Source: a virus
Length of the DNA stretch: 47,497 nucleotides
Direction: 5' to 3' (one strand)
IMG/VR virus record: IMGVR_UViG_3300009068_000061
Coordinates: 1 to 47,497 of that record
How positions within the stretch are numbered: the first letter of the stretch is position 1; every line of letters begins with the position of its first letter. Below, piece after piece: positions 1 through 47,497 of the stretch. The notes beneath the pieces were generated by a model. The model worked only from the letters and a program-made list of their open reading frames with translations, did no database searches and was not told the DNA's origin. The position numbers and the translations under genes are program-made.

Positions 1-367
1 CCCAGCCATGGAAAAAATAATAAAAAGGTTGCAATTCTTGCTGTTTACATATATAATCCATGTTGTCACTGGCAGTTTCACTGACCACAACAATGCCCTT
101 TTTTCTCACTCTGCCATATTCGTTGGTTATCATGTTGCATTCTTTAATGCTATCAAACGTAGATTGATGATATCCCAAGATTAACGGTTCTTGATCAAAG
201 AAATAAATGAAACTAGTTTCGTCTTCTGCTTTATTAAAACTTCTACATAATATGCTATCAGGATCGCTGCGACCAAATGTGTCATGATAATGTATAGATG
301 TATTAGGTAAATTTTGTTTAACCCAAGGCAAAAATGTATTTTCGTAAATTTCGTCTATTCTAATCAT
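1..367 (-). CDS. Conserved phage-type hypothetical protein, C-terminus cut by window edge
   Basis: An uninterrupted minus-strand frame starts with ATG at 367 and runs off the left edge, giving 122 residues beginning MIRIDEIYENTFLPWVKQNL. It contains a hydrophobic FIYFFDQEPLI stretch typical of a compact folded protein. No family was recognised. Its start codon overlaps that of the divergent gene at 366, since the four bases CATG at 365-368 hold both ATGs. The function is unknown and the true end lies outside the window. Confidence 0.7.
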   Translation of the reverse strand, partial: MIRIDEIYENTFLPWVKQNLPNTSIHYHDTFGRSDPDSILCRSFNKAEDETSFIYFFDQEPLILGYHQSTFDSIKECNMITNEYGRVRKKGIVVVSETASDNMDYICKQQELQPFYYFFHGW

Positions 368-2171
368 GTTTGATGTATTTTATATTGGAACCAAACCAGG
401 ATTGTTTTTGCATGAACAATCAGTGGAGTCAATTGAGCAAGCACAGGAGTTGTCACGTACTAGATTCTTCTGGATGGTGTCATACTTAGTAGATTACTCA
501 GGGTTTGATTTCCTTTATGAACCGCCACCCTGGCAAGCACATCAGCGACATGCATGGCCCAGCCAATGGCAAAAAGATTCGGGTACATATCTTGTGCCTA
601 AGATAGGCTATACTGATACAAATTATTGTTCTGCACCTGTGCTACAACGTCTTGATGACCATGCACATTGGACTGTTCCTGCAGGAGTAGATACAGAATC
701 ATTTGATTGGTCTTGGCATCCAGACGCAACAGAGCCTGCTTACATATATCAATTTGGTACACAACATCAACGCACTGGTGGTCCACAATATTGTGTAGCA
801 GGTGCAACAGATATCAAATTTGTAGATCAAATAAAAATACACACCAATCGTGTGGCTACTGCCATTTATGAAATTGATCATTTAGATGGAGCAGCTGGAC
901 AAATACCCAACACCACCCGGCGTGTACGATACTTTGACAACTACAGAGATACCTTGATCCGATTGGCCAAGAGCATTGGCACAAAACATGAATTTGTATG
1001 GGTATGTAGTAGTATCTGTGACTACAACAACTTTGATTTTTCTTGGCATCCTGAACAATGGCAAGCTGGTATGCTACATGTATTTGCCAGCGACAATCAA
1101 AAGTTTGGTGACACATTCTTTATGCATGTGCCTAGTTTTGCTGCAAAAGCAGAAACTGTAGAATTACTGGACTGGTATGATTGTAACTTTGTCGACCAAT
1201 TAGTGCCACGACGCCCCATGCCCATAGTGCAACATAATCATGACTGTCACATTAATGCAGTTAAAACTAAAGATTTTGCTGGACCGTTGGCAGTGTTCAC
1301 TTATTCAACATACATGAGCAGAAATTTGGTTACTGTGCCACTTTGGAGAGAACAAACCAAGACTATAGTTCCACTGAATCCCGGAGCCAGTAGTGTGATT
1401 GTTCCAAAGTCTGCTATACCATATATAAAAACACAATTGTATGATTATCCATACATTGACAAAACACAGTTTATGCTGAAAGATCCACTCATGGATATTG
1501 TATTCATCTCCAACGGAGAACCCAACGCCGAACACAATCTCAAACGTTTACTTTTATTGCCCAAAGAAAATCGACTTGTACGAGTAGACAGTATCAATGG
1601 CCGTGCAGCAGCATATCATGCAGCAGCAAGAGTCAGTACCACACCTTGGTTCTTTGCTGTGTTTGCCAAACTGGAAGTGGATATTGACTTTGATTGGTCC
1701 TGGCAACCTGATCGTATGCAGCAGGCCAAGCACTACATCTTCCATGCTCGGAATCTATGCAATGGCTTGACATACGGACATCAAGCCATGATTGCATACA
1801 ATCGGCAATTGGTATTGAATAACCCAGGTGTTGGATTAGACTTTACTTTGGACTCACCGCACGAAGTGGTTCCTATTGTGAGTGGAATAGCTGCTTATAA
1901 CACATCAGACTGGAGCACTTGGCGTACAGCCTTTAGAGAAGTGCTGAAGTTGAGAGCCAGCTTGCCCGATGTGGAAAATGAATATCGTATACAGCAATGG
2001 CTAACCCCAAATCAACACACCCGCAGTGAACTAAGTGCAGCAGGCGCACAAGATGCACTAGACTACTATGATGAAGTAGCCGGCAACTTTAATCAGTTAA
2101 AGAAAAGCTACGAGTGGGAGTGGTTGGCCAGCTATGCGTTTTTCAAACGGCAGCTAACACCGAATCAATGA
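366..2171 (+). CDS. Large protein with four FDxSWHPD-like repeats, function unknown
   Basis: 601 residues and one of the very few plus-strand genes here. A motif of the form F-D-[FW]-x-[WY]-x-P recurs near residues 46 (FDFLYEPPPW), 112 (FDWSWHPDA), 222 (FDFSWHPEQW) and 440 (FDWSWQPDRM). Each copy is followed about 20 residues later by an aromatic beta-like segment such as HVFASDNQKFGDTFF, so the protein is probably built from repeated domains. No signal peptide or membrane segment is visible. It lies head to head with the gene at 1-367 and converges on the DegT aminotransferase gene, overlapping it by 29 bases. The neighbouring sugar genes suggest a role in surface glycan synthesis or display, but this is inference from context. 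No ribosome binding site is obvious at the ATG. Confidence 0.85.
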   Translation: MFDVFYIGTKPGLFLHEQSVESIEQAQELSRTRFFWMVSYLVDYSGFDFLYEPPPWQAHQRHAWPSQWQKDSGTYLVPKIGYTDTNYCSAPVLQRLDDHAHWTVPAGVDTESFDWSWHPDATEPAYIYQFGTQHQRTGGPQYCVAGATDIKFVDQIKIHTNRVATAIYEIDHLDGAAGQIPNTTRRVRYFDNYRDTLIRLAKSIGTKHEFVWVCSSICDYNNFDFSWHPEQWQAGMLHVFASDNQKFGDTFFMHVPSFAAKAETVELLDWYDCNFVDQLVPRRPMPIVQHNHDCHINAVKTKDFAGPLAVFTYSTYMSRNLVTVPLWREQTKTIVPLNPGASSVIVPKSAIPYIKTQLYDYPYIDKTQFMLKDPLMDIVFISNGEPNAEHNLKRLLLLPKENRLVRVDSINGRAAAYHAAARVSTTPWFFAVFAKLEVDIDFDWSWQPDRMQQAKHYIFHARNLCNGLTYGHQAMIAYNRQLVLNNPGVGLDFTLDSPHEVVPIVSGIAAYNTSDWSTWRTAFREVLKLRASLPDVENEYRIQQWLTPNQHTRSELSAAGAQDALDYYDEVAGNFNQLKKSYEWEWLASYAFFKRQLTPNQ

Positions 2172-3228
2172 TGTAGTCAGTTTCCAGATCGGTCAGTTCG
2201 GGGTAGAAGGGCAATGAGATACAACGCCGTGCTATACTTGATGCCACACTCAGCAAGTTAGGGCCTTTACAATCTTGATAAGCATCTAGCTCATGTAAGG
2301 GGCTCTTGTAGTGTATCTTGGTTTCAATTTGACCAGCAGCAAGTCGCTGTTGCAATTGGCTTTGGTTGTCCACTTCAATCACAAACTTTTGCAATGCATG
2401 ACTTTTAAAGTTGGTATCATCAATCAAGCATCTGATAGATTTTTCTTCTAGCCTGGTCATCCAGTATCTTGCTATCTGACTTCGACGCAGTTGCCAAGCG
2501 TCTAGATGTTGAGTTTTGACCATCATCTGTGCACAGTCAATCTCACTCATGCGACTGTTTGTACCTACAGTAGTATGCCCGCCAGCTTTGCCATTGTTGC
2601 ACCAATTGCGAGTGTATTCAGCTAGATACAAATCAGAAGTGACCACTGCGCCACCATTACCGTAGTTGGAAAGATTTTTGGTAGGATCAAAGCTGATAGC
2701 AGTAAAGCTGGCTTGTCGGTTACAGTTGTCAGACAGCCAATGCTGCGCACCGTCTTCAATCAAACAATCAGTCATGACATACCATCTATGCGTTAATGCA
2801 GCACCGTATAGGCCTACCACACAGATGGCATCGTAACTGCGAGTGTGATCATCTTGGATCAATGCAGGATCCATACATCCATATGTGTCAGTATCCACAA
2901 TCTCCACTTTCCACCCGGCCATAATGAATGCGTTGGCAGTGGCAGGATATGTCATAGCTGGAACCAACACTGTGGGAGTCTTGCCTGTATCACGAATATT
3001 ATCAGCACAGTAGGCAGCAATGATCTCCAGCGCCTGTGTTCCGGAATGGCATGTTACTGCATGCAAATTATGATTCTTCTTGGCCAACCACGACTCAAAC
3101 TCAGCGGTGTTGTTGCCATCCATAAGATTACCTGAACGCAACACTATGTCAGTCACATCCAAGATCTCTTCACGTAGATTGTTATACTGTCTTGGGAGCC
3201 CAGTAAAGGCTATTTTTAAACCATGCAT
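2143..3228 (-). CDS. DegT/DnrJ/EryC1-family PLP-dependent aminotransferase
   Basis: Sugar aminotransferases of this family transfer an amino group to keto-sugar nucleotides using pyridoxal phosphate. The motif SFDPTKNLSNYGNGG holds the PLP-binding lysine. Upstream are the family motifs SGTQALEI and VPAMTYPATANA, and downstream the C-terminal SPLHELDAY (the usual YPxPLH position). I chose the ATG at 3228 (MHGLKIAFTGLPRQY), where family similarity begins, over an earlier in-frame codon at 3258. Length (361 aa) is normal for the family. The 5' end overlaps the end of the epimerase gene, so the two are probably translationally coupled and act in one nucleotide-sugar pathway. Confidence 0.9.
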   Translation of the reverse strand: MHGLKIAFTGLPRQYNNLREEILDVTDIVLRSGNLMDGNNTAEFESWLAKKNHNLHAVTCHSGTQALEIIAAYCADNIRDTGKTPTVLVPAMTYPATANAFIMAGWKVEIVDTDTYGCMDPALIQDDHTRSYDAICVVGLYGAALTHRWYVMTDCLIEDGAQHWLSDNCNRQASFTAISFDPTKNLSNYGNGGAVVTSDLYLAEYTRNWCNNGKAGGHTTVGTNSRMSEIDCAQMMVKTQHLDAWQLRRSQIARYWMTRLEEKSIRCLIDDTNFKSHALQKFVIEVDNQSQLQQRLAAGQIETKIHYKSPLHELDAYQDCKGPNLLSVASSIARRCISLPFYPELTDLETDYIIDSVLAAV

Positions 3229-4159
3229 AGTAATTCTCAAAACCTTCTGCAACATCAACTTGTGGATTGTATCCTAATACTGCTCTAGCACGATCAATGT
3301 TCAATGCACCACGTGATGGGAAATCTGCATCTTTGTCACGTAATTCAATTGAACCTTTGCCCACGATCTCAATAATCATTCTAGCAGCCTGCAACAAACT
3401 AACGCTGTGGCTTTTTGTGATGTTGAATATTTGATTAGCAGCAGCAGGCACAAGTGCAGCAGCCACAACACCGTCAGCAGCATCATTCACATAGGTGAAG
3501 TCTAGTGTTTCGTGGGCTCCGTTGACTTTGAGCACTCCGCCGCGCATTGCTGTGAGCATGAATTTTGAGACAACTCGGTCTTCCACATCGAGCGGGCCGT
3601 ATACAGCACTAGGCCTAAGTATAGTATAATCAAAATATCCCCGACGAGCATAATCTTTAACAAGGTGTTCTCCTGCAAGTTTCATAATTCCATATTGTCC
3701 CTGTGGCTTACACACAGCATCCTCAGCGACATCATTCACAAAGTTGCCATACACCATTGAGCTGGAAATGTATACAACACGTTTGACTTGGTGTGTTTTG
3801 GCACTCTCCAAAATATTAAGCAAGCCAGTCATCATGGTATCTGCACCCTGCATTGGATTGGCATTGACTACCTTCTGTCGAGGAAAACTGGCCATGTGTA
3901 TAATGGTATCAAACTTGTATCGATTGCACAAGTATTCAATGGTATCGGATGTGATGTCTGCATTGTACACATCACATAACGTGATCTTCTTGCGTCGTTC
4001 AGCAATCAAGTAATCAAGTTCACTTTGCGGAATGATTCCGTAAGTGGTTGTGTTGTCAACAATCACAACATCATGACCAAGATTTTCTAAACAATGTACC
4101 ACATTGTGGCCAATCAAGCCAAGTCCGCCGGTGACTAATATTTTCAATTTGCTCCCCAT
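3182..4159 (-). CDS. NAD-dependent sugar-nucleotide epimerase/dehydratase (extended SDR)
   Basis: 325 residues with the N-terminal Rossmann motif TGGLGLIG (GxxGxxG), an acidic VDN after the second strand, the ISSSMVYG substrate segment and the catalytic Tyr-x3-Lys in QYGIMKLAGE. This is the extended short-chain dehydrogenase fold of GalE/RmlB-type enzymes, which epimerise or dehydrate UDP- or dTDP-sugars. The exact substrate cannot be read from sequence. The gene sits directly upstream of, and overlaps, the DegT gene, a pairing typical of amino-sugar synthesis. Its start overlaps the preceding small gene by 16 bases. Confidence 0.92.
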   Translation of the reverse strand: MGSKLKILVTGGLGLIGHNVVHCLENLGHDVVIVDNTTTYGIIPQSELDYLIAERRKKITLCDVYNADITSDTIEYLCNRYKFDTIIHMASFPRQKVVNANPMQGADTMMTGLLNILESAKTHQVKRVVYISSSMVYGNFVNDVAEDAVCKPQGQYGIMKLAGEHLVKDYARRGYFDYTILRPSAVYGPLDVEDRVVSKFMLTAMRGGVLKVNGAHETLDFTYVNDAADGVVAAALVPAAANQIFNITKSHSVSLLQAARMIIEIVGKGSIELRDKDADFPSRGALNIDRARAVLGYNPQVDVAEGFENYYAWFKNSLYWAPKTV

Positions 4160-4422
4160 TTCATGGTGTAAAACATGTAGACTTTGTCGTCCATATTTGT
4201 AAAGTTACTGCTGTCGGAATAGTCCCAATGTCGTCCATGTTCGTAAACACCAGGTCTCCCATATGTGTTCTGTAACCATTCACGCTGTTGATAATCAGGA
4301 ACACCTTTTCTACGATACAGCAAGAACGGAACAAATTCTTTGCCGTTCCATATCTGCTTGCGTACCGGAGGTGGCAGAACTATGTCTCGCTTGTCTATGT
4401 ATTCAACTGCTGGTGTTAACAT
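4144..4422 (-). CDS. Small hypothetical protein
   Basis: 92 residues starting MLTPAVEYIDKRDIVLPPPV, rich in aromatic and charged residues, ending YMFYTMKWGAN. No motif was recognised. It overlaps the upstream gene by 20 bases and the epimerase gene by 16 bases, so it belongs to the same transcription unit. A cytoplasmic phage protein of unknown function. Confidence 0.7.
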   Translation of the reverse strand: MLTPAVEYIDKRDIVLPPPVRKQIWNGKEFVPFLLYRRKGVPDYQQREWLQNTYGRPGVYEHGRHWDYSDSSNFTNMDDKVYMFYTMKWGAN

Positions 4423-4741
4423 ACTTTAATGTGTAAAAAGTTTGATCAGATTCCTTCATACGGGCCATGACAGCAAATTCAAATCCATACGAGGCTAGAT
4501 CTACATGACGCACCCACCAGGGTGATTCTATAGCATTTTCCATTACAAATTTACCAGCTTCGGTTTGTTGCCATTCCCATATGGGTTGAGCAGCATACAA
4601 CACAGGATCCTCTACATCTCCCATGCGGAATCTATGTACCACCATGTCAGAAAATGTCACAGCAGCACCATCAATTATTTTGGTTTCTCTGGGACTACCA
4701 TGTTTGCGGTGTTCTCGATCTAAATCACGTAAAATGGCCAT
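4403..4741 (-). CDS. Small hypothetical protein, predicted leaderless
   Basis: 112 residues, MAILRDLDREHRKHGSPRETK to the C-terminal FYTLKYVNTSS. No domain was recognised. It is the first gene of the glycan-type unit. A sigma70-like promoter ends 5 bases before the ATG, which places the expected transcript start at about 4740, next to the A of the start codon. There is no room for a Shine-Dalgarno site on such a transcript. Confidence 0.7.
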   Translation of the reverse strand: MAILRDLDREHRKHGSPRETKIIDGAAVTFSDMVVHRFRMGDVEDPVLYAAQPIWEWQQTEAGKFVMENAIESPWWVRHVDLASYGFEFAVMARMKESDQTFYTLKYVNTSS

Positions 4742-4746
4742 GTGCT

Positions 4747-4775
4747 AGTATAGCACGGTGTGTACTAGTTTGCAA
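4747..4775 (-). promoter_or_regulatory. Sigma70-like promoter (leaderless position)
   Basis: On the minus strand TTGCAA (4770-4775) and TATACT (4747-4752) are separated by 17 bases. The predicted start at about 4740 coincides with the ATG at 4741. Confidence 0.6.
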
Positions 4776-4790
4776 CTAGATCGGCTGCTA

Positions 4791-6305
4791 TTAACAATAT
4801 TTTCTAGCCTGTTCTAATTCAGGAATATAGTCACCTAATCGACTATTTCTTGCTCGATCTAAATTATCATTGTAATGGAAAAATTGTTTCAATATAGCAG
4901 GATCGTAATCATATGTGTTGTAACGATCTATAACTTCGTCCACCAAGTTATTGGTGTTGCGTCCGCTGTTGTAGTACACTTGTGTTTCTCTGCAACGATG
5001 CATTGACTCTAATACTTGTTGTCTCAATGGATGATGCCACGGACCAAGATATTGGTCAAACATACCAGCGGGTTGCACTAGTGCATTTTGCCCAGGAAAA
5101 TCTTGATCATAAAATTCGTAAATCTCATGAATACGTGTGGCATTGTACATGCTAAACACTGTTTGAAATGCCAGAGTGTGACCTTTTGCTAGTATGCGAT
5201 AGCAATTTTCTCTTAGAGAGTCAAAGTCTGTGCCCCATCTGATGTAGTCATTTACTTTTTTATAACCATCAAAACTCACACTAAAAGTCACACTTGGAAA
5301 CTGGTCCAGTAGATCCAGTAATGTATCGCTGATTTTTTTTCCATTTGTACCGATGCTAAGATCAAAACTGGTTTGTTTTTCTTTGATACATTTCTTTAAG
5401 AATGCATAAAATTCAGGTTGTACAGTTGCTTCACCGCCGGACCAATGTATTCTTTGTAGCGTATTAAAATTTATCTTGTCATAAGGTACGGTACCTTGCA
5501 TATGATACTCATCAGAGACTAACGGAAAACCAAATTTTTTATTTTCTTTTTGTATTAAATGACTAGATCTGCCATCACACATGCGGCACATGATATTACA
5601 TTTGTTGCTGGGTCGAACTTCAAGATAGACAGGATTTTTTATGCTTTTTAAATCTTCAACACTTTTTAGTCTCAATCGTATTAACCATTCAAGTGATTCA
5701 AATTGTCTAGCAGATTCACCACTGAGTTCTTCTCGCTGATAACAAATATTGCAATTGTCCGGCATTGGTATACCGGCTATCATGTTATTTCTAATAGGAG
5801 TAAATCCCGGAGCAGTGGCCCAATCCACAATTGATTCTAATTTGGTCAATGGTTTAGAGTTTTTCTGACACAAGTTGACCCACCCGTAATCATTTTGTAA
5901 CCCTATAAACGGATACACACACATACTCTTATTGGTGTTTAATAAATTATACCAATACATGATGGTGGTGTTGCTGGTGTTATTTCTAAAGTCTGTGTTG
6001 AACTCTTTCTTTTCTAATTCTATCATGAGCCTGAACGTGTTCACAAAAGATTTAAAATGCGGGTAAGAATCAACATCTTGATCAAGCATTATGATATGAT
6101 CAAAGTGTTTGACTAGACCTTGAACAATAGCGCCAGCAGGGATATCCGCAATGCTGGTATGATAATAACCAGCATGTGTTGGACAGAATGTACTTGAGGA
6201 AACTAAACCATGATTAGTAGAGAACTCTTTTGTTGCAAGGGCTGATACCAGTTGATCGCTGTGTTCAGTTTCGTTTCCTATGCAAAGAATTTTTTTATTG
6301 ATCAT
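4791..6305 (-). CDS. Radical SAM protein with a phage-specific N-terminal region
   Basis: 504 residues. The Cys triad that ligates the 4Fe-4S cluster is seen as KCNIMCRMCD (C-x3-C-x2-C), followed by the glycine-rich WSGGEATVQPEF (GGE motif), so it is a radical S-adenosylmethionine enzyme. The first 200 residues (ILCIGNETEHSDQL..., HIIMLDQDVDSYPHF) are a separate domain, and CNICYQREE before the core may be an auxiliary Cys region. Substrate unknown. The preceding thyX gene ends 10 bases upstream, and a T4-late-like AATAAATA element sits 7 bases before the ATG, suggesting late, possibly leaderless, expression. Confidence 0.88.
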   Translation of the reverse strand: MINKKILCIGNETEHSDQLVSALATKEFSTNHGLVSSSTFCPTHAGYYHTSIADIPAGAIVQGLVKHFDHIIMLDQDVDSYPHFKSFVNTFRLMIELEKKEFNTDFRNNTSNTTIMYWYNLLNTNKSMCVYPFIGLQNDYGWVNLCQKNSKPLTKLESIVDWATAPGFTPIRNNMIAGIPMPDNCNICYQREELSGESARQFESLEWLIRLRLKSVEDLKSIKNPVYLEVRPSNKCNIMCRMCDGRSSHLIQKENKKFGFPLVSDEYHMQGTVPYDKINFNTLQRIHWSGGEATVQPEFYAFLKKCIKEKQTSFDLSIGTNGKKISDTLLDLLDQFPSVTFSVSFDGYKKVNDYIRWGTDFDSLRENCYRILAKGHTLAFQTVFSMYNATRIHEIYEFYDQDFPGQNALVQPAGMFDQYLGPWHHPLRQQVLESMHRCRETQVYYNSGRNTNNLVDEVIDRYNTYDYDPAILKQFFHYNDNLDRARNSRLGDYIPELEQARKYC

Positions 6306-6311
6306 GTTCCA

Positions 6312-6319
6312 TATTTATT
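6312..6319 (-). promoter_or_regulatory. T4-late-like promoter element AATAAATA
   Basis: AATAAATA on the minus strand ends 7 bases before the ATG at 6305 and matches the NATAAATA late promoter known from T4-like marine phages. It lies just inside the end of thyX (6315). The spacing would start the transcript at the start codon. Confidence 0.5.
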
Positions 6320-6983
6320 GACCCACCAAATCAGAGCCCATTGGAAAAATTTCAGCAATAACTTGAGCACAAGCTAAGGCCACTGCTTGGTGTTCTTTTT
6401 GTGTACCATTGGCACTACGCAATTCAATAAAATGAATCCAGCTGCGTAATGTACCATTCATGTACAGTCTGCTGACTGTATTACCCTCAGGCAAGATTGC
6501 CCGAGCTTGTTCCTTGGCAATGCCACGTTCAATAGCACGAGCATAGTGCTTACGAACCAAATCAATGACTTCTTGTTGAGCACTATCCCACCACAATGCT
6601 AGATCTTCATCATTGGCCTCAATGCTATTTTGTCTATTCTTTGTGTCCTGAAGCCTGGCCGCACGTAGCACAAAGTCTAAATCTTTTGTTGGATCAGCAT
6701 ACCGTTGACTGAACTCTTGAAAGCTAAAGCTGCGATGACGCAAGATTTGTCTTGCAATGTCTCTTGTTGTGGTAATCTCAATACAAGCAGACACCATTTC
6801 AAGTGGGCTCCAGTGTTGATGTTTGACAAGATATCGGATGAGTTTTTCACTAGTGTCAGTATTGAGCTGATTGCTTGGATTAGATACACGGGCACAATAT
6901 GCCACTAGTTCTTGAGCATCGGTGATGCCCTGGCTTGCAAATTCGGCCGTTGGTGTGCTGTGACTGAGTAATCTAACGTTCAT
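6315..6983 (-). CDS. thyX: Flavin-dependent thymidylate synthase
   Basis: 222 residues. ThyX converts dUMP to dTMP with methylene-tetrahydrofolate, FAD and NADPH. The signature RHR-x7-S is present as RHRSFSFQEFSQRY, followed by the conserved LPEGNTVSRLYMNGTLRSW and HFIELR segments that bind dUMP. Length is normal for the family. Its ATG overlaps the end of the 6980-7282 gene by 4 bases, so it is translationally coupled. In phages it supplies thymidylate for DNA synthesis when the host folate route is limiting. Confidence 0.97.
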   Translation of the reverse strand: MNVRLLSHSTPTAEFASQGITDAQELVAYCARVSNPSNQLNTDTSEKLIRYLVKHQHWSPLEMVSACIEITTTRDIARQILRHRSFSFQEFSQRYADPTKDLDFVLRAARLQDTKNRQNSIEANDEDLALWWDSAQQEVIDLVRKHYARAIERGIAKEQARAILPEGNTVSRLYMNGTLRSWIHFIELRSANGTQKEHQAVALACAQVIAEIFPMGSDLVGQ

Positions 6984-7282
6984 AATTTCTTTAGTAATTT
7001 ATCGGTGGCTGGTTGTACAATGCCAGCCACAGTGGTAACATCAACAACAAAATCGATGGTACGCACGGACTCTCCAAGCAAGGAGAGATTTCTATTTAAG
7101 ATTTCTTCAACTTCATCATTGTCAAGACCATCTTTCCGTAATCTAGCAAGATTGATGGTCTTTTGTTTACCACCATCAACTTTGATAATCATTTTGTTAA
7201 TGCATTCTAACGGGACTTGGGTCTTGTCAACTTCAGAAATTATATAATCCCACTTGGCCAGGAACTCATCACTCAGCGGCAT
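6980..7282 (-). CDS. Small conserved phage hypothetical protein
   Basis: 100 residues (MPLSDEFLAKWDYIISEVDK...), a mixed helical protein with a basic VDGGKQKTINLARLRKDGL segment. No family name could be given. It overlaps both neighbours: 14 bases with the gene upstream and the 4-base ATGA with thyX. It is therefore co-transcribed with thyX, but a nucleotide-metabolism role is only a guess from position. Confidence 0.75.
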   Translation of the reverse strand: MPLSDEFLAKWDYIISEVDKTQVPLECINKMIIKVDGGKQKTINLARLRKDGLDNDEVEEILNRNLSLLGESVRTIDFVVDVTTVAGIVQPATDKLLKKL

Positions 7283-8027
7283 GGGCAGCAGCCTTGGCCT
7301 TTGCAGGGCGGCCTTTTTTCACTGCGGCAACTTTTGGTGCTTCAACTTCAATTTGTGGAATTGGAACCATCTTGGGCAAGTCCATCATCTTCACACCAGG
7401 AAACATCCTTTCAGCTTCTTTCTTCATTCTGGCTGCTTCGTTGATCATACCAGATGCTTCGTTGTGCATACGCACAGCCTGTGTAAGCATGTTGGCAGCA
7501 ATGGTCTTGTCATCCAATGCACCATCTGTGGGTGCAGCAGTGTACCCTGCTTCCACTGGTGCAGAGCGTGATTGTTGTCCAGCTTTGTAAGCAGCTTCAG
7601 CAGCACGTTTGACCTTGGGATCAACAATACCACGGCTGTTATCAATCTCTGCCAGTTTGCGCACAGCATCTTCACCTTTCTTCATCTCATTGAGAATCTT
7701 GTTGAGCTCGTTGAGTCGAACATTAGAGTTCATGTTGGGGGTCATCAAAATTTGTTCAGTTTGTACACGTTTCATCAATCGTTCAGCATGCAGTGTTTGC
7801 AGCATATTACGACCGTCGGGCAAGATGTTTCTGTTTAGAGCATCAGCAAACTCTTCAGCTGCTTGTCCTACTGGACTTTCCAACACCTTCATCAGTGGAT
7901 CATGGATGCTGATGGGTAGTAAGTCAGGATAGATGCACAGGCACATATGATCGTCGCCTGGAATTTGTCTAAAAATAACTGCAACCTTACGGTCTCCGTG
8001 TTTACCAATGTGTTTTAAAAATGCCAT
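7269..8027 (-). CDS. Conserved phage protein with basic AT-hook-like tail
   Basis: 252 residues from the ATG at 8027, chosen because a strong AAGGAGG lies just upstream. A longer frame to 8150 has no such site. The N-terminus (MAFLKHIGKHGDRKVAVIF) and the middle are compact. The region after residue 110 is helical and probably coiled coil (LNELNKILNEMKKGEDAVRKL). The C-terminus KKGRPAKAKAAAHAAE carries a GRP core flanked by lysines, as in AT-hook DNA-binding motifs. Function unknown. Nucleic acid binding is possible from the tail. Confidence 0.8.
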   Translation of the reverse strand: MAFLKHIGKHGDRKVAVIFRQIPGDDHMCLCIYPDLLPISIHDPLMKVLESPVGQAAEEFADALNRNILPDGRNMLQTLHAERLMKRVQTEQILMTPNMNSNVRLNELNKILNEMKKGEDAVRKLAEIDNSRGIVDPKVKRAAEAAYKAGQQSRSAPVEAGYTAAPTDGALDDKTIAANMLTQAVRMHNEASGMINEAARMKKEAERMFPGVKMMDLPKMVPIPQIEVEAPKVAAVKKGRPAKAKAAAHAAE

Positions 8028-8037
8028 AATATCCTCC

Positions 8038-8271
8038 TTAAGGGTTAGTAGATTCTGTAGAATCTGGCACTTCAGCCCGAGGCTGAGTTTCTGCTGCTTC
8101 TGCTTCTGCTTGAGCCACAGCGGCCTTGATGAACAGATCAATCTTTTCATACAAGGTTCCTACATGTTTTGCTTCAGCAGCACCAAAGGCACCACGCCTG
8201 ACAGCAGTGTCGATAATATCTCGAGCCAGCACAATGTCGTTAATTGTGAGTTGGTTGTTGATGTCTTCCAT
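8038..8271 (-). CDS. Small conserved phage protein
   Basis: 77 residues. The core LTINDIVLARDIIDTAVRRGAF with AKHVGTLYEKIDLFIKAA is a pattern I recall from conserved small proteins of T4-like marine phages; the tail is acidic and disordered. It ends 10 bases before the next gene, with whose AAGGAGG site the junction is shared. A terminator precedes it, so it may start its own unit. Function unknown. Confidence 0.75.
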   Translation of the reverse strand: MEDINNQLTINDIVLARDIIDTAVRRGAFGAAEAKHVGTLYEKIDLFIKAAVAQAEAEAAETQPRAEVPDSTESTNP

Positions 8272-8288
8272 ATAGATATTTACATAAG

Positions 8289-8321
8289 AAACCCCCTGAA
8301 GTTAAATTTCTCAGGGGGTTT
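8289..8321 (-). terminator. Intrinsic terminator after the VWA gene
   Basis: A perfect 11-bp inverted repeat AAACCCCCTGA / TCAGGGGGTTT with an 11-base loop, followed on the minus strand by TTTCTTATG. It lies between the stop of the VWA gene (8339) and the start of the next gene (8271) and could act in both directions. Confidence 0.8.
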
Positions 8322-8338
8322 GGTAAACCTAGTGGGTG

Positions 8339-9634
8339 TTATTTGGTATCTTCTTCGTAGTAAGCATGAACACCCCAGGGTGGAACAATGGTAGTGGTAC
8401 CATGCAAAATCCAAGTGACTTCGCAGTAGTTTTCATCACCCCAGCTGCCAAAAGGATAGCCATCTGTAAACACTATCAAACGACGCGGCACAATTTCGTT
8501 TTCTTTGAAGTAGTTGTAAAAACAATCAAAGTCTGTACCGCCGCCACCTTCCACTTCATAGTCACAGATACTATCCAAGTTGTCAGAATCGTATTGTTGC
8601 GGGTTATAAGTGTCAGTATCAAACGTGATAATATGGATCTTGTATGCTGGAAACGAATCCATAATACCTTGGATTTCACTCAAGAAGTCCTTGAGCATGG
8701 TCTGCCCAATACTGCCGGATGCATCAATTGCAATAGCAATATCGATCATCTCATCGGGTTTCATACCGGGCATGACTGCATCCATGTGCCAGCCTCGACG
8801 GCTTGCTCGCATCCAGGTGTAGTCGCTTTTGATGGTACTTTCCAAATTCATACGCAGCAGTTCGCGCCAGTTCATCTTTGGCTCAGTCATCTCGTCAATC
8901 AGACGCTTGACTCCTAGCGGGATATTACCGGCACCATCAACTGTGGCAGCAGCAGCCATCATGGCTTCTTTGAGCTCGTCCTTGATAGCCTGACGATCAG
9001 CTTCACTCAGTTTGGGACGACCCTTGCCTTTTTTATTACCATTGCCGTCTTCATCACCGTCGCCATCACTCTCATCATCGCCTTCACCATCCAGGTGATC
9101 GTCTAACAATTGATCAATTAGATCACTCATGCTGATGCGTTTGACATTCTTCATCAAGTCATCAAACACTTTTTCTGAACTCCACCCATTGTACTTGCGA
9201 TCGTATAAGCAAGGCACCGACGTGATAAACTCACCAACACCATGTTCTTTCAAGTCTGCGTTAACACAAAAGTCATTGGCCACATTCCAAATTTGTGGAT
9301 CACGATCACCGCGGCGTCCAAAGTGATCATATACACAATGCAATACTTCATGGCCAAACAAGAACTCAATTTCTTTAGGACGTAACATTTCAATGAAACG
9401 AGTATTGTAATAGAAGTGACGTCCGTCTGTTGCAGCAGTACCGCACCACTCATCTGCGTTAACCAGCTTGAGACGAGTTGCCAAGTTACCAAAGAAGCTG
9501 GCTTTCAACAGCAAGCCCACCCGGGCAGTGATCAGTTTTTCACGAACTTTGCCGTCCAGTTTCTCATCTTTGGGCCCAATGAGATTTTTAAATTTATCTT
9601 CTTTTTTGTTAGCGGTGGTGCCTTTGGTTGCCAT
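8339..9634 (-). CDS. VWA-like protein with HExxH metallopeptidase-like N-domain
   Basis: 431 residues from the ATG at 9634, which has AAGGAA 7 bases upstream. The N-terminal half carries FGHEVLHCVYDHF, an HExxH zinc motif as in the DUF2201 putative metallopeptidase domain. An acidic Asp/Gly-rich linker follows (residues about 195-215). The C-terminal half has IAIAIDASGSIGQTM, the MIDAS DxSGS of von Willebrand A domains, and GGGGTDF. VWA proteins of this kind pair with MoxR AAA+ ATPases as chaperone-like complexes, and a MoxR gene lies 1.1 kb upstream on the same strand. The target complex is unknown. Confidence 0.9.
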   Translation of the reverse strand: MATKGTTANKKEDKFKNLIGPKDEKLDGKVREKLITARVGLLLKASFFGNLATRLKLVNADEWCGTAATDGRHFYYNTRFIEMLRPKEIEFLFGHEVLHCVYDHFGRRGDRDPQIWNVANDFCVNADLKEHGVGEFITSVPCLYDRKYNGWSSEKVFDDLMKNVKRISMSDLIDQLLDDHLDGEGDDESDGDGDEDGNGNKKGKGRPKLSEADRQAIKDELKEAMMAAAATVDGAGNIPLGVKRLIDEMTEPKMNWRELLRMNLESTIKSDYTWMRASRRGWHMDAVMPGMKPDEMIDIAIAIDASGSIGQTMLKDFLSEIQGIMDSFPAYKIHIITFDTDTYNPQQYDSDNLDSICDYEVEGGGGTDFDCFYNYFKENEIVPRRLIVFTDGYPFGSWGDENYCEVTWILHGTTTIVPPWGVHAYYEEDTK

Positions 9635-9658
9635 AGATCGTTCCTTGTTAATGTTTAT

Positions 9659-9687
9659 ATTATACGACAATACAAATTACTGGTCAA
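9659..9687 (-). promoter_or_regulatory. Sigma70 promoter for the VWA gene
   Basis: TTGACC (9682-9687), a 17-base spacer, then TATAAT (9659-9664) on the minus strand. Predicted start about 9652, leaving an 18-base leader with AAGGAA. Confidence 0.85.
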
Positions 9688-9691
9688 CTTC

Positions 9692-10042
9692 TTACTTAAA
9701 ATAGCGATAAGGAAGTCCAACCAAGAAGCACAAATACTCGTTGTCACCGTTCGAACCTTCTGCCTCGTGTATCCAACGCAGAGCCATGTCACGGTCTTTG
9801 GCACCGCAAGCCATGATGCTCAGCATCCGCATCTCAAAGGCGTGTGAGGCCTCGTGCTCGGCGATCTTACGATCACGTTCGTTCTTAACAATCTCGCTTT
9901 GCAGGAAGTCAAACTCCCGGTTGAACTTGTCCTCATCCCAGAGATGTGTGCTGATGCCACGTGGGCGAACACCGTAGGCATCCTTGTACATATCCCAGAA
10001 AATGCTCTGGAGTTCTTCGGTGCGGGTCATTGTTTCAAACAT
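9692..10042 (-). CDS. Hypothetical phage protein
   Basis: 116 residues, start supported by AAAGGAC upstream. A helical, charged protein; AEHEASHAFEMRM has a HEASH that resembles an HExxH zinc motif, but nothing else supports a peptidase. It has its own promoter and is followed by the promoter of the VWA gene, so it is a monocistronic early gene. Function unknown. Confidence 0.78.
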   Translation of the reverse strand: MFETMTRTEELQSIFWDMYKDAYGVRPRGISTHLWDEDKFNREFDFLQSEIVKNERDRKIAEHEASHAFEMRMLSIMACGAKDRDMALRWIHEAEGSNGDNEYLCFLVGLPYRYFK

Positions 10043-10071
10043 CTTGCGTCCTTTTTACTGCGTATGTGTAT

Positions 10072-10100
10072 ATTATACCCGATCTTGCAATACCGGTCAA
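10072..10100 (-). promoter_or_regulatory. Sigma70 promoter
   Basis: TTGACC (10095-10100), 17 bases, TATAAT (10072-10077), minus strand. Drives the gene starting at 10042 with a 23-base leader. Confidence 0.87.
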
Positions 10101-10129
10101 CCAAAAAAAGTGTGGGTTTTTTGCAACAT

Positions 10130-10414
10130 TTATAGGTATTTTAGCTGGAACCAAGTGAGTGCAGCTTCGTTAAAAAAGTCCAAGTGAACCTGCTTAAAGC
10201 AGCGGCTTCGCGGCACTACAGAACCTGGCGGAACGAACGAAACCCATTCATCATGCCGCCGCACAGTGAATCCCAACTCACGTTTCAACACCCAACTCAC
10301 AATAATTTTGGCACTATTGTCAGCTAGTATCTTCTGCCAAACAAGATCCCAATGCGCAGGTGAGCAAAAGATAATGAGATTCTTTTTGACAATTACTTTA
10401 GAATTTGCGGACAT
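10130..10414 (-). CDS. Small hypothetical protein, possible paralogue of its neighbour
   Basis: 94 residues, MSANSKVIVKKNLIIFCS..., C-terminus NEAALTWFQLKYL. The C-terminus resembles that of the gene directly upstream (ESELVWFQLAHVRKF), so the two may be a tandem duplication. They overlap by 17 bases. No function was recognised. Confidence 0.7.
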   Translation of the reverse strand: MSANSKVIVKKNLIIFCSPAHWDLVWQKILADNSAKIIVSWVLKRELGFTVRRHDEWVSFVPPGSVVPRSRCFKQVHLDFFNEAALTWFQLKYL

Positions 10415-10721
10415 GAGCCAATTGAAACCACACTAGTTCTGATTCAGATGCCACATAGATACGATAATCACGATACTCAGTTTGATATGCCCAATACGGA
10501 TTTGATTCCGGAGGAGCATTGGTTGCTTTGGATTGCTGATTCATTGCCATCTGTATCTCAGCTTCTTGTGCCCATCCATAAGTTTGATTGAACCAACGTC
10601 GAGCTCGATCAAAGTCCAATGCACCAGTACCACCTATTGGGCTGGTGCTGAAACGAATCATGAACTGATATCTAGTGCGATGGTTATGACGATAGTCTAG
10701 TTTGGCAATTTCATAACGCAT
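10398..10721 (-). CDS. Small hypothetical protein
   Basis: 107 residues from the ATG at 10721 (MRYEIAKLDYRHNHRTRYQF). Earlier in-frame codons lie in the MoxR 3' end and are unlikely. The protein is rich in Arg, Tyr and Trp. It starts 11 bases after a perfect GC-rich hairpin and lacks a clear Shine-Dalgarno site, so its translation may depend on the upstream MoxR message. Function unknown. Confidence 0.68.
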   Translation of the reverse strand: MRYEIAKLDYRHNHRTRYQFMIRFSTSPIGGTGALDFDRARRWFNQTYGWAQEAEIQMAMNQQSKATNAPPESNPYWAYQTEYRDYRIYVASESELVWFQLAHVRKF

Positions 10722-10731
10722 GATGAAATAT

Positions 10732-10747
10732 GGGGACCGTAGTCCCC
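10732..10747 (-). other. GC-rich hairpin between MoxR and next gene
   Basis: GGGGAC TACG GTCCCC forms a perfect 6-bp stem with a four-base loop just after the MoxR stop. There is no T-run after it, so it is more likely a processing or stability element than a full terminator. Confidence 0.55.
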
Positions 10748-10755
10748 ATTCCTGT

Positions 10756-11841
10756 TTAGCCTTGGGCCTGCAGCACGTACTTACCAAATTTGCTGTGGAA
10801 CTCATCAAAGTGCTTGAGCTTGGTAGGCTTGAACGGCAAGTTGTAAGTGGTCAATGCAATACGAGAACCCATCACAGTCAACTCAGTTTCAAAGTTCCGC
10901 ATCATGTAGCTGAGGAAGTTATCAGCCATCTCGTGGAATTTCTTTTCTTCCACTTTGGCCTCAACAGCAGCCTTGAGTTCGTAGCACATGGAAATAACCA
11001 GGCTGTACATGGCACTGATTTCTTTCACATTCAAGTCTTTTACTTTACCGCTCAAGATGTCAGTTGGGTCAGGCATACGACCAGACACCTTGCGGTGAGC
11101 CATAAACTTCACTGCCAAGCCTTCACCAACAGTACCTGCTACCAAGTTGGTAAAGGTGTCGTCATCGCCGTCTGCATCATCCAACAGCTCACTCACAAAG
11201 GTCCAGCTGCGCGGAGTAGCGAATGCACGGCTTGAACTCTTGGAATCAAAATCGTACAAGTCTTGCTTGGCAAAACTCAAGTAACCAACCACGTCCTTGT
11301 GGATGTTATGAGTCACAGCCCATTCTTGCCACGAAGCAAAGTCCACTTTCATTTCTTGGTGAATAAAACGATTTGCCAACGGAGTAGGCATGCGATAAGT
11401 CACACCCTTGTCGCTTTCACGGTTGCCTGCTGCTACCATAACCACGTTGTCGGGCAGGCGATACTTGCCAATGCGACGGTTCAGAATCAGCTGATAAGCA
11501 GCGGCTTGAACTGAGGCTGCGGCACTGTTAAGTTCGTCCAGGAACAGTACCACAATAGGATACTGGCTAGCAAGTTCTTCGTCGGGCAGTTCCACAGGAG
11601 GTGCCCAATCCATCTTGCCAATTTCTTTGTTGTAAAAAGGAATACCACGAATATCAGTGGGTTCCATCTGACCCAACCGCAGGTCAATCATATAACCGTT
11701 AAGGTCTCGAGTAATACCTTCAACCAGTTCACTCTTGCCAATTCCTGGAGGGCCCCACAGGAACAAAGGACGCTTGACCTTGAACGCTTTGAGCAAGGAC
11801 TTGTGTGCCTGGCGAGCTGTAACTGTACGTGATTCTGACAT
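10756..11841 (-). CDS. MoxR-family AAA+ ATPase
   Basis: 361 residues. Walker A is LWGPPGIGKSELV (about residue 29), Walker B is VLFLDELNSA, and the sensor-like segment is VMVAAGNRESD. MoxR ATPases act with VWA-domain proteins to remodel or insert cofactors in target proteins. The VWA/HExxH protein downstream on the same strand is the likely partner. It has its own consensus promoter and an AAAGG ribosome site before the ATG. Which phage or host complex is remodelled is unknown. Confidence 0.93.
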   Translation of the reverse strand: MSESRTVTARQAHKSLLKAFKVKRPLFLWGPPGIGKSELVEGITRDLNGYMIDLRLGQMEPTDIRGIPFYNKEIGKMDWAPPVELPDEELASQYPIVVLFLDELNSAAASVQAAAYQLILNRRIGKYRLPDNVVMVAAGNRESDKGVTYRMPTPLANRFIHQEMKVDFASWQEWAVTHNIHKDVVGYLSFAKQDLYDFDSKSSSRAFATPRSWTFVSELLDDADGDDDTFTNLVAGTVGEGLAVKFMAHRKVSGRMPDPTDILSGKVKDLNVKEISAMYSLVISMCYELKAAVEAKVEEKKFHEMADNFLSYMMRNFETELTVMGSRIALTTYNLPFKPTKLKHFDEFHSKFGKYVLQAQG

Positions 11842-11871
11842 GGTGGGTACCTTTCTGTTGTTGATAAGTTA

Positions 11872-11900
11872 ATTATAAGCGATCTTGATTTTCAGGTCAA
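11872..11900 (-). promoter_or_regulatory. Sigma70 promoter for the MoxR gene
   Basis: TTGACC (11895-11900), 17 bases, TATAAT (11872-11877). Its -35 overlaps the last codons of the upstream gene. Leader about 24 bases. Confidence 0.87.
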
Positions 11901-12370
11901 GCAGTTTCTTTAGCCAACTGCTCGCTGAGAACGTACAGGGTGTTGGGAATCATACCTTCCACAGCATACAGGCTACCGCAGTACCAGATGCCATCTCGCA
12001 TGATGTAGAAGTATTCAGCACCGCAGCCGTCTACCAGTTCCAGGAACTTGTCGAAGCTTTGGCTTACTTGGAAGTCCACATCTTTTTCACCGCGATCTCG
12101 ACCGTAGAAAGTGGTCATGTCACCAAAATTCTTGTTCCATGCTTCGCACTCGGCGCTGCCGTATGCGTTGGGGTTGCTGAACTCATGCTTCTCACCAATT
12201 TTGGATTTCAAAGCACTGATATCGCCCAGGGCCACCAGGTTGTTGGCTTTGGCCGAATCATAGTGCTCTTGCAGGATAGCACCGTTGTGACTGAGATAGC
12301 CATCCCAATGGCAATAAACGCTTTTGCAGTTGTCACCATGCATCACACCAATTCGACTACGTGTACCCAT
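11897..12370 (-). CDS. Conserved phage hypothetical protein (MGTRSRIGV family)
   Basis: 157 residues beginning MGTRSRIGVMHGDNCKSVYC, then HWDGYLSHNGAIL. I recall this N-terminus from many tailed-phage proteins of unknown function. The C-terminal part has AEYFYIMRDGIWYCG, a beta-rich segment. It has a private sigma70 promoter, so it is probably an early protein. No catalytic motif is visible. Confidence 0.85.
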   Translation of the reverse strand: MGTRSRIGVMHGDNCKSVYCHWDGYLSHNGAILQEHYDSAKANNLVALGDISALKSKIGEKHEFSNPNAYGSAECEAWNKNFGDMTTFYGRDRGEKDVDFQVSQSFDKFLELVDGCGAEYFYIMRDGIWYCGSLYAVEGMIPNTLYVLSEQLAKETA

Positions 12371-12404
12371 TTTTTTACTCCAGTTTGTTGCTGTCTAAGT
12401 GTAT

Positions 12405-12433
12405 ATTATAACCGATTTTGCAATACTGGTCAA
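12405..12433 (-). promoter_or_regulatory. Sigma70 promoter
   Basis: TTGACC (12428-12433), 17 bases, TATAAT (12405-12410). Leader of about 28 bases to the ATG at 12370. Confidence 0.87.
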
Positions 12434-12669
12434 CCGATTACTACCACACGGCGTGTACCTTCGTAGTCGCCTTCGTCTTCGTACATGTCGCTCTCGTCCA
12501 AGAGCTTGTCCATGCCATGATAGTCACTGCGCTTGACCACACCTTCAAACACTTGGTCCACAGAAGGAGCAACCTGAGTGCGCCAGTGGTCACCATAATT
12601 GTAGGAGAAGTGTACTTCTGCATCGGGGTTCATGTTCGCTAGCTCTGCGATGAGATCTTTGACCAGCAT
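12430..12669 (-). CDS. Small conserved phage/plasmid-type protein
   Basis: 79 residues. The start MLVKDLIAELANMNPDAEV is the usual opening of a widespread family of small phage and plasmid proteins. An acidic loop (DESDMYEDEGDYEG) and a final strand RRVVVIG follow. A GGAGAA site precedes the ATG. It lies 3 bases after the upstream gene and is co-transcribed with it. Function unknown. Confidence 0.8.
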   Translation of the reverse strand: MLVKDLIAELANMNPDAEVHFSYNYGDHWRTQVAPSVDQVFEGVVKRSDYHGMDKLLDESDMYEDEGDYEGTRRVVVIG

Positions 12670-12672
12670 GTT

Positions 12673-12975
12673 TTATTCTCCGTCCTTCATGACATATTCA
12701 AACAGGATCCACTTGGCACGATTCAAGCACTGACGAGCATCTTCGGCTCGCATGTGATCAACTTCACCGTATTCGGTATTGATCATCTCTTGTGCATCGC
12801 TCATGAGGCTTGCTGCCATCATGGCAGGACCAGAGAAACGAAAAGTCATAGACGATTCTACCGATTCACGCATGCCTGCTTCAGTCACGCCGTACATGCG
12901 GACTTCGCGTTTTTGTTGCTCGGTGAGTGCTTGGTAAGTTGCTGTGGACACTTGGGACTCCTTTTTGCTGAACAT
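12673..12975 (-). CDS. Small hypothetical protein, predicted leaderless
   Basis: 100 residues, MFSKKESQVSTATYQALTEQ..., helical throughout, methionine-rich in the middle (AMMAASLMSDAQEMI). The -10 TATAAT of its promoter ends 6 bases before the ATG, so the expected transcript start (12975) is the A of the start codon. No Shine-Dalgarno site can exist on that transcript. Function unknown. Confidence 0.75.
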   Translation of the reverse strand: MFSKKESQVSTATYQALTEQQKREVRMYGVTEAGMRESVESSMTFRFSGPAMMAASLMSDAQEMINTEYGEVDHMRAEDARQCLNRAKWILFEYVMKDGE

Positions 12976-12981
12976 GCGTAT

Positions 12982-13010
12982 ATTATAGCCGATTTCTCAA
13001 TTCCGGTCAA
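12982..13010 (-). promoter_or_regulatory. Sigma70 promoter (leaderless position)
   Basis: TTGACC (13005-13010), 17 bases, TATAAT (12982-12987). Predicted start is at the ATG of the 12673-12975 gene. Confidence 0.85.
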
Positions 13011-13207
13011 CCAAAACACGCCTTAAAAACCGTTTCGCGCACAGCAGTATCTGTGGCTTCTTCAAATGCTTCTTCTTGGCTCAATGCCGACAGCATGGCA
13101 CGAACAGTGTTCTGAGACAGTTGATGCACTCTGGCAACCATCACAATGCCTTGGATGGCTTGATTGCCAGCGTCAGTAAACATGCCATAATCTTGTGTTT
13201 TAACCAT
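13007..13207 (-). CDS. Small hypothetical protein
   Basis: 66 residues, MVKTQDYGMFTDAGNQAIQG..., predicted all-helical. AAAAGGACC lies before the ATG. It is monocistronic between two sigma70 promoters, the downstream one overlapping its last codons. Function unknown. Confidence 0.75.
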   Translation of the reverse strand: MVKTQDYGMFTDAGNQAIQGIVMVARVHQLSQNTVRAMLSALSQEEAFEEATDTAVRETVFKACFG

Positions 13208-13236
13208 TTTTGGTCCTTTTTGCTGCGTATGTGACT

Positions 13237-13265
13237 ATTATAGTGGATCGTGAGATAGCGGTCAA
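13237..13265 (-). promoter_or_regulatory. Sigma70 promoter
   Basis: TTGACC (13260-13265), 17 bases, TATAAT (13237-13242). Leader about 23 bases to the ATG at 13207. Confidence 0.85.
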
Positions 13266-13269
13266 CCTG

Positions 13270-13296
13270 AAATACCACACTTTAAGTGTGGTATTT
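13270..13296 (-). terminator. Palindromic terminator-like hairpin
   Basis: A 13-bp perfect inverted repeat AAATACCACACTT / AAGTGTGGTATTT around one base. On the minus strand it follows the 13313-13459 gene and precedes the next promoter, so it separates two transcription units. The tail is only moderately T-rich. Confidence 0.65.
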
Positions 13297-13312
13297 TCAC
13301 AACAAAAATTGG

Positions 13313-13459
13313 TTAAATTACAGGAGTTTTGTCAGAGTTTTTCTGACGAGGAGCAGCAATACGACTGGCAAGATCAGCTTGGATCATGAGTCTGCGGATC
13401 TCACCGCGATATTGTGAGTCTACAATAACTGCTAGTTGACGTTTAATGCTTTTGGGCAT
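13313..13459 (-). CDS. Very small basic hypothetical protein
   Basis: A 48-residue frame starting MPKSIKRQLAVIVDSQYRGE and ending KTPVI. It fills the gap between the 593-aa gene and a terminator hairpin and starts 21 bases after the upstream stop. Its regular helical pattern and basic charge (about pI 10 by eye) suggest a real protein, perhaps nucleic-acid binding, but no family was recognised. Confidence 0.6.
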   Translation of the reverse strand: MPKSIKRQLAVIVDSQYRGEIRRLMIQADLASRIAAPRQKNSDKTPVI

Positions 13460-13479
13460 TTTATAATTTGATCCTGATT

Positions 13480-15261
13480 TCATTTAGTTCCTTGTGGTTT
13501 TTTTGTTCTAGCTTCCATAGCTTCTAGTTGATCAACAAAATCTGCATACTCCTGTTGCAATGCGGGAGATAGAGAATTTAATGCTGCTACATCAGGCACC
13601 AGTTCACTGAGTTTTGCTCTGAGTTGATTAAATTCAGCTTGTTCTGCTGCGCTCATGGTCTTGGGAGCATTATAATATTTCAAGGCTTGGTATCCGACAT
13701 ATCCAAGTGCACCAACTATGCCAAGCCCTGCTACTGGGATGCCCAACTTAAGAGCATACATGATTAACATATCACTTGCCATTTCAGTTGCTGATTTTTC
13801 AGCAGCAAACCATTGCGGCTTGATTTTGTTCAATTCCCGGGCCAATTGTTTCCCTGTTAGTCCCGACGAATTCATTATAACCTGTCTAGCTTGTTCATAT
13901 GCTTTGCTAGATTTAGCGAGCGCTGCGGCTTCGGCTGCTGCTTTGGTCCACGGAATACCCTCAGTTACTATGTCTCGATGCCGGGCCATTTGTTCACTAA
14001 GTGATTCAACATTGATACTTTCAAAGGTCTGTGTTTTTAGCAATGCATCAAGTCGATTCAACGTATCTTGAACAGCAGCTTCACGAGCTGCAGAAGTAGC
14101 TGGTGTTGCCGGAGTGGGTGTTTGAGTAGGAACCCCCACTTTAACTACATCTTTGAGCACAGCATCTATACGAGATTGCAAGTCCGGAGTCAACGCAGAT
14201 TTATTAGCAGGATTTTCTTGCCAATTCTGAATGATCTTGATATTGTCGGCAATAGTCTTGGCATCCTCAGGAGAGATAGCCACTGTTGGGGGTTCGGTTA
14301 GTGCATCACGTGCTAGTCCTGCTGCCAACAGGCCTGCTGAAATCCATGTGCCCAGACCTGGAAACAAAGAAGCTATACCAGCTAGTCCAGAAATGCCTGC
14401 ACCTAAATAATCACTTTGTTGGTATCGGTCATAAACATCATACCCACTTAACGCCAGTCCAACTCCGGGTACTAGTCTGCCTAGTGTTTTACCTGCTACA
14501 CCAGCTGCAACTTTTGATGCACCTGTTTTGGCAGCAGCAGCAGCTGGTGCGGCATAAGGTCCAGCCCCTGCCAACCTTGGCATCCCCATTCCTGCTCTTT
14601 GTGCTGCTTGTTGCGCTGGTGTTTGGGCAGTTGGCCCCGCCTCCAACAGTAAACTCCACTGTTTCATCTGACTTGCAGGAGTTGAGTATTCGCGGCCTTC
14701 ACTGAGTTTGACTTTGTACTTGGCCAGTATTTTTTCAATGGCCACAAGTGCAGCAGTCACTTTACTAGTATCTGCAACCACCTTGGGTGTGGTTGGTCCA
14801 GGGGTAGACGCTTGAGCACTACTGAGATCTGCATATTTGGCAGAGATGTCTGGATACTGAGTCATGGCAGCAGTAGTCAACGGACCAATGTCACCATCTA
14901 TACCATCACGATTTAGCCCTGTTGCACCCAAGTCGGCACCAGCAGCTTTGAGCTCTGCTTGTAATTTTTTAATACGACCAACGTTGGCACCACCTGCTGT
15001 TTGTGGTTGCGGCACTGGATCAGGTCGATCTGCTGCACCACCGGCCACAAACTGATGTTTTAACTGCTGATGTTGACTTTGTGGTGTACCACAAACTGCA
15101 CAGCGTGGTACAGAGCCTCCAGACATCTGCCGATTCAAATTGGCAATGGCATCATCATTGCTGAATGTTCCAGAACTTGGGAGTGCCACATTGGTGTTGG
15201 GTGGTACTAGATCTGCCTCATTCAAGAGGTCAAGGTACCGGCGGAATTGATTAGTGCTCAT
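13480..15261 (-). CDS. Large structural-like protein with peptidoglycan-binding-like and membrane segments
   Basis: 593 residues. It opens with FRRYLDLLNEA, followed by a possible zinc knuckle CAVCGTPQSQH near residue 54. Residues about 95-137 (VGRIKKLQAELKAAG ... DGIDGDIGPLTTAAM) match the helical repeat pattern of peptidoglycan-binding domains. An Ala/Pro-rich linker, a Gly-rich hydrophobic region (about 250-320, LFPGLGTWISAGLLAAGLA), a second membrane-like segment (about 505-525, IPVAGLGIVGALGYVGYQAL) and a charged C-terminus follow. The mix suggests a virion protein that contacts the cell wall and membrane during DNA entry, or a lysis-related protein. A GATAAATA late element lies 6 bases before the ATG, consistent with a late structural gene. 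Confidence 0.75.
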   Translation of the reverse strand: MSTNQFRRYLDLLNEADLVPPNTNVALPSSGTFSNDDAIANLNRQMSGGSVPRCAVCGTPQSQHQQLKHQFVAGGAADRPDPVPQPQTAGGANVGRIKKLQAELKAAGADLGATGLNRDGIDGDIGPLTTAAMTQYPDISAKYADLSSAQASTPGPTTPKVVADTSKVTAALVAIEKILAKYKVKLSEGREYSTPASQMKQWSLLLEAGPTAQTPAQQAAQRAGMGMPRLAGAGPYAAPAAAAAKTGASKVAAGVAGKTLGRLVPGVGLALSGYDVYDRYQQSDYLGAGISGLAGIASLFPGLGTWISAGLLAAGLARDALTEPPTVAISPEDAKTIADNIKIIQNWQENPANKSALTPDLQSRIDAVLKDVVKVGVPTQTPTPATPATSAAREAAVQDTLNRLDALLKTQTFESINVESLSEQMARHRDIVTEGIPWTKAAAEAAALAKSSKAYEQARQVIMNSSGLTGKQLARELNKIKPQWFAAEKSATEMASDMLIMYALKLGIPVAGLGIVGALGYVGYQALKYYNAPKTMSAAEQAEFNQLRAKLSELVPDVAALNSLSPALQQEYADFVDQLEAMEARTKKPQGTK

Positions 15262-15266
15262 GAAGA

Positions 15267-15274
15267 TATTTATC
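15267..15274 (-). promoter_or_regulatory. T4-late-like promoter element GATAAATA
   Basis: GATAAATA on the minus strand ends 6 bases before the ATG at 15261, giving a predicted leaderless late transcript. Confidence 0.5.
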
Positions 15275-15297
15275 TTTTTCTATGAGCACAGCGATCT

Positions 15298-15531
15298 TCA
15301 GTATTTTCTGTGATGGCTGCGAGAAATCACATCTTGTGGTTTGTACAGCCAACTACGATCCACAAAGCCCTGTTCAACTTCACGTAGTGCAGTGACCAAA
15401 TGTCCAGAAACTTTGGTTACTTTTGGCATGTCTCCGCGGGATAGTTCTCGAGCACGACGTGATGCAATTAGCACCAATTCGTAACGGTTGCCAATCATTG
15501 CTGCTGCGTCTTGACTAGTGATTCTTGCCAT
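15298..15531 (-). CDS. rpoZ: RNA polymerase omega-subunit homologue
   Basis: 77 residues from the ATG at 15531, which has GGAGAA upstream. The sequence MARITSQDAAAMIGNRYELV then LIASRRARELSRG matches the conserved N-terminus of bacterial omega (MARxTxxDxxxxxxNRF-LV-xA-RAR-x), and VTALREVEQG matches the VxALREIxxG segment. Omega helps beta-prime fold and affects promoter use and ppGpp binding. Length is close to host omega (about 67-91 aa). It has its own sigma70 promoter, so it would be made early. It could replace host omega in the host polymerase. Confidence 0.85.
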   Translation of the reverse strand: MARITSQDAAAMIGNRYELVLIASRRARELSRGDMPKVTKVSGHLVTALREVEQGFVDRSWLYKPQDVISRSHHRKY

Positions 15532-15559
15532 GTTATTCTCCGGTGTTGATGATTTATAC

Positions 15560-15588
15560 AGTATACAGCATGATATGGTCAAAGTCAA
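15560..15588 (-). promoter_or_regulatory. Sigma70 promoter for the omega gene
   Basis: TTGACT (15583-15588), 17 bases, TATACT (15560-15565) on the minus strand. Leader about 22 bases. Confidence 0.75.
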
Positions 15589-15589
15589 G

Positions 15590-15832
15590 TTAAAACTCTT
15601 TCAATTTGGCAATGTCCCGATGCTTGACTATGATGATGTTGTGTATTTTGTTTTCATGCTTGATTGGAAGATCCAAGTGTATTGAGATCCTGGGCCCAGT
15701 GTTGTCAATCACTGTGTCGTTGCCCACGGTGCCAACAAATGGGATTCGATTCCAGTGTCCAAACACTCGATCGCCAATCCAGTACCTGGGTCGATATCCA
15801 ATGCGTTCAAAGTATTCAGTTTGTTTACCCAT
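15590..15832 (-). CDS. Small conserved phage protein
   Basis: 80 residues. YFERIGYRPRYWIGDRVFGH and WNRIPFVGTVGNDTVI, then HLDLPIKHENKIHNIIIVKH, read as a small beta-barrel, a pattern I recall from T4-like marine phages. The promoter lies so close that the predicted start falls 0-3 bases from the ATG, another leaderless candidate. Function unknown. Confidence 0.78.
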   Translation of the reverse strand: MGKQTEYFERIGYRPRYWIGDRVFGHWNRIPFVGTVGNDTVIDNTGPRISIHLDLPIKHENKIHNIIIVKHRDIAKLKEF

Positions 15833-15835
15833 GCT

Positions 15836-15864
15836 AGTATATAGTGGTCAAAAATCACAGTCAA
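15836..15864 (-). promoter_or_regulatory. Sigma70 promoter close to start codon
   Basis: TTGACT (15859-15864), 17 bases, TATACT (15836-15841). It lies immediately after the tmRNA terminator. Confidence 0.72.
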
Positions 15865-15888
15865 AAGAAAGCCCGCCGAAGCGGGCTT
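15863..15888 (-). terminator. Intrinsic terminator of the tmRNA gene
   Basis: AAGCCCGC TTCG GCGGGCTT forms an 8-bp stem with a UUCG tetraloop followed by TTTCTTTT on the minus strand. It ends the permuted tmRNA transcript. Confidence 0.92.
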
Positions 15889-15889
15889 C

Positions 15890-16076
15890 TGTTATTTTTG
15901 GTAACAAGGTATAACTACCTTGCCTTCTGGGTGCTTACGCAGCCATTAGGAATTTTTCATCGTTTGCAGATAAAGTTTTTTGTGTCTACGACCGGGTTAC
16001 CCCAATCCTAACGGCTTCTACATTGCCGGACTGTCCATTTCATTACTCTTGACCCAATCGATCCTGTGTCAGGCCC
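15890..16076 (-). ncRNA. ssrA: tmRNA, coding piece of a circularly permuted (two-piece) gene
   Basis: On the minus strand this piece starts GGGCCTGA at 16076 and continues ACAGGATCGATTGGGTC, the tmRNA D-loop region (compare GGATTCGACGGG in one-piece tmRNAs). The tag frame GCA AAC GAT GAA AAA TTC CTA ATG GCT GCG TAA encodes ANDEKFLMAA, ending in the AA that proteases recognise. T at -5 and A at -4 before the resume codon fit the family. A hairpin (CAAGG...CCTTG) follows the tag. GGGCCTG pairs as a 7-bp acceptor stem with CAGGTCC of the acceptor piece at 16463-16469, and TTGGGTC pairs with GATTCAA there to form helix 2. tmRNA rescues stalled ribosomes and tags the products. The tag resembles betaproteobacterial ones. 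Confidence 0.9.
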
Positions 16077-16077
16077 A

Positions 16078-16446
16078 TCATAAAGAAACTTGTTTGAGAT
16101 ACTGCTCACCGTCACCGGTAACATACCAATACTCATCATCGTTGACTATGTATCCCGAGTCTGCCAAACTATCCATAGCATTGTCAAATGCTTGGGTGCG
16201 TGACTCATCTTCTACATAGTCTAATCCTGACATGATGGCAGTATAGATTCCTTTTAGTATTAGAATTTTACCTAATCCCTTGCCTTGAAGGGTTGGATCT
16301 AACTCTACTAAACTTCTTCCACTATCTGCATCGTATTGAAACGTTCCTGCATATTGCCCGCCAACGTTCATTTCAACACCAATGGTATTACTACCTTTTG
16401 TTGTATTGAAACTTAGTTTTGCACCGGCAATCTCATTAATACGCAT
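16078..16446 (-). CDS. GNAT-type N-acetyltransferase encoded inside the tmRNA intervening segment
   Basis: 122 residues (MRINEIAGAKLSF...), ATG at 16446 with AAGGAAG upstream. VELDPTLQGKGLGKILILKG is the acetyl-CoA-binding motif A (Q/R-x-x-G-x-G/A) of GNAT enzymes, on a short fold. The gene lies exactly between the two tmRNA pieces: the acceptor piece ends with CCA 13 bases before the ATG, and the mature coding piece begins 2 bases after the stop codon. It is thus co-transcribed with, and presumably freed by the processing of, the tmRNA. Substrate unknown; a role in translation or toxin control is only a guess. Confidence 0.85.
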   Translation of the reverse strand: MRINEIAGAKLSFNTTKGSNTIGVEMNVGGQYAGTFQYDADSGRSLVELDPTLQGKGLGKILILKGIYTAIMSGLDYVEDESRTQAFDNAMDSLADSGYIVNDDEYWYVTGDGEQYLKQVSL

Positions 16447-16458
16447 CAAACTTCCTTA

Positions 16459-16535
16459 TGGTGGACCTGGCGGGCACTGCCCCCGCGTCTTGAATCCTTT
16501 TCAATCTACTTCATACAATCTTAACTGTTATTTAG
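16459..16535 (-). ncRNA. ssrA: tmRNA, acceptor piece of the permuted gene
   Basis: Minus strand: ...GGATTCAAGACGCGGG, a T-arm GCGGG/CCCGC with loop GGCAGTG, then CAGGTCC, A and an encoded CCA ending at 16459. One-piece tmRNAs end GACGCGGG TTCAANT CCCGCCAG-TCC-ACCA, so the match is close except for the T-loop. CAGGTCC pairs with the 5' GGGCCTG of the coding piece. The 5' boundary is approximate. A TATACT at 16530-16535 with a poor -35 may be part of the promoter. Confidence 0.88.
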
Positions 16536-16543
16536 TATACAGG

Positions 16544-16984
16544 TTATTCCGGGAATATCCGTCCTGTAACACTAAATCGTTGTCCACTCACATTACTTAC
16601 ACTATGGAAATTTCCCACGTTTAACACATGCCATCTCAACGGTTCAATCACATAAGAATGTGTAACGGCTCTTTGCTCGTTGTAGAAAGTTGTGGTAACA
16701 TCATCACCACCAGGATCTACAATGTAGCTGAGTTTTACTTTGGTGACCATGTCCTTGTGTATAGGAAGATTCTTCATAAATTGAAATGCAAAGTACATGT
16801 CTTGAGATATGTTTTCTTTACACCAGGCATCTATTTTTTCGTTGTTGTCATCAGTCTGCCAATAATATTCAGTAGCAGACTGATAAGGAAGGCCAAATCC
16901 TTTTGTCTGGTAATCATCTACATTTTTACTCAATGTAGAGATTAACTCCGACGGAATAGGCGGCAAATTTAAGTATCTAATCAT
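16544..16984 (-). CDS. 2OG-Fe(II) oxygenase-like protein
   Basis: 146 residues. NLPIHKDMVTKVKLSYIVDP gives an HxD pair, NVGNFHSVSNV the distal histidine and GQRFSVTGRIF the arginine that would bind 2-oxoglutarate, the order expected of small double-stranded beta-helix dioxygenases. The typical distal region WHVLNVGNFHSV resembles phage proteins near aspartyl-hydroxylase-like enzymes. It is the first of three such genes in the window. A GATAAATA element lies 14 bases upstream. Substrate unknown. Confidence 0.65.
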   Translation of the reverse strand: MIRYLNLPPIPSELISTLSKNVDDYQTKGFGLPYQSATEYYWQTDDNNEKIDAWCKENISQDMYFAFQFMKNLPIHKDMVTKVKLSYIVDPGGDDVTTTFYNEQRAVTHSYVIEPLRWHVLNVGNFHSVSNVSGQRFSVTGRIFPE

Positions 16985-16996
16985 ACAGTTTATCGC

Positions 16997-17140
16997 CTAT
17001 TTATCTTCAAACACAACGGATCTACCGCAGTGCGGGCAGTATAGCTTCCGTGGTTTCCATGCTTCCATTGTGGCAATACTGAACCATCCCTTACACTCTT
17101 TACAAGTGAAATGATAGATAGTTTCTTTTTCCATGTTCAT
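16997..17140 (-). CDS. Small zinc-ribbon protein
   Basis: 47 residues: MNMEKETIYHFTCKECKGWF with a second pair YCPHCGRSVV. Two CxxC knuckles 19 residues apart make a zinc ribbon, as in small nucleic-acid-binding or adaptor proteins. An alternative start is the ATG two codons later. It sits between two 2OG-oxygenase genes. Confidence 0.75.
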   Translation of the reverse strand: MNMEKETIYHFTCKECKGWFSIATMEAWKPRKLYCPHCGRSVVFEDK

Positions 17141-17165
17141 TCTGAATAAAAACTTTAAAAAAAAT

Positions 17166-17921
17166 TCAATTACTACGTTGTTTAATGAGCTCTAAAACTG
17201 CAGGATCATTGGATTGATCTTTATTTGGTGTAAACAATGCTCTTGATCTTAGATCGGCACCTTCCTCTGGATCAATCAAGTAATATACTGCAATACTGCT
17301 ACGATATACACCTTTGGGGCAGGATAACTCATCTGGTAGCCCGTGCCACGAATACTGAGTGGTATCAAATAATACAGCACGGTTAAATTTATTTTCTACT
17401 GTTCGTACACATTCCATTGGTTGATTGGTTTTGGGATCATTGCTCCATAATTCCAATCCACCGTTCCATTTGGGATTCCAATCTGGAGTCATGTAAATGA
17501 TTAAATTATAATGACGTTTCAACTTTAATTTAGGATGAATGTTATAGTCAAGATGTACATTTAACTTACCGCCCTTGTGATGTGAATGCCATCCTCCGCC
17601 GTGCAACCCTATATCAGTTTTGACATCAGTGCCAATGATTGGTTCAACAACATTAAGAAATTCTTGGCTATTTAGATAAGTGAACGCCCGGTATGTTTCA
17701 GCAGGAAATCTATCCCAATGATTACAAGTCTTTTTATCTTCAACAGAATTTTGATAATGTGCGGTCCAGACAGAACTTTCATAATTTGGAAAATCTGCAA
17801 CCAACGCTTGAGCAATATCAGCTTTCCAAAAATTATCAATGATCACATGTCTGAATGGAGTTGCATCGATAAATTGTTTTGATAAATCTAACCAGTTTTG
17901 ATCGTTGATAAAGTTATTCAT
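17166..17921 (-). CDS. 2OG-Fe(II) oxygenase (prolyl-4-hydroxylase-like fold)
   Basis: 251 residues. The metal-binding HxD is in KLNVHLDYNIHP, the distal His in QYSWHGLP and the 2-oxoglutarate-binding Arg in GVYRSSIAVYYL; GGWHSHHKGG precedes the HxD. NGGLELWSND is the turn typical of P4H-like phage and bacterial oxygenases. These enzymes hydroxylate proteins, sugars or nucleic-acid bases. The substrate is unknown. Marine T4-like phages commonly carry several. Confidence 0.88.
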   Translation of the reverse strand: MNNFINDQNWLDLSKQFIDATPFRHVIIDNFWKADIAQALVADFPNYESSVWTAHYQNSVEDKKTCNHWDRFPAETYRAFTYLNSQEFLNVVEPIIGTDVKTDIGLHGGGWHSHHKGGKLNVHLDYNIHPKLKLKRHYNLIIYMTPDWNPKWNGGLELWSNDPKTNQPMECVRTVENKFNRAVLFDTTQYSWHGLPDELSCPKGVYRSSIAVYYLIDPEEGADLRSRALFTPNKDQSNDPAVLELIKQRSN

Positions 17922-18006
17922 CTTGGCACTTGCGTTAGTTGGATGAAAAATTCTCCATGTGACTGTTCAATTTTGTTTGCTAATTTAACTATCATATATT
18001 ATTTAG

Positions 18007-18080
18007 TGGTGCTCCTAACAAGAATTGAACTTGTAGCTCGCCCTTACCAAGGGCGTGTATTACCATTATACTATAAGAGC
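18007..18080 (-). tRNA. tRNA-Thr(GGT)
   Basis: Acceptor GCTCTTA/TAGGAGC, anticodon stem CGCCC/GGGCG with loop TTGGTAA, T-arm ACAAG-TTCAATT-CTTGT, encoded CCA. 74 bases. Confidence 0.92.
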
Positions 18081-18082
18081 TA

Positions 18083-18157
18083 TGGTCTCTGCAACCAGAA
18101 TTGAACTGGTATCTAATCTTTAGGAAAAACTTGTTCTATCCATTGAACTACACAGAG
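18083..18157 (-). tRNA. tRNA-Arg(CCT)
   Basis: Acceptor CTCTGTG/TGCAGAG with wobbles, anticodon loop TTCCTAA, T-arm ACCAG-TTCAATT-CTGGT, A73 and encoded CCA. Reads AGG. Confidence 0.88.
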
Positions 18158-18158
18158 T

Positions 18159-18233
18159 TGGTGGGCTCTGCAAGAATCGAACTTGCATCGTGAGTTTCGA
18201 AGACTCGGATTCTATCCGTTGAACTAAGAGCCC
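18159..18233 (-). tRNA. tRNA-Arg(TCG)
   Basis: Acceptor GGGCTCT/AGAGCCC, anticodon loop CTTCGAA, T-arm GCAAG-TTCGATT-CTTGC, encoded CCA. One C-A mismatch at the end of the anticodon stem. Confidence 0.87.
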
Positions 18234-18337
18234 TTGAGAAGAATCCTACCGTATGCAACAACTTCTGAGAGTGGAAGTTACACAGAGGGCAGGGCCGTGT
18301 TGTTTGGCGGAGAGCAGAGGAGTCGTTTTCCTATAAT

Positions 18338-18428
18338 TGGCGGAAGTGGACGGATTCGAACCCTCTAACCCCTTTCAGGATCAAACAGTTTTCAAGACTG
18401 TGTCGCTCTCCTAGACGATAGCACTTCC
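18338..18428 (-). tRNA. tRNA-Ser(TGA)
   Basis: Class II tRNA: acceptor GGAAGTG/CACTTCC, anticodon ACAGT-CTTGAAA-ACTGT, long variable arm, G73 and encoded CCA. The 104 bases before it (18234-18337) hold no recognisable gene. Confidence 0.93.
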
Positions 18429-18430
18429 AA

Positions 18431-18970
18431 TTACTCGTACAGACTAATAAAGTCTTTACCATACTTGAATTTGACATATTCAAGTACCGTTTCTAAATCT
18501 TTTTCATACAAGACAGACACATCTGGATTAGCAGCTAATTTTGCTATCCACTGTTCGGTCTTGTATCCTTTAATTTCTACTATAGCACCTTGTACTATAA
18601 AATCTGGAATGTAATTTTTAACCACTCCTTGCCAGACATATTTTCTCTTCTCTGTATTTCGTTTAATGCCTATTTCGTGCTCTAAACAATAAACTACATA
18701 CGCGAGTTCCCAACTGCTATCACAAAAGAATCCCTTGTACCACCCCTTCTTACCTCTCCCGGACCCCTGTACATATCCGCCAAATTTACGTTCTTTGGCT
18801 ATTGTTGAAAGTTTTTGTCTAGTTGATATTGAGTTACCACCTCGAACATTCCTCATATTAGCAACAGGTGCTTCTATTCTTTGCGGGTTGCTTTTACAAC
18901 ATCTTTCGTGATTTCGTAAAGATAACAATTTTTCATATTTTATTATGGAGCAGTGTTTACAAATAGGCAT
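18431..18970 (-). CDS. PD-(D/E)xK homing-type endonuclease with N-terminal zinc finger
   Basis: 179 residues. The N-terminus has CKHC...HERCC, a possible zinc-binding finger. RKFGGYVQGSGRGKKGWYKG precedes the nuclease core, in which NYIPDFIV and VEIKGYK give the PD-x(n)-ExK residues. The fold resembles VSR-like free-standing endonucleases. The stop lies 2 bases before tRNA-Ser(TGA), the usual setting of a homing endonuclease gene inserted among tRNAs. TATAAATA 19 bases before the ATG and an AGAGGA ribosome site support late expression. Confidence 0.8.
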   Translation of the reverse strand: MPICKHCSIIKYEKLLSLRNHERCCKSNPQRIEAPVANMRNVRGGNSISTRQKLSTIAKERKFGGYVQGSGRGKKGWYKGFFCDSSWELAYVVYCLEHEIGIKRNTEKRKYVWQGVVKNYIPDFIVQGAIVEIKGYKTEQWIAKLAANPDVSVLYEKDLETVLEYVKFKYGKDFISLYE

Positions 18971-18988
18971 AAAGTTTTCCTCTACACT

Positions 18989-18996
18989 TATTTATA
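18989..18996 (-). promoter_or_regulatory. T4-late promoter TATAAATA
   Basis: Perfect TATAAATA on the minus strand, 19 bases before the ATG at 18970. Here a leader with AGAGGA remains, unlike the other NATAAATA sites. Confidence 0.65.
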
Positions 18997-19189
18997 CAAT
19001 CAAGGCCAGTCGCAGGACCATCCCCGCTGCATTACTCTCCAAATTGGTGGGATGCGGTTTTGAGGCCCGTCCCGGTGAGTAGATCACTACCGCCTGTTAC
19101 ATTGCTATTGTGTACTATTGCTCGTCCTAGAGATTTTCTGCAGGATACCCTAGCGACTCATACTGGCGAATGTAACTTCGCCGGTGCTT
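18997..19189. other. Spacer between endonuclease and tRNA-Gly, no gene seen
   Basis: About 190 bases. A hairpin GGCGAA...TTCGCC lies at about 19166-19184 next to tRNA-Gly, and a GC-rich GGGACGGGCC segment is present. No tRNA T-arm or convincing frame was found. Confidence 0.4.
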
Positions 19190-19264
19190 TGGAGCGGGCA
19201 GCGGGAATCGAACCCGCAACTTATCCTTGGCAAGGATATGTGTTACCACTAGCACCATGCCCGC
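19190..19264 (-). tRNA. tRNA-Gly(GCC)
   Basis: Acceptor GCGGGCA/TGCCCGC, anticodon TATCC-TTGCCAA-GGATA, T-arm GCGGG-TTCGATT-CCCGC, U73 and encoded CCA. Confidence 0.95.
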
Positions 19265-19302
19265 TGATGTTACTATATATTCAAATACATGACCTGTTGA
19301 CT

Positions 19303-19310
19303 AATAAATA
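19303..19310 (+). promoter_or_regulatory. T4-late-like promoter element AATAAATA on the plus strand
   Basis: AATAAATA ends 7 bases before the ATG of the plus-strand HNH gene, the same geometry as the minus-strand late elements. Confidence 0.5.
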
Positions 19311-19316
19311 TTTGTC

Positions 19317-19601
19317 ATGCTAAAACAACGTATACCATTGAATCTTCGTCGCAGGATCATTGAACGCGATGGCTTGCGTTGTGTGTACTGTGACGAGGAC
19401 CTGTCTGATTCAGAGATTCATATGGATCATGCGATCCCAGAATCAAAAGGTGGCACAACCACCTACCACAATCTACAAGTGACTTGTCGTAAGTGCAATC
19501 TAGCAAAGGGTGTGTTGTCTGAACACGAATTCTCTACAAGATTAAGAACTCGTGCAATGAACATTCTTTACAGACTTGGTCCTACAACAGACCTTCTGTA
19601 G
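19317..19601 (+). CDS. HNH endonuclease
   Basis: 94 residues. RCVYCDEDL and VTCRKCNLAKG are the two zinc-binding CxxC pairs, and IHMDHAIPESKGGTTTYHNL is the HNH core (DH, then N). It is a compact 5-methylcytosine-specific-type or homing HNH nuclease. It stands alone on the plus strand between tRNA-Gly and a convergent gene, overlapping that gene by 20 bases, which suggests a mobile insertion. The late element upstream suggests leaderless expression. Confidence 0.92.
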   Translation: MLKQRIPLNLRRRIIERDGLRCVYCDEDLSDSEIHMDHAIPESKGGTTTYHNLQVTCRKCNLAKGVLSEHEFSTRLRTRAMNILYRLGPTTDLL

Positions 19602-20154
19602 TCAACACAGTAACAGCATCAGCACCAAGCTCAATCTCAGTACGAACGTTGATCTCCAACAATTCGTCTTGCAACTTTTGTTTGGCTTTCTTGCCCAGAC
19701 TCACAGCAGTACGGAACCCTGTGATATCTTCTTGAGTGAAGATAGAAGTGTCTACAGTGGCATCGTGCCCGTAGTACAAAGAGCTGTTGCTTTCCTTGCG
19801 ATTACGCAATTTTTCCATCTTACCTGCCACAACCTCTACGCTGTCACGTGTACCTTTGCTGGCTAGGTCAGCCAGGTATTGAATCTTCTTGTCCATCAAG
19901 GCCACATCGGCCAGTTTCACATCCACGCCTTGGGCACTGTTGGCCTGGCTCACAGCCTTGCGGATGTCGTACAGGCTGTTTAACAGCCCACGGTGACGTT
20001 CTTGCTTCACGGCAAAATCGTTGCGCATGCGAGCGATTTCATCTTCTGCCACCTGGAATTCGTTGATCTTGACTTCGGTATCAAATTTGATACCTTTGAT
20101 TGTGTCCTGGATAGCCAGTTGCAATACGTTGGCTTTGCGTAGATTGATTTTCAT
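19582..20154 (-). CDS. Coiled-coil hypothetical protein
   Basis: 190 residues from the ATG at 20154, preceded by GAAAGAAA. An in-frame ATG lies at 20166. The sequence is mostly long charged helices (VKINEFQVAEDEIARMRNDF, then AVKQERHRGLLNSLYDIRKA), likely a coiled coil, with a C-terminal VRTEIELGADAVTVLTTEG. A weak resemblance to DIP1984-like proteins was not enough to name it. It has its own promoter. Function unknown. Confidence 0.78.
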   Translation of the reverse strand: MKINLRKANVLQLAIQDTIKGIKFDTEVKINEFQVAEDEIARMRNDFAVKQERHRGLLNSLYDIRKAVSQANSAQGVDVKLADVALMDKKIQYLADLASKGTRDSVEVVAGKMEKLRNRKESNSSLYYGHDATVDTSIFTQEDITGFRTAVSLGKKAKQKLQDELLEINVRTEIELGADAVTVLTTEGLL

Positions 20155-20169
20155 AATTTCTTTCATTAA

Positions 20170-20197
20170 ACAATAAGGGTGGCAAGACCCAAGTCAA
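20170..20197 (-). promoter_or_regulatory. Sigma70-like promoter
   Basis: TTGACT (20192-20197), 16 bases, TATTGT (20170-20175) on the minus strand. Confidence 0.55.
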
Positions 20198-20199
20198 GT

Positions 20200-20427
20200 T
20201 GCAGACTGAGCAAGGTGCAATATGCAACATGCAAAATACAAACCACAGTGGCCTGCGTATGTCCGGTTATCAAAGTGCAGATGTCTATAATAAGTCCGGT
20301 TCACACAAGCACGATCCAGGTTTCCCCGGAGGCCATTTTAGTTCAGCTTTTGAGGCTGGTGCTGGCATGAAGCCAACAGTTGTCTGTTCTAATCTACTTG
20401 GTTCTTGCCTGCCAGCTTTCGCTGACA
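20200..20427 (-). ncRNA. Candidate non-coding RNA or leader
   Basis: A good sigma70 promoter points into this 230-base stretch, which has no minus-strand frame beyond 27 codons. Near the predicted 5' end is CAGC-GAAA-GCTG, a GNRA hairpin, followed by other short inverted repeats. It ends at the promoter of the next gene and shows no clear terminator, so it may instead be a long leader. No Rfam class was recognised. Confidence 0.35.
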
Positions 20428-20433
20428 AAACTA

Positions 20434-20462
20434 ATTATATACGAAACAGCGACGGAAATCAA
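20434..20462 (-). promoter_or_regulatory. Sigma70-like promoter with no gene directly downstream
   Basis: TTGATT (20457-20462), 17 bases, TATAAT (20434-20439). The transcript would run through 20427-20200. Confidence 0.65.
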
Positions 20463-20471
20463 CTGTTTCGG

Positions 20472-20954
20472 TTAAGCTGCTCGGCGATTGCTCAACACCC
20501 ACTCTAGTCTGTCAGCAGCGTAACTTGCTGCAAAGGCTCTGGGCTTGACCATTGGTATCACGTTGCAAGTGCCTTTGATATAACCAATTGCTTGGTTAAC
20601 CACCACTGAGCTCTTGTGCATTTGGTCAGGGTTGATGTCCAAGTGTACTTCCACCAGTCGGTCTTCCAGCACATCACTCATCTTTTGGAACAGTTCGGAA
20701 ACCTTGTATACTTCGTTCATGAGTCTCATGGCAGGTTTGTCGCTGCGTTGATCCCAATCACGTTCACGTTGTACTTCACCAAAGATTTTGCAACCATGGC
20801 AGCTATCAATATGTACAACCACAGCTAGAGCATAGTCTGCATACCATACGCCATTGATCTTTACTCGTTCGCTGTCGCAGCCCAGATATACCGCAGTTTC
20901 TGGACTTTGAGCAGTGATGTATTCTTTAACTAAATCCATGTCCATTTTTTTCAT
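20472..20954 (-). CDS. RNase H-like protein of the YkuK/DUF458 type
   Basis: 160 residues. VYLGCDSERVKINGVWYADY has the first acidic residue of an RNase H fold, RLVEVHLDINPDQMHKSS the HLDI segment, and MVKPRAFAASYAADRLEWVL the conserved KPxAFAAS-x-AD of the YkuK family (predicted RNase H-like nucleases). The RNA or DNA target is unknown. It lies between a coiled-coil gene and tRNA-Trp. An AAAGAGA site precedes the ATG. Confidence 0.8.
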   Translation of the reverse strand: MKKMDMDLVKEYITAQSPETAVYLGCDSERVKINGVWYADYALAVVVHIDSCHGCKIFGEVQRERDWDQRSDKPAMRLMNEVYKVSELFQKMSDVLEDRLVEVHLDINPDQMHKSSVVVNQAIGYIKGTCNVIPMVKPRAFAASYAADRLEWVLSNRRAA

Positions 20955-20971
20955 AATTCTCTTTCTTTGAT

Positions 20972-21045
20972 TGGCGTACCCACTAGGACTCGAACCTAGA
21001 CTGACGGTTTTGGAGACCGCGATGCTGCCATTACACTATGGATAC
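20972..21045 (-). tRNA. tRNA-Trp(CCA)
   Basis: Acceptor GTATCCA/TGGGTAC, anticodon GCGGT-CTCCAAA-ACCGT, T-arm CTAGG-TTCGAGT-CCTAG, G73, encoded CCA. Confidence 0.95.
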
Positions 21046-21059
21046 ATTTTTGGAAAATG

Positions 21060-22706
21060 TTATTTTTCAAACATTGCTTTGAGATAATTACCGTAGGTTT
21101 TGTGATGCAAAATTTTCATGTCAATGAGATTTATATCAAAATTTAAATTTTTAGCTAAGAGTTTTTTATACTCAAAAACTTTTTTTAAATGTAGTTGATC
21201 TAGTTGATTCCACGGCACTTGGTCATGTTGTTTGTTTAATAGTTGGTCTGAATCTATGCCTAGCCCACTCAACAGGAGAGCCGCGTCGCCGGGAATTTTC
21301 AAGTGTGATTTTATTCTAGCATTCAGTGCTTCGGTAATGTTCAAAACAGAGTAATAGTCTGTGTGTTTATTCTTCCAGACTATTGCATGTCGGCGGCGAT
21401 CAGTGCCTATGTCAGACCCACCAGGACGAGTATTGTTGTCTATTTTACTGTAACCATATTTTTCATAATTTTTTTCTATATCGCTGATGAAGCTATTATC
21501 ATAATCAACGGTAGGGCGTATGTTTAAAGCTTCAACTAGCCACTGATCTAGTTTGTTTTGGTCACTGAGCAAAAAATCAGTTGTGCGTTGTAGGCTATCT
21601 AAATCTTCTTCGGGTAATCCATAAATAAACCCGGCGGCTAACGAAACTGAATCACCCCACTTAGATTTGATATCAGCTATAGTTTTGAACATTTTATCTC
21701 GATTGCCACCTTTGCCTATTATAGATGCAGTCTTGGGGTTCAGAGTTTCAATGCCAAAAAACGCCGCTTTTAAGCCGCTGTCAAACAAATAGTCGATTGT
21801 TTTGGGATGTGCGGTCAGCAGGTCTAATCTCAAATACGCCCAGTATTCTAATTTAAATGGAAGTTGTTGAGATATTTCATAAATCATTCGACATTTATCA
21901 ACATTGTCGTTAAACGTATCGTCACCCATCAAATAACGTGTGACACCAAATCTGTTGTAATTGTCTATCATCTCAGCCTGAATAGATTCTTTTGATCTAA
22001 TATAATCAGTTTTCTTTTTTCCATTGAAAGGATAGGCACAAAATGCACATTTGAAAATGCATCCACGACCTACTTCTAGATGAAATGTTGATCCAGGCAG
22101 TATTGACCAGTCTGGATCATACCGCATATGGGATGATGAAAAATCATATCTAGACGCTACCTTGTCTGTGAGCACTATTGGCCCATAGATACTTTTATAA
22201 CTTTTTTCTATAGGAGACGATGACCCAAGATGATCTACCAAATCCAATATTGCAGTTTCGGCGTATCCTAACACAAGATAATCAAAATCTTTGTTGTACT
22301 CAGTATCTAATGCAGTTGCTCCGCCGAGTACTATTTTGGTTTGAGGATTCAATGATTTAATTAGTTTTTTTAATTCAATATTTTTGTTTTTTCCATGAGG
22401 TAAAAAACTACCTGGGTCAATTTCTTTTAATGTCATGCCATTACTGCCATGATCTTTAATAAGTTCAATGGAAGAATAATAGAAATTGTTTATACCCACT
22501 AACAAAGTTTGATCAGATATTATCTCTCTGAGAATAGTAGTTATTTCTTTGAATGATAATGCTGATGCATGATGTATCATTGCAACTTCTATTCCGTGTT
22601 CTTTAAGTACATGCGCTACTTTGAATGGTCCAAGTAGAATGTTTAAAGAAATTATATCAGTAGAATCTGTAATTAAAATAACATTAGGTTTTTTATTATT
22701 AAACAT
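21060..22706 (-). CDS. Cobalamin-binding-type radical SAM protein, copy 1
   Basis: 548 residues. The first ~190 residues (NVILITDSTDIISLNILLGP, then FKVAHVLKEHGIEVAMIHH) look like the B12-binding Rossmann domain of class B radical SAM enzymes, though the usual DxHxxG is not evident. The core has LEVGRGCIFKCAFCAYPFNG (C-x3-C-x2-C, 4Fe-4S) and AAFFGIETLNPKTA. Such enzymes methylate, thiomethylate or rearrange many substrates. It lies between tRNA-Trp and a class II tRNA and has a paralogue 200 bases upstream. A tRNA-modification role is inferred from location only. Confidence 0.88.
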   Translation of the reverse strand: MFNNKKPNVILITDSTDIISLNILLGPFKVAHVLKEHGIEVAMIHHASALSFKEITTILREIISDQTLLVGINNFYYSSIELIKDHGSNGMTLKEIDPGSFLPHGKNKNIELKKLIKSLNPQTKIVLGGATALDTEYNKDFDYLVLGYAETAILDLVDHLGSSSPIEKSYKSIYGPIVLTDKVASRYDFSSSHMRYDPDWSILPGSTFHLEVGRGCIFKCAFCAYPFNGKKKTDYIRSKESIQAEMIDNYNRFGVTRYLMGDDTFNDNVDKCRMIYEISQQLPFKLEYWAYLRLDLLTAHPKTIDYLFDSGLKAAFFGIETLNPKTASIIGKGGNRDKMFKTIADIKSKWGDSVSLAAGFIYGLPEEDLDSLQRTTDFLLSDQNKLDQWLVEALNIRPTVDYDNSFISDIEKNYEKYGYSKIDNNTRPGGSDIGTDRRRHAIVWKNKHTDYYSVLNITEALNARIKSHLKIPGDAALLLSGLGIDSDQLLNKQHDQVPWNQLDQLHLKKVFEYKKLLAKNLNFDINLIDMKILHHKTYGNYLKAMFEK

Positions 22707-22720
22707 CTATTACTTATGTG

Positions 22721-22812
22721 TGGTACCAGCGGAGAGGATCGAACTCTCTCAAGAACGCTAATCGGGCGCTAAAAGGTGTATAAGACCTCTCTGACTTCCA
22801 AGTCTCGCTGGC
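22721..22812 (-). tRNA. Class II tRNA with UAU anticodon
   Basis: 92 bases. Acceptor GCCAGCG/CGCTGGT with G1-U72, A73, encoded CCA. Anticodon stem GAGGT/ACCTT with loop CTTATAC gives UAU, which would read AUA. A long variable arm AGCGC...GCGTT makes it class II like Leu, Ser or Tyr tRNAs. T-arm GAGAG-TTCGATC-CTCTC. The D-arm is short. The charged amino acid is uncertain: Ile by anticodon, Leu or Ser by architecture. Confidence 0.75.
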
Positions 22813-22819
22813 ATTTGGC

Positions 22820-22894
22820 TGGTCCGGCGTAACAGAATCGAACTGCTATCTAGGGAGTAGAAATCCCCTGTATTATCCATTATACTAACGCCAG
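22820..22894 (-). tRNA. tRNA-Arg(TCT)
   Basis: Acceptor CTGGCGT/ACGCCGG, anticodon GGGGA-TTTCTAC-TCCCT, T-arm AGCAG-TTCGATT-CTGTT, A73, encoded CCA. Reads AGA. Confidence 0.9.
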
Positions 22895-22903
22895 ATATCT
22901 GAG

Positions 22904-24430
22904 TTATTTAGAGTGTTGAATAAGATTCAACAATTGTTTTTTATATTCTTTATCAAAATTTGGTTTAACAGTATGCTCCACAGCATGGAAATCAAATTGG
23001 TGATATGGAGTAAATCGTGATGTATCAAAATCAACGCCATATGTAGTCAAAGCCAATGCATCATGTCCGGGCAACATAAAATTTGGTAGCCGTCGAGATT
23101 CACTGGTGAATTTTGCAGCCAATGCGTTGACTTCCTCACTGTTAGTAAAATTGTTCTTCCAATTTCTTGAATTAGATTCAGTATCAGTGCCAGTATCAAC
23201 GTACCCATATTTGGTGAAGTTTTTTTCAAACTCGCTAACGTATGTAGATTTGTTATTGTTATACATATGCAATCCATTTGACATCCAACTATGCAATGGA
23301 ATCTGTTGACTTATTAAGCTATTATGAGTTTCCCACACACTGTCGATGCTCTCCTCGGGCAATCCTAAAATAAAACTTCCGTGCATTGAGATGTCTGAAT
23401 ATTGATTGTGAATAGTTTGAATCATGTCAATCTGACGTGATTTGTTGTATCCTTTACCAATTATTTTTCCTGCTTTTTCATTCAACGTCTCAATGCCAAA
23501 ATACATAGATCTAACACCAATATCGTGCAATATCTTTACTGTATCTGGCCTGGTACATAGTAGATCTAATCTGTGATATCCCCAAAATACAGGTTGGAAG
23601 TTCAAACGATCAACCACACGACGTATGGATTCTAATTTTTCAATATGATCATTGAAGGTATCATCCACAATGTGATAATGCCGAATACCATATCTATCGT
23701 AGTTGTTTTTTAATTCAGCCTCCAATATATCAGCAGTTTTGACAAAATCTAAATTTTGTTTTCCATTCATTGGGAAGGCACAAAACTTGCATTTAAAAAT
23801 ACAACCACGACCTATTTCAATCGGAAGACTTTGATGATTCACTATATCTGTGGCTTCCCAACTCATATCTTCAGTGTTAAAATTATATGCAGGAGCAAAT
23901 CGATCGTCGATTACAGTCACACCATAGATATTTTTACTGCTTTTATTTAAGAGTTCTCCGGTGGTAAGATGATTGGCCAAATTAACTATGGATATTTCAC
24001 TATATCCAATGAATGCATAGTCAATATTTCTGTTTGAATATTGTTGTGTTACCCTTGTACCACCTACTATGATTTTTAGTTTGCTATTTGTTTTATGCAA
24101 ATATTCAAAAAATTTATTTTCAAAATCTTTTCCTTGCGGGAATACTGAGTCATCGACAATGTCGGGATATGGTGGTGTAGGTTGGCCTACTTGTTTTTGT
24201 ATTTGAGTATTTCGCAAATACGTAGAACTAAATCCAAGCAGTATAGTTTGATCTGACACTGCTAAATCAACAAGTTCAACCAGATCCTCATGTGTATATT
24301 CAGAATAATGATTGACTACCAAACACGAGTATCCGTGTTTTCTCAAAACATGAGCACATTTAAATGCTCCGATAGTGATTGATCCAAATATGTTGTCGGT
24401 GCGATCTGTAAAAAGTATAGCATTGTACAT
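22904..24430 (-). CDS. Cobalamin-binding-type radical SAM protein, copy 2
   Basis: 508 residues, clearly paralogous to the 21060-22706 protein: NAILFTDRTDNIFGSITIGA, then FKCAHVLRKHGYSCLVVNHY at the N-terminus, IEIGRGCIFKCKFCAFPMNG as the Fe-S motif and MYFGIETLNEKAGKIIGKG after it. Both keep FNDHIEK/FNDNVDK and the DDTFND segment. It is embedded between tRNA-Arg(TCT) and tRNA-Leu(TAA) and is preceded by CATAAATA 7 bases before the ATG. Substrate unknown; the two copies may act on different sites or as a pair. Confidence 0.88.
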   Translation of the reverse strand: MYNAILFTDRTDNIFGSITIGAFKCAHVLRKHGYSCLVVNHYSEYTHEDLVELVDLAVSDQTILLGFSSTYLRNTQIQKQVGQPTPPYPDIVDDSVFPQGKDFENKFFEYLHKTNSKLKIIVGGTRVTQQYSNRNIDYAFIGYSEISIVNLANHLTTGELLNKSSKNIYGVTVIDDRFAPAYNFNTEDMSWEATDIVNHQSLPIEIGRGCIFKCKFCAFPMNGKQNLDFVKTADILEAELKNNYDRYGIRHYHIVDDTFNDHIEKLESIRRVVDRLNFQPVFWGYHRLDLLCTRPDTVKILHDIGVRSMYFGIETLNEKAGKIIGKGYNKSRQIDMIQTIHNQYSDISMHGSFILGLPEESIDSVWETHNSLISQQIPLHSWMSNGLHMYNNNKSTYVSEFEKNFTKYGYVDTGTDTESNSRNWKNNFTNSEEVNALAAKFTSESRRLPNFMLPGHDALALTTYGVDFDTSRFTPYHQFDFHAVEHTVKPNFDKEYKKQLLNLIQHSK

Positions 24431-24436
24431 GTGATT

Positions 24437-24444
24437 TATTTATG
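24437..24444 (-). promoter_or_regulatory. T4-late-like promoter element CATAAATA
   Basis: CATAAATA on the minus strand ends 7 bases before the ATG at 24430, predicting a leaderless late transcript. It abuts tRNA-Leu(TAA). Confidence 0.5.
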
Positions 24445-24446
24445 AG

Positions 24447-24533
24447 TGGTGCGACTGGCCGGACTCGAACCGGCACGCCTTTGTAGGCGTCAGATTTTAA
24501 GTCTGATGCGGCTACCGATTACGCCACAGTCGC
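24447..24533 (-). tRNA. tRNA-Leu(TAA)
   Basis: Class II: acceptor GCGACTG/CAGTCGC, anticodon loop CTTAAAA in CAGA/TCTG, variable arm CGCCT...AGGCG, T-arm GCCGG-TTCGAGT-CCGGC, A73, CCA. Confidence 0.94.
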
Positions 24534-24538
24534 TTGTT

Positions 24539-24612
24539 TGGTCTCGGTAGGAAGAATCGAACTTCCGCTTCATGCTCCCAAAGCACGGGTGATACCATTT
24601 CACTATACCGAG
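24539..24612 (-). tRNA. tRNA-Pro(TGG), copy 1
   Basis: Acceptor CTCGGTA/TACCGAG, anticodon CGTGC-TTTGGGA-GCATG, T-arm GGAAG-TTCGATT-CTTCC, A73, CCA. C1-G72 fits proline identity. Confidence 0.93.
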
Positions 24613-24619
24613 GATTGTT

Positions 24620-24697
24620 TGGAGCAACGGGAGGGATTTGAACCCCCGGTTTTACGGATTTGCAATCCGTTGCATTGGGCCGCTCTGCCACCGTTGC
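24620..24697 (-). tRNA. tRNA-Cys(GCA)
   Basis: Acceptor GCAACGG/CCGTTGC, anticodon loop TTGCAAA in a CGGA/TCCG stem, T-arm GGGGG-TTCAAAT-CCCTC, U73 as in Cys tRNAs, CCA. Confidence 0.93.
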
Positions 24698-24701
24698 ATA
24701 T

Positions 24702-24777
24702 TGGTACCTGGTGACAGACTCGAACTGTCATCGCTCTCCGTGTAAAGGAGACGTATAACCTCTCTACGCAACCAGGC
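24702..24777 (-). tRNA. tRNA-Val(TAC)
   Basis: Acceptor GCCTGGT/ACCAGGT, anticodon TCTCC-TTTACAC-GGAGA, T-arm TGACAG-TTCGAGT-CTGTCA, A73, CCA. Confidence 0.92.
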
Positions 24778-24808
24778 AATTTTTTTTGTTTTGAATTGTT
24801 TAAATCTC

Positions 24809-24943
24809 TATATCCACATACACTTGCAGGAATTGAACCTGCCTACCCCAGAGAAGACCCAGAGCTGTAATCCGCTACATCTGCCTGGCCCAGGCATTTG
24901 TGCATGTGGATATAAAGACTTGGACTGTTTCCAGTCTTTATAT
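24809..24943 (-). other. tRNA-like element within long inverted repeats
   Basis: A T-arm GCAGG-TTCAATT-CCTGC and a D-loop-like TAGCGGATTA are present, but the acceptor is replaced by a 15-bp helix (24809-24823 with 24900-24914, one mismatch in DNA that is G-U in RNA). A TGCCTGG/CCAGGCA hairpin and a CTCTGGG direct repeat lie inside. An overlapping 11-bp hairpin (24910-24920 with 24933-24943) competes with the first helix. No anticodon can be assigned. Possibly a decayed tRNA or a structured RNA. Confidence 0.5.
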
Positions 24944-24989
24944 CATGTAAATTTTTAATGAGCGTATGTTAATTTCTTAACATGCTGCA

Positions 24990-25018
24990 ATTATAGCATC
25001 ACTTGTGATACCCGTCAA
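24990..25018 (-). promoter_or_regulatory. Sigma70 promoter within the tRNA cluster
   Basis: TTGACG (25013-25018), 17 bases, TATAAT (24990-24995). Transcribes the tRNA block 24943-24447 and onward. Confidence 0.75.
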
Positions 25019-25019
25019 C

Positions 25020-25093
25020 TGGTAGACTCTACAAGAATTGAACTTGTGTCTGTACCATGTCAGGGTACGGTTTTCCCATTGAACTAAGAGTCC
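25020..25093 (-). tRNA. tRNA-Val(GAC)
   Basis: Acceptor GGACTCT/AGAGTCT, anticodon GTACC-CTGACAT-GGTAC, T-arm ACAAG-TTCAATT-CTTGT, A73, CCA. Confidence 0.92.
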
Positions 25094-25097
25094 GAGT

Positions 25098-25172
25098 TGG
25101 TGGAGGATAGCAGATTCGAACTGCTGATGCTGCCATGCCATGGCAGTATGTTTCCAACTATATCAATCCCCC
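25098..25172 (-). tRNA. tRNA-Ala(GGC)
   Basis: Acceptor GGGGGAT/ATCCTCC, anticodon CTGCC-ATGGCAT-GGCAG, T-arm AGCAG-TTCGAAT-CTGCT, A73, CCA. The G3-U70 pair, the alanine identity element, is present. Confidence 0.93.
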
Positions 25173-25176
25173 AAAA

Positions 25177-25252
25177 TGGTGCCCTGGGTGGGACTCGAAC
25201 CCACAGAACCTGGTTTCTAAGACCAGTACGTATGCCATTCCGTCACCAGGGC
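25177..25252 (-). tRNA. tRNA-Leu(TAG) with a collapsed variable arm
   Basis: Acceptor GCCCTGG/CCAGGGC, anticodon CTGGT-CTTAGAA-ACCAG, T-arm GTGGG-TTCGAGT-CCCAC, A73, CCA. The D-arm looks leucine-like, but only about 5 bases separate anticodon and T stems, so the class II arm is missing (76 bases in total). Confidence 0.88.
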
Positions 25253-25253
25253 C

Positions 25254-25328
25254 TGGTGGTCATGGTTGGTATCGATCCAACCTCCTCGCCTTATGGGGGC
25301 GGTGCGCATCCATCTACGCCACATGACC
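25254..25328 (-). tRNA. tRNA-Met(CAT), or Ile2 precursor
   Basis: Acceptor GGTCATG/CATGACC, anticodon loop CCCATAA (unusual C33), T-loop ATCGATA, A73, CCA. A CAT anticodon can be Met or, if lysidine-modified, Ile reading AUA. Confidence 0.85.
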
Positions 25329-25507
25329 AATAAATACTTGTGTGAGACGCTATCAAAATCTAACACCACAGGGCTTGAATTTCTATCTAAGCCTAAGTGA
25401 TACTGGCGTTTGCTGCATCATAGTTTATGATGTGTTCACAGCCGAAGCTCAGTTGCGTTATTTTACCAACGTGAATCTAGCTTTGCGTTTCGTAAACAAT
25501 CTTTAAT

Positions 25508-25581
25508 TGGGTTGACCAATGGGTAACGATCCCATGCTACGACTTTCACAGAGTCGGGTGCTTCCATTACACCATGGCCAA
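25508..25581 (-). tRNA. tRNA-His(GTG)
   Basis: Acceptor TTGGCCA/TGGTCAA, anticodon CGACT-CTGTGAA-AGTCG, C73 with a G at -1 (25582), the histidine hallmark, and CCA. The T-loop is ATCGTTA instead of TTCRANY. Confidence 0.92.
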
Positions 25582-25588
25582 CATAAAA

Positions 25589-25718
25589 CCATATAGAAAC
25601 ACTCTGTGGTGCTTGAATCCACGGTAGCCCTACTCTTCCTGGCACTTCCCAACTGTTCTGCAGAATAAGTCAAGTTCAGTGTTGTTCCAGTGTAGCTACT
25701 CAGAATGTTTTTATATAG
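25589..25718 (-). repeat. Inter-tRNA stem element E1
   Basis: Left arm 25589-25606 CCATATAGAAACACTCTG pairs with right arm 25701-25718; differences are two G-U pairs and one mismatch in the minus-strand RNA. Encloses 94 bases between tRNA-His and the next tRNA-like gene. Member of the ATAT-nn-AAA-n-ACA family. Confidence 0.7.
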
Positions 25719-25723
25719 CGAAC

Positions 25724-25815
25724 TCATTGTAGGCAGGATTCGAACCTGCACGAGGCGTTTATTTCCTCTGACCCGATAAGAGGCCTATGACTACCAAATT
25801 TCATCACTACGAGTT
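25724..25815 (-). tRNA. Degenerate class II tRNA-like gene, possible UAU anticodon
   Basis: Good T-arm GCAGG-TTCGAAT-CCTGC, leucine-like D-arm and a variable arm GAGG...CCTC. The anticodon arm GGCCT-CTTATCG-GGTCA has two mismatches, and the acceptor (CTCGTAG with CTACAAT) two more; no CCA is encoded. An extended helix GAACTCGTAG with CTAC-AAT-GAGTTC is possible. The loop ATCGGGTCA can pair with TGACCCGAT just 5' of the gene. Probably non-functional as a normal tRNA, or specialised. Confidence 0.5.
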
Positions 25816-25865
25816 CATCGGGTCATGACTTCCGATTATGGATCAGGGTAATTACTCCTGTAAGA

Positions 25866-25963
25866 CCATATAGAAACACACTATATTGAGTTAGCGGACT
25901 ATTTGCCGACCACCCAACGACTACTGTCGCTACAGCTTCATGCAACAATGTGTTTTTATATGG
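25866..25963 (-). repeat. Inter-tRNA stem element E2
   Basis: CCATATAGAAACACA (25866-25880) pairs with TGTGTTTTTATATGG (25949-25963), 14 of 15 positions. The right arm includes the CCA complement of tRNA-Lys(TTT), so the stem forms across the tRNA 3' end. Confidence 0.75.
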
Positions 25964-26036
25964 TAGGACCACTCGGATTCGAACCGAGAGCTTACACCTT
26001 AAAAGGGTGATGTTTTAACCGTTAAACTATGATCCC
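25961..26036 (-). tRNA. tRNA-Lys(TTT)
   Basis: Acceptor GGGATCA/TGGTCCT, anticodon TCACC-CTTTTAA-GGTGT, T-arm CTCGG-TTCGAAT-CCGAG, A73, CCA. Confidence 0.94.
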
Positions 26037-26170
26037 GTATATGGTCCACCCTCTGAGAATCGAACTCAGTTCCTCCGGTTAAGAGCCGGTTACTTCGCCA
26101 TCAAAGTTTAGAGTGGGTTGTGCATATCGAATTGTCTTTAATGTGCCAACCTTAGACCATATACGGGATC
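26031..26170 (-). repeat. 16-bp inverted repeat enclosing tRNA-Lys(CTT)
   Basis: GATCCCGTATATGGTC (26031-26046) is the perfect reverse complement of 26155-26170. The left arm overlaps the 5' acceptor strand of tRNA-Lys(TTT) and the 3' end of tRNA-Lys(CTT), so pairing would compete with both tRNA folds. Confidence 0.8.
26042..26116 (-). tRNA. tRNA-Lys(CTT)
   Basis: Acceptor CCACTCT/AGGGTGG, D-stem ACTT/AAGT, anticodon loop CTCTTAA in CCGG/CCGG, T-arm CTGAG-TTCGATT-CTCAG, A73, CCA. Confidence 0.9.
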
Positions 26171-26230
26171 TACGATTGACACTATAGTTTAGCTGTTGGC
26201 TTCATATAGTTCCTTTTTGTTTATGTGTTA

Positions 26231-26259
26231 ATTATACAACCTTTTGCAGTAGTTGTCAA
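26231..26259 (-). promoter_or_regulatory. Sigma70 promoter within the tRNA cluster
   Basis: TTGACA (26254-26259), 17 bases, TATAAT (26231-26236): full consensus on the minus strand, upstream of the two lysine tRNAs. Confidence 0.88.
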
Positions 26260-26268
26260 CTGTTTTTT

Positions 26269-26343
26269 TGGTTGCCACGGACAATTTCGAAATGTCGACT
26301 TATCGCTTATCAAGCGATTACTCTGCCTCTGAGTTACGCGGCA
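26269..26343 (-). tRNA. tRNA-Ile(GAT)
   Basis: Acceptor TGCCGCG/CGTGGCA, D-stem ACTC/GAGT, anticodon ATCGC-TTGATAA-GCGAT, T-loop TTCGAAA with one stem mismatch, A73, CCA. Confidence 0.87.
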
Positions 26344-26348
26344 ATGCA

Positions 26349-26425
26349 TGGTACCACCTGAGAGATTCGAACTCCCAACCCCTGGATTCGTAATCCAGTG
26401 CTCTATCCAATTGAGCCAAGGCGGT
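26349..26425 (-). tRNA. tRNA-Arg(ACG)
   Basis: Acceptor ACCGCCT/AGGTGGT, D-stem GCTC/GAGC, anticodon CTGGA-TTACGAA-TCCAG, T-arm GGGAG-TTCGAAT-CTCTC, A73, CCA. Confidence 0.93.
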
Positions 26426-26501
26426 AAAAAAACAGTCCAGAGACTCCCATCATGATTGGGTTAGTATCTCCGTCAGAGGGAGGATTAGCATGGACTTGAC
26501 C

Positions 26502-26575
26502 TGGATGCGGGGGACAGATTCGAACTGCCGATGCGTCTGGCTTATGAGACCGACGTGGTGACCACCCTCCCCGCG
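26502..26575 (-). tRNA. tRNA-Met(CAT), initiator-like
   Basis: Acceptor CGCGGGG/CCCCGCA has the C1-A72 mismatch characteristic of bacterial initiator tRNA; anticodon loop CTCATAA; T-arm GGCAG-TTCGAAT-CTGTC; encoded CCA. The D-arm is short and U73 unusual, so initiator identity is an inference. Confidence 0.82.
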
Positions 26576-26582
26576 TAAACTA

Positions 26583-26656
26583 TGGTGCCCCATGAGAGAA
26601 TCGAACTCCCGTCAACGGATTACAAAACCGTGATAATGCCATTATACTAATAGGGC
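26583..26656 (-). tRNA. tRNA-Thr(TGT)
   Basis: Acceptor GCCCTAT/ATGGGGC, anticodon ACGGT-TTTGTAA-TCCGT, T-arm GGGAG-TTCGATT-CTCTC, A73, CCA. Its first 15 bases overlap the end of the HNH gene. Confidence 0.93.
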
Positions 26657-27268
26657 TTGAATTTCTTTTAATATGTCTTGCCATTTAATAGCAAGATCTT
26701 TGTTATAATTTTGTGTTTTATTCTTCCGTCTATTCTCCATAGCAGGAAGATATTGTAAATTGTTTTGATGATGTGGCCCACCGTTGCTTAACGCAATTGC
26801 ATGATCAACTTCATAACCTACAGGGCACATTTCGTAAATTTTATTAATAAGTTTTCGATTTGTTGAAGGCAATGTTGCACTGTACTTTCTGGCTCTGTAT
26901 GCTTGAACAGTAGCAACATTTTTTGCCTTCTTTTCTCGCTCTGTATAAATCTTTTTTTCTCTTACAATCTTAACTGGTTTTTCTTTTTTCTTGCGCTTTA
27001 CATGAACAGTATTGTTATATGATGCTGCGCATGATTGAGAACAAAAAGTTTTTTTATTTGCATTCGGAATAAGTTTATTACACTGTTTACACCCGATTAG
27101 TGATTTTTGATATTTTTCTAAATATTGATAAGCAATTACTTTTCTTGTAATCAAACAAGAACATAGTATCTTTTTGGAGATACCATCTGAAGGACCGTGC
27201 ATTCGTTTATGTCCTGTAAGGGACATGATACTAGCAAATGATCTATCACAAACTACACATTCATACAT
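26642..27268 (-). CDS. HNH homing endonuclease with C2H2 and treble-clef zinc motifs
   Basis: 208 residues from the ATG at 27268. An earlier in-frame GTG lies inside tRNA-Asn and is unlikely. Residues 1-25 form a C2H2 finger (YECVVC...TGHKRMH); then CKQCNKLIPNANKKTFCSQSC, a second zinc site; a lysine-rich linker; and the HNH core YEVDHAIALSNGGPHHQNNL with a final N-x-x-K. It is a free-standing homing endonuclease lying between two tRNAs, its 3' end reading into tRNA-Thr. A CATAAATA late element lies 6 bases before the ATG. Confidence 0.9.
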   Translation of the reverse strand: MYECVVCDRSFASIMSLTGHKRMHGPSDGISKKILCSCLITRKVIAYQYLEKYQKSLIGCKQCNKLIPNANKKTFCSQSCAASYNNTVHVKRKKKEKPVKIVREKKIYTEREKKAKNVATVQAYRARKYSATLPSTNRKLINKIYEMCPVGYEVDHAIALSNGGPHHQNNLQYLPAMENRRKNKTQNYNKDLAIKWQDILKEIQALLV

Positions 27269-27273
27269 GAAGT

Positions 27274-27281
27274 TATTTATG
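27274..27281 (-). promoter_or_regulatory. T4-late-like promoter element CATAAATA
   Basis: CATAAATA ends 6 bases before the ATG at 27268, in the 15 bases between tRNA-Asn and the HNH gene. Confidence 0.5.
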
Positions 27282-27283
27282 AT

Positions 27284-27364
27284 TGGCTCCACGACTAGGA
27301 CTCGAACCTAGCTAGCTTTCGCACAGATTAACAGTCTGCTGCCACACCCGGCGGCTCTCGTGGA
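27284..27364 (-). tRNA. tRNA-Asn(GTT), copy 1
   Basis: Acceptor TCCACGA/TCGTGGA, anticodon CAGA-CTGTTAA-TCTG, T-arm CTAGG-TTCGAGT-CCTAG, G73, CCA. The variable region is long for Asn (about 12 bases, with GC-GAAA-GC) and the D-arm is atypical. Confidence 0.87.
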
Positions 27365-27373
27365 ATAAACTAT

Positions 27374-27459
27374 TGGTGGACAGTAATGGATTTGAACCAC
27401 TGCGCTTTTTACAGAACGGATTTACAGTCCGTCGCCTTCAACCACTCGGCCAACTGTCC
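27374..27459 (-). tRNA. tRNA-Tyr(GTA), copy 1
   Basis: Class II: acceptor GGACAGT/ACTGTCC, anticodon CGGA-CTGTAAA-TCCG, long variable arm, T-loop TTCAAAT, A73, CCA. Confidence 0.94.
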
Positions 27460-27594
27460 TGATTGAATTTGCAAGTAGTAGAGTCACTGTTATCTCTACC
27501 ATTTACCCGATTGCACTAGTCCGGACGGGAGGGTGATCCGTCACTTGGGATACTGGTCCAGATGATACGCCAATTGTATACCGGTCCCACTCAA

Positions 27595-27686
27595 GCGACC
27601 AGCCGGGCATCGAACCCGCTACCTTCTACTGTTTCAGTTGTTCGAACAAACTTAGACAGCGTGACTTTCTCTTGCTGACACTCGCA
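27595..27686 (-). other. tRNA-like element, identity not assignable
   Basis: A T-arm GCGGG-TTCGATG-CCCGG and a partly paired acceptor (GCGAGTG with TGGTCGC) are seen, with a hairpin AGTT-tGTTCGAAc-AACT where an anticodon arm would be. No CCA is encoded. Probably a decayed or unusual class II tRNA. The 135 bases between it and tRNA-Tyr hold a GTAGAG/CTCTAC hairpin and nothing else recognised. Confidence 0.45.
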
Positions 27687-27691
27687 AAACT

Positions 27692-27762
27692 TGGCCCCGG
27701 TGGAAGGAATCGAACCTTCGTTGGTTGTATACGGACCGTGTTACCATTACACTACAACCGGG
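27692..27762 (-). tRNA. tRNA of uncertain identity
   Basis: Acceptor CCCGGTT/CACCGGG with one mismatch, D-arm GTGT-AATGGTA-ACAC, T-arm GAAGG-TTCGATT-CCTTC, G73, CCA. The anticodon arm is weak: GGT/ACC flanked by C-A mismatches around CGTATAC, so UAU or GUA cannot be separated. Confidence 0.65.
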
Positions 27763-27769
27763 ATAAACT

Positions 27770-27845
27770 TGGCGCACCCTGTTGGAATCGAACCAACTTC
27801 CACGGCTCTTCAGGCCGCCGCTATGACCACATCAGCTAAAGGTGC
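27770..27845 (-). tRNA. tRNA-Phe(GAA)
   Basis: Acceptor GCACCTT/AGGGTGC, anticodon CGGC-CTGAAGA-GCCG, T-arm GTTGG-TTCGATT-CCAAC, G73, CCA. Confidence 0.92.
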
Positions 27846-27852
27846 ATCGTAT

Positions 27853-27942
27853 TGGCGGAACGACTGAGACTCGAACTCAGAAACCGTATTACTACGATCG
27901 AAAGATTAGCAATCTTCTCCAATGCCATTATGGGACCGTTCC
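27853..27942 (-). tRNA. tRNA-Ser(GCT)
   Basis: Class II: acceptor GGAACGG/TCGTTCC, anticodon AAGA-TTGCTAA-TCTT, long variable arm, T-arm CTGAG-TTCGAGT-CTCAG, G73, CCA. Reads AGC and AGU. Confidence 0.92.
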
Positions 27943-27947
27943 TTAAT

Positions 27948-28024
27948 TGGTCTGCGCTGTAGGATTCGAACCTACGACCCCTTGGTTCCAGGCCAAGAAC
28001 TCTACCAGACTGAGCTAAACACAG
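27948..28024 (-). tRNA. tRNA-Pro(TGG), copy 2
   Basis: Acceptor CTGTGTT/AGCGCAG, anticodon CTTGG-CCTGGAA-CCAAG (C33), T-arm GTAGG-TTCGAAT-CCTAC, A73, CCA. Proline-like AAGGGGTCG variable segment. Confidence 0.87.
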
Positions 28025-28032
28025 ATTAAACC

Positions 28033-28106
28033 TGGAGCGGGGTGCGAGAATCGAACTCGCGCTATCAGCTTGGAAGGCTGAAATCCTACCATTAAATGAA
28101 CCCCGC
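28033..28106 (-). tRNA. tRNA-Gly(TCC)
   Basis: Acceptor GCGGGGT/ACCCCGC, anticodon TCAGC-CTTCCAA-GCTGA, T-arm GCGAG-TTCGATT-CTCGC, U73, CCA. Confidence 0.94.
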
Positions 28107-28337
28107 ATAAAAAGATGGAGACAGCCTACACAAAAGATTTGCCTAATGTGCCGTCCACTTTATCCGCTTATCTTAGTTCCGCTTGTGTCCTAGGGCCGTG
28201 CGCTAACCGGGATAAGTTTCAGTCTCCGAAAACTGTTGTCGGTATAAGGAGTCTATCCCCGACTGTGCAACACTAATACTCTATCCTGCGTAAGGTGTCT
28301 CCATAAACGGAGCCTTAGCGCGGTTGCATCTGAAAAC
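28107..28337 (-). other. Structured spacer between tRNA-Gly and tRNA-Ala
   Basis: About 230 bases with no tRNA T-arm or convincing frame. Complementary segments (GCGCTAA with TTAGCGC; TATCCC with GGGATA; AAGG-CTCC with GGAG-CCTT) suggest a folded RNA in the tRNA transcript. No known class was recognised. Confidence 0.4.
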
Positions 28338-28412
28338 TGGTGGAGGCCCAGGGTATCGAACCCTTGTAGACATTCTACTTGCAAGGCAGAACCGCAGCCC
28401 TCTGCTGCCCCC
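28338..28412 (-). tRNA. tRNA-Ala(TGC)
   Basis: Acceptor GGGGGC/GCCTCC containing the G3-U70 alanine signature, anticodon stem TTCTGC/GTAGAA with loop CTTGCAA, T-arm AGGG-TTCGATA-CCCT, A73, CCA. Confidence 0.88.
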
Positions 28413-28518
28413 AATATTGAAATACACTGTTGCGCTATTGCTTAGGCTTTTGTAGACTTATTTGTTTAACGTGGTTCGTATCCCCCACTCCTAAACAATC
28501 AGTGTATTTCAATATTGG
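28411..28518 (-). repeat. Inter-tRNA stem element E4, perfect 19-bp arms
   Basis: CCAATATTGAAATACACTG (28411-28429) is the exact reverse complement of 28500-28518. The stem spans the 70 bases between tRNA-Ala and tRNA-Asn, overlapping the first 2 bases of one and the CCA of the other. Confidence 0.85.
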
Positions 28519-28594
28519 CTCCGTATCTGAGTAACGATCTCAGCTAATCTCTGATTAACAGTCAGGCCCATGCACCATGCTTGAGTTCTACGGA
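28516..28594 (-). tRNA. tRNA-Asn(GTT), copy 2, divergent
   Basis: Acceptor TCCGTAG/ATACGGA with one mismatch, anticodon CTGA-CTGTTAA-TCAG, T-stem CTGAG/CTCAG with unusual loop ATCGTTA, G73, CCA. The D-arm is irregular, so function is less certain than for copy 1. Confidence 0.72.
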
Positions 28595-28601
28595 ATAAAA
28601 T

Positions 28602-28687
28602 TGGTGGAGCAGAGAGGGTTCGAACCTCTACAGCATTACTGACCTCCGGGTTACAGCCGGGTGCCCTTCCTTTCAGGCGTCTACTCC
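28602..28687 (-). tRNA. tRNA-Tyr(GTA), copy 2
   Basis: Class II: acceptor GGAGTAG/CTGCTCC, anticodon CCGG-CTGTAAC-CCGG, long variable arm, T-arm AGAGG-TTCGAAC-CCTCT, A73, CCA. Confidence 0.87.
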
Positions 28688-28694
28688 ATAAACT

Positions 28695-28769
28695 TGGCGA
28701 TGCGTGGGAGAGTCGAACTCCCGTCTCTGGATAGACAATCCAGGATAATGACCGTTATATGAACGCACC
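28695..28769 (-). tRNA. tRNA-Asp(GTC)
   Basis: Acceptor GGTGCGT/ACGCATC, anticodon CTGGA-TTGTCTA-TCCAG, T-arm GGGAG-TTCGACT-CTCCC, G73 as in Asp tRNAs, CCA. Confidence 0.93.
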
Positions 28770-28775
28770 TAAATT

Positions 28776-28850
28776 TGGTACTGCATAGGAGAGTCGAACT
28801 CCTCTTAGCGGACTGAAAACCCGCTGTCCTAACCGATAGACGAATGCAGC
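28776..28850 (-). tRNA. tRNA-Glu(TTC)
   Basis: Acceptor GCTGCAT/ATGCAGT, anticodon GCGGG-TTTTCAG-TCCGC with one wobble, T-arm AGGAG-TTCGACT-CTCCT, CCA. Starts TTCGTCTA after the acceptor as in bacterial tRNA-Glu. Confidence 0.9.
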
Positions 28851-28855
28851 AAAAT

Positions 28856-29087
28856 CACTATATGAAAACACATTAAGGAACCATTGCAACTCTATGTCCA
28901 CTTGTAAGCGCATCTCTCACAGGCTGTTGCGGTCATTACTTCCTACATAGTCCGTCGCTTTTCCGGGTCCACACAGCCTAAGCTATTGACCCTATTTCAT
29001 GTAGTCTAAGATTGCGTCAGGTGCCCCTGTTGCTCCTTTCTTAAACTACCTAACGGTGTAGGTAACCTAATGTGTTTACATATAGTG
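28856..29087 (-). repeat. Long stem element E5 downstream of the promoters
   Basis: 27-base arms 28856-28882 and 29061-29087 (CACTATATGAAAACACATTA and its near reverse complement) enclose about 180 bases with further hairpins, including CTACC/GTAGG. The right arm also starts a second hairpin, tatagtgcccag with ctgggtacactata (29081-29114), so alternative folds exist. This fills most of the ~500-base gap without genes. Confidence 0.7.
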
Positions 29088-29182
29088 CCCAGAACTTGAT
29101 CTGGGTACACTATACGAAATTGAATTTTTAACGAACTTGCTACACAGTGTCGATGCACTGTGCTGTTTTCTAACTAGTCTCT

Positions 29183-29211
29183 AGTATAACACCAAGTGCA
29201 ATACTGGTCAA
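29183..29211 (-). promoter_or_regulatory. Sigma70 promoter for the main tRNA block, proximal copy
   Basis: TTGACC (29206-29211), 17 bases, TATACT (29183-29188), minus strand. Confidence 0.82.
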
Positions 29212-29277
29212 CTTGTTTTGCAAAGTCCTACAACTTGGAAGGACTTTACAAATCTTGCTGCTTTCTAACTAGTCTCT

Positions 29278-29306
29278 AGTATAACACCATGTGCGATACT
29301 GGTCAA
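29278..29306 (-). promoter_or_regulatory. Sigma70 promoter for the main tRNA block, distal copy
   Basis: TTGACC (29301-29306), 17 bases, TATACT (29278-29283), minus strand. Same sequence context as the proximal copy. Confidence 0.82.
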
Positions 29307-29349
29307 CTTGTTTCTTAATGCCCTTTCAATACAAAGGGACTTTGTTACA

Positions 29350-29423
29350 TGGCAGACGTGCCAGGGCTCGAACCTAGAACGACAGAGTCAAAGTCTGTTG
29401 TGTTACCATTACACCACACGCCT
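29350..29423 (-). tRNA. tRNA-Gln(TTG)
   Basis: Acceptor AGGCGTG/CACGTCT, anticodon ACAGA-CTTTGAC-TCTGT, T-arm CTAGG-TTCGAGC-CCTGG, G73, CCA. Confidence 0.92.
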
Positions 29424-29431
29424 ATAAATTT

Positions 29432-29509
29432 TGGTACCCTTGCTCGGACTCGAACCGAGAGAACTCTTCCTTTTGAGAGAAGCGACTTTGCCAATTTGTC
29501 CACAAGGGT
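29432..29509 (-). tRNA. tRNA-Leu(CAA) with a short variable arm
   Basis: Acceptor ACCCTTG/CAAGGGT, anticodon CTTCT-CTCAAAA-GGAAG, T-arm CTCGG-TTCGAGT-CCGAG, A73, CCA. Only about 6 bases separate anticodon and T stems, where leucine tRNAs normally have a long arm. Confidence 0.87.
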
Positions 29510-29510
29510 G

Positions 29511-30269
29511 TTATTTTTTTCTTTTGTGAAATACCACTGGCTGGAAATCAAATTCACCAGGGCAAAATTCACATTGATCAATGGGTTGATTTCTTGAGTC
29601 TACAAAGTCTGTCAACTGTTGCTCAGTGCAGTCCACACTCAATGGTTGATACTGAGCCAACAACTGTTCTTGCCTTGCATCCATGATTACTGATTGCTGT
29701 GTACAAAACTCTGGCAACACAGCCATCACAGGACACTTGTACAGTTTTCCTTTGAATACAGTGTGACTATGCCTCATGGTGCAGGCTTTGAATGCAGTTA
29801 TCGGATTGCTCTGATGAACAACAAATGCATCACCTTGCGGGATGATTGCAGCCGGAGTAAATTCTGTATTGTCAATAAGGTTGCCCCATTGTCGTTCTAA
29901 TGCAGGTCGCATCTCAGGTCGATGTACACTTATACCCCACCCCACATGGTATTTGCTGTAAGAGTCGAGATCTTTTGCTATTTTTGCATTAGTGCCATTA
30001 CTCTGAATCATGATAGTGGTTTCTGGCCACAATCTGCGAAGATTCACGACCCAAGTTTCTAAACCGGGATGCAAGCTGGGTTCACCACCAATGATCACTA
30101 TCATTGATGCATTAATACGTTGACTCCAGGCTTCAACAGCAGGTGCAGAATCTTCCCATGAGTAGTGACCACGGAAATCGTGATCATTGAACCTATTGCA
30201 GTTGGTGCAGGCCAGGTTGCATTGATTGGTGATGTAGAACTCTATCACTGAGTCTAAGAATACGGACAT
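29511..30269 (-). CDS. Radical SAM protein with C-terminal Cys (SPASM-like) region
   Basis: 252 residues. YITNQCNLACTNCNRFNDHD has the C-x3-C-x2-C cluster motif near residue 17, VIIGGEPSLHPGLE the GGE motif and IMIQSNGTN the next strand. Extra cysteines (ACTMRHS, YKCPVM, CEFCPGEF) near the C-terminus could hold a second Fe-S cluster, as in SPASM/Twitch proteins that modify peptides or help maturation. Its stop lies 1 base from tRNA-Leu(CAA). A CGTAAATA element lies 5 bases before the ATG. Substrate unknown. Confidence 0.85.
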   Translation of the reverse strand: MSVFLDSVIEFYITNQCNLACTNCNRFNDHDFRGHYSWEDSAPAVEAWSQRINASMIVIIGGEPSLHPGLETWVVNLRRLWPETTIMIQSNGTNAKIAKDLDSYSKYHVGWGISVHRPEMRPALERQWGNLIDNTEFTPAAIIPQGDAFVVHQSNPITAFKACTMRHSHTVFKGKLYKCPVMAVLPEFCTQQSVIMDARQEQLLAQYQPLSVDCTEQQLTDFVDSRNQPIDQCEFCPGEFDFQPVVFHKRKK

Positions 30270-30273
30270 TGAT

Positions 30274-30281
30274 TATTTACG
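30274..30281 (-). promoter_or_regulatory. Weak T4-late-like element CGTAAATA
   Basis: CGTAAATA ends 5 bases before the ATG at 30269; a weaker match than the others but in the same position. Confidence 0.35.
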
Positions 30282-30298
30282 CACTATTTTGAATGCGT

Positions 30299-30387
30299 AT
30301 ATTAAAACACACTTACTATCCCCTCGGGTGGCAAAACCCAAAGTTAAACATGTTCTACCATGAAAGACAATGAATGTATTTTAATAT
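30299..30387 (-). repeat. Stem element E6
   Basis: ATATTAAAACACA (30299-30311) pairs with TGTATTTTAATAT (30375-30387), 12 of 13. Encloses 63 bases. The rest of the 30388-30496 gap contains CAGGT/ACCTG and TTATCT/AGATAA hairpins and no gene. Confidence 0.65.
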
Positions 30388-30496
30388 GACAAATTTTTTT
30401 ATCTACAAGAAGATAAGCCATCCTCGTCACCGCCCGTTCGCCCCATGTTTAAAGTGCAGGGCCAGGTCCTCGTTACCTGTTCTTCACACTATACTA

Positions 30497-30871
30497 TTAT
30501 TGCCAAGAATTGGTTTTTAAGTATCGAATTGCGTTAGACAATGTATCTATCTTGTCTTTCGCAAATCCTAACATCAAATTGCAATTATTGCACAATAAGC
30601 CTCTTACTTTACCAGTTGTATGACAATGATCAACTGACAATCCTTTATTAAGAACAGTCTGATGTTGATCACATATCAAACAACACCCATTTTGATGGGC
30701 AAACATTTTGTTATATTCTTCTAATGTGATTCCGTATTTTTTACGATAATCAAGTTTTCTTCCATATATTTTTTGCTTTTTCTTTTCTTCTACTACTTTA
30801 CAGGTGGAACATCGTATGTGATTTTTTCCTGTTTTATTAAATTCTATTCCGCAATCTTTGCATAACTTCAT
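30497..30871 (-). CDS. Endonuclease VII-like HNH protein
   Basis: 124 residues. CKDCGIEF and RCSTCK form an N-terminal zinc pair; then YGITLEEYNKMFAHQNGCCL, ICDQ, the DHCH of SVDHCHTTGKVRG and LLCNNCNLMLGFAKD, the T4 gp49 (recombination endonuclease VII) HNH pattern. gp49 resolves branched DNA, but small proteins of this family are often free-standing homing enzymes. It lies behind an attenuator-like leader, with GAGAG before the ATG. Which role it has cannot be told from sequence. Confidence 0.88.
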   Translation of the reverse strand: MKLCKDCGIEFNKTGKNHIRCSTCKVVEEKKKQKIYGRKLDYRKKYGITLEEYNKMFAHQNGCCLICDQHQTVLNKGLSVDHCHTTGKVRGLLCNNCNLMLGFAKDKIDTLSNAIRYLKTNSWQ

Positions 30872-30885
30872 ATTTGGCTCTCTTT

Positions 30886-30920
30886 AAAAGAAGAAACCCG
30901 GAAGTTGTTAATTTCCGGGT
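30886..30920 (-). terminator. Terminator in the leader of the endonuclease gene
   Basis: ACCCGGAA...TTCCGGGT hairpin (30896-30920) followed on the minus strand by TTCTTCTTTT. It lies 15 bases before the ATG at 30871, in the sense direction of that gene. Confidence 0.82.
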
Positions 30921-31076
30921 CCTTGGATGTTGAGTATGCTATTTTGTTATACTCGGTCTCCTTGGACCCAGGCCCCGCGATCATAATTCATCTCAATCGC
31001 AAACCACAAGGCGGGGCAGGTGCCCTGACTTGGTGTCAGTGATTTGAGTGTTAAATGATGTATCGAGTGTGTCATA
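30888..31076 (-). ncRNA. Structured leader or small RNA ending in a terminator
   Basis: From the promoter at 31083-31111 about 190 bases fold into successive hairpins: CTGAC/GTCAG, GGGC/GCCC, GCCCCGC/GCGGGGC with inner GCGAT/ATCGC, and GGGTCC/GGACCC with inner GAGTAT/ATACTC. The 3' GGACCC strand also contributes to the terminator, so the last two structures exclude each other, as in attenuators and riboswitches. It may control the endonuclease gene or be a stand-alone RNA. No known class was recognised. Confidence 0.6.
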
Positions 31077-31082
31077 GCATGT

Positions 31083-31111
31083 ATTGTATATGTTTATTTA
31101 TACCTTGTCAA
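31083..31111 (-). promoter_or_regulatory. Sigma70 promoter with an embedded late-like element
   Basis: TTGACA (31106-31111), 17 bases, TACAAT (31083-31088). The spacer contains TATAAATA, so the site could serve both early and late. Confidence 0.75.
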
Positions 31112-31163
31112 CCTCTAAGATTGATTTTTTTACAGTATTTTGGCAAAAAAGTTAAAGATATTT

Positions 31164-31379
31164 TTATTGTGACTGTGCAGATTCCAACGCATCAGCAGCT
31201 TCTTCCAATAGGTCTGCAATACGGTCAGGGGCACCTTCCTGTACACTTTTACGTGAAGTGATCTGTCGACGGATCTCTGCTCGCTTGCGCAAACGGAACA
31301 CTAGACTTTGTTCACTCACAGGCAAATGACTTTCGTCCTTGGCCATCAGTTCCTCAAAGCGGTCAAATTCTTCGTTCAT
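31164..31379 (-). CDS. Small hypothetical protein
   Basis: 71 residues from the ATG at 31379, which overlaps the RNA ligase stop as ATGA. An earlier codon lies inside the ligase. Charged helices (MNEEFDRFEELMAKDESHLP, RKRAEIRRQITSRK). Translationally coupled to the ligase; function unknown. Confidence 0.72.
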   Translation of the reverse strand: MNEEFDRFEELMAKDESHLPVSEQSLVFRLRKRAEIRRQITSRKSVQEGAPDRIADLLEEAADALESAQSQ

Positions 31380-32266
31380 ACCATCTCCAAATAGTCTCGC
31401 ACCCATGCCAGGCGTGCTTGTTCATCCATAAGGGTATACAGCTCTATGTTAGCACGAATATGTGATAAGAGTCCGTAATATTCCTCGTCAATTTGTTCCC
31501 GGAATTCTTGTGTCATCAACTTGTCAGTACGAGGGTTACGTGCCACCCACTTTGCAGTTAGGTAGTATGGGCTTTTGATCTTGGCACTCACTAGATAGTC
31601 ATCTGTATAAAATACAAAACCTTCATGCCGAACAGTTTTCACTTCCTGCACTAGTTCGCCCAGAGTACAACGCTTCCATTCTACCACGTGGTCTGACAAT
31701 GCATATTGGTGATACAGGCTGAGTCCATCGTTTTCGCTACGGCTTTCCCAAGTCTTTTTACGATAGCCCAGCAAGTACAGTCCTGGCTTTTCTACAATGA
31801 TGTGTGGATCATTTGCATGCACACACTCAAACATAAAAGTCAAGTCAGGGAAGCCACTCACATACCGTTCAAAGGTGCCGCGACGCCGGTCAATGAAGGA
31901 GTTGGCCATGTCTACAAAGTCACCGGATGTGGATCCAGTTGTACTCACCAGCAACCCGCCGTTGTGCCATGTCACTGCAACCATAAATCCATTGACCTTA
32001 CGAAAGCATTCTACCACAGTATCTTCACTCAGCACAGGAGCCTTGGCTTCTACACCGTAGTTGTAGATCTTTGTGAATGGCCGTGACACCACATTGAAGT
32101 CCTCATCCACGATGGTACCGCGACATTCTTCCAAAAAATCATTCCACAAGTTGTCGTAGAACACAGCCTTACGATACTTGAGAACGTAGATACCATCGCC
32201 GGCAGGCTTCATACTAACCAACTTTGGGTTGGCTAGCACAAACTCCTTCAATAGTTCTTTGTTCAT
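31376..32266 (-). CDS. RNA ligase (T4 Rnl1-like nucleotidyltransferase)
   Basis: 296 residues. The nucleotidyl lysine motif is KVNGFMVAV (KxxG), preceded by ECRGTIVDEDFNVVSRPF and IYNYGVEA and followed by FMFECVHANDPHII (motif III), VRHEGFVFYT (motif IV) and SAKIKSPYY (motif V). The arrangement is that of phage RNA ligases that seal broken RNAs through an adenylylated lysine. With the kinase at 39564-40028 and a second ligase, it suggests repair of tRNAs cut by host nucleases. It lies beside the HD hydrolase gene. Confidence 0.9.
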   Translation of the reverse strand: MNKELLKEFVLANPKLVSMKPAGDGIYVLKYRKAVFYDNLWNDFLEECRGTIVDEDFNVVSRPFTKIYNYGVEAKAPVLSEDTVVECFRKVNGFMVAVTWHNGGLLVSTTGSTSGDFVDMANSFIDRRRGTFERYVSGFPDLTFMFECVHANDPHIIVEKPGLYLLGYRKKTWESRSENDGLSLYHQYALSDHVVEWKRCTLGELVQEVKTVRHEGFVFYTDDYLVSAKIKSPYYLTAKWVARNPRTDKLMTQEFREQIDEEYYGLLSHIRANIELYTLMDEQARLAWVRDYLEMV

Positions 32267-32267
32267 T

Positions 32268-32774
32268 TCACGCTCCTACAATGCTGCGGGCACGAGCCAT
32301 CAATGCGGCGTCACCGCGGGTCAATACTTCCAACAACATGCGCTTTTCTTCCAAATAGATCTTGGCGAAAGCAGGGTCATGTGCCATGATGCTGCGGCTG
32401 TTAGCGATCAAGTCAGCCAACTTCACAGTTTGTGCAGCAGCAGGGGCCATTGCAATATGCTCACGGTCCCGGGCCTTGCGAACAGCTCTGTTGCCATCTT
32501 CGGGGCAGCTGACATCAGTCAACCAGCTGACCAAAGACGCAACTTCATGTCCAAATTCACGGGTGATATCTTCTATGGTCAAACCAGTGTCTTCCACTGT
32601 GTCGTGCAAGTATGCAGCAGCCACCATCACGTCGGTGTGAGGCACAGTTGCAACAATACCTGCAACTTCTGTAGGATGCACAATGTACGGCTCAAAGGTG
32701 TACTTGCGCACTTGTCCAACCGCAGCGTGGGCAGCGGTGGCAAATACTCGGGCTCTTTCTACCATTGTCATCAT
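32268..32774 (-). CDS. HD-domain hydrolase of the SpoT/MESH1 type
   Basis: 168 residues. ARVFATAAHAAVGQVRK, YIVHPTEVAGIV, AAAYLHDTVEDTGLT (HD-x3-ED) and TVKLADLIANSR are the ordered metal-binding motifs of (p)ppGpp 3'-pyrophosphohydrolases. No synthetase domain is present, so the protein would only degrade the alarmone, like MESH1 or small alarmone hydrolases. GGAGTAT precedes the ATG and a consensus promoter lies upstream. Removing ppGpp would keep host transcription and translation active during infection. Confidence 0.92.
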   Translation of the reverse strand: MMTMVERARVFATAAHAAVGQVRKYTFEPYIVHPTEVAGIVATVPHTDVMVAAAYLHDTVEDTGLTIEDITREFGHEVASLVSWLTDVSCPEDGNRAVRKARDREHIAMAPAAAQTVKLADLIANSRSIMAHDPAFAKIYLEEKRMLLEVLTRGDAALMARARSIVGA

Positions 32775-32800
32775 ATACTCCAGTGTCTGTTTATGTGTTT

Positions 32801-32829
32801 ATTATAGCAGAACGGGCAATTCCGGTCAA
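32801..32829 (-). promoter_or_regulatory. Sigma70 promoter for the HD hydrolase gene
   Basis: TTGACC (32824-32829), 17 bases, TATAAT (32801-32806). Leader about 20 bases. Confidence 0.87.
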
Positions 32830-32845
32830 CCGGGTTGCATTACAA

Positions 32846-33898
32846 TTAAGTTTGAAATATAAACTCTTGAGATAAAATTCCACCTCTGCGGAGATTGATT
32901 AAAATTTCATCCCAGTTGGATTTAAACGCCCAGTTTTCAAAAGAACTTGGACGTTGATTTAGTCCATAAAATATTAATGTGTGTAGTTCGTCGGAAAAAT
33001 CACCGGTTGCATACCAAAATTTATCAGCAGTAGGATATGTTTTTTGTGGCTGGTGGGTTTTCTTGGGCATAAGAATTGCTCCGGCAGGATATGTCAAAGT
33101 TTGAAACAAAGACAACATATTTTTTTGTTCTCTACCAGTAATAGTCTCTTTGAATTTTTTTGGAAAGTATCCTAGTGACTCAAACTTTGGTACGAGTTCT
33201 GACAGATATGCATTTAGAACAGCGGATCCTGAACCAGTACAAATCGATTCTGGAGTATCCATGATTTGATTAAATGCTCTATCAATGTATAAAAATTTCC
33301 AACATTGTTGATCATCATCAAACCATATGTTAGGCTGTTGAAATCCAAACAAATCAAACTGATTTACATCATCCAATATGGGATAACATTGATTGTATTC
33401 ATAAATGCCTTTCATCATGCCCGGCTCTACATAGCAAAAATGCATGAACTTCTTGTGCCACTCAGAGTCAGAGTAAAACCAATTAAAATAATTGTTGTTG
33501 CAATTGATTACTGTTAACTTAGTTGATGCAAATTTTTCTTTGTAGTTTTGTGCAATTGGAATAGCACATCGATCAACTTCGGCCAAATTACAAAACACAA
33601 CCAGTGGATCAGTTGGAGTATATCGAATCATCACAATTTCGTCAAACACAATGTTGTATTTGTAGGCAGTATCAAGAACTATACGCGAGTCTGGCCCGCC
33701 CGAAAACCAAAAACGCAGATACGAATGTTGATCTCTAAGTTGAATCAAATGATCTCTAATTGCGTGTTCAAAACTAATAGCTGGATTGATTGAGAATTTG
33801 TAATTGTCAAACCCGTTGCCCAATACAAATTTATAATCAGTAGTATAGTCTATATCCCATTGGGAATATACAATTTTTGTATCATTGACGTAGTGCAT
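32846..33898 (-). CDS. PP-loop ATP-pyrophosphatase-like protein (asparagine-synthase-like)
   Basis: 350 residues. LRFWFSGGPDSRIVLDTAYK is the SGGxDS PP-loop that binds ATP in asparagine synthases, tRNA thiolases and related amidases. There is no glutaminase domain. The remainder is aromatic-rich with no recognised domain. The ATG overlaps the TctC stop as TAATG, so it is coupled to the transporter genes. Substrate unknown. Confidence 0.78.
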   Translation of the reverse strand: MHYVNDTKIVYSQWDIDYTTDYKFVLGNGFDNYKFSINPAISFEHAIRDHLIQLRDQHSYLRFWFSGGPDSRIVLDTAYKYNIVFDEIVMIRYTPTDPLVVFCNLAEVDRCAIPIAQNYKEKFASTKLTVINCNNNYFNWFYSDSEWHKKFMHFCYVEPGMMKGIYEYNQCYPILDDVNQFDLFGFQQPNIWFDDDQQCWKFLYIDRAFNQIMDTPESICTGSGSAVLNAYLSELVPKFESLGYFPKKFKETITGREQKNMLSLFQTLTYPAGAILMPKKTHQPQKTYPTADKFWYATGDFSDELHTLIFYGLNQRPSSFENWAFKSNWDEILINLRRGGILSQEFIFQT

Positions 33899-34761
33899 TA
33901 TTTTTTGATTGATTTCAACAAAAAGTTAACTTGTTCGTCGGTTGATGCTGTAGACATTTTTGTAAAAAACTGTCTGGTCTTGAAATAATCTTGAAGCGGT
34001 TGAGTTTGCAACAAACGAGCCATATCAGACCGTAGTTCAGTTTGAAGATTGGCAGGAATATTTTTGGAAGAAGCATAAACCATCATGTAATAATTCATTA
34101 CACTTTGATTGATCTCTCCCAATGGGCGTGTGCTCAGTAACTCGGTTGGACCAGTATTGTGAGTACATACAGCTTGACCATTGCGTTCAATGACCTTGCC
34201 CGACGTTCCTAACACATACTCAGTTTCTTGTGCAGCAGCAGCACGAATCTGTGCCCCACTACCGCTGTAGATTACAGTTTTGACTGTGCCAGGGCTGGCA
34301 GCTTTGATAGCATCAGTGACCCAATTCAAAGTGCTTGGGAATGACTGTACACTAATACGATATGTACCGGGCGTGGTAAAAATAGCATCAGGTGCAGTCT
34401 TACCAACAGCACAAAGATAATCGGGTGCATAATACCAAATTGATATCATATTTTGTGCAGTAGGCGGCACAAGATAGCATTCATGATCAAGAGGCAACAA
34501 ATGGTCTCTATTAGACCACACTGCTATTGTTGGTTTTTTGGTATTTTTAAGATCCTGTGCCATAGCTGCACAATTGCCATTGTACAACACAATCGATGTA
34601 TCCCATCCCAGTTGTTTAAGGCCGGGGGTTAGTAGTTCGGCAATATTTTGATCATTTGAACCGCCACCCCAGGGGATTAAAAATGTAAATGTTTTGTCAG
34701 CTGCGGACGCACCGGCAGCGATAACCATTGCAGTTACGAGAGTTAATAGTTGTTTAATCAT
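33898..34761 (-). CDS. TctC-like periplasmic solute receptor
   Basis: 287 residues with a clear signal peptide (MIKQLLTLVTAMVIAAGASA, cleavage near ASA-AD). TFLIPWGGGSNDQNIAELLT is the conserved receptor loop of tripartite tricarboxylate transporters, and GSGAQIRAAAAQETEYVLG is the second ligand loop. The family binds citrate and other small carboxylates for the TctA membrane protein encoded directly upstream. A GGAT ribosome site and a possible TAGACT-N17-TATAAT promoter inside the end of tctA precede it. Confidence 0.88.
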   Translation of the reverse strand: MIKQLLTLVTAMVIAAGASAADKTFTFLIPWGGGSNDQNIAELLTPGLKQLGWDTSIVLYNGNCAAMAQDLKNTKKPTIAVWSNRDHLLPLDHECYLVPPTAQNMISIWYYAPDYLCAVGKTAPDAIFTTPGTYRISVQSFPSTLNWVTDAIKAASPGTVKTVIYSGSGAQIRAAAAQETEYVLGTSGKVIERNGQAVCTHNTGPTELLSTRPLGEINQSVMNYYMMVYASSKNIPANLQTELRSDMARLLQTQPLQDYFKTRQFFTKMSTASTDEQVNFLLKSIKK

Positions 34762-34781
34762 AGAGTATCCTTTCTAGTTAA

Positions 34782-36086
34782 TTATAAAACATATAGCTGT
34801 AAAAGTCTATATGCAGTTGGCCAAAAATACGGACCCAGCATCCATACAAAAATCATTGGAACTGGATCAATTTTTTTCTTGTACAAAAAATATCCCACCA
34901 CAGTGGAAATTGCAAAAACAATCATGTAAAAGACTGAGCGGTCTGAGTCCATGCCCAAATACCAAACATCACATGCTATCAATGCAAAAATAAAATAAAA
35001 TACATATTGGTAATATCTGGCAAACCAGTTGATCATTTGAACAATATAATGCACACAAAATGCAAGACATGCCACTACTCCAACTGATATACCCACGGCC
35101 ATTTTCAAATAAGTATCCGCATTGAGTTGGTTAATCGACCAACCGCGATCGGTCAGCAAATTGACCACTATGGCCTCACTTGGTTGTATTGCCACACCAA
35201 ATACCAATAATGGAAACAGCACAGATATCACAGCCGCATTGTCGGCTGCTTCCGCTGAACTTATTCTTGTCAATGCAGTGCTAGATTTGATCTTGGATTC
35301 AACAAAATGTGCAGTAGCAGCACTTACTGTTACTCCAATCAACGGCAACAGTCCTGTTAAAAATCCAATAATAGTACCTCGGGCCATCACTGCGGCTGGT
35401 ACCAATTGTACAGGTTGACTGGTATCAATTTTGTTGTGATCTACTGGACTTGCATTGGACATATCTGCCATGGCAGCAAACAACATAGGGATGGCATACA
35501 TGCCTAACAGTATAGGAAGGAAAGGCAAGCCATTGACCAAAAATTCTACCCCCATGGTCAGGATAGATTTACCTAAAAACTGGTTGTATCCAATCAAGCT
35601 ACCTACTAGCCCAATCACACACAATAGTAAATTTGTTTTGAATTTATTTCCAGACCAAGCCAGCGCAGAAACTGCTACCACGACTATAATGACAAAGAAT
35701 ACATCTGTGCGAAGAAAATATCGAAATTCAGTACCAAACTGAATTAACAAGCTCAGCATTGCTACAGATGCTAACGTGGCAACAGCACTAGCCTGTCCAG
35801 TCCTATACAATGCAGTCCATAACAAGTCGGAGTTGATGATTTCTTGTCGTTCTTTAAGAACTGGAATGGCCGTGACATCACCAGCAAGGCCAAGCCACAG
35901 CCCAACTACACTTGAGCTAAACTGCCCGCAAGTGATCATGGTAGCATAAAATGCAATCAAAGTGTTGAATTCTAAATGTGCCACAAATGGATATAGCATG
36001 ATCATCATCACGCTGTCTCCTATTGCTGGCAACATTCCTACCAAGAGTCCTATTGGGATTGCAAGAAATATTATAAAAAATTCCAT
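34782..36086 (-). CDS. TctA-like large membrane subunit of a tripartite carboxylate transporter
   Basis: 434 residues with about ten hydrophobic segments. IPIGLLVGMLPAIGDSVMMI and FYATMITCGQFSSSVVGLWL correspond to the conserved TctA N-terminal motifs (GxxPGxG, then a G-S-rich second segment), and GFLTGLLPLIGVTVSAATAH to the second half. It is shorter than typical TctA (about 500 aa). No TctB-type four-helix subunit is nearby. It lies in an operon with the TctC-like receptor. Confidence 0.87.
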   Translation of the reverse strand: MEFFIIFLAIPIGLLVGMLPAIGDSVMMIMLYPFVAHLEFNTLIAFYATMITCGQFSSSVVGLWLGLAGDVTAIPVLKERQEIINSDLLWTALYRTGQASAVATLASVAMLSLLIQFGTEFRYFLRTDVFFVIIVVVAVSALAWSGNKFKTNLLLCVIGLVGSLIGYNQFLGKSILTMGVEFLVNGLPFLPILLGMYAIPMLFAAMADMSNASPVDHNKIDTSQPVQLVPAAVMARGTIIGFLTGLLPLIGVTVSAATAHFVESKIKSSTALTRISSAEAADNAAVISVLFPLLVFGVAIQPSEAIVVNLLTDRGWSINQLNADTYLKMAVGISVGVVACLAFCVHYIVQMINWFARYYQYVFYFIFALIACDVWYLGMDSDRSVFYMIVFAISTVVGYFLYKKKIDPVPMIFVWMLGPYFWPTAYRLLQLYVL

Positions 36087-36092
36087 GACAAT

Positions 36093-36938
36093 TTATAATT
36101 GTATCTGCTTGACCAAGTGTTGGTTGATGTTATTGATGATCCAATGGTCTGATGAGTTATTAATCATGCCACTGATTCTTAAAAACACCCTAGGAACCCA
36201 GGCAGTATTTGCTGTGTAGTGCATTCGATTACAATTATCAAATACCACTGCATCCCCAATTTTCCAATTGGTCCAATATTGATCATCTACTCCCAACACA
36301 TGCCCGGGTACATAATCAGTCAGTGCCATCAACAATCTAATAGATGTCATGCCTCTGATTGACTTTGTGGACACATCAAATGGCAAATCTAATACTGTAG
36401 GATTGCTAGCAGCTATGTTCCGCCACATGGTCAACATAGTATCCACATGTGCTGGAAAAATACAAGCAGTTGGTTGATATTGTATTGCTACGGCACAATG
36501 CTCTAGATCAAATGCTTGTGCTATGGTTAATAATTCAGGATACGCTACAGGATTGATTATACTGTGTGTTACCGAATTGAATCCTGCGGCTTTTTGCATA
36601 GCATGCTCACCACCTAGATAATTGGTATCAAAAGAACTATTTGAAGCAGTAATATGCTTGTTGTCTTTGGAGATTTTATTAGCTAGATCTATTAGAGTTG
36701 GGGATGTGACTGTGGCAATATGCTCTATTTTGTATTCTCTAATAGTGATACTGGTTGCTAACTTAGAAATTTTATATACATCGGGTCCTAGAATGTCTAT
36801 GAGATTTTCATAGTTGTCCATCCAAGAAAAATAATCTCGCACTGTTTTTATATTGGCATATTGTGTCTGATAAAAAGACAAGGCTGATACGGTCAAATTA
36901 TCTACTTGAATTTCACGGCCAATAATATCAGTGTTCAT
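36093..36938 (-). CDS. 2OG-Fe(II) oxygenase-like protein (aspartyl-hydroxylase type)
   Basis: 281 residues from the ATG at 36938, one base after the upstream stop; an in-frame GTG further up is less likely. IFPAHVDTMLTMWRN holds the HxD, CNRMHYTANTAWVPRVFLRI the distal His and Arg. SIRLLMALTDYVPGHVLGV resembles the beta-strands around the iron in aspartyl/asparaginyl hydroxylases. It heads the transporter operon, so it may act on the imported compound, but this is inference. Confidence 0.7.
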   Translation of the reverse strand: MNTDIIGREIQVDNLTVSALSFYQTQYANIKTVRDYFSWMDNYENLIDILGPDVYKISKLATSITIREYKIEHIATVTSPTLIDLANKISKDNKHITASNSSFDTNYLGGEHAMQKAAGFNSVTHSIINPVAYPELLTIAQAFDLEHCAVAIQYQPTACIFPAHVDTMLTMWRNIAASNPTVLDLPFDVSTKSIRGMTSIRLLMALTDYVPGHVLGVDDQYWTNWKIGDAVVFDNCNRMHYTANTAWVPRVFLRISGMINNSSDHWIINNINQHLVKQIQL

Positions 36939-36939
36939 G

Positions 36940-37485
36940 TCAGTGATGCTCTTTGATTGCACCCTTCAAGCCAAGTCGAATTGCTTCGTCCATGGAGATA
37001 GCAATTGCACCAGTGGAATCCATGCCAACATCCACAGCACGATATCGCTCCATTCCACTTGTGCCACCGTGAAGATGACCATGCAAGTGTACTGAACCGC
37101 AATGCATTTGGTCCCATTCTGCAATAGGATAGTGAAACATCACAACTTTGATTTCGTTGAACTGCACATCCAGATACTTGTGGACTTCGCAAAAACATGC
37201 ACGGAATTCAGGATCCTGCAAGGTCTTGCGGTCGTGATTGCCTTCAATCAGGATTTTGTTGCCGTTGCAACGCATCATGTATTCTGCTGCTTTGGCCGCT
37301 GGCAAGAACGCTACATCGCCTAGGATGTACACAGTATCTTCAGGAGCAATCATGGCATTCCATTCAATTACCATTTGTTCGTTCATGTATGCAACATCGT
37401 CACGAAATCGTGCCCGTGTTACAGGGCAGAACTTCATGATGTTTTTGTGCCCAAAGTGCAAGTCAGATGTTACCCAAGTCTTCAT
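36940..37485 (-). CDS. Calcineurin-like metallophosphoesterase
   Basis: 181 residues from the ATG at 37485. TSDLHFGH (DxH), YILGDVAF (GD), LIEGNHDR (GNHD), VMFHYP and VHLHGHLHGG (GHxH) are the five metal-binding motifs of the superfamily. Small phage members include phosphodiesterases and RNA or nucleotide phosphatases. The substrate is unknown. It follows a small gene by one base or less and precedes the oxygenase gene. Confidence 0.93.
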   Translation of the reverse strand: MKTWVTSDLHFGHKNIMKFCPVTRARFRDDVAYMNEQMVIEWNAMIAPEDTVYILGDVAFLPAAKAAEYMMRCNGNKILIEGNHDRKTLQDPEFRACFCEVHKYLDVQFNEIKVVMFHYPIAEWDQMHCGSVHLHGHLHGGTSGMERYRAVDVGMDSTGAIAISMDEAIRLGLKGAIKEHH

Positions 37486-37486
37486 A

Positions 37487-37738
37487 TTATTTCTGTTTTG
37501 TTTGGCCAATGCGGCTGGCCTTATTCCAGGTGTACGCTACCCCATCAGGAGTCTTACCATCCACCACAGCATCCACACCAGGTTTGCCCACGTGGTTGGG
37601 ATCTTCTGATACCATGGTAACAAAGATCATGCCCAGCTTGCGAAAGGCCTCGGTATACTTCAATGCTTCGTTTAGGGTAACGGCATCATGTGCGTGTGAC
37701 CAATTGGTCACAGGATCTGTATAGTAGATTTTAAACAT
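37487..37738 (-). CDS. Small hypothetical protein, predicted leaderless
   Basis: 83 residues from the ATG at 37738 (MFKIYYTDPVTNWSHAHDAV). The consensus promoter lies 6 bases before the ATG, putting the predicted start exactly on its A. The sequence has a small alpha/beta pattern and ends with a basic tail. Function unknown. Confidence 0.78.
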   Translation of the reverse strand: MFKIYYTDPVTNWSHAHDAVTLNEALKYTEAFRKLGMIFVTMVSEDPNHVGKPGVDAVVDGKTPDGVAYTWNKASRIGQTKQK

Positions 37739-37744
37739 AACCCT

Positions 37745-37773
37745 ATTATATAGCATAGCACTATTCAAGTCAA
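37745..37773 (-). promoter_or_regulatory. Sigma70 promoter (leaderless position)
   Basis: TTGACT (37768-37773), 17 bases, TATAAT (37745-37750). The start is predicted at 37738, the ATG. Confidence 0.8.
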
Positions 37774-37774
37774 G

Positions 37775-38437
37775 CTATGTTGACATAAGGGTGTGGGTAA
37801 ATTGCAACAACAGTTGATGATGCAGTCCTTGATGCCAATGTGGTGCTAGATATTGCCAGGGTTTTTGATACCATAATCGGGTACTTTCTAAATGACAACC
37901 AATCACCCCAACTCTGTTTTGAATGATAGCCATTGGGTCACCATTTGCATATCGACCCACAGTGGTAAATTTGGTCTCATCACCAATCAGGGCACACCCG
38001 TCCCAGAAGAACATGTTATGCGGTTGGCCTTGCCAATCAATTGCGGTAACAGTTCCGTAACTTCTACGTACCTCAGCACCCGGACGTTTGATGTATTGTT
38101 CGCACTTTACGTCCTGCAAAATATCAAAAAACCAATGCCCGGCCCAGTATGCTCCCATGCAAATGCCCAAGTATCTGCCGCCGGATTCCACAAAATCAGC
38201 TATCATGTTGGCTTGTTTACGCAGGAAGAAATCATAGTAGCGATCAGCTTCGCCAATCCCCCCTGGAAACACAACCATTGCTGCCTGTGCCAACAAGTCT
38301 GAATTTAGAGTTTTTTCGTTGAATCTCTGTACGCGATAGTGACTGCCTAGACTCTTTTCTACCCCATCACAGCTTTGATTGCTGCATTCAGGATGATGAG
38401 AGAACAAGGCAATCAGGGGTTTATGGGCATCCAGCAT
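37775..38437 (-). CDS. Class I glutamine-amidotransferase-like protein (BPL_N type)
   Basis: 220 residues. VVFPGGIGEADRYYDFF and YLGICMGAYWAGHWFF (nucleophile elbow G-x-C-x-G) match the N-terminal amidotransferase-like domain found with some biotin protein ligases, and VIGCHLESTRLWY supplies the histidine region. The catalytic role in phages is unknown. A TGTAAATA element lies 6 bases before the ATG. Confidence 0.85.
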   Translation of the reverse strand: MLDAHKPLIALFSHHPECSNQSCDGVEKSLGSHYRVQRFNEKTLNSDLLAQAAMVVFPGGIGEADRYYDFFLRKQANMIADFVESGGRYLGICMGAYWAGHWFFDILQDVKCEQYIKRPGAEVRRSYGTVTAIDWQGQPHNMFFWDGCALIGDETKFTTVGRYANGDPMAIIQNRVGVIGCHLESTRLWYQKPWQYLAPHWHQGLHHQLLLQFTHTLMST

Positions 38438-38442
38438 GTTGT

Positions 38443-38450
38443 TATTTACA
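38443..38450 (-). promoter_or_regulatory. T4-late-like promoter element TGTAAATA
   Basis: TGTAAATA ends 6 bases before the ATG at 38437, the same spacing as the other late elements. Confidence 0.42.
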
Positions 38451-38470
38451 CACTATTTTGCCCTGTATTT

Positions 38471-38854
38471 TTAATCTGTGTCTGGCCAAGGTTCTACCAA
38501 CCACCCTATAGCAAATAGGTCTTGACGTATTTCATCAGTAACGGTACTTTCCCCTACGTAGCCTTTGGTGCCAGTCTCATCACCATTGCCTAGTCCGCCG
38601 CCCATGCCCGAACAATACCAGTCCATGTAGTCGCCTTGCTTGCGTATATCAGCAATGATCCCGCCAGCTGATCGCCAACTACGTGTCCATTTTAAATCTG
38701 CAACTCTAGGCCAAACATCGTTTTTTTGAAACACATTATTACACATGGCCGCATAGAGATTCTGGGCGTATGTATCGCTGTCAATCACTTTCTTTGCCAT
38801 CCATCCAGATGTGACAATGTCCTTGTCGAGATCATTGGCAGGATCTTGTCTCAT
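38471..38854 (-). CDS. Conserved phage hypothetical protein
   Basis: 127 residues. WRSAGGIIADIRKQGDYMDW then YCSGMGG is a motif I recall from T4-like marine phage proteins of unknown function. The ATG overlaps the upstream stop as ATGA. A Cys plus Gly-rich YCSGMGGGLGNG could be a ligand-binding loop. Confidence 0.82.
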   Translation of the reverse strand: MRQDPANDLDKDIVTSGWMAKKVIDSDTYAQNLYAAMCNNVFQKNDVWPRVADLKWTRSWRSAGGIIADIRKQGDYMDWYCSGMGGGLGNGDETGTKGYVGESTVTDEIRQDLFAIGWLVEPWPDTD

Positions 38855-39054
38855 TGCAAAGTGCGGGATTCATCCTGGAGATCGGCTTTGACTCGATCCG
38901 GCAGATCCGCAAAATCAACTTCCGTGCTTTGTGCAGCAAGTTCTTCGGGAGTCATGGATCCAAACATTTCTTCAAGTTCTGTTATCAAGGCATCTAGTTC
39001 TTCTTGAGAGCCATCAAAGTCATCAAACGCTCCTGGTGCAAACTGTACTTTCAT
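38851..39054 (-). CDS. Small acidic hypothetical protein
   Basis: 67 residues from the ATG at 39054, with AAGGAT upstream. Very acidic (DDFDGSQEELDALITELEEM), helical. Coupled to the next gene by ATGA. It starts 20 bases after tRNA-Met. Function unknown. Confidence 0.75.
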   Translation of the reverse strand: MKVQFAPGAFDDFDGSQEELDALITELEEMFGSMTPEELAAQSTEVDFADLPDRVKADLQDESRTLQ

Positions 39055-39073
39055 AATGTATCCTTGTGATAAA

Positions 39074-39151
39074 TGGTGGGACCTCTGTGAGTCGAACACA
39101 GCACCAACAGATTATGAGTCTGCTGCTCTAACCAACATGAGCTAAGGTCCC
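39074..39151 (-). tRNA. tRNA-Met(CAT), elongator or Ile2
   Basis: Acceptor GGGACCT/AGGTCCC, D-stem GCTC/GAGC, anticodon GCAGA-CTCATAA-TCTGT, T-arm CTGTG-TTCGACT-CACAG, A73, CCA. The only tRNA outside the main cluster. Confidence 0.92.
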
Positions 39152-39161
39152 TGGTTATTTG

Positions 39162-39359
39162 TTACGCCAAACGATCTACGTTCTGGCCATTGCGATTCAT
39201 GCGCCTGTTCATTTCTACATGTTTGGCTTCGTCAATTTCATGTTGATGTTTGATTCGTACCTCATCCTGCAAACGTTCAAGGTGACGGCGATCCACACGG
39301 CGAATCTCTTGAAGCCTGTAAACTTCGTTATTGTGTGTGTGGATGCTGTCAACTTTCAT
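39162..39359 (-). CDS. Small coiled-coil-like protein
   Basis: 65 residues from the ATG at 39359, rich in Arg, Glu and His (RLQEIRRVDRRHLERLQDEV). A continuous amphipathic helix. Function unknown. Confidence 0.65.
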   Translation of the reverse strand: MKVDSIHTHNNEVYRLQEIRRVDRRHLERLQDEVRIKHQHEIDEAKHVEMNRRMNRNGQNVDRLA

Positions 39360-39381
39360 AATATTACTTATCAATCACTTG

Positions 39382-39531
39382 CTATTCCGAATAGCTGTCA
39401 ACTTCTGTTAACTCGGCCACTTGATACACCATGTCCACTGACACATCCAACATACCAGAAATGGTCACTGGTCGGTAACCTTCTTCAAGTAGAGATCTAA
39501 TCTCTTCAATCAGTTGTTTTATTTTGCTCAT
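39382..39531 (-). CDS. Small helix-turn-helix-like protein
   Basis: 49 residues from the ATG at 39531 with AAGGAA upstream. EEGYRPVTISGMLDVSVDMV resembles a helix-turn-helix (helix, turn with VSVDMVYQV recognition helix). It could be a small regulator but is very short. Confidence 0.65.
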   Translation of the reverse strand: MSKIKQLIEEIRSLLEEGYRPVTISGMLDVSVDMVYQVAELTEVDSYSE

Positions 39532-39563
39532 ATTATTCCTTTTGTTTTGAAATTCACATGGGT

Positions 39564-40028
39564 TCAACTAGCATTCCAAATCTCTGCATATCCTTCTTCC
39601 ACAGTTGGTTCTTCCCAACCTGCGATCATACTACGCATGACATGATCGGGAATGCTCTTTCCAACACGGCTGGCCAACCGCCGAGCCAGTTCTTCAGCCT
39701 CGGGGGTGCGAAACACCACAGCAATATGTTCATAGTCAGGCAACATGCGGAACTTCTTCAGACGACTTTTGACTGTGGTTGAGGTCTGATCCCAAATTAT
39801 ACTATGATTGTGCTCACGTGCAAATACAACTTGTTCAGTCATCAAGTCCACAGCCGTGGGCATGTACTCCTTGAACACTTGATTGTAGGTTTTGCCTTGT
39901 GCTCTGGCATAGTCTTCCACAAACGCATCTGTACTGACTATAGTCAGCCCCAGGGCCCAGTCTTGGTCCCGTATCCAGGTGCTTTTGCCTGCGCCCGGAA
40001 CTCCTACTAATACGTAAACTTTTGACAT
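39564..40028 (-). CDS. P-loop polynucleotide-kinase-like protein
   Basis: 154 residues from the ATG at 40028. VYVLVGVPGAGKSTWIRDQD is Walker A, VSTDAFVEDYA follows, and IIWDQTSTTVKSRLKKF and VVFRTPEAEELARRLASR match the lid and base-binding region of the AAA_33/T4 Pnk kinase domain. There is no phosphatase domain, unlike T4 Pnk. With two RNA ligases in the window, end healing of broken RNA is the likely task. It overlaps the small gene upstream as TAATG. Confidence 0.87.
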   Translation of the reverse strand: MSKVYVLVGVPGAGKSTWIRDQDWALGLTIVSTDAFVEDYARAQGKTYNQVFKEYMPTAVDLMTEQVVFAREHNHSIIWDQTSTTVKSRLKKFRMLPDYEHIAVVFRTPEAEELARRLASRVGKSIPDHVMRSMIAGWEEPTVEEGYAEIWNAS

Positions 40029-40141
40029 TACTTCTCTACAATTCGATATTGACTTTTTGGATAGCGTTCTTGCAGCCATTCAATCAGGCCTGGCTCCCAA
40101 GGCAGTTTAACTGATTCATAACGATTGGTAATGTATTTCAT
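40028..40141 (-). CDS. Very small protein coupled to the kinase gene
   Basis: 37 residues, MKYITNRYESVKLPWEPGLI then EWLQERYPKSQYRIVEK. It fits exactly between two genes, overlapping the upstream one as ATGA and the kinase as TAATG, which supports real translation. Function unknown. Confidence 0.65.
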   Translation of the reverse strand: MKYITNRYESVKLPWEPGLIEWLQERYPKSQYRIVEK

Positions 40142-40362
40142 TCTTCAACTCTGAAATGTTCTTTAATATCGTTAACCAACTCAACCGCCCATACTGGTTC
40201 GGCATATTGAGCCGCTTCATTCCCAATCTTATCCAAACATTCCTTCACAATCAACTCGGCGAACTTTTCTGCATTGAGCAGACGAATCTTTGTATCTGGA
40301 TCTGCCATGTTAGGCACCCATTCCATAGACTGTTCTTTTAGTTGTCGAATTCGTTCATTCAT
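40138..40362 (-). CDS. Small conserved phage protein
   Basis: 74 residues. MNERIRQLKEQSMEWV, NAEKFAELIVKECLDKIGNE and IKEHFRVEE form a pattern I have seen in small proteins of many large phages. ATGA overlap at both ends. Function unknown. Confidence 0.8.
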   Translation of the reverse strand: MNERIRQLKEQSMEWVPNMADPDTKIRLLNAEKFAELIVKECLDKIGNEAAQYAEPVWAVELVNDIKEHFRVEE

Positions 40363-40580
40363 TCTTCGTGTCCTAGTGTTTGAGGGCTGTGATCCAGTCG
40401 ATCAATGTCGTTTTCACGATAGAAGAATGCATCTGGATCCGTTATTGTAACACACAAATCGCTATGATGCAAGTCATAATCCACAAAGTTGTGTTCAGAA
40501 TCATACACTCTGAATTTGTAAACACCGGCAGCAACTTGGATCAACACACCTTCCGTACCATCAGCTGACGTTGGTTTCAT
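40359..40580 (-). CDS. Small conserved phage protein
   Basis: 73 residues. VYKFRVYDSEHNFVDYDLHH then SDLCVTITDPDAFFY and LDHSPQTLG resemble conserved small proteins of T4-like cyanophages. Probably a compact beta-fold. GGAGAGAAC precedes the ATG. Function unknown. Confidence 0.82.
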   Translation of the reverse strand: MKPTSADGTEGVLIQVAAGVYKFRVYDSEHNFVDYDLHHSDLCVTITDPDAFFYRENDIDRLDHSPQTLGHEE

Positions 40581-40594
40581 TGTTCTCTCCTAAA

Positions 40595-40780
40595 TTAAGT
40601 ATCGCCTAATTGCCGTTCAAGATCTTCAATACGTTTTTCATAAACATCACGTAATGCATCTCGTTCATCCTCTACGCTGGATAGTTCTTGTTGTAGATAA
40701 GTTATTTGTCCACGCAACCAAATAATCTGTTGCTCAAGTTCAAATATCTTTTCTCGTTGTGGATCTTCATCCTCGATCAT
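40595..40780 (-). CDS. Small coiled-coil protein
   Basis: 61 residues, almost wholly heptad-like (REKIFELEQQIIWLRGQITY and QQELSSVEDERDALRDVYEK). A likely oligomerising helix. Function unknown. Confidence 0.72.
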   Translation of the reverse strand: MIEDEDPQREKIFELEQQIIWLRGQITYLQQELSSVEDERDALRDVYEKRIEDLERQLGDT

Positions 40781-40820
40781 TCTTCAACTCCAAAATGTTG
40801 TTTCAATCTTGCTTTTGCTA
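40777..40820 (-). pseudogene. Fragment related to the end of the 40138-40362 gene
   Basis: A frame without its own start ends KARLKQHFGVEE and the same GTTGAAGAATGA junction as the 40138-40362 gene (IKEHFRVEE). It looks like the remaining 3' end of a duplicated copy. Confidence 0.45.
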
Positions 40821-41162
40821 TTATTCGGCATGCCAGTTACCTTGCAAACAATGCAAGAATTCATGCCCTACTGTACGCATATCTACCTTTTCAGGCAAAA
40901 TTATCAAGCATCGATCTGGCCATTGCCAAGTACAAGCCAATGCACCGTTGGGAAATCCACCCAATCCAAAATTTCGACTTTGAGCATTGCAGACTGCTTG
41001 AATTTCGGACGCTTTGACATACTGTATCTCTACTGTTGTTTTGTTGGTACTATTTTTTTTCATATCAAACACACGACTACCAGAATTATCAAAATTCCAC
41101 TGTGCGTTTGCAGTGCTTGCAACCAAACATATTGCAACAGATAACACAAGATTTTTCAACAT
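40821..41162 (-). CDS. Secreted protein with an HExxH motif
   Basis: 113 residues. A signal peptide MLKNLVLSVAICLVASTANA leads to a mature part of about 93 residues ending TVGHEFLHCLQGNWHAE, where HEFLH matches a zinc metallopeptidase helix. Four cysteines fit a disulfide-bonded periplasmic protein. It may act on the host envelope. The small size makes catalysis uncertain. The next gene upstream encodes a membrane protein. Confidence 0.75.
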   Translation of the reverse strand: MLKNLVLSVAICLVASTANAQWNFDNSGSRVFDMKKNSTNKTTVEIQYVKASEIQAVCNAQSRNFGLGGFPNGALACTWQWPDRCLIILPEKVDMRTVGHEFLHCLQGNWHAE

Positions 41163-41167
41163 AATTA

Positions 41168-41440
41168 TTACTTAATTTGAAATAAACAATACACACTCAA
41201 GGCAAAAACAGCCACAAACCCAGCTGTGTCAATCAGTTCAGAATACGATCCAGTCTTGCGAAGTGCCTGTGCAATTAGATCAGTCAGTCGTTTAAAACTC
41301 TGATTTAAATTGCCATTGAATATCCCATCAATGATCAAGGCCACAGCCATAGCAAACATTGCCACAGTTACAACATTCAACAATATCAACCATTGATAAT
41401 AAGATATCCACTTGTCAAGATCTTTTATGTAGAATGACAT
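41168..41440 (-). CDS. Small membrane protein with two transmembrane helices
   Basis: 90 residues: helix 1 WLILLNVVTVAMFAMAVALI (about 17-37) and helix 2 FVAVFALSVYCLFQI near the C-terminus, with a basic loop between. Next to a secreted HExxH protein, so a joint envelope role is possible; a holin- or spanin-like part in lysis is one option but unproven. Confidence 0.75.
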   Translation of the reverse strand: MSFYIKDLDKWISYYQWLILLNVVTVAMFAMAVALIIDGIFNGNLNQSFKRLTDLIAQALRKTGSYSELIDTAGFVAVFALSVYCLFQIK

Positions 41441-42465
41441 TACTTTTCTCCCAGCAGGTACCGGTTAGAGATAGCCTTGAAGCTCATGCCACCATGCACT
41501 TGCTTGAACACAATGCCTTCACGTTCGGGTCCTGTGATATCGCCCATCACACTCTTGCCTTCAGCAAACTTTAGGATTTCTTCCACAGAGCCTGTACCAA
41601 GATTCCAATCAGTGTGCAGCACAGGAACATGCAGCAGTCCCATCTCCTCAACAAGAGCACGACGGAACATGGGGCTCAAGTATGCACCACCAAACACATC
41701 GTAGATATCAAACACACGGAACTCTGGGTCACGCAGTTTATAGATGTTGCCTTGGATGCCGGGCCCGATTAGTTCGCCTTGAACAGCAACATTCTTGTTG
41801 CCAAACAAACCGCGAATCTTTGCTTCAATCCCATCACGACGGGCCACAGCCCATAATGTGTTGCCTTCAGTTTCCTTTAGGTCCAGGTTACGTGAGCAAA
41901 CACCGAATTCACCATCGATCAAGTACACAGTCATTGAAGAACCTTCCAGCTTTTCAGTAACTTCATACTCAGTGCCTGATTCGGCAGCAGCACGGATTTC
42001 TGCAACTAGATTTTGTGCCCGTTCTTGGTCAGTCTTGGGAATCTCAGATGGAAAGTTACCACGTGCCATACCAGCCAACTGAGCATTCATGGGCATTTCC
42101 CACTTCACAATGTTCAGCAATTCAGTAACATCTTCGCCCTCAACGAAAGAATTTGTTTGTGGAATAACATCATCAAGATTCAACAGCAAACCTTGAGATA
42201 GTTGGCCACGCAGCTTTACAGTACGCAGACGTTCACCGCGGATGCCTTCGAACTCACGAGGCTCCTTGCCCTTGCTTAGGAAAGCAGCAATCTCAGTAGG
42301 AATCCAAGAGTCAATCTCGCAATACACTGCACGATCGCCTACAGCAAACTCGCCCTTCTTTACCACTACCTTCCATCCACCAATGGTAGCGCACTCAATT
42401 GCATCTGCACCTTCAATCGGGGTGAGTGCATCAATCTTACGAATAGTAGCCATCTTGCGAGTCAT
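41440..42465 (-). CDS. RNA ligase of the DraRnl/Rnl5 type
   Basis: 341 residues. An N-terminal OB-like domain (about 1-150, WKVVVKKGEFAVGDRAVYCE) precedes the nucleotidyltransferase, whose motif I is VTEKLEGSSMTVY (KxxG). Other motifs are VQGELIGPGIQGN, FRVFDIYD, REGIVFK and FKAISNRYLL. Deinococcus Rnl-type enzymes with an N-terminal OB domain seal nicked RNA. It is unrelated in layout to the Rnl1-like ligase at 31376, so this phage has two sealing enzymes. It overlaps the upstream small gene as ATGA. Confidence 0.92.
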   Translation of the reverse strand: MTRKMATIRKIDALTPIEGADAIECATIGGWKVVVKKGEFAVGDRAVYCEIDSWIPTEIAAFLSKGKEPREFEGIRGERLRTVKLRGQLSQGLLLNLDDVIPQTNSFVEGEDVTELLNIVKWEMPMNAQLAGMARGNFPSEIPKTDQERAQNLVAEIRAAAESGTEYEVTEKLEGSSMTVYLIDGEFGVCSRNLDLKETEGNTLWAVARRDGIEAKIRGLFGNKNVAVQGELIGPGIQGNIYKLRDPEFRVFDIYDVFGGAYLSPMFRRALVEEMGLLHVPVLHTDWNLGTGSVEEILKFAEGKSVMGDITGPEREGIVFKQVHGGMSFKAISNRYLLGEK

Positions 42466-42623
42466 AAATTTCCTTTAACTTTTTTTGATTTGCACTGGTC
42501 TTGTTCAAACAAATCAATATAATAGAATCGTTTGTATTTTTCTAATCGTTCAGGGCTGTTACATGCATGGAAATAACCCTGTACGCTAGTCTTAAATTTG
42601 CAGTCTTTACACTGATCAGGCAT
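42462..42623 (-). CDS. Small Cys-rich protein
   Basis: 53 residues: MPDQCKDCKFKTSVQGYFHA, then CNSPERLEKYKRFYY..., with C5, C8, C21 and C46. CxxC near the start suggests zinc binding. It overlaps the RNA ligase start as ATGA, so the two are translationally coupled. Confidence 0.72.
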   Translation of the reverse strand: MPDQCKDCKFKTSVQGYFHACNSPERLEKYKRFYYIDLFEQDQCKSKKVKGNL

Positions 42624-42624
42624 T

Positions 42625-42831
42625 TTATTTCTTTCCAATCTTTGATACTACGTTAGCCTTGCTCACATGCAGTTGGTACAGGAACCTGCGGTACGCTCGC
42701 AATGAGGCAATGCTCATTGGATCTGTCTTGCCTTCAAGTTCGGCAATCTTTGCTTCTAACTCTTGTTCTTTTGCACGGTGGCGCTCAATGTCTGCATTGA
42801 GCCCTTTTGTTTTGTTCCAAAAGAATTTCAT
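42625..42831 (-). CDS. Small helical protein
   Basis: 68 residues from the ATG at 42831, with AAGGAGAA upstream. Coiled-coil-like (ADIERHRAKEQELEAKIAEL), then a basic tail. Its stop is next to the Cys-rich gene. Function unknown. Confidence 0.72.
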   Translation of the reverse strand: MKFFWNKTKGLNADIERHRAKEQELEAKIAELEGKTDPMSIASLRAYRRFLYQLHVSKANVVSKIGKK

Positions 42832-42841
42832 AACGTTCTCC

Positions 42842-43201
42842 TTATAATCCCAACAGTTCGCGTTCAAAATCAGTCAACTTGGCCAATGCTTCTTTCTTGG
42901 CTGCTTCACGCTCTGCTGCCTTACGACGGTCTTCGTCCAGCTGATCCAGGTCCCACATTAGGCTTTCCAAGTCTATCTGGGCCTGCATAGAGTGTACTGG
43001 AGACAATGTCCAACTGTCACGCCCCTCGACCAGAAGGAACTTGGAGTTGCGTACTGTGAGACTAAAAGAGTTAGGACTATTCGTAGCTCGTTCCAACTGT
43101 GCCATCAACAGGCCAGGGAAGGCAGCAACTTCTTCTGCTTCGCGCTGAGCCATAAATGCTTCATTCTCAGCTGTGAGTTCTGCTTTTGTCTTACGTGCCA
43201 T
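42842..43201 (-). CDS. Small hypothetical protein
   Basis: 119 residues from the ATG at 43201, with AAGGAGTTG upstream. The middle FSLTVRNSKFLLVEGRDSWT is beta-like, with charged helices on both sides. First gene after a consensus promoter. Function unknown. Confidence 0.77.
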   Translation of the reverse strand: MARKTKAELTAENEAFMAQREAEEVAAFPGLLMAQLERATNSPNSFSLTVRNSKFLLVEGRDSWTLSPVHSMQAQIDLESLMWDLDQLDEDRRKAAEREAAKKEALAKLTDFERELLGL

Positions 43202-43227
43202 GATCAACTCCTTGTTGCGATAAGTGT

Positions 43228-43256
43228 ATTATAGCAGAACGGTGATTTCTGGTCAA
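43228..43256 (-). promoter_or_regulatory. Sigma70 promoter
   Basis: TTGACC (43251-43256), 17 bases, TATAAT (43228-43233). Its -35 overlaps the end of the GIY-YIG gene. Leader about 20 bases to 43201. Confidence 0.86.
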
Positions 43257-43597
43257 CCGTTCTGCTTCACACGCACATCAGTGTTCAGTGCAGGTGTGTA
43301 CTGAGCAATCAGCTCGCGTTCCAATTTGTGTGCAGCAGCTTTGCCACGCACAATGTCCACAATCACAGCGGTGATGCTGTCAGCACCTGCCATGCGAATT
43401 GCTTCGTACAGGCACCAAGATTTGTCCTCAGTGCGCGAACGATAGATGTGTTTGTTAACACGGCTACGCAGGCTCATGGGGATTGTGCGCTGAGTCTTTG
43501 CAGTGATACCAATGTAAAACTCTGTACCAATATGCAGAGCATACACAATATGAGTGCGATCAACACGCTTTTTACGAGTGGCTTTTGTTGCTTCCAT
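43253..43597 (-). CDS. GIY-YIG nuclease, predicted leaderless
   Basis: 114 residues. [20 protein letters not shown] corresponds to the GIY...YIG motif, R44-like residues sit in [13 protein letters not shown], and [15 protein letters not shown] gives the catalytic Glu and final Asn. A minimal GIY-YIG domain like T4 Seg-type endonucleases or UvrC-like enzymes. The promoter lies 6 bases before the ATG, with the predicted start on its A. Confidence 0.85.
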
Positions 43598-43603
43598 ACA
43601 CGT

Positions 43604-43632
43604 ATTATAGCCGATCTAGCAAATCCGGTCAA
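43604..43632 (-). promoter_or_regulatory. Sigma70 promoter (leaderless position)
   Basis: TTGACC (43627-43632), 17 bases, TATAAT (43604-43609). The predicted start at 43597 is the ATG of the GIY-YIG gene. Confidence 0.85.
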
Positions 43633-43662
43633 CCACAATTGTGTGGCATTTTTACAACACTT

Positions 43663-44025
43663 TTACTGTGTATAGTTCTCAAGAAATCGGTCTAAATCCC
43701 CATACAGATTCGCTAGAAATGCTTCCTTGGATCCGTAAAATTTGATATTGGAATTCTTTCTATCTAAATTGAGATAATATGGGTCTTGTAATCTTTGATC
43801 CAACTGTACCAGTAGTTTGGGACGTATTTGTTCCAGTCGAATATCAAAATTATAATGCTCGATATTCATTCGTTGCATCACAATATAACCATGGGGACTA
43901 AGTCGCATGCCTGCACCTTGACGAGAATTACGCCACCAAGTTTGCATGGCCCAATCTAATCCGGGACGTTGAGATTCAGGATACTGCCTGATCAGTGCTT
44001 CAGTAATGGCTTGTTTATTTCGCAT
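43663..44025 (-). CDS. Conserved phage hypothetical protein
   Basis: 120 residues from the ATG at 44025 (MRNKQAITEALIRQYPESQR). GAGMRLSPHGYIVMQ and KFYGSKEAFLANLYGDLDRF are segments I recall from T4-like marine phage proteins. It overlaps the gene upstream by 11 bases. Function unknown. Confidence 0.82.
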   Translation of the reverse strand: MRNKQAITEALIRQYPESQRPGLDWAMQTWWRNSRQGAGMRLSPHGYIVMQRMNIEHYNFDIRLEQIRPKLLVQLDQRLQDPYYLNLDRKNSNIKFYGSKEAFLANLYGDLDRFLENYTQ

Positions 44026-44311
44026 TGGGATATATCTTATCCCCTTGCTTGAGTAATACCACAGAAAACTTGTCAGTTCTAAACTGAACATTTAGTTTAC
44101 GTGCCAAATTGATTGCGTGTCCGCTGTTTGAGAACGAAACCTTTTTATACTTGGGACCAGGATACTGTGTGAGCAAGTTAGAAGTCTTGAGATTGATAGG
44201 TCGGCCATCAAAGAACACTGCCCAGATACCTTCACTGGCTAATACTTGCTCAGTTTTGTAGGTCTGCTTGTTGGTGTTCTCAATTAATACCGACGGTTTT
44301 GGACGACTCAT
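44015..44311 (-). CDS. Conserved phage hypothetical protein
   Basis: 98 residues. IWAVFFDGRPINLKTSNLLT and KKVSFSNSGHAINLARKLNV then QFRTDKFSVVLL form a small alpha/beta domain, seen alongside the preceding family in marine phages. GGAG lies upstream of the ATG. Function unknown. Confidence 0.82.
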   Translation of the reverse strand: MSRPKPSVLIENTNKQTYKTEQVLASEGIWAVFFDGRPINLKTSNLLTQYPGPKYKKVSFSNSGHAINLARKLNVQFRTDKFSVVLLKQGDKIYPNAK

Positions 44312-44353
44312 TCATTATACTCCTACATTTATTTAGCAGAAATATATGTAGTT

Positions 44354-44563
44354 TTAGAAGTCTTTGCTGCCCAGTTCCACCGTAATAACTTGTTCTTTCT
44401 GTACCTGTAACAAGGTATTTTGCATGTCAATCATGGCCAACAGTATCTTGGTTATGTCAGCATGTAGGTCTTTGGCATCCTTCATGGACATCATGAAGTC
44501 ACGTTGGCCACGTGCTTCATGTGCCTTTACTGAATCAACAAACCGATTGATATGGATACTCAT
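44354..44563 (-). CDS. Small conserved phage protein
   Basis: 69 residues. INRFVDSVKAHEARGQRDFM then MSMKDAKDLHADITKILLAM is a helical family I recall from many T4-like phages. ATGA overlap with the methyltransferase gene. Function unknown. Confidence 0.83.
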   Translation of the reverse strand: MSIHINRFVDSVKAHEARGQRDFMMSMKDAKDLHADITKILLAMIDMQNTLLQVQKEQVITVELGSKDF

Positions 44564-45099
44564 TTTTTAATACCATAAAAATATAAATCTTGCAGTTCCC
44601 AATGTACCGTTCTAAAATTCCATTCGTTAAAATGAAGATTAAAATCAATCTTGCTTGTGAAATCTTCAGCAGTTAAATTTTTGTAGTATTCCCATCCAAC
44701 ACTGGTGGTCAACGAGTGTGTTGGTGATGTTCTTGATGTACCGTGTTCTGCACGACCAGTGGTAGCACAGGTGAATATCACTATGCCATTGTGTTTGCAC
44801 ATTCTTATCATGTTGATAAATGTTTCTAACCAATAAGGATTGTGTTCAAAACATTCTGAAGAAATCACCACATCAAAATGATTTGATGGGCCATCAAACT
44901 CCTGCCCGCCCACAACCAAGTCCACTCCTTTACCGGGTGCAACATCCAACCCAATGTGCTGTGATGTATTTTGAATTATGGATCGAATTGATCCATTTAC
45001 ATCATAGCTACCTACTTCTAAAAGTTTTGGAAATTTAAAAAAATCTGGAAATCGATCTCTAATTTCCGCAATAAATTTTTGTTGTGATACGTGCGACAT
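44560..45099 (-). CDS. SAM-dependent methyltransferase (type 11-like)
   Basis: 179 residues. KLLEVGSYDVNGSIRSII is motif I (GxxxxxG), HIGLDVAPGKGVDLVV motif II, and FDVVISSECFEHNPYWLETF the post-motif region with the family CxEHxxxP-like stretch. The target may be a sugar, lipid or small molecule; these proteins often occur in glycan clusters. The substrate cannot be read from sequence. Confidence 0.87.
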   Translation of the reverse strand: MSHVSQQKFIAEIRDRFPDFFKFPKLLEVGSYDVNGSIRSIIQNTSQHIGLDVAPGKGVDLVVGGQEFDGPSNHFDVVISSECFEHNPYWLETFINMIRMCKHNGIVIFTCATTGRAEHGTSRTSPTHSLTTSVGWEYYKNLTAEDFTSKIDFNLHFNEWNFRTVHWELQDLYFYGIKK

Positions 45100-45104
45100 A
45101 GTTG

Positions 45105-45494
45105 TTAGGAAAATTTGTTAAAAGCACCTGTCTTTTTCAAGAATGGTTTCAAGTTTGGGGGTTCCCAACCTTGTGGTTTGAGTACCTTGCCATCTTCACG
45201 CTTGCGTACCTTGCCATTGGCTTCAATCTTTGCAAAATTAGTAGACATGACTTCTTTCCACGCCGCTTCTCCATCAAAGCCTGCACTATGTATAGCACCA
45301 ATGGTAACAACCAGTATATCAATTAGTGCGTCCAATGTTTCAACTTGATCATCAGATAATGTTGCTTCTAACAATTCTTGATATTCTTCACTAATGAGAT
45401 TAACATACATGGCAAATTGTTTTTCGTCAAACCCGTCAACACTTTGATCACAGGCTCGCATAAATTTTTCTTGATCACGGAAGAGATTTGACAT
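45105..45494 (-). CDS. mazG: MazG-like NTP pyrophosphohydrolase
   Basis: 129 residues. The helical metal site is ISEEYQELLEAT (ExxE) and ETLDALIDILVVTIG (ExxD). The tail KVRKREDGKVLKPQGWEPPN is typical of phage phosphoribosyl-ATP-pyrophosphohydrolase-like MazG proteins. Such proteins hydrolyse non-canonical or excess (d)NTPs; a role in ppGpp control proposed for marine phages is debated. It overlaps the next gene upstream by 20 bases. Confidence 0.9.
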   Translation of the reverse strand: MSNLFRDQEKFMRACDQSVDGFDEKQFAMYVNLISEEYQELLEATLSDDQVETLDALIDILVVTIGAIHSAGFDGEAAWKEVMSTNFAKIEANGKVRKREDGKVLKPQGWEPPNLKPFLKKTGAFNKFS

Positions 45495-45933
45495 TGGCTT
45501 CTTCTCGGGTGTAAAATGGACCTTGATACTGATAACGTTCTAGTGTAATCAGTTTGGGACTTTGTACAATAGCCCAGGTTCGGCGTTGCTTGACCTGATA
45601 CCATCCGGCTGCAAACCACGAACGTGACTTGCGATTCTTGGTATACAATGGCAATTTGTGTTGCACATCCCAGATGGGATTGTATACTCGAGATCCTGAT
45701 GGATATCCTTGTACTTGAAAACTGGCAGATTCTCGATTGGGCTTGTTACCCACTGCTGGAAATTCAATATCAACTTGTTTGCGGATCATTGCAATGGTCT
45801 TGAATGGCATGACCCGATTGTTGATTCTGACTGCAAAACCATCTCCTGTGGCTTCTATGTTGCCGACCTTTTTATCATCCTGTGTAAGAATGTAAAACTG
45901 ATCTTTAACTATGGGTTTGGCTATAATTCTCAT
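45475..45933 (-). CDS. Conserved T4-like phage protein, unknown function
   Basis: 152 residues. MRIIAKPIVKDQFYILTQDD, then WDVQHKLPLYTKNRKSRSWF and AAGWYQVKQRRTWAIVQSPK fit a family I recall from marine T4-like phages. Trp-rich; no catalytic motif. Overlaps the exonuclease gene upstream by 29 bases. Confidence 0.85.
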   Translation of the reverse strand: MRIIAKPIVKDQFYILTQDDKKVGNIEATGDGFAVRINNRVMPFKTIAMIRKQVDIEFPAVGNKPNRESASFQVQGYPSGSRVYNPIWDVQHKLPLYTKNRKSRSWFAAGWYQVKQRRTWAIVQSPKLITLERYQYQGPFYTREEANVKSLP

Positions 45934-46927
45934 CTAGTGTTCCTTTATAGGTTTCGTTGAGCCAGCGAGCATACTGCTCTGCTGACTCAGATATCTTTGT
46001 GAGTTCGTACTTGCCGCAAAACTTCATGAATCTCACACCAACTTGACCAATGTCTTTGTGACTGATCTGTTCACGTATTGCACCATCTACTTTGTCTTTG
46101 ATCTCTTTGGGTTGTGCAGTAAGATCAATCAGCACACGATTGCGTTCGTAATCGTCTTTCACACGATGTTCGTCGCCATTGTGGTCAGACCAACGCTGAA
46201 GCATGAGATTGTTCCAATTGAAGCCTTTAGAATTGCGGTCTTCGAATGCTTCTTGCAAACCAACTTTGTTTTTGGTGCCTTTGGTTCGCACACCAGGATA
46301 AGCCGAAAATACGTTGTCAGATGTATCACCACGCATGCATTTTTCAAACAACAGCCATTCTGGATCAGGAATTGTTTTGTCTGTCTTGGTCTTTTTGTCT
46401 TTCACACGTCGACCCTTGGCATCAAATATGCCTGTTACCGTGTGAAGTTCATCGGTAATGCCATTATATTGGCTAACATTGGGTGCTAGTAATTGCACAA
46501 AATCTGTGTCTGATGAAATCACGTAGTGCTCGTCCTGCGGATGCAAGGCTATCCAGCGAGCAATCACGTCGTCTGCTTCGGCTTCGGGATGTCGGATAAC
46601 GCTACAGTTAGTACCTTCAGCCAAGTATTTAGTGAGGCTATCATAGGTTTCCCAAAACAATTTATCCTCTTCTTGTTCTGTGTCCGATAATGCAGCACGA
46701 GCCACAGCACGGTTTTTCTTGTAGGGACCATAAAAGTCCTTGCGCCATGATCTCCCTTCAAGTGCGAAAATCACATGATCTGCTTGAAACTGTTTGTGTA
46801 CTTTGTTCACACTGCTCATTACAATGTGTAAAGCATATCCTACTTTTTCCCAAGCATCGGCAGCACGGAAAACAGAGTGGCGAGCACGGAAAAAGGTATT
46901 AGCTGTATCAATCAGGAGATATCGCAT
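45905..46927 (-). CDS. 5'-3' exonuclease / RNase H of the FEN family
   Basis: 340 residues. LLIDTANTFFRARHS holds the first metal Asp, EAEADDVIARW the acidic cluster, VISSDTDFVQLL the second and KCMRGDTSDNVFSAYPGVRTKG the helix-hairpin-helix region of FEN-type nucleases such as T4 Rnh, which removes primers from Okazaki fragments. One of the few replication genes in this window. Confidence 0.93.
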   Translation of the reverse strand: MRYLLIDTANTFFRARHSVFRAADAWEKVGYALHIVMSSVNKVHKQFQADHVIFALEGRSWRKDFYGPYKKNRAVARAALSDTEQEEDKLFWETYDSLTKYLAEGTNCSVIRHPEAEADDVIARWIALHPQDEHYVISSDTDFVQLLAPNVSQYNGITDELHTVTGIFDAKGRRVKDKKTKTDKTIPDPEWLLFEKCMRGDTSDNVFSAYPGVRTKGTKNKVGLQEAFEDRNSKGFNWNNLMLQRWSDHNGDEHRVKDDYERNRVLIDLTAQPKEIKDKVDGAIREQISHKDIGQVGVRFMKFCGKYELTKISESAEQYARWLNETYKGTLDENYSQTHS

Positions 46928-47497
46928 GGGGATCCAATATATTGTTTTCTATACAGTATTGTAACACAAATTCAGCCCAAAAGCAATGGGCATCTTTACC
47001 GAAATGCCACGATCCGTCACTGACCGGTTCAAATCGATCACGCAGAATTTCATTGTATGTGAATTCTAAATATGGTGCTAGATAAGAATCTTTCCAATCC
47101 AGCTGCTGGGCGATACGATCAAACGAATTGTTACCGTTGAAGAACACATGCGGGATCTTCATCTCATCCAGATCCAGATGCAGTTGCCAAATTTCTTGAT
47201 GCCAATGTTGTTGGCATTTGGACCAATCTACATCGACCACAAACTGCCGGTACTGATCTTGCAATTCTGCAGGAACATAATCTAATCCTGAGCTGCCCAC
47301 TTGCAAGTATTCACCATTGTGCAACCACTCTTCTCGCTCCCAAGTGCTCCACTGTATGATTGCCACAGCAGATTCCCAGGGTTGTAAACTATTCATCCAG
47401 TTTCGTGTGGTGCGAAGAATTCTATAGTTGGATGCAGCAGATTCAGCATCACATACCAACTCAATGCCTAATTTGTCAGCCAGTTGTTGTCCCCAGC
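46908..47497 (-). CDS. Conserved phage protein, SGNH-hydrolase-like, 5' end outside window
   Basis: The frame is open to the right edge (WGQQLADKLGIELVCDAESA...), 195 residues visible. SAASNYRILRTTRNWM followed by VAIIQWSTWEREEW resembles phage proteins with a flavodoxin-like SGNH fold, in which G/N-rich loops carry the residues. The catalytic Ser block would be upstream of the window. It overlaps the exonuclease gene by 20 bases. Confidence 0.72.
   Translation of the reverse strand, partial: WGQQLADKLGIELVCDAESAASNYRILRTTRNWMNSLQPWESAVAIIQWSTWEREEWLHNGEYLQVGSSGLDYVPAELQDQYRQFVVDVDWSKCQQHWHQEIWQLHLDLDEMKIPHVFFNGNNSFDRIAQQLDWKDSYLAPYLEFTYNEILRDRFEPVSDGSWHFGKDAHCFWAEFVLQYCIENNILDPHAISPD

Follow-up and report, generated by a model that had tools for sequence, protein, structure and literature searches.

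The tRNA encoded at positions 22721-22812 (minus strand) carries two anticodon-like arms in tandem, and in the reading that we favour, at roughly two chances in three, it is an isoleucine tRNA in which the UAU triplet of the first arm decodes and the GAU triplet of the second is the identity element for isoleucyl-tRNA synthetase (IleRS). The gene lies in a 47,497-nt stretch of viral DNA, here called the window (IMG/VR record IMGVR_UViG_3300009068_000061, positions 1 to 47,497). In bacteria, the separation of AUA as Ile from AUG as Met normally depends on a single essential enzyme, TilS, which they normally need for reading AUA; to our knowledge, TilS and tRNA-Ile2 are nearly universal among them. 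By its structure, the tRNA is best seen as a variation on the known tRNA-Ile(UAU), which would become a new principle of tRNA identity if its charging holds: a second anticodon would be shown to IleRS, and TilS would be avoided. The anticodon seen by the synthetase would then not need to equal the one seen by the ribosome, the life of Actinomyces without TilS would be explained, and the design would also point to a general way of building tRNAs in which codon and amino acid are chosen separately. The feature easily escapes notice, since annotation tools label it tRNA-Ile(UAT) with a variable arm.

ARAGORN calls a 92-nt tRNA with the anticodon UAU at exactly these positions, in an array of 35 genes that it identifies in the window. 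The fold is backed by a gap-free alignment of 19 relatives from the window's subfamily, in which 99.6% of the cells pair, the UAU stem has 7 bp, the D arm has 4 bp and a 4-nt loop, and 15 pairs have changed on both sides, compared with a mean of 9.2 after shuffling (0/500 shuffles). The 5' strand of the acceptor stem, GCCAGCG (22806-22812), forms 7 bp with CGCTGGT, beginning with G1-U72; all of its cells are paired and four of the seven pairs have changed on both sides. A single nucleotide (A) separates it from the short D arm GACT-TGGA-AGTC (22793-22804; 3/4 pairs changed on both sides), and after another A follows the first anticodon arm (22771-22791), a 7-bp stem GAGAGGT/ACCTTTT with the loop CTTATAC, which is present in the minimum-energy fold and has 98.5% of its cells paired. 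The decoding anticodon UAU (22780-22782), a reader of AUA, is preceded by U33 and followed by A37. The second anticodon-like arm comes immediately afterwards (22754-22770), with a 5-bp stem AGCGC/GCGTT, 100% of its cells paired and compensatory changes at two pairs. Its 7-nt loop, CCGATTA, holds at positions 34-36 the triplet GAU (22761-22763), the isoleucine anticodon. The 5-nt linker CTTGA (22749-22753) is as long as a variable loop of class I and leads to the T arm GAGAG-TTCGATC-CTCTC (22732-22748), which is supported by the alignment and by ARAGORN. The 3' end consists of the discriminator A73 (22724) and an encoded CCA. The acceptor and T stems thus have a 7/5 composition, and A8 faces C. 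A73 is required in Ile tRNAs and atypical of Ser tRNAs; it is present in 150 of the 153 listed members of the family described below. C4-G69, a minor Ile determinant in E. coli and therefore not decisive, is replaced by A4-U69 in the window and occurs in 69 of 142 listed members.

Locus L002, which shares 96% similarity and whose neighbouring protein is 96% identical, keeps every part of the tRNA; in its second hairpin a G-C pair is replaced by C-G, a compensatory change. The same type of tRNA occurs in a diverged array (L011) whose neighbouring protein is only 42% identical. At the level of DNA similarity, the window tRNA matched named phages in the T arm only. These homologues, together with the covariation and the ARAGORN call, confirm what the earlier note had read from the sequence: this is a genuine tRNA with a UAU decoding anticodon that should read AUA, the loop CTTATAC and the AGCGC/GCGTT hairpin are present as it described them, and the covariation places the hairpin above chance. 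An error of sequencing in the anticodon, which would have undone that reading, is very unlikely given more than 100 UAU homologues on other contigs.

To define the family, we scanned viral contigs together with bacterial and archaeal genomes, one for each species, using the pattern CTTATAMN{24,38}GTTCRANYCN(12)CCA, in which the UAU and T loops are fixed and the extra arm is left free. Together with loci added later, this forward scan yielded at least 153 distinct long UAU tRNAs. Among the matches listed, 142 of 153 carry GAU at positions 34-36 of a 7-nt loop closed by a 3-6 bp stem, in the same register as in the window, and six more present it on a weaker or shifted stem (148 overall); GAU is absent from the arm in five (L030, L039, L055, L141 and L217). 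The first set had given the GAU arm in 90 of the 97 matches listed. Of the other long variable arms at the same loci, about 200 from Leu, Ser, Tyr and further tRNAs, none has the GAU loop. A reverse scan, with CAGATTAG and the T loop fixed and the anticodon left free, returned 110 matches, of which two are not tRNAs and one is a truncated sequence; every real tRNA among the matches listed (about 107) reads UAU by ARAGORN or by inspection. The link between UAU and GAU therefore holds in both directions, with the proviso that the family members are related by descent and the counts not independent. Named phages with the two-arm form include the Lactobacillus phages LpeD and Lpa804, Levilactobacillus phage ENFP1, Synechococcus phage SynMITS9220M01 and Acinetobacter phage vB_AbaS_qsb1.

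The second loop is most often CAGATTA (95 listed members) or CAGATAA (12), and more rarely CAGATGG, CCGATTA as in the window, CTGATTA, TAGATGA or others. Among the 142 listed members, only G34, A35 and U36 are invariant, with A, U or C at position 33 (A33 in 131 of 142) and any of U, A, G and C at position 37; GAU is invariant in A2 too. In a diverse set of family members, covariation backs all five helices, with 94.7% of the cells paired and a score of 0.810 against 0.205 after shuffling (0/500 shuffles for the whole structure), and four of four pairs of the second arm have changed on both sides.

The earlier note had assigned the gene to class II, with a long variable arm as in Leu, Ser and Tyr tRNAs. 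This assignment does not stand, because the size of the extra arm and its spacing from the T stem match an anticodon arm: the linker measures 5 nt in 100 of 152 members by ARAGORN, or 6 nt, and these two lengths account for most of the family, whereas it is mostly 1 nt in Ser tRNAs and 1-2 nt in Leu tRNAs. Judged by its sequence, the extra hairpin is an arm of anticodon-arm size followed by a linker of class I length, not a normal class II variable arm. The tRNA is truly odd, but for another reason than was first supposed.

The same geometry weighs on the proposal that the tRNA is charged with Leu or Ser and that AUA is ambiguous or reassigned, as for the nematode nev-tRNA-Ile(UAU). Neither the long extra arm nor A73 would be at odds with LeuRS, and nev-tRNAs, which share the UAU anticodon and the long extra arm, are leucylated in vitro (PMC4300185). 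The parallel, drawn in the earlier note, is apt for the anatomy and does not extend beyond it, as the nev-tRNA arm is of the Leu type whereas the two-arm tRNA has a GAU arm and belongs to genomes in which AUA behaves as Ile. Leu or Ser charging would also leave the invariant GAU without a role, and A73 speaks against Ser. When the window's open reading frames were aligned with those of phage relatives, which are distant alignments, the partners of AUA were most often Ile (0.30), followed by Val (0.20) and Leu (0.17), and recoding to Leu finds no support in this order. The Leu codons UUA and CUU gave Leu in 0.48-0.68 and Ile in 0.04-0.07. The Leu share at AUA exceeds slightly that at AUU and AUC (0.07-0.12), a point in favour of leucine. 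In four Actinomyces genomes, after a filter on GC by codon position against reverse-strand shadow ORFs, AUA was aligned with Ile in 35, Val in 21, Leu in 10 and Met in 5 of 83 cases, which are small counts; as controls, AUU gave Ile in 513, Val in 150 and Leu in 47 of 749, and CUA gave Leu in 149 of 167. By these alignments AUA behaves as Ile both in Actinomyces and in the window phage, contrary to the suggestion of reassigned or ambiguous decoding. Wholesale reassignment to Leu or Ser is excluded, AUA may be ambiguous at a low level in view of the small Leu excess and the distant alignments, and charging with Leu or Ser is in our judgement quite improbable.

Actinomyces amounts to a natural experiment on the two-arm tRNA in cells. 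Two Actinomyces chromosomes were among the scan matches, and TilS (TIGR02432) was found in the seven other bacterial genomes and in neither of these two. For searches in genomes, a two-arm tRNA was called with model R1 at 80 bits or more, since R1 scores ordinary tRNAs too; on the window, the Leu(UAA) tRNA reaches 57 bits with it and the two-arm tRNA no more than 49. All 49 Actinomyces genomes examined contain the two-arm tRNA, at 91-100% identity, and none of the 49 has a TilS match above the cut-off (14 have weak partial matches of about 25 bits). In the sampled family, the Actinomycetaceae, TilS is above the cut-off in 125 of 141 genomes, and the sister genera keep it. All 10 sampled Actinomyces are among the 16 misses; of the remaining six genomes, three have no match and three have partial matches. 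The three without a match (G328, G342 and G354) contain no credible UAU tRNA by pattern and are probably incomplete. Among 248 sampled genomes of the order and 396 of the phylum, two-arm scores were confined to Actinomyces, with 0 of 395 in the actinobacterial phylum sample outside Actinomyces. The two-arm tRNA is likewise rare in the Alphaproteobacteria (2/385), and no clear sign of a mobile element was seen in the genes next to the other bacterial copies.

In the single-contig Actinomyces genome G053 (3.49 Mb), 50 tRNA matches resolve into 48 distinct tRNAs that could be read. These include Ile(GAU), the two-arm Ile(UAU) and two CAU tRNAs, an elongator Met tRNA and a CGCGGGG initiator; there is no third CAU tRNA among the 48 to serve as tRNA-Ile2(CAU). 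With neither TilS nor such a tRNA, the two-arm tRNA is the sole plausible reader of AUA in this genome, and since AUA aligns mostly with Ile and Val codons, it must read AUA as Ile, which is hard to reconcile with Leu or Ser charging. With moderate confidence we extend the proposal to the division of labour as a whole, in which UAU would serve the ribosome and GAU the synthetase, and a phage-type copy on the chromosome appears to have displaced tRNA-Ile2 and TilS across the genus; a transfer from phage to bacterium would be the direction implied. A tRNA-Leu(UAA) gene is a near neighbour of the Actinomyces two-arm tRNA, at about 30-130 bp, in four loci (L426-L429).

How the tRNA may acquire isoleucine can be considered from what is known of bacterial IleRS, for which the anticodon and A73 are strong determinants and which charges tRNA-Ile2 with Ile only when C34 carries lysidine (PMC9976931, PMC11938285). 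A UAU tRNA has neither G34 nor lysidine, and GAU on the second arm is proposed as the solution. The first arm, with U33 and A37, would decode AUA on the ribosome, and the second, occupying the place of the variable arm, would show GAU in a 7-nt loop to the host's ordinary IleRS, leading to charging with Ile; AUA would then be read as Ile without the lysidine modification by TilS that tRNA-Ile2(CAU) needs. Phages that keep the two-arm tRNA in their tRNA arrays would thereby hold an AUA decoder independent of the host's TilS. None of ten phage records tested encodes a synthetase of the Ile/Leu/Val class, and a host enzyme must therefore charge the two-arm tRNA. The GAU arm is off the canonical anticodon position, so that the five-way junction would have to stack differently for IleRS to recognise it, and the two arms might trade places by restacking. 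In most phages the second loop, CAGAUUA with A33 and U37, is an imperfect copy of an Ile anticodon loop: U37 precludes the t6A37 modification there, for which bacterial IleRS reportedly has a preference (PMC9976931), and since most second loops have no U33, the GAU arm should be kept from decoding. The copy of the loop is perfect in Actinomyces, where the arm and linker read GTGC-CTGATAA-GCAC-AAGGTC and the corresponding part of tRNA-Ile(GAU) in the same genome reads ATCC-CTGATAA-GGAT-GAGGTC; both have the loop CUGAUAA, and in both AGGUC comes after the arm. The likeness to tRNA-Ile1(GAU) thus lies in the GAU of the 7-nt loop. In the two-arm tRNA, however, this arm stands beside a separate UAU arm and usually has neither U33 nor A37, so that it should not decode.

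Another possibility is that the tRNA is an ordinary Ile tRNA charged through its UAU arm by an IleRS that tolerates UAU, the GAU arm being a structural or tertiary element or the relic of a duplication. Single-arm UAU tRNAs are common in viral contigs (L480-L599; 108 distinct, A73 in 106), and the GAU arm can therefore not be needed in every host. UAU tRNA-Ile is known as a replacement of Ile2 in a few bacteria, with UAU-type tRNAs in Bifidobacterium, Mycoplasma and Neorickettsia (PMC8450103), and the IleRS of lactic acid bacteria is reported to recognise UAU, to judge from a title cited in PMC9976931. Lactobacillus phage 3-521 (L478), which like ENFP1 (L475) infects L. brevis, keeps the arm with GGA in place of GAU; this would be in keeping with a UAU-accepting IleRS in the host and is a possible, single case of relaxation. 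A relic would nevertheless be expected to drift, yet the triplet is invariant while the stem and the other loop positions vary. No tertiary partner stands out: 5'-AUC-3' is present in the T loop of 17 and in the D loop region of two of the 142 listed members, and a kissing interaction of GAU with AUC of the D or T loop was accordingly discarded as a general explanation. Charging through the UAU arm alone is on balance unlikely in our view.

The tRNAs called tRNA-Ile3 (UAU) in Mycoplasma mobile, Bifidobacterium and Lactobacillus share with the two-arm tRNA the UAU anticodon, the reading of AUA as Ile and the replacement or duplication of the TilS/tRNA-Ile2 route; they are described as class I tRNAs that have a single anticodon arm and are matched by a suited IleRS, whereas the window tRNA adds the GAU arm. 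The tRNA-Ile(TAT) of Mycobacterium mucogenicum is a phage-derived UAU tRNA present beside TilS and is reported to be expressed (PMC6582537). It belongs to a phage-derived tRNA cluster, and as far as the comparison by description goes, the consulted text of PMC6582537 does not describe an extra arm. A literature search returned no account of a GAU second arm or of Actinomyces without TilS, Mukai 2017 and Taniguchi 2013 being outside its reach.

We also considered whether the tRNA is an allo-tRNA(UAU) or a tRNA-Sec-like tRNA in the sense of Mukai et al. 2017. As summarised in PMC7609411 (section 7), UAU is among the most frequent anticodons of metagenomic allo-tRNAs, and odd UAU forms are described; allo-tRNA(UAU) also shares with the window tRNA an extra arm and an unusual D arm. 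The 4-nt D loop and the lengthened anticodon stem of the window tRNA resemble tRNA-Sec-like forms, and some allo-tRNA(UAU) sequences could overlap with the two-arm family. The defining acceptor/T composition of allo-tRNAs is, however, 8/4 or 9/3, and the 7/5 of the two-arm tRNA, with A8 facing C, sets it apart as far as that description goes; neither a GAU arm nor A73 is described for allo-tRNA in the consulted text of PMC7609411. We regard membership in this class as very improbable. Identity as tRNA-Sec itself was rejected, as it needs the anticodon UCA and an 8-bp acceptor stem and the window tRNA has UAU and 7 bp.

Finally, the GAU arm might be a decoy, a sacrificial anticodon offered to a host anticodon nuclease. 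T4 Rnl1-like RNA ligases are an enzyme type known from phage tRNA repair, and the window encodes one (31376-32266, minus strand), a possible tRNA repair enzyme against anticodon nucleases; cleavage of tRNA may thus be a threat to this phage. A decoy would leave unexplained the strict pairing of UAU with GAU and with no other isotype, as well as the fixed single chromosomal copy in Actinomyces, which has no other reader of AUA, and we give the idea scant credence.

The window contains several other genes of note, all on the minus strand. A degenerate tRNA-like gene at 25725-25813, possibly a decaying tRNA, has an anticodon loop of six nucleotides (CTTATC) and an acceptor stem that pairs poorly. 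A further tRNA at 27695-27761 was missed by ARAGORN and scores 36.9 bits with Rfam. The tRNAs Leu(UAG) (25177-25252) and Leu(CAA) (29432-29509) have short, class I-like variable loops; similar short-loop Leu tRNAs occur in actinobacterial loci (L432-L451) and have been noted for M. mucogenicum (PMC6582537). A permuted two-piece tmRNA at 15935-16520 (Rfam RF04321, 80.9 bits) has an unusually long stretch between its acceptor and coding pieces. Radical SAM proteins are encoded amid the tRNA array at 21060-22706, 22904-24430 and 29511-30269; the first of these has a weak match to a B12-binding domain, and its relatives flank tRNA arrays on other contigs.
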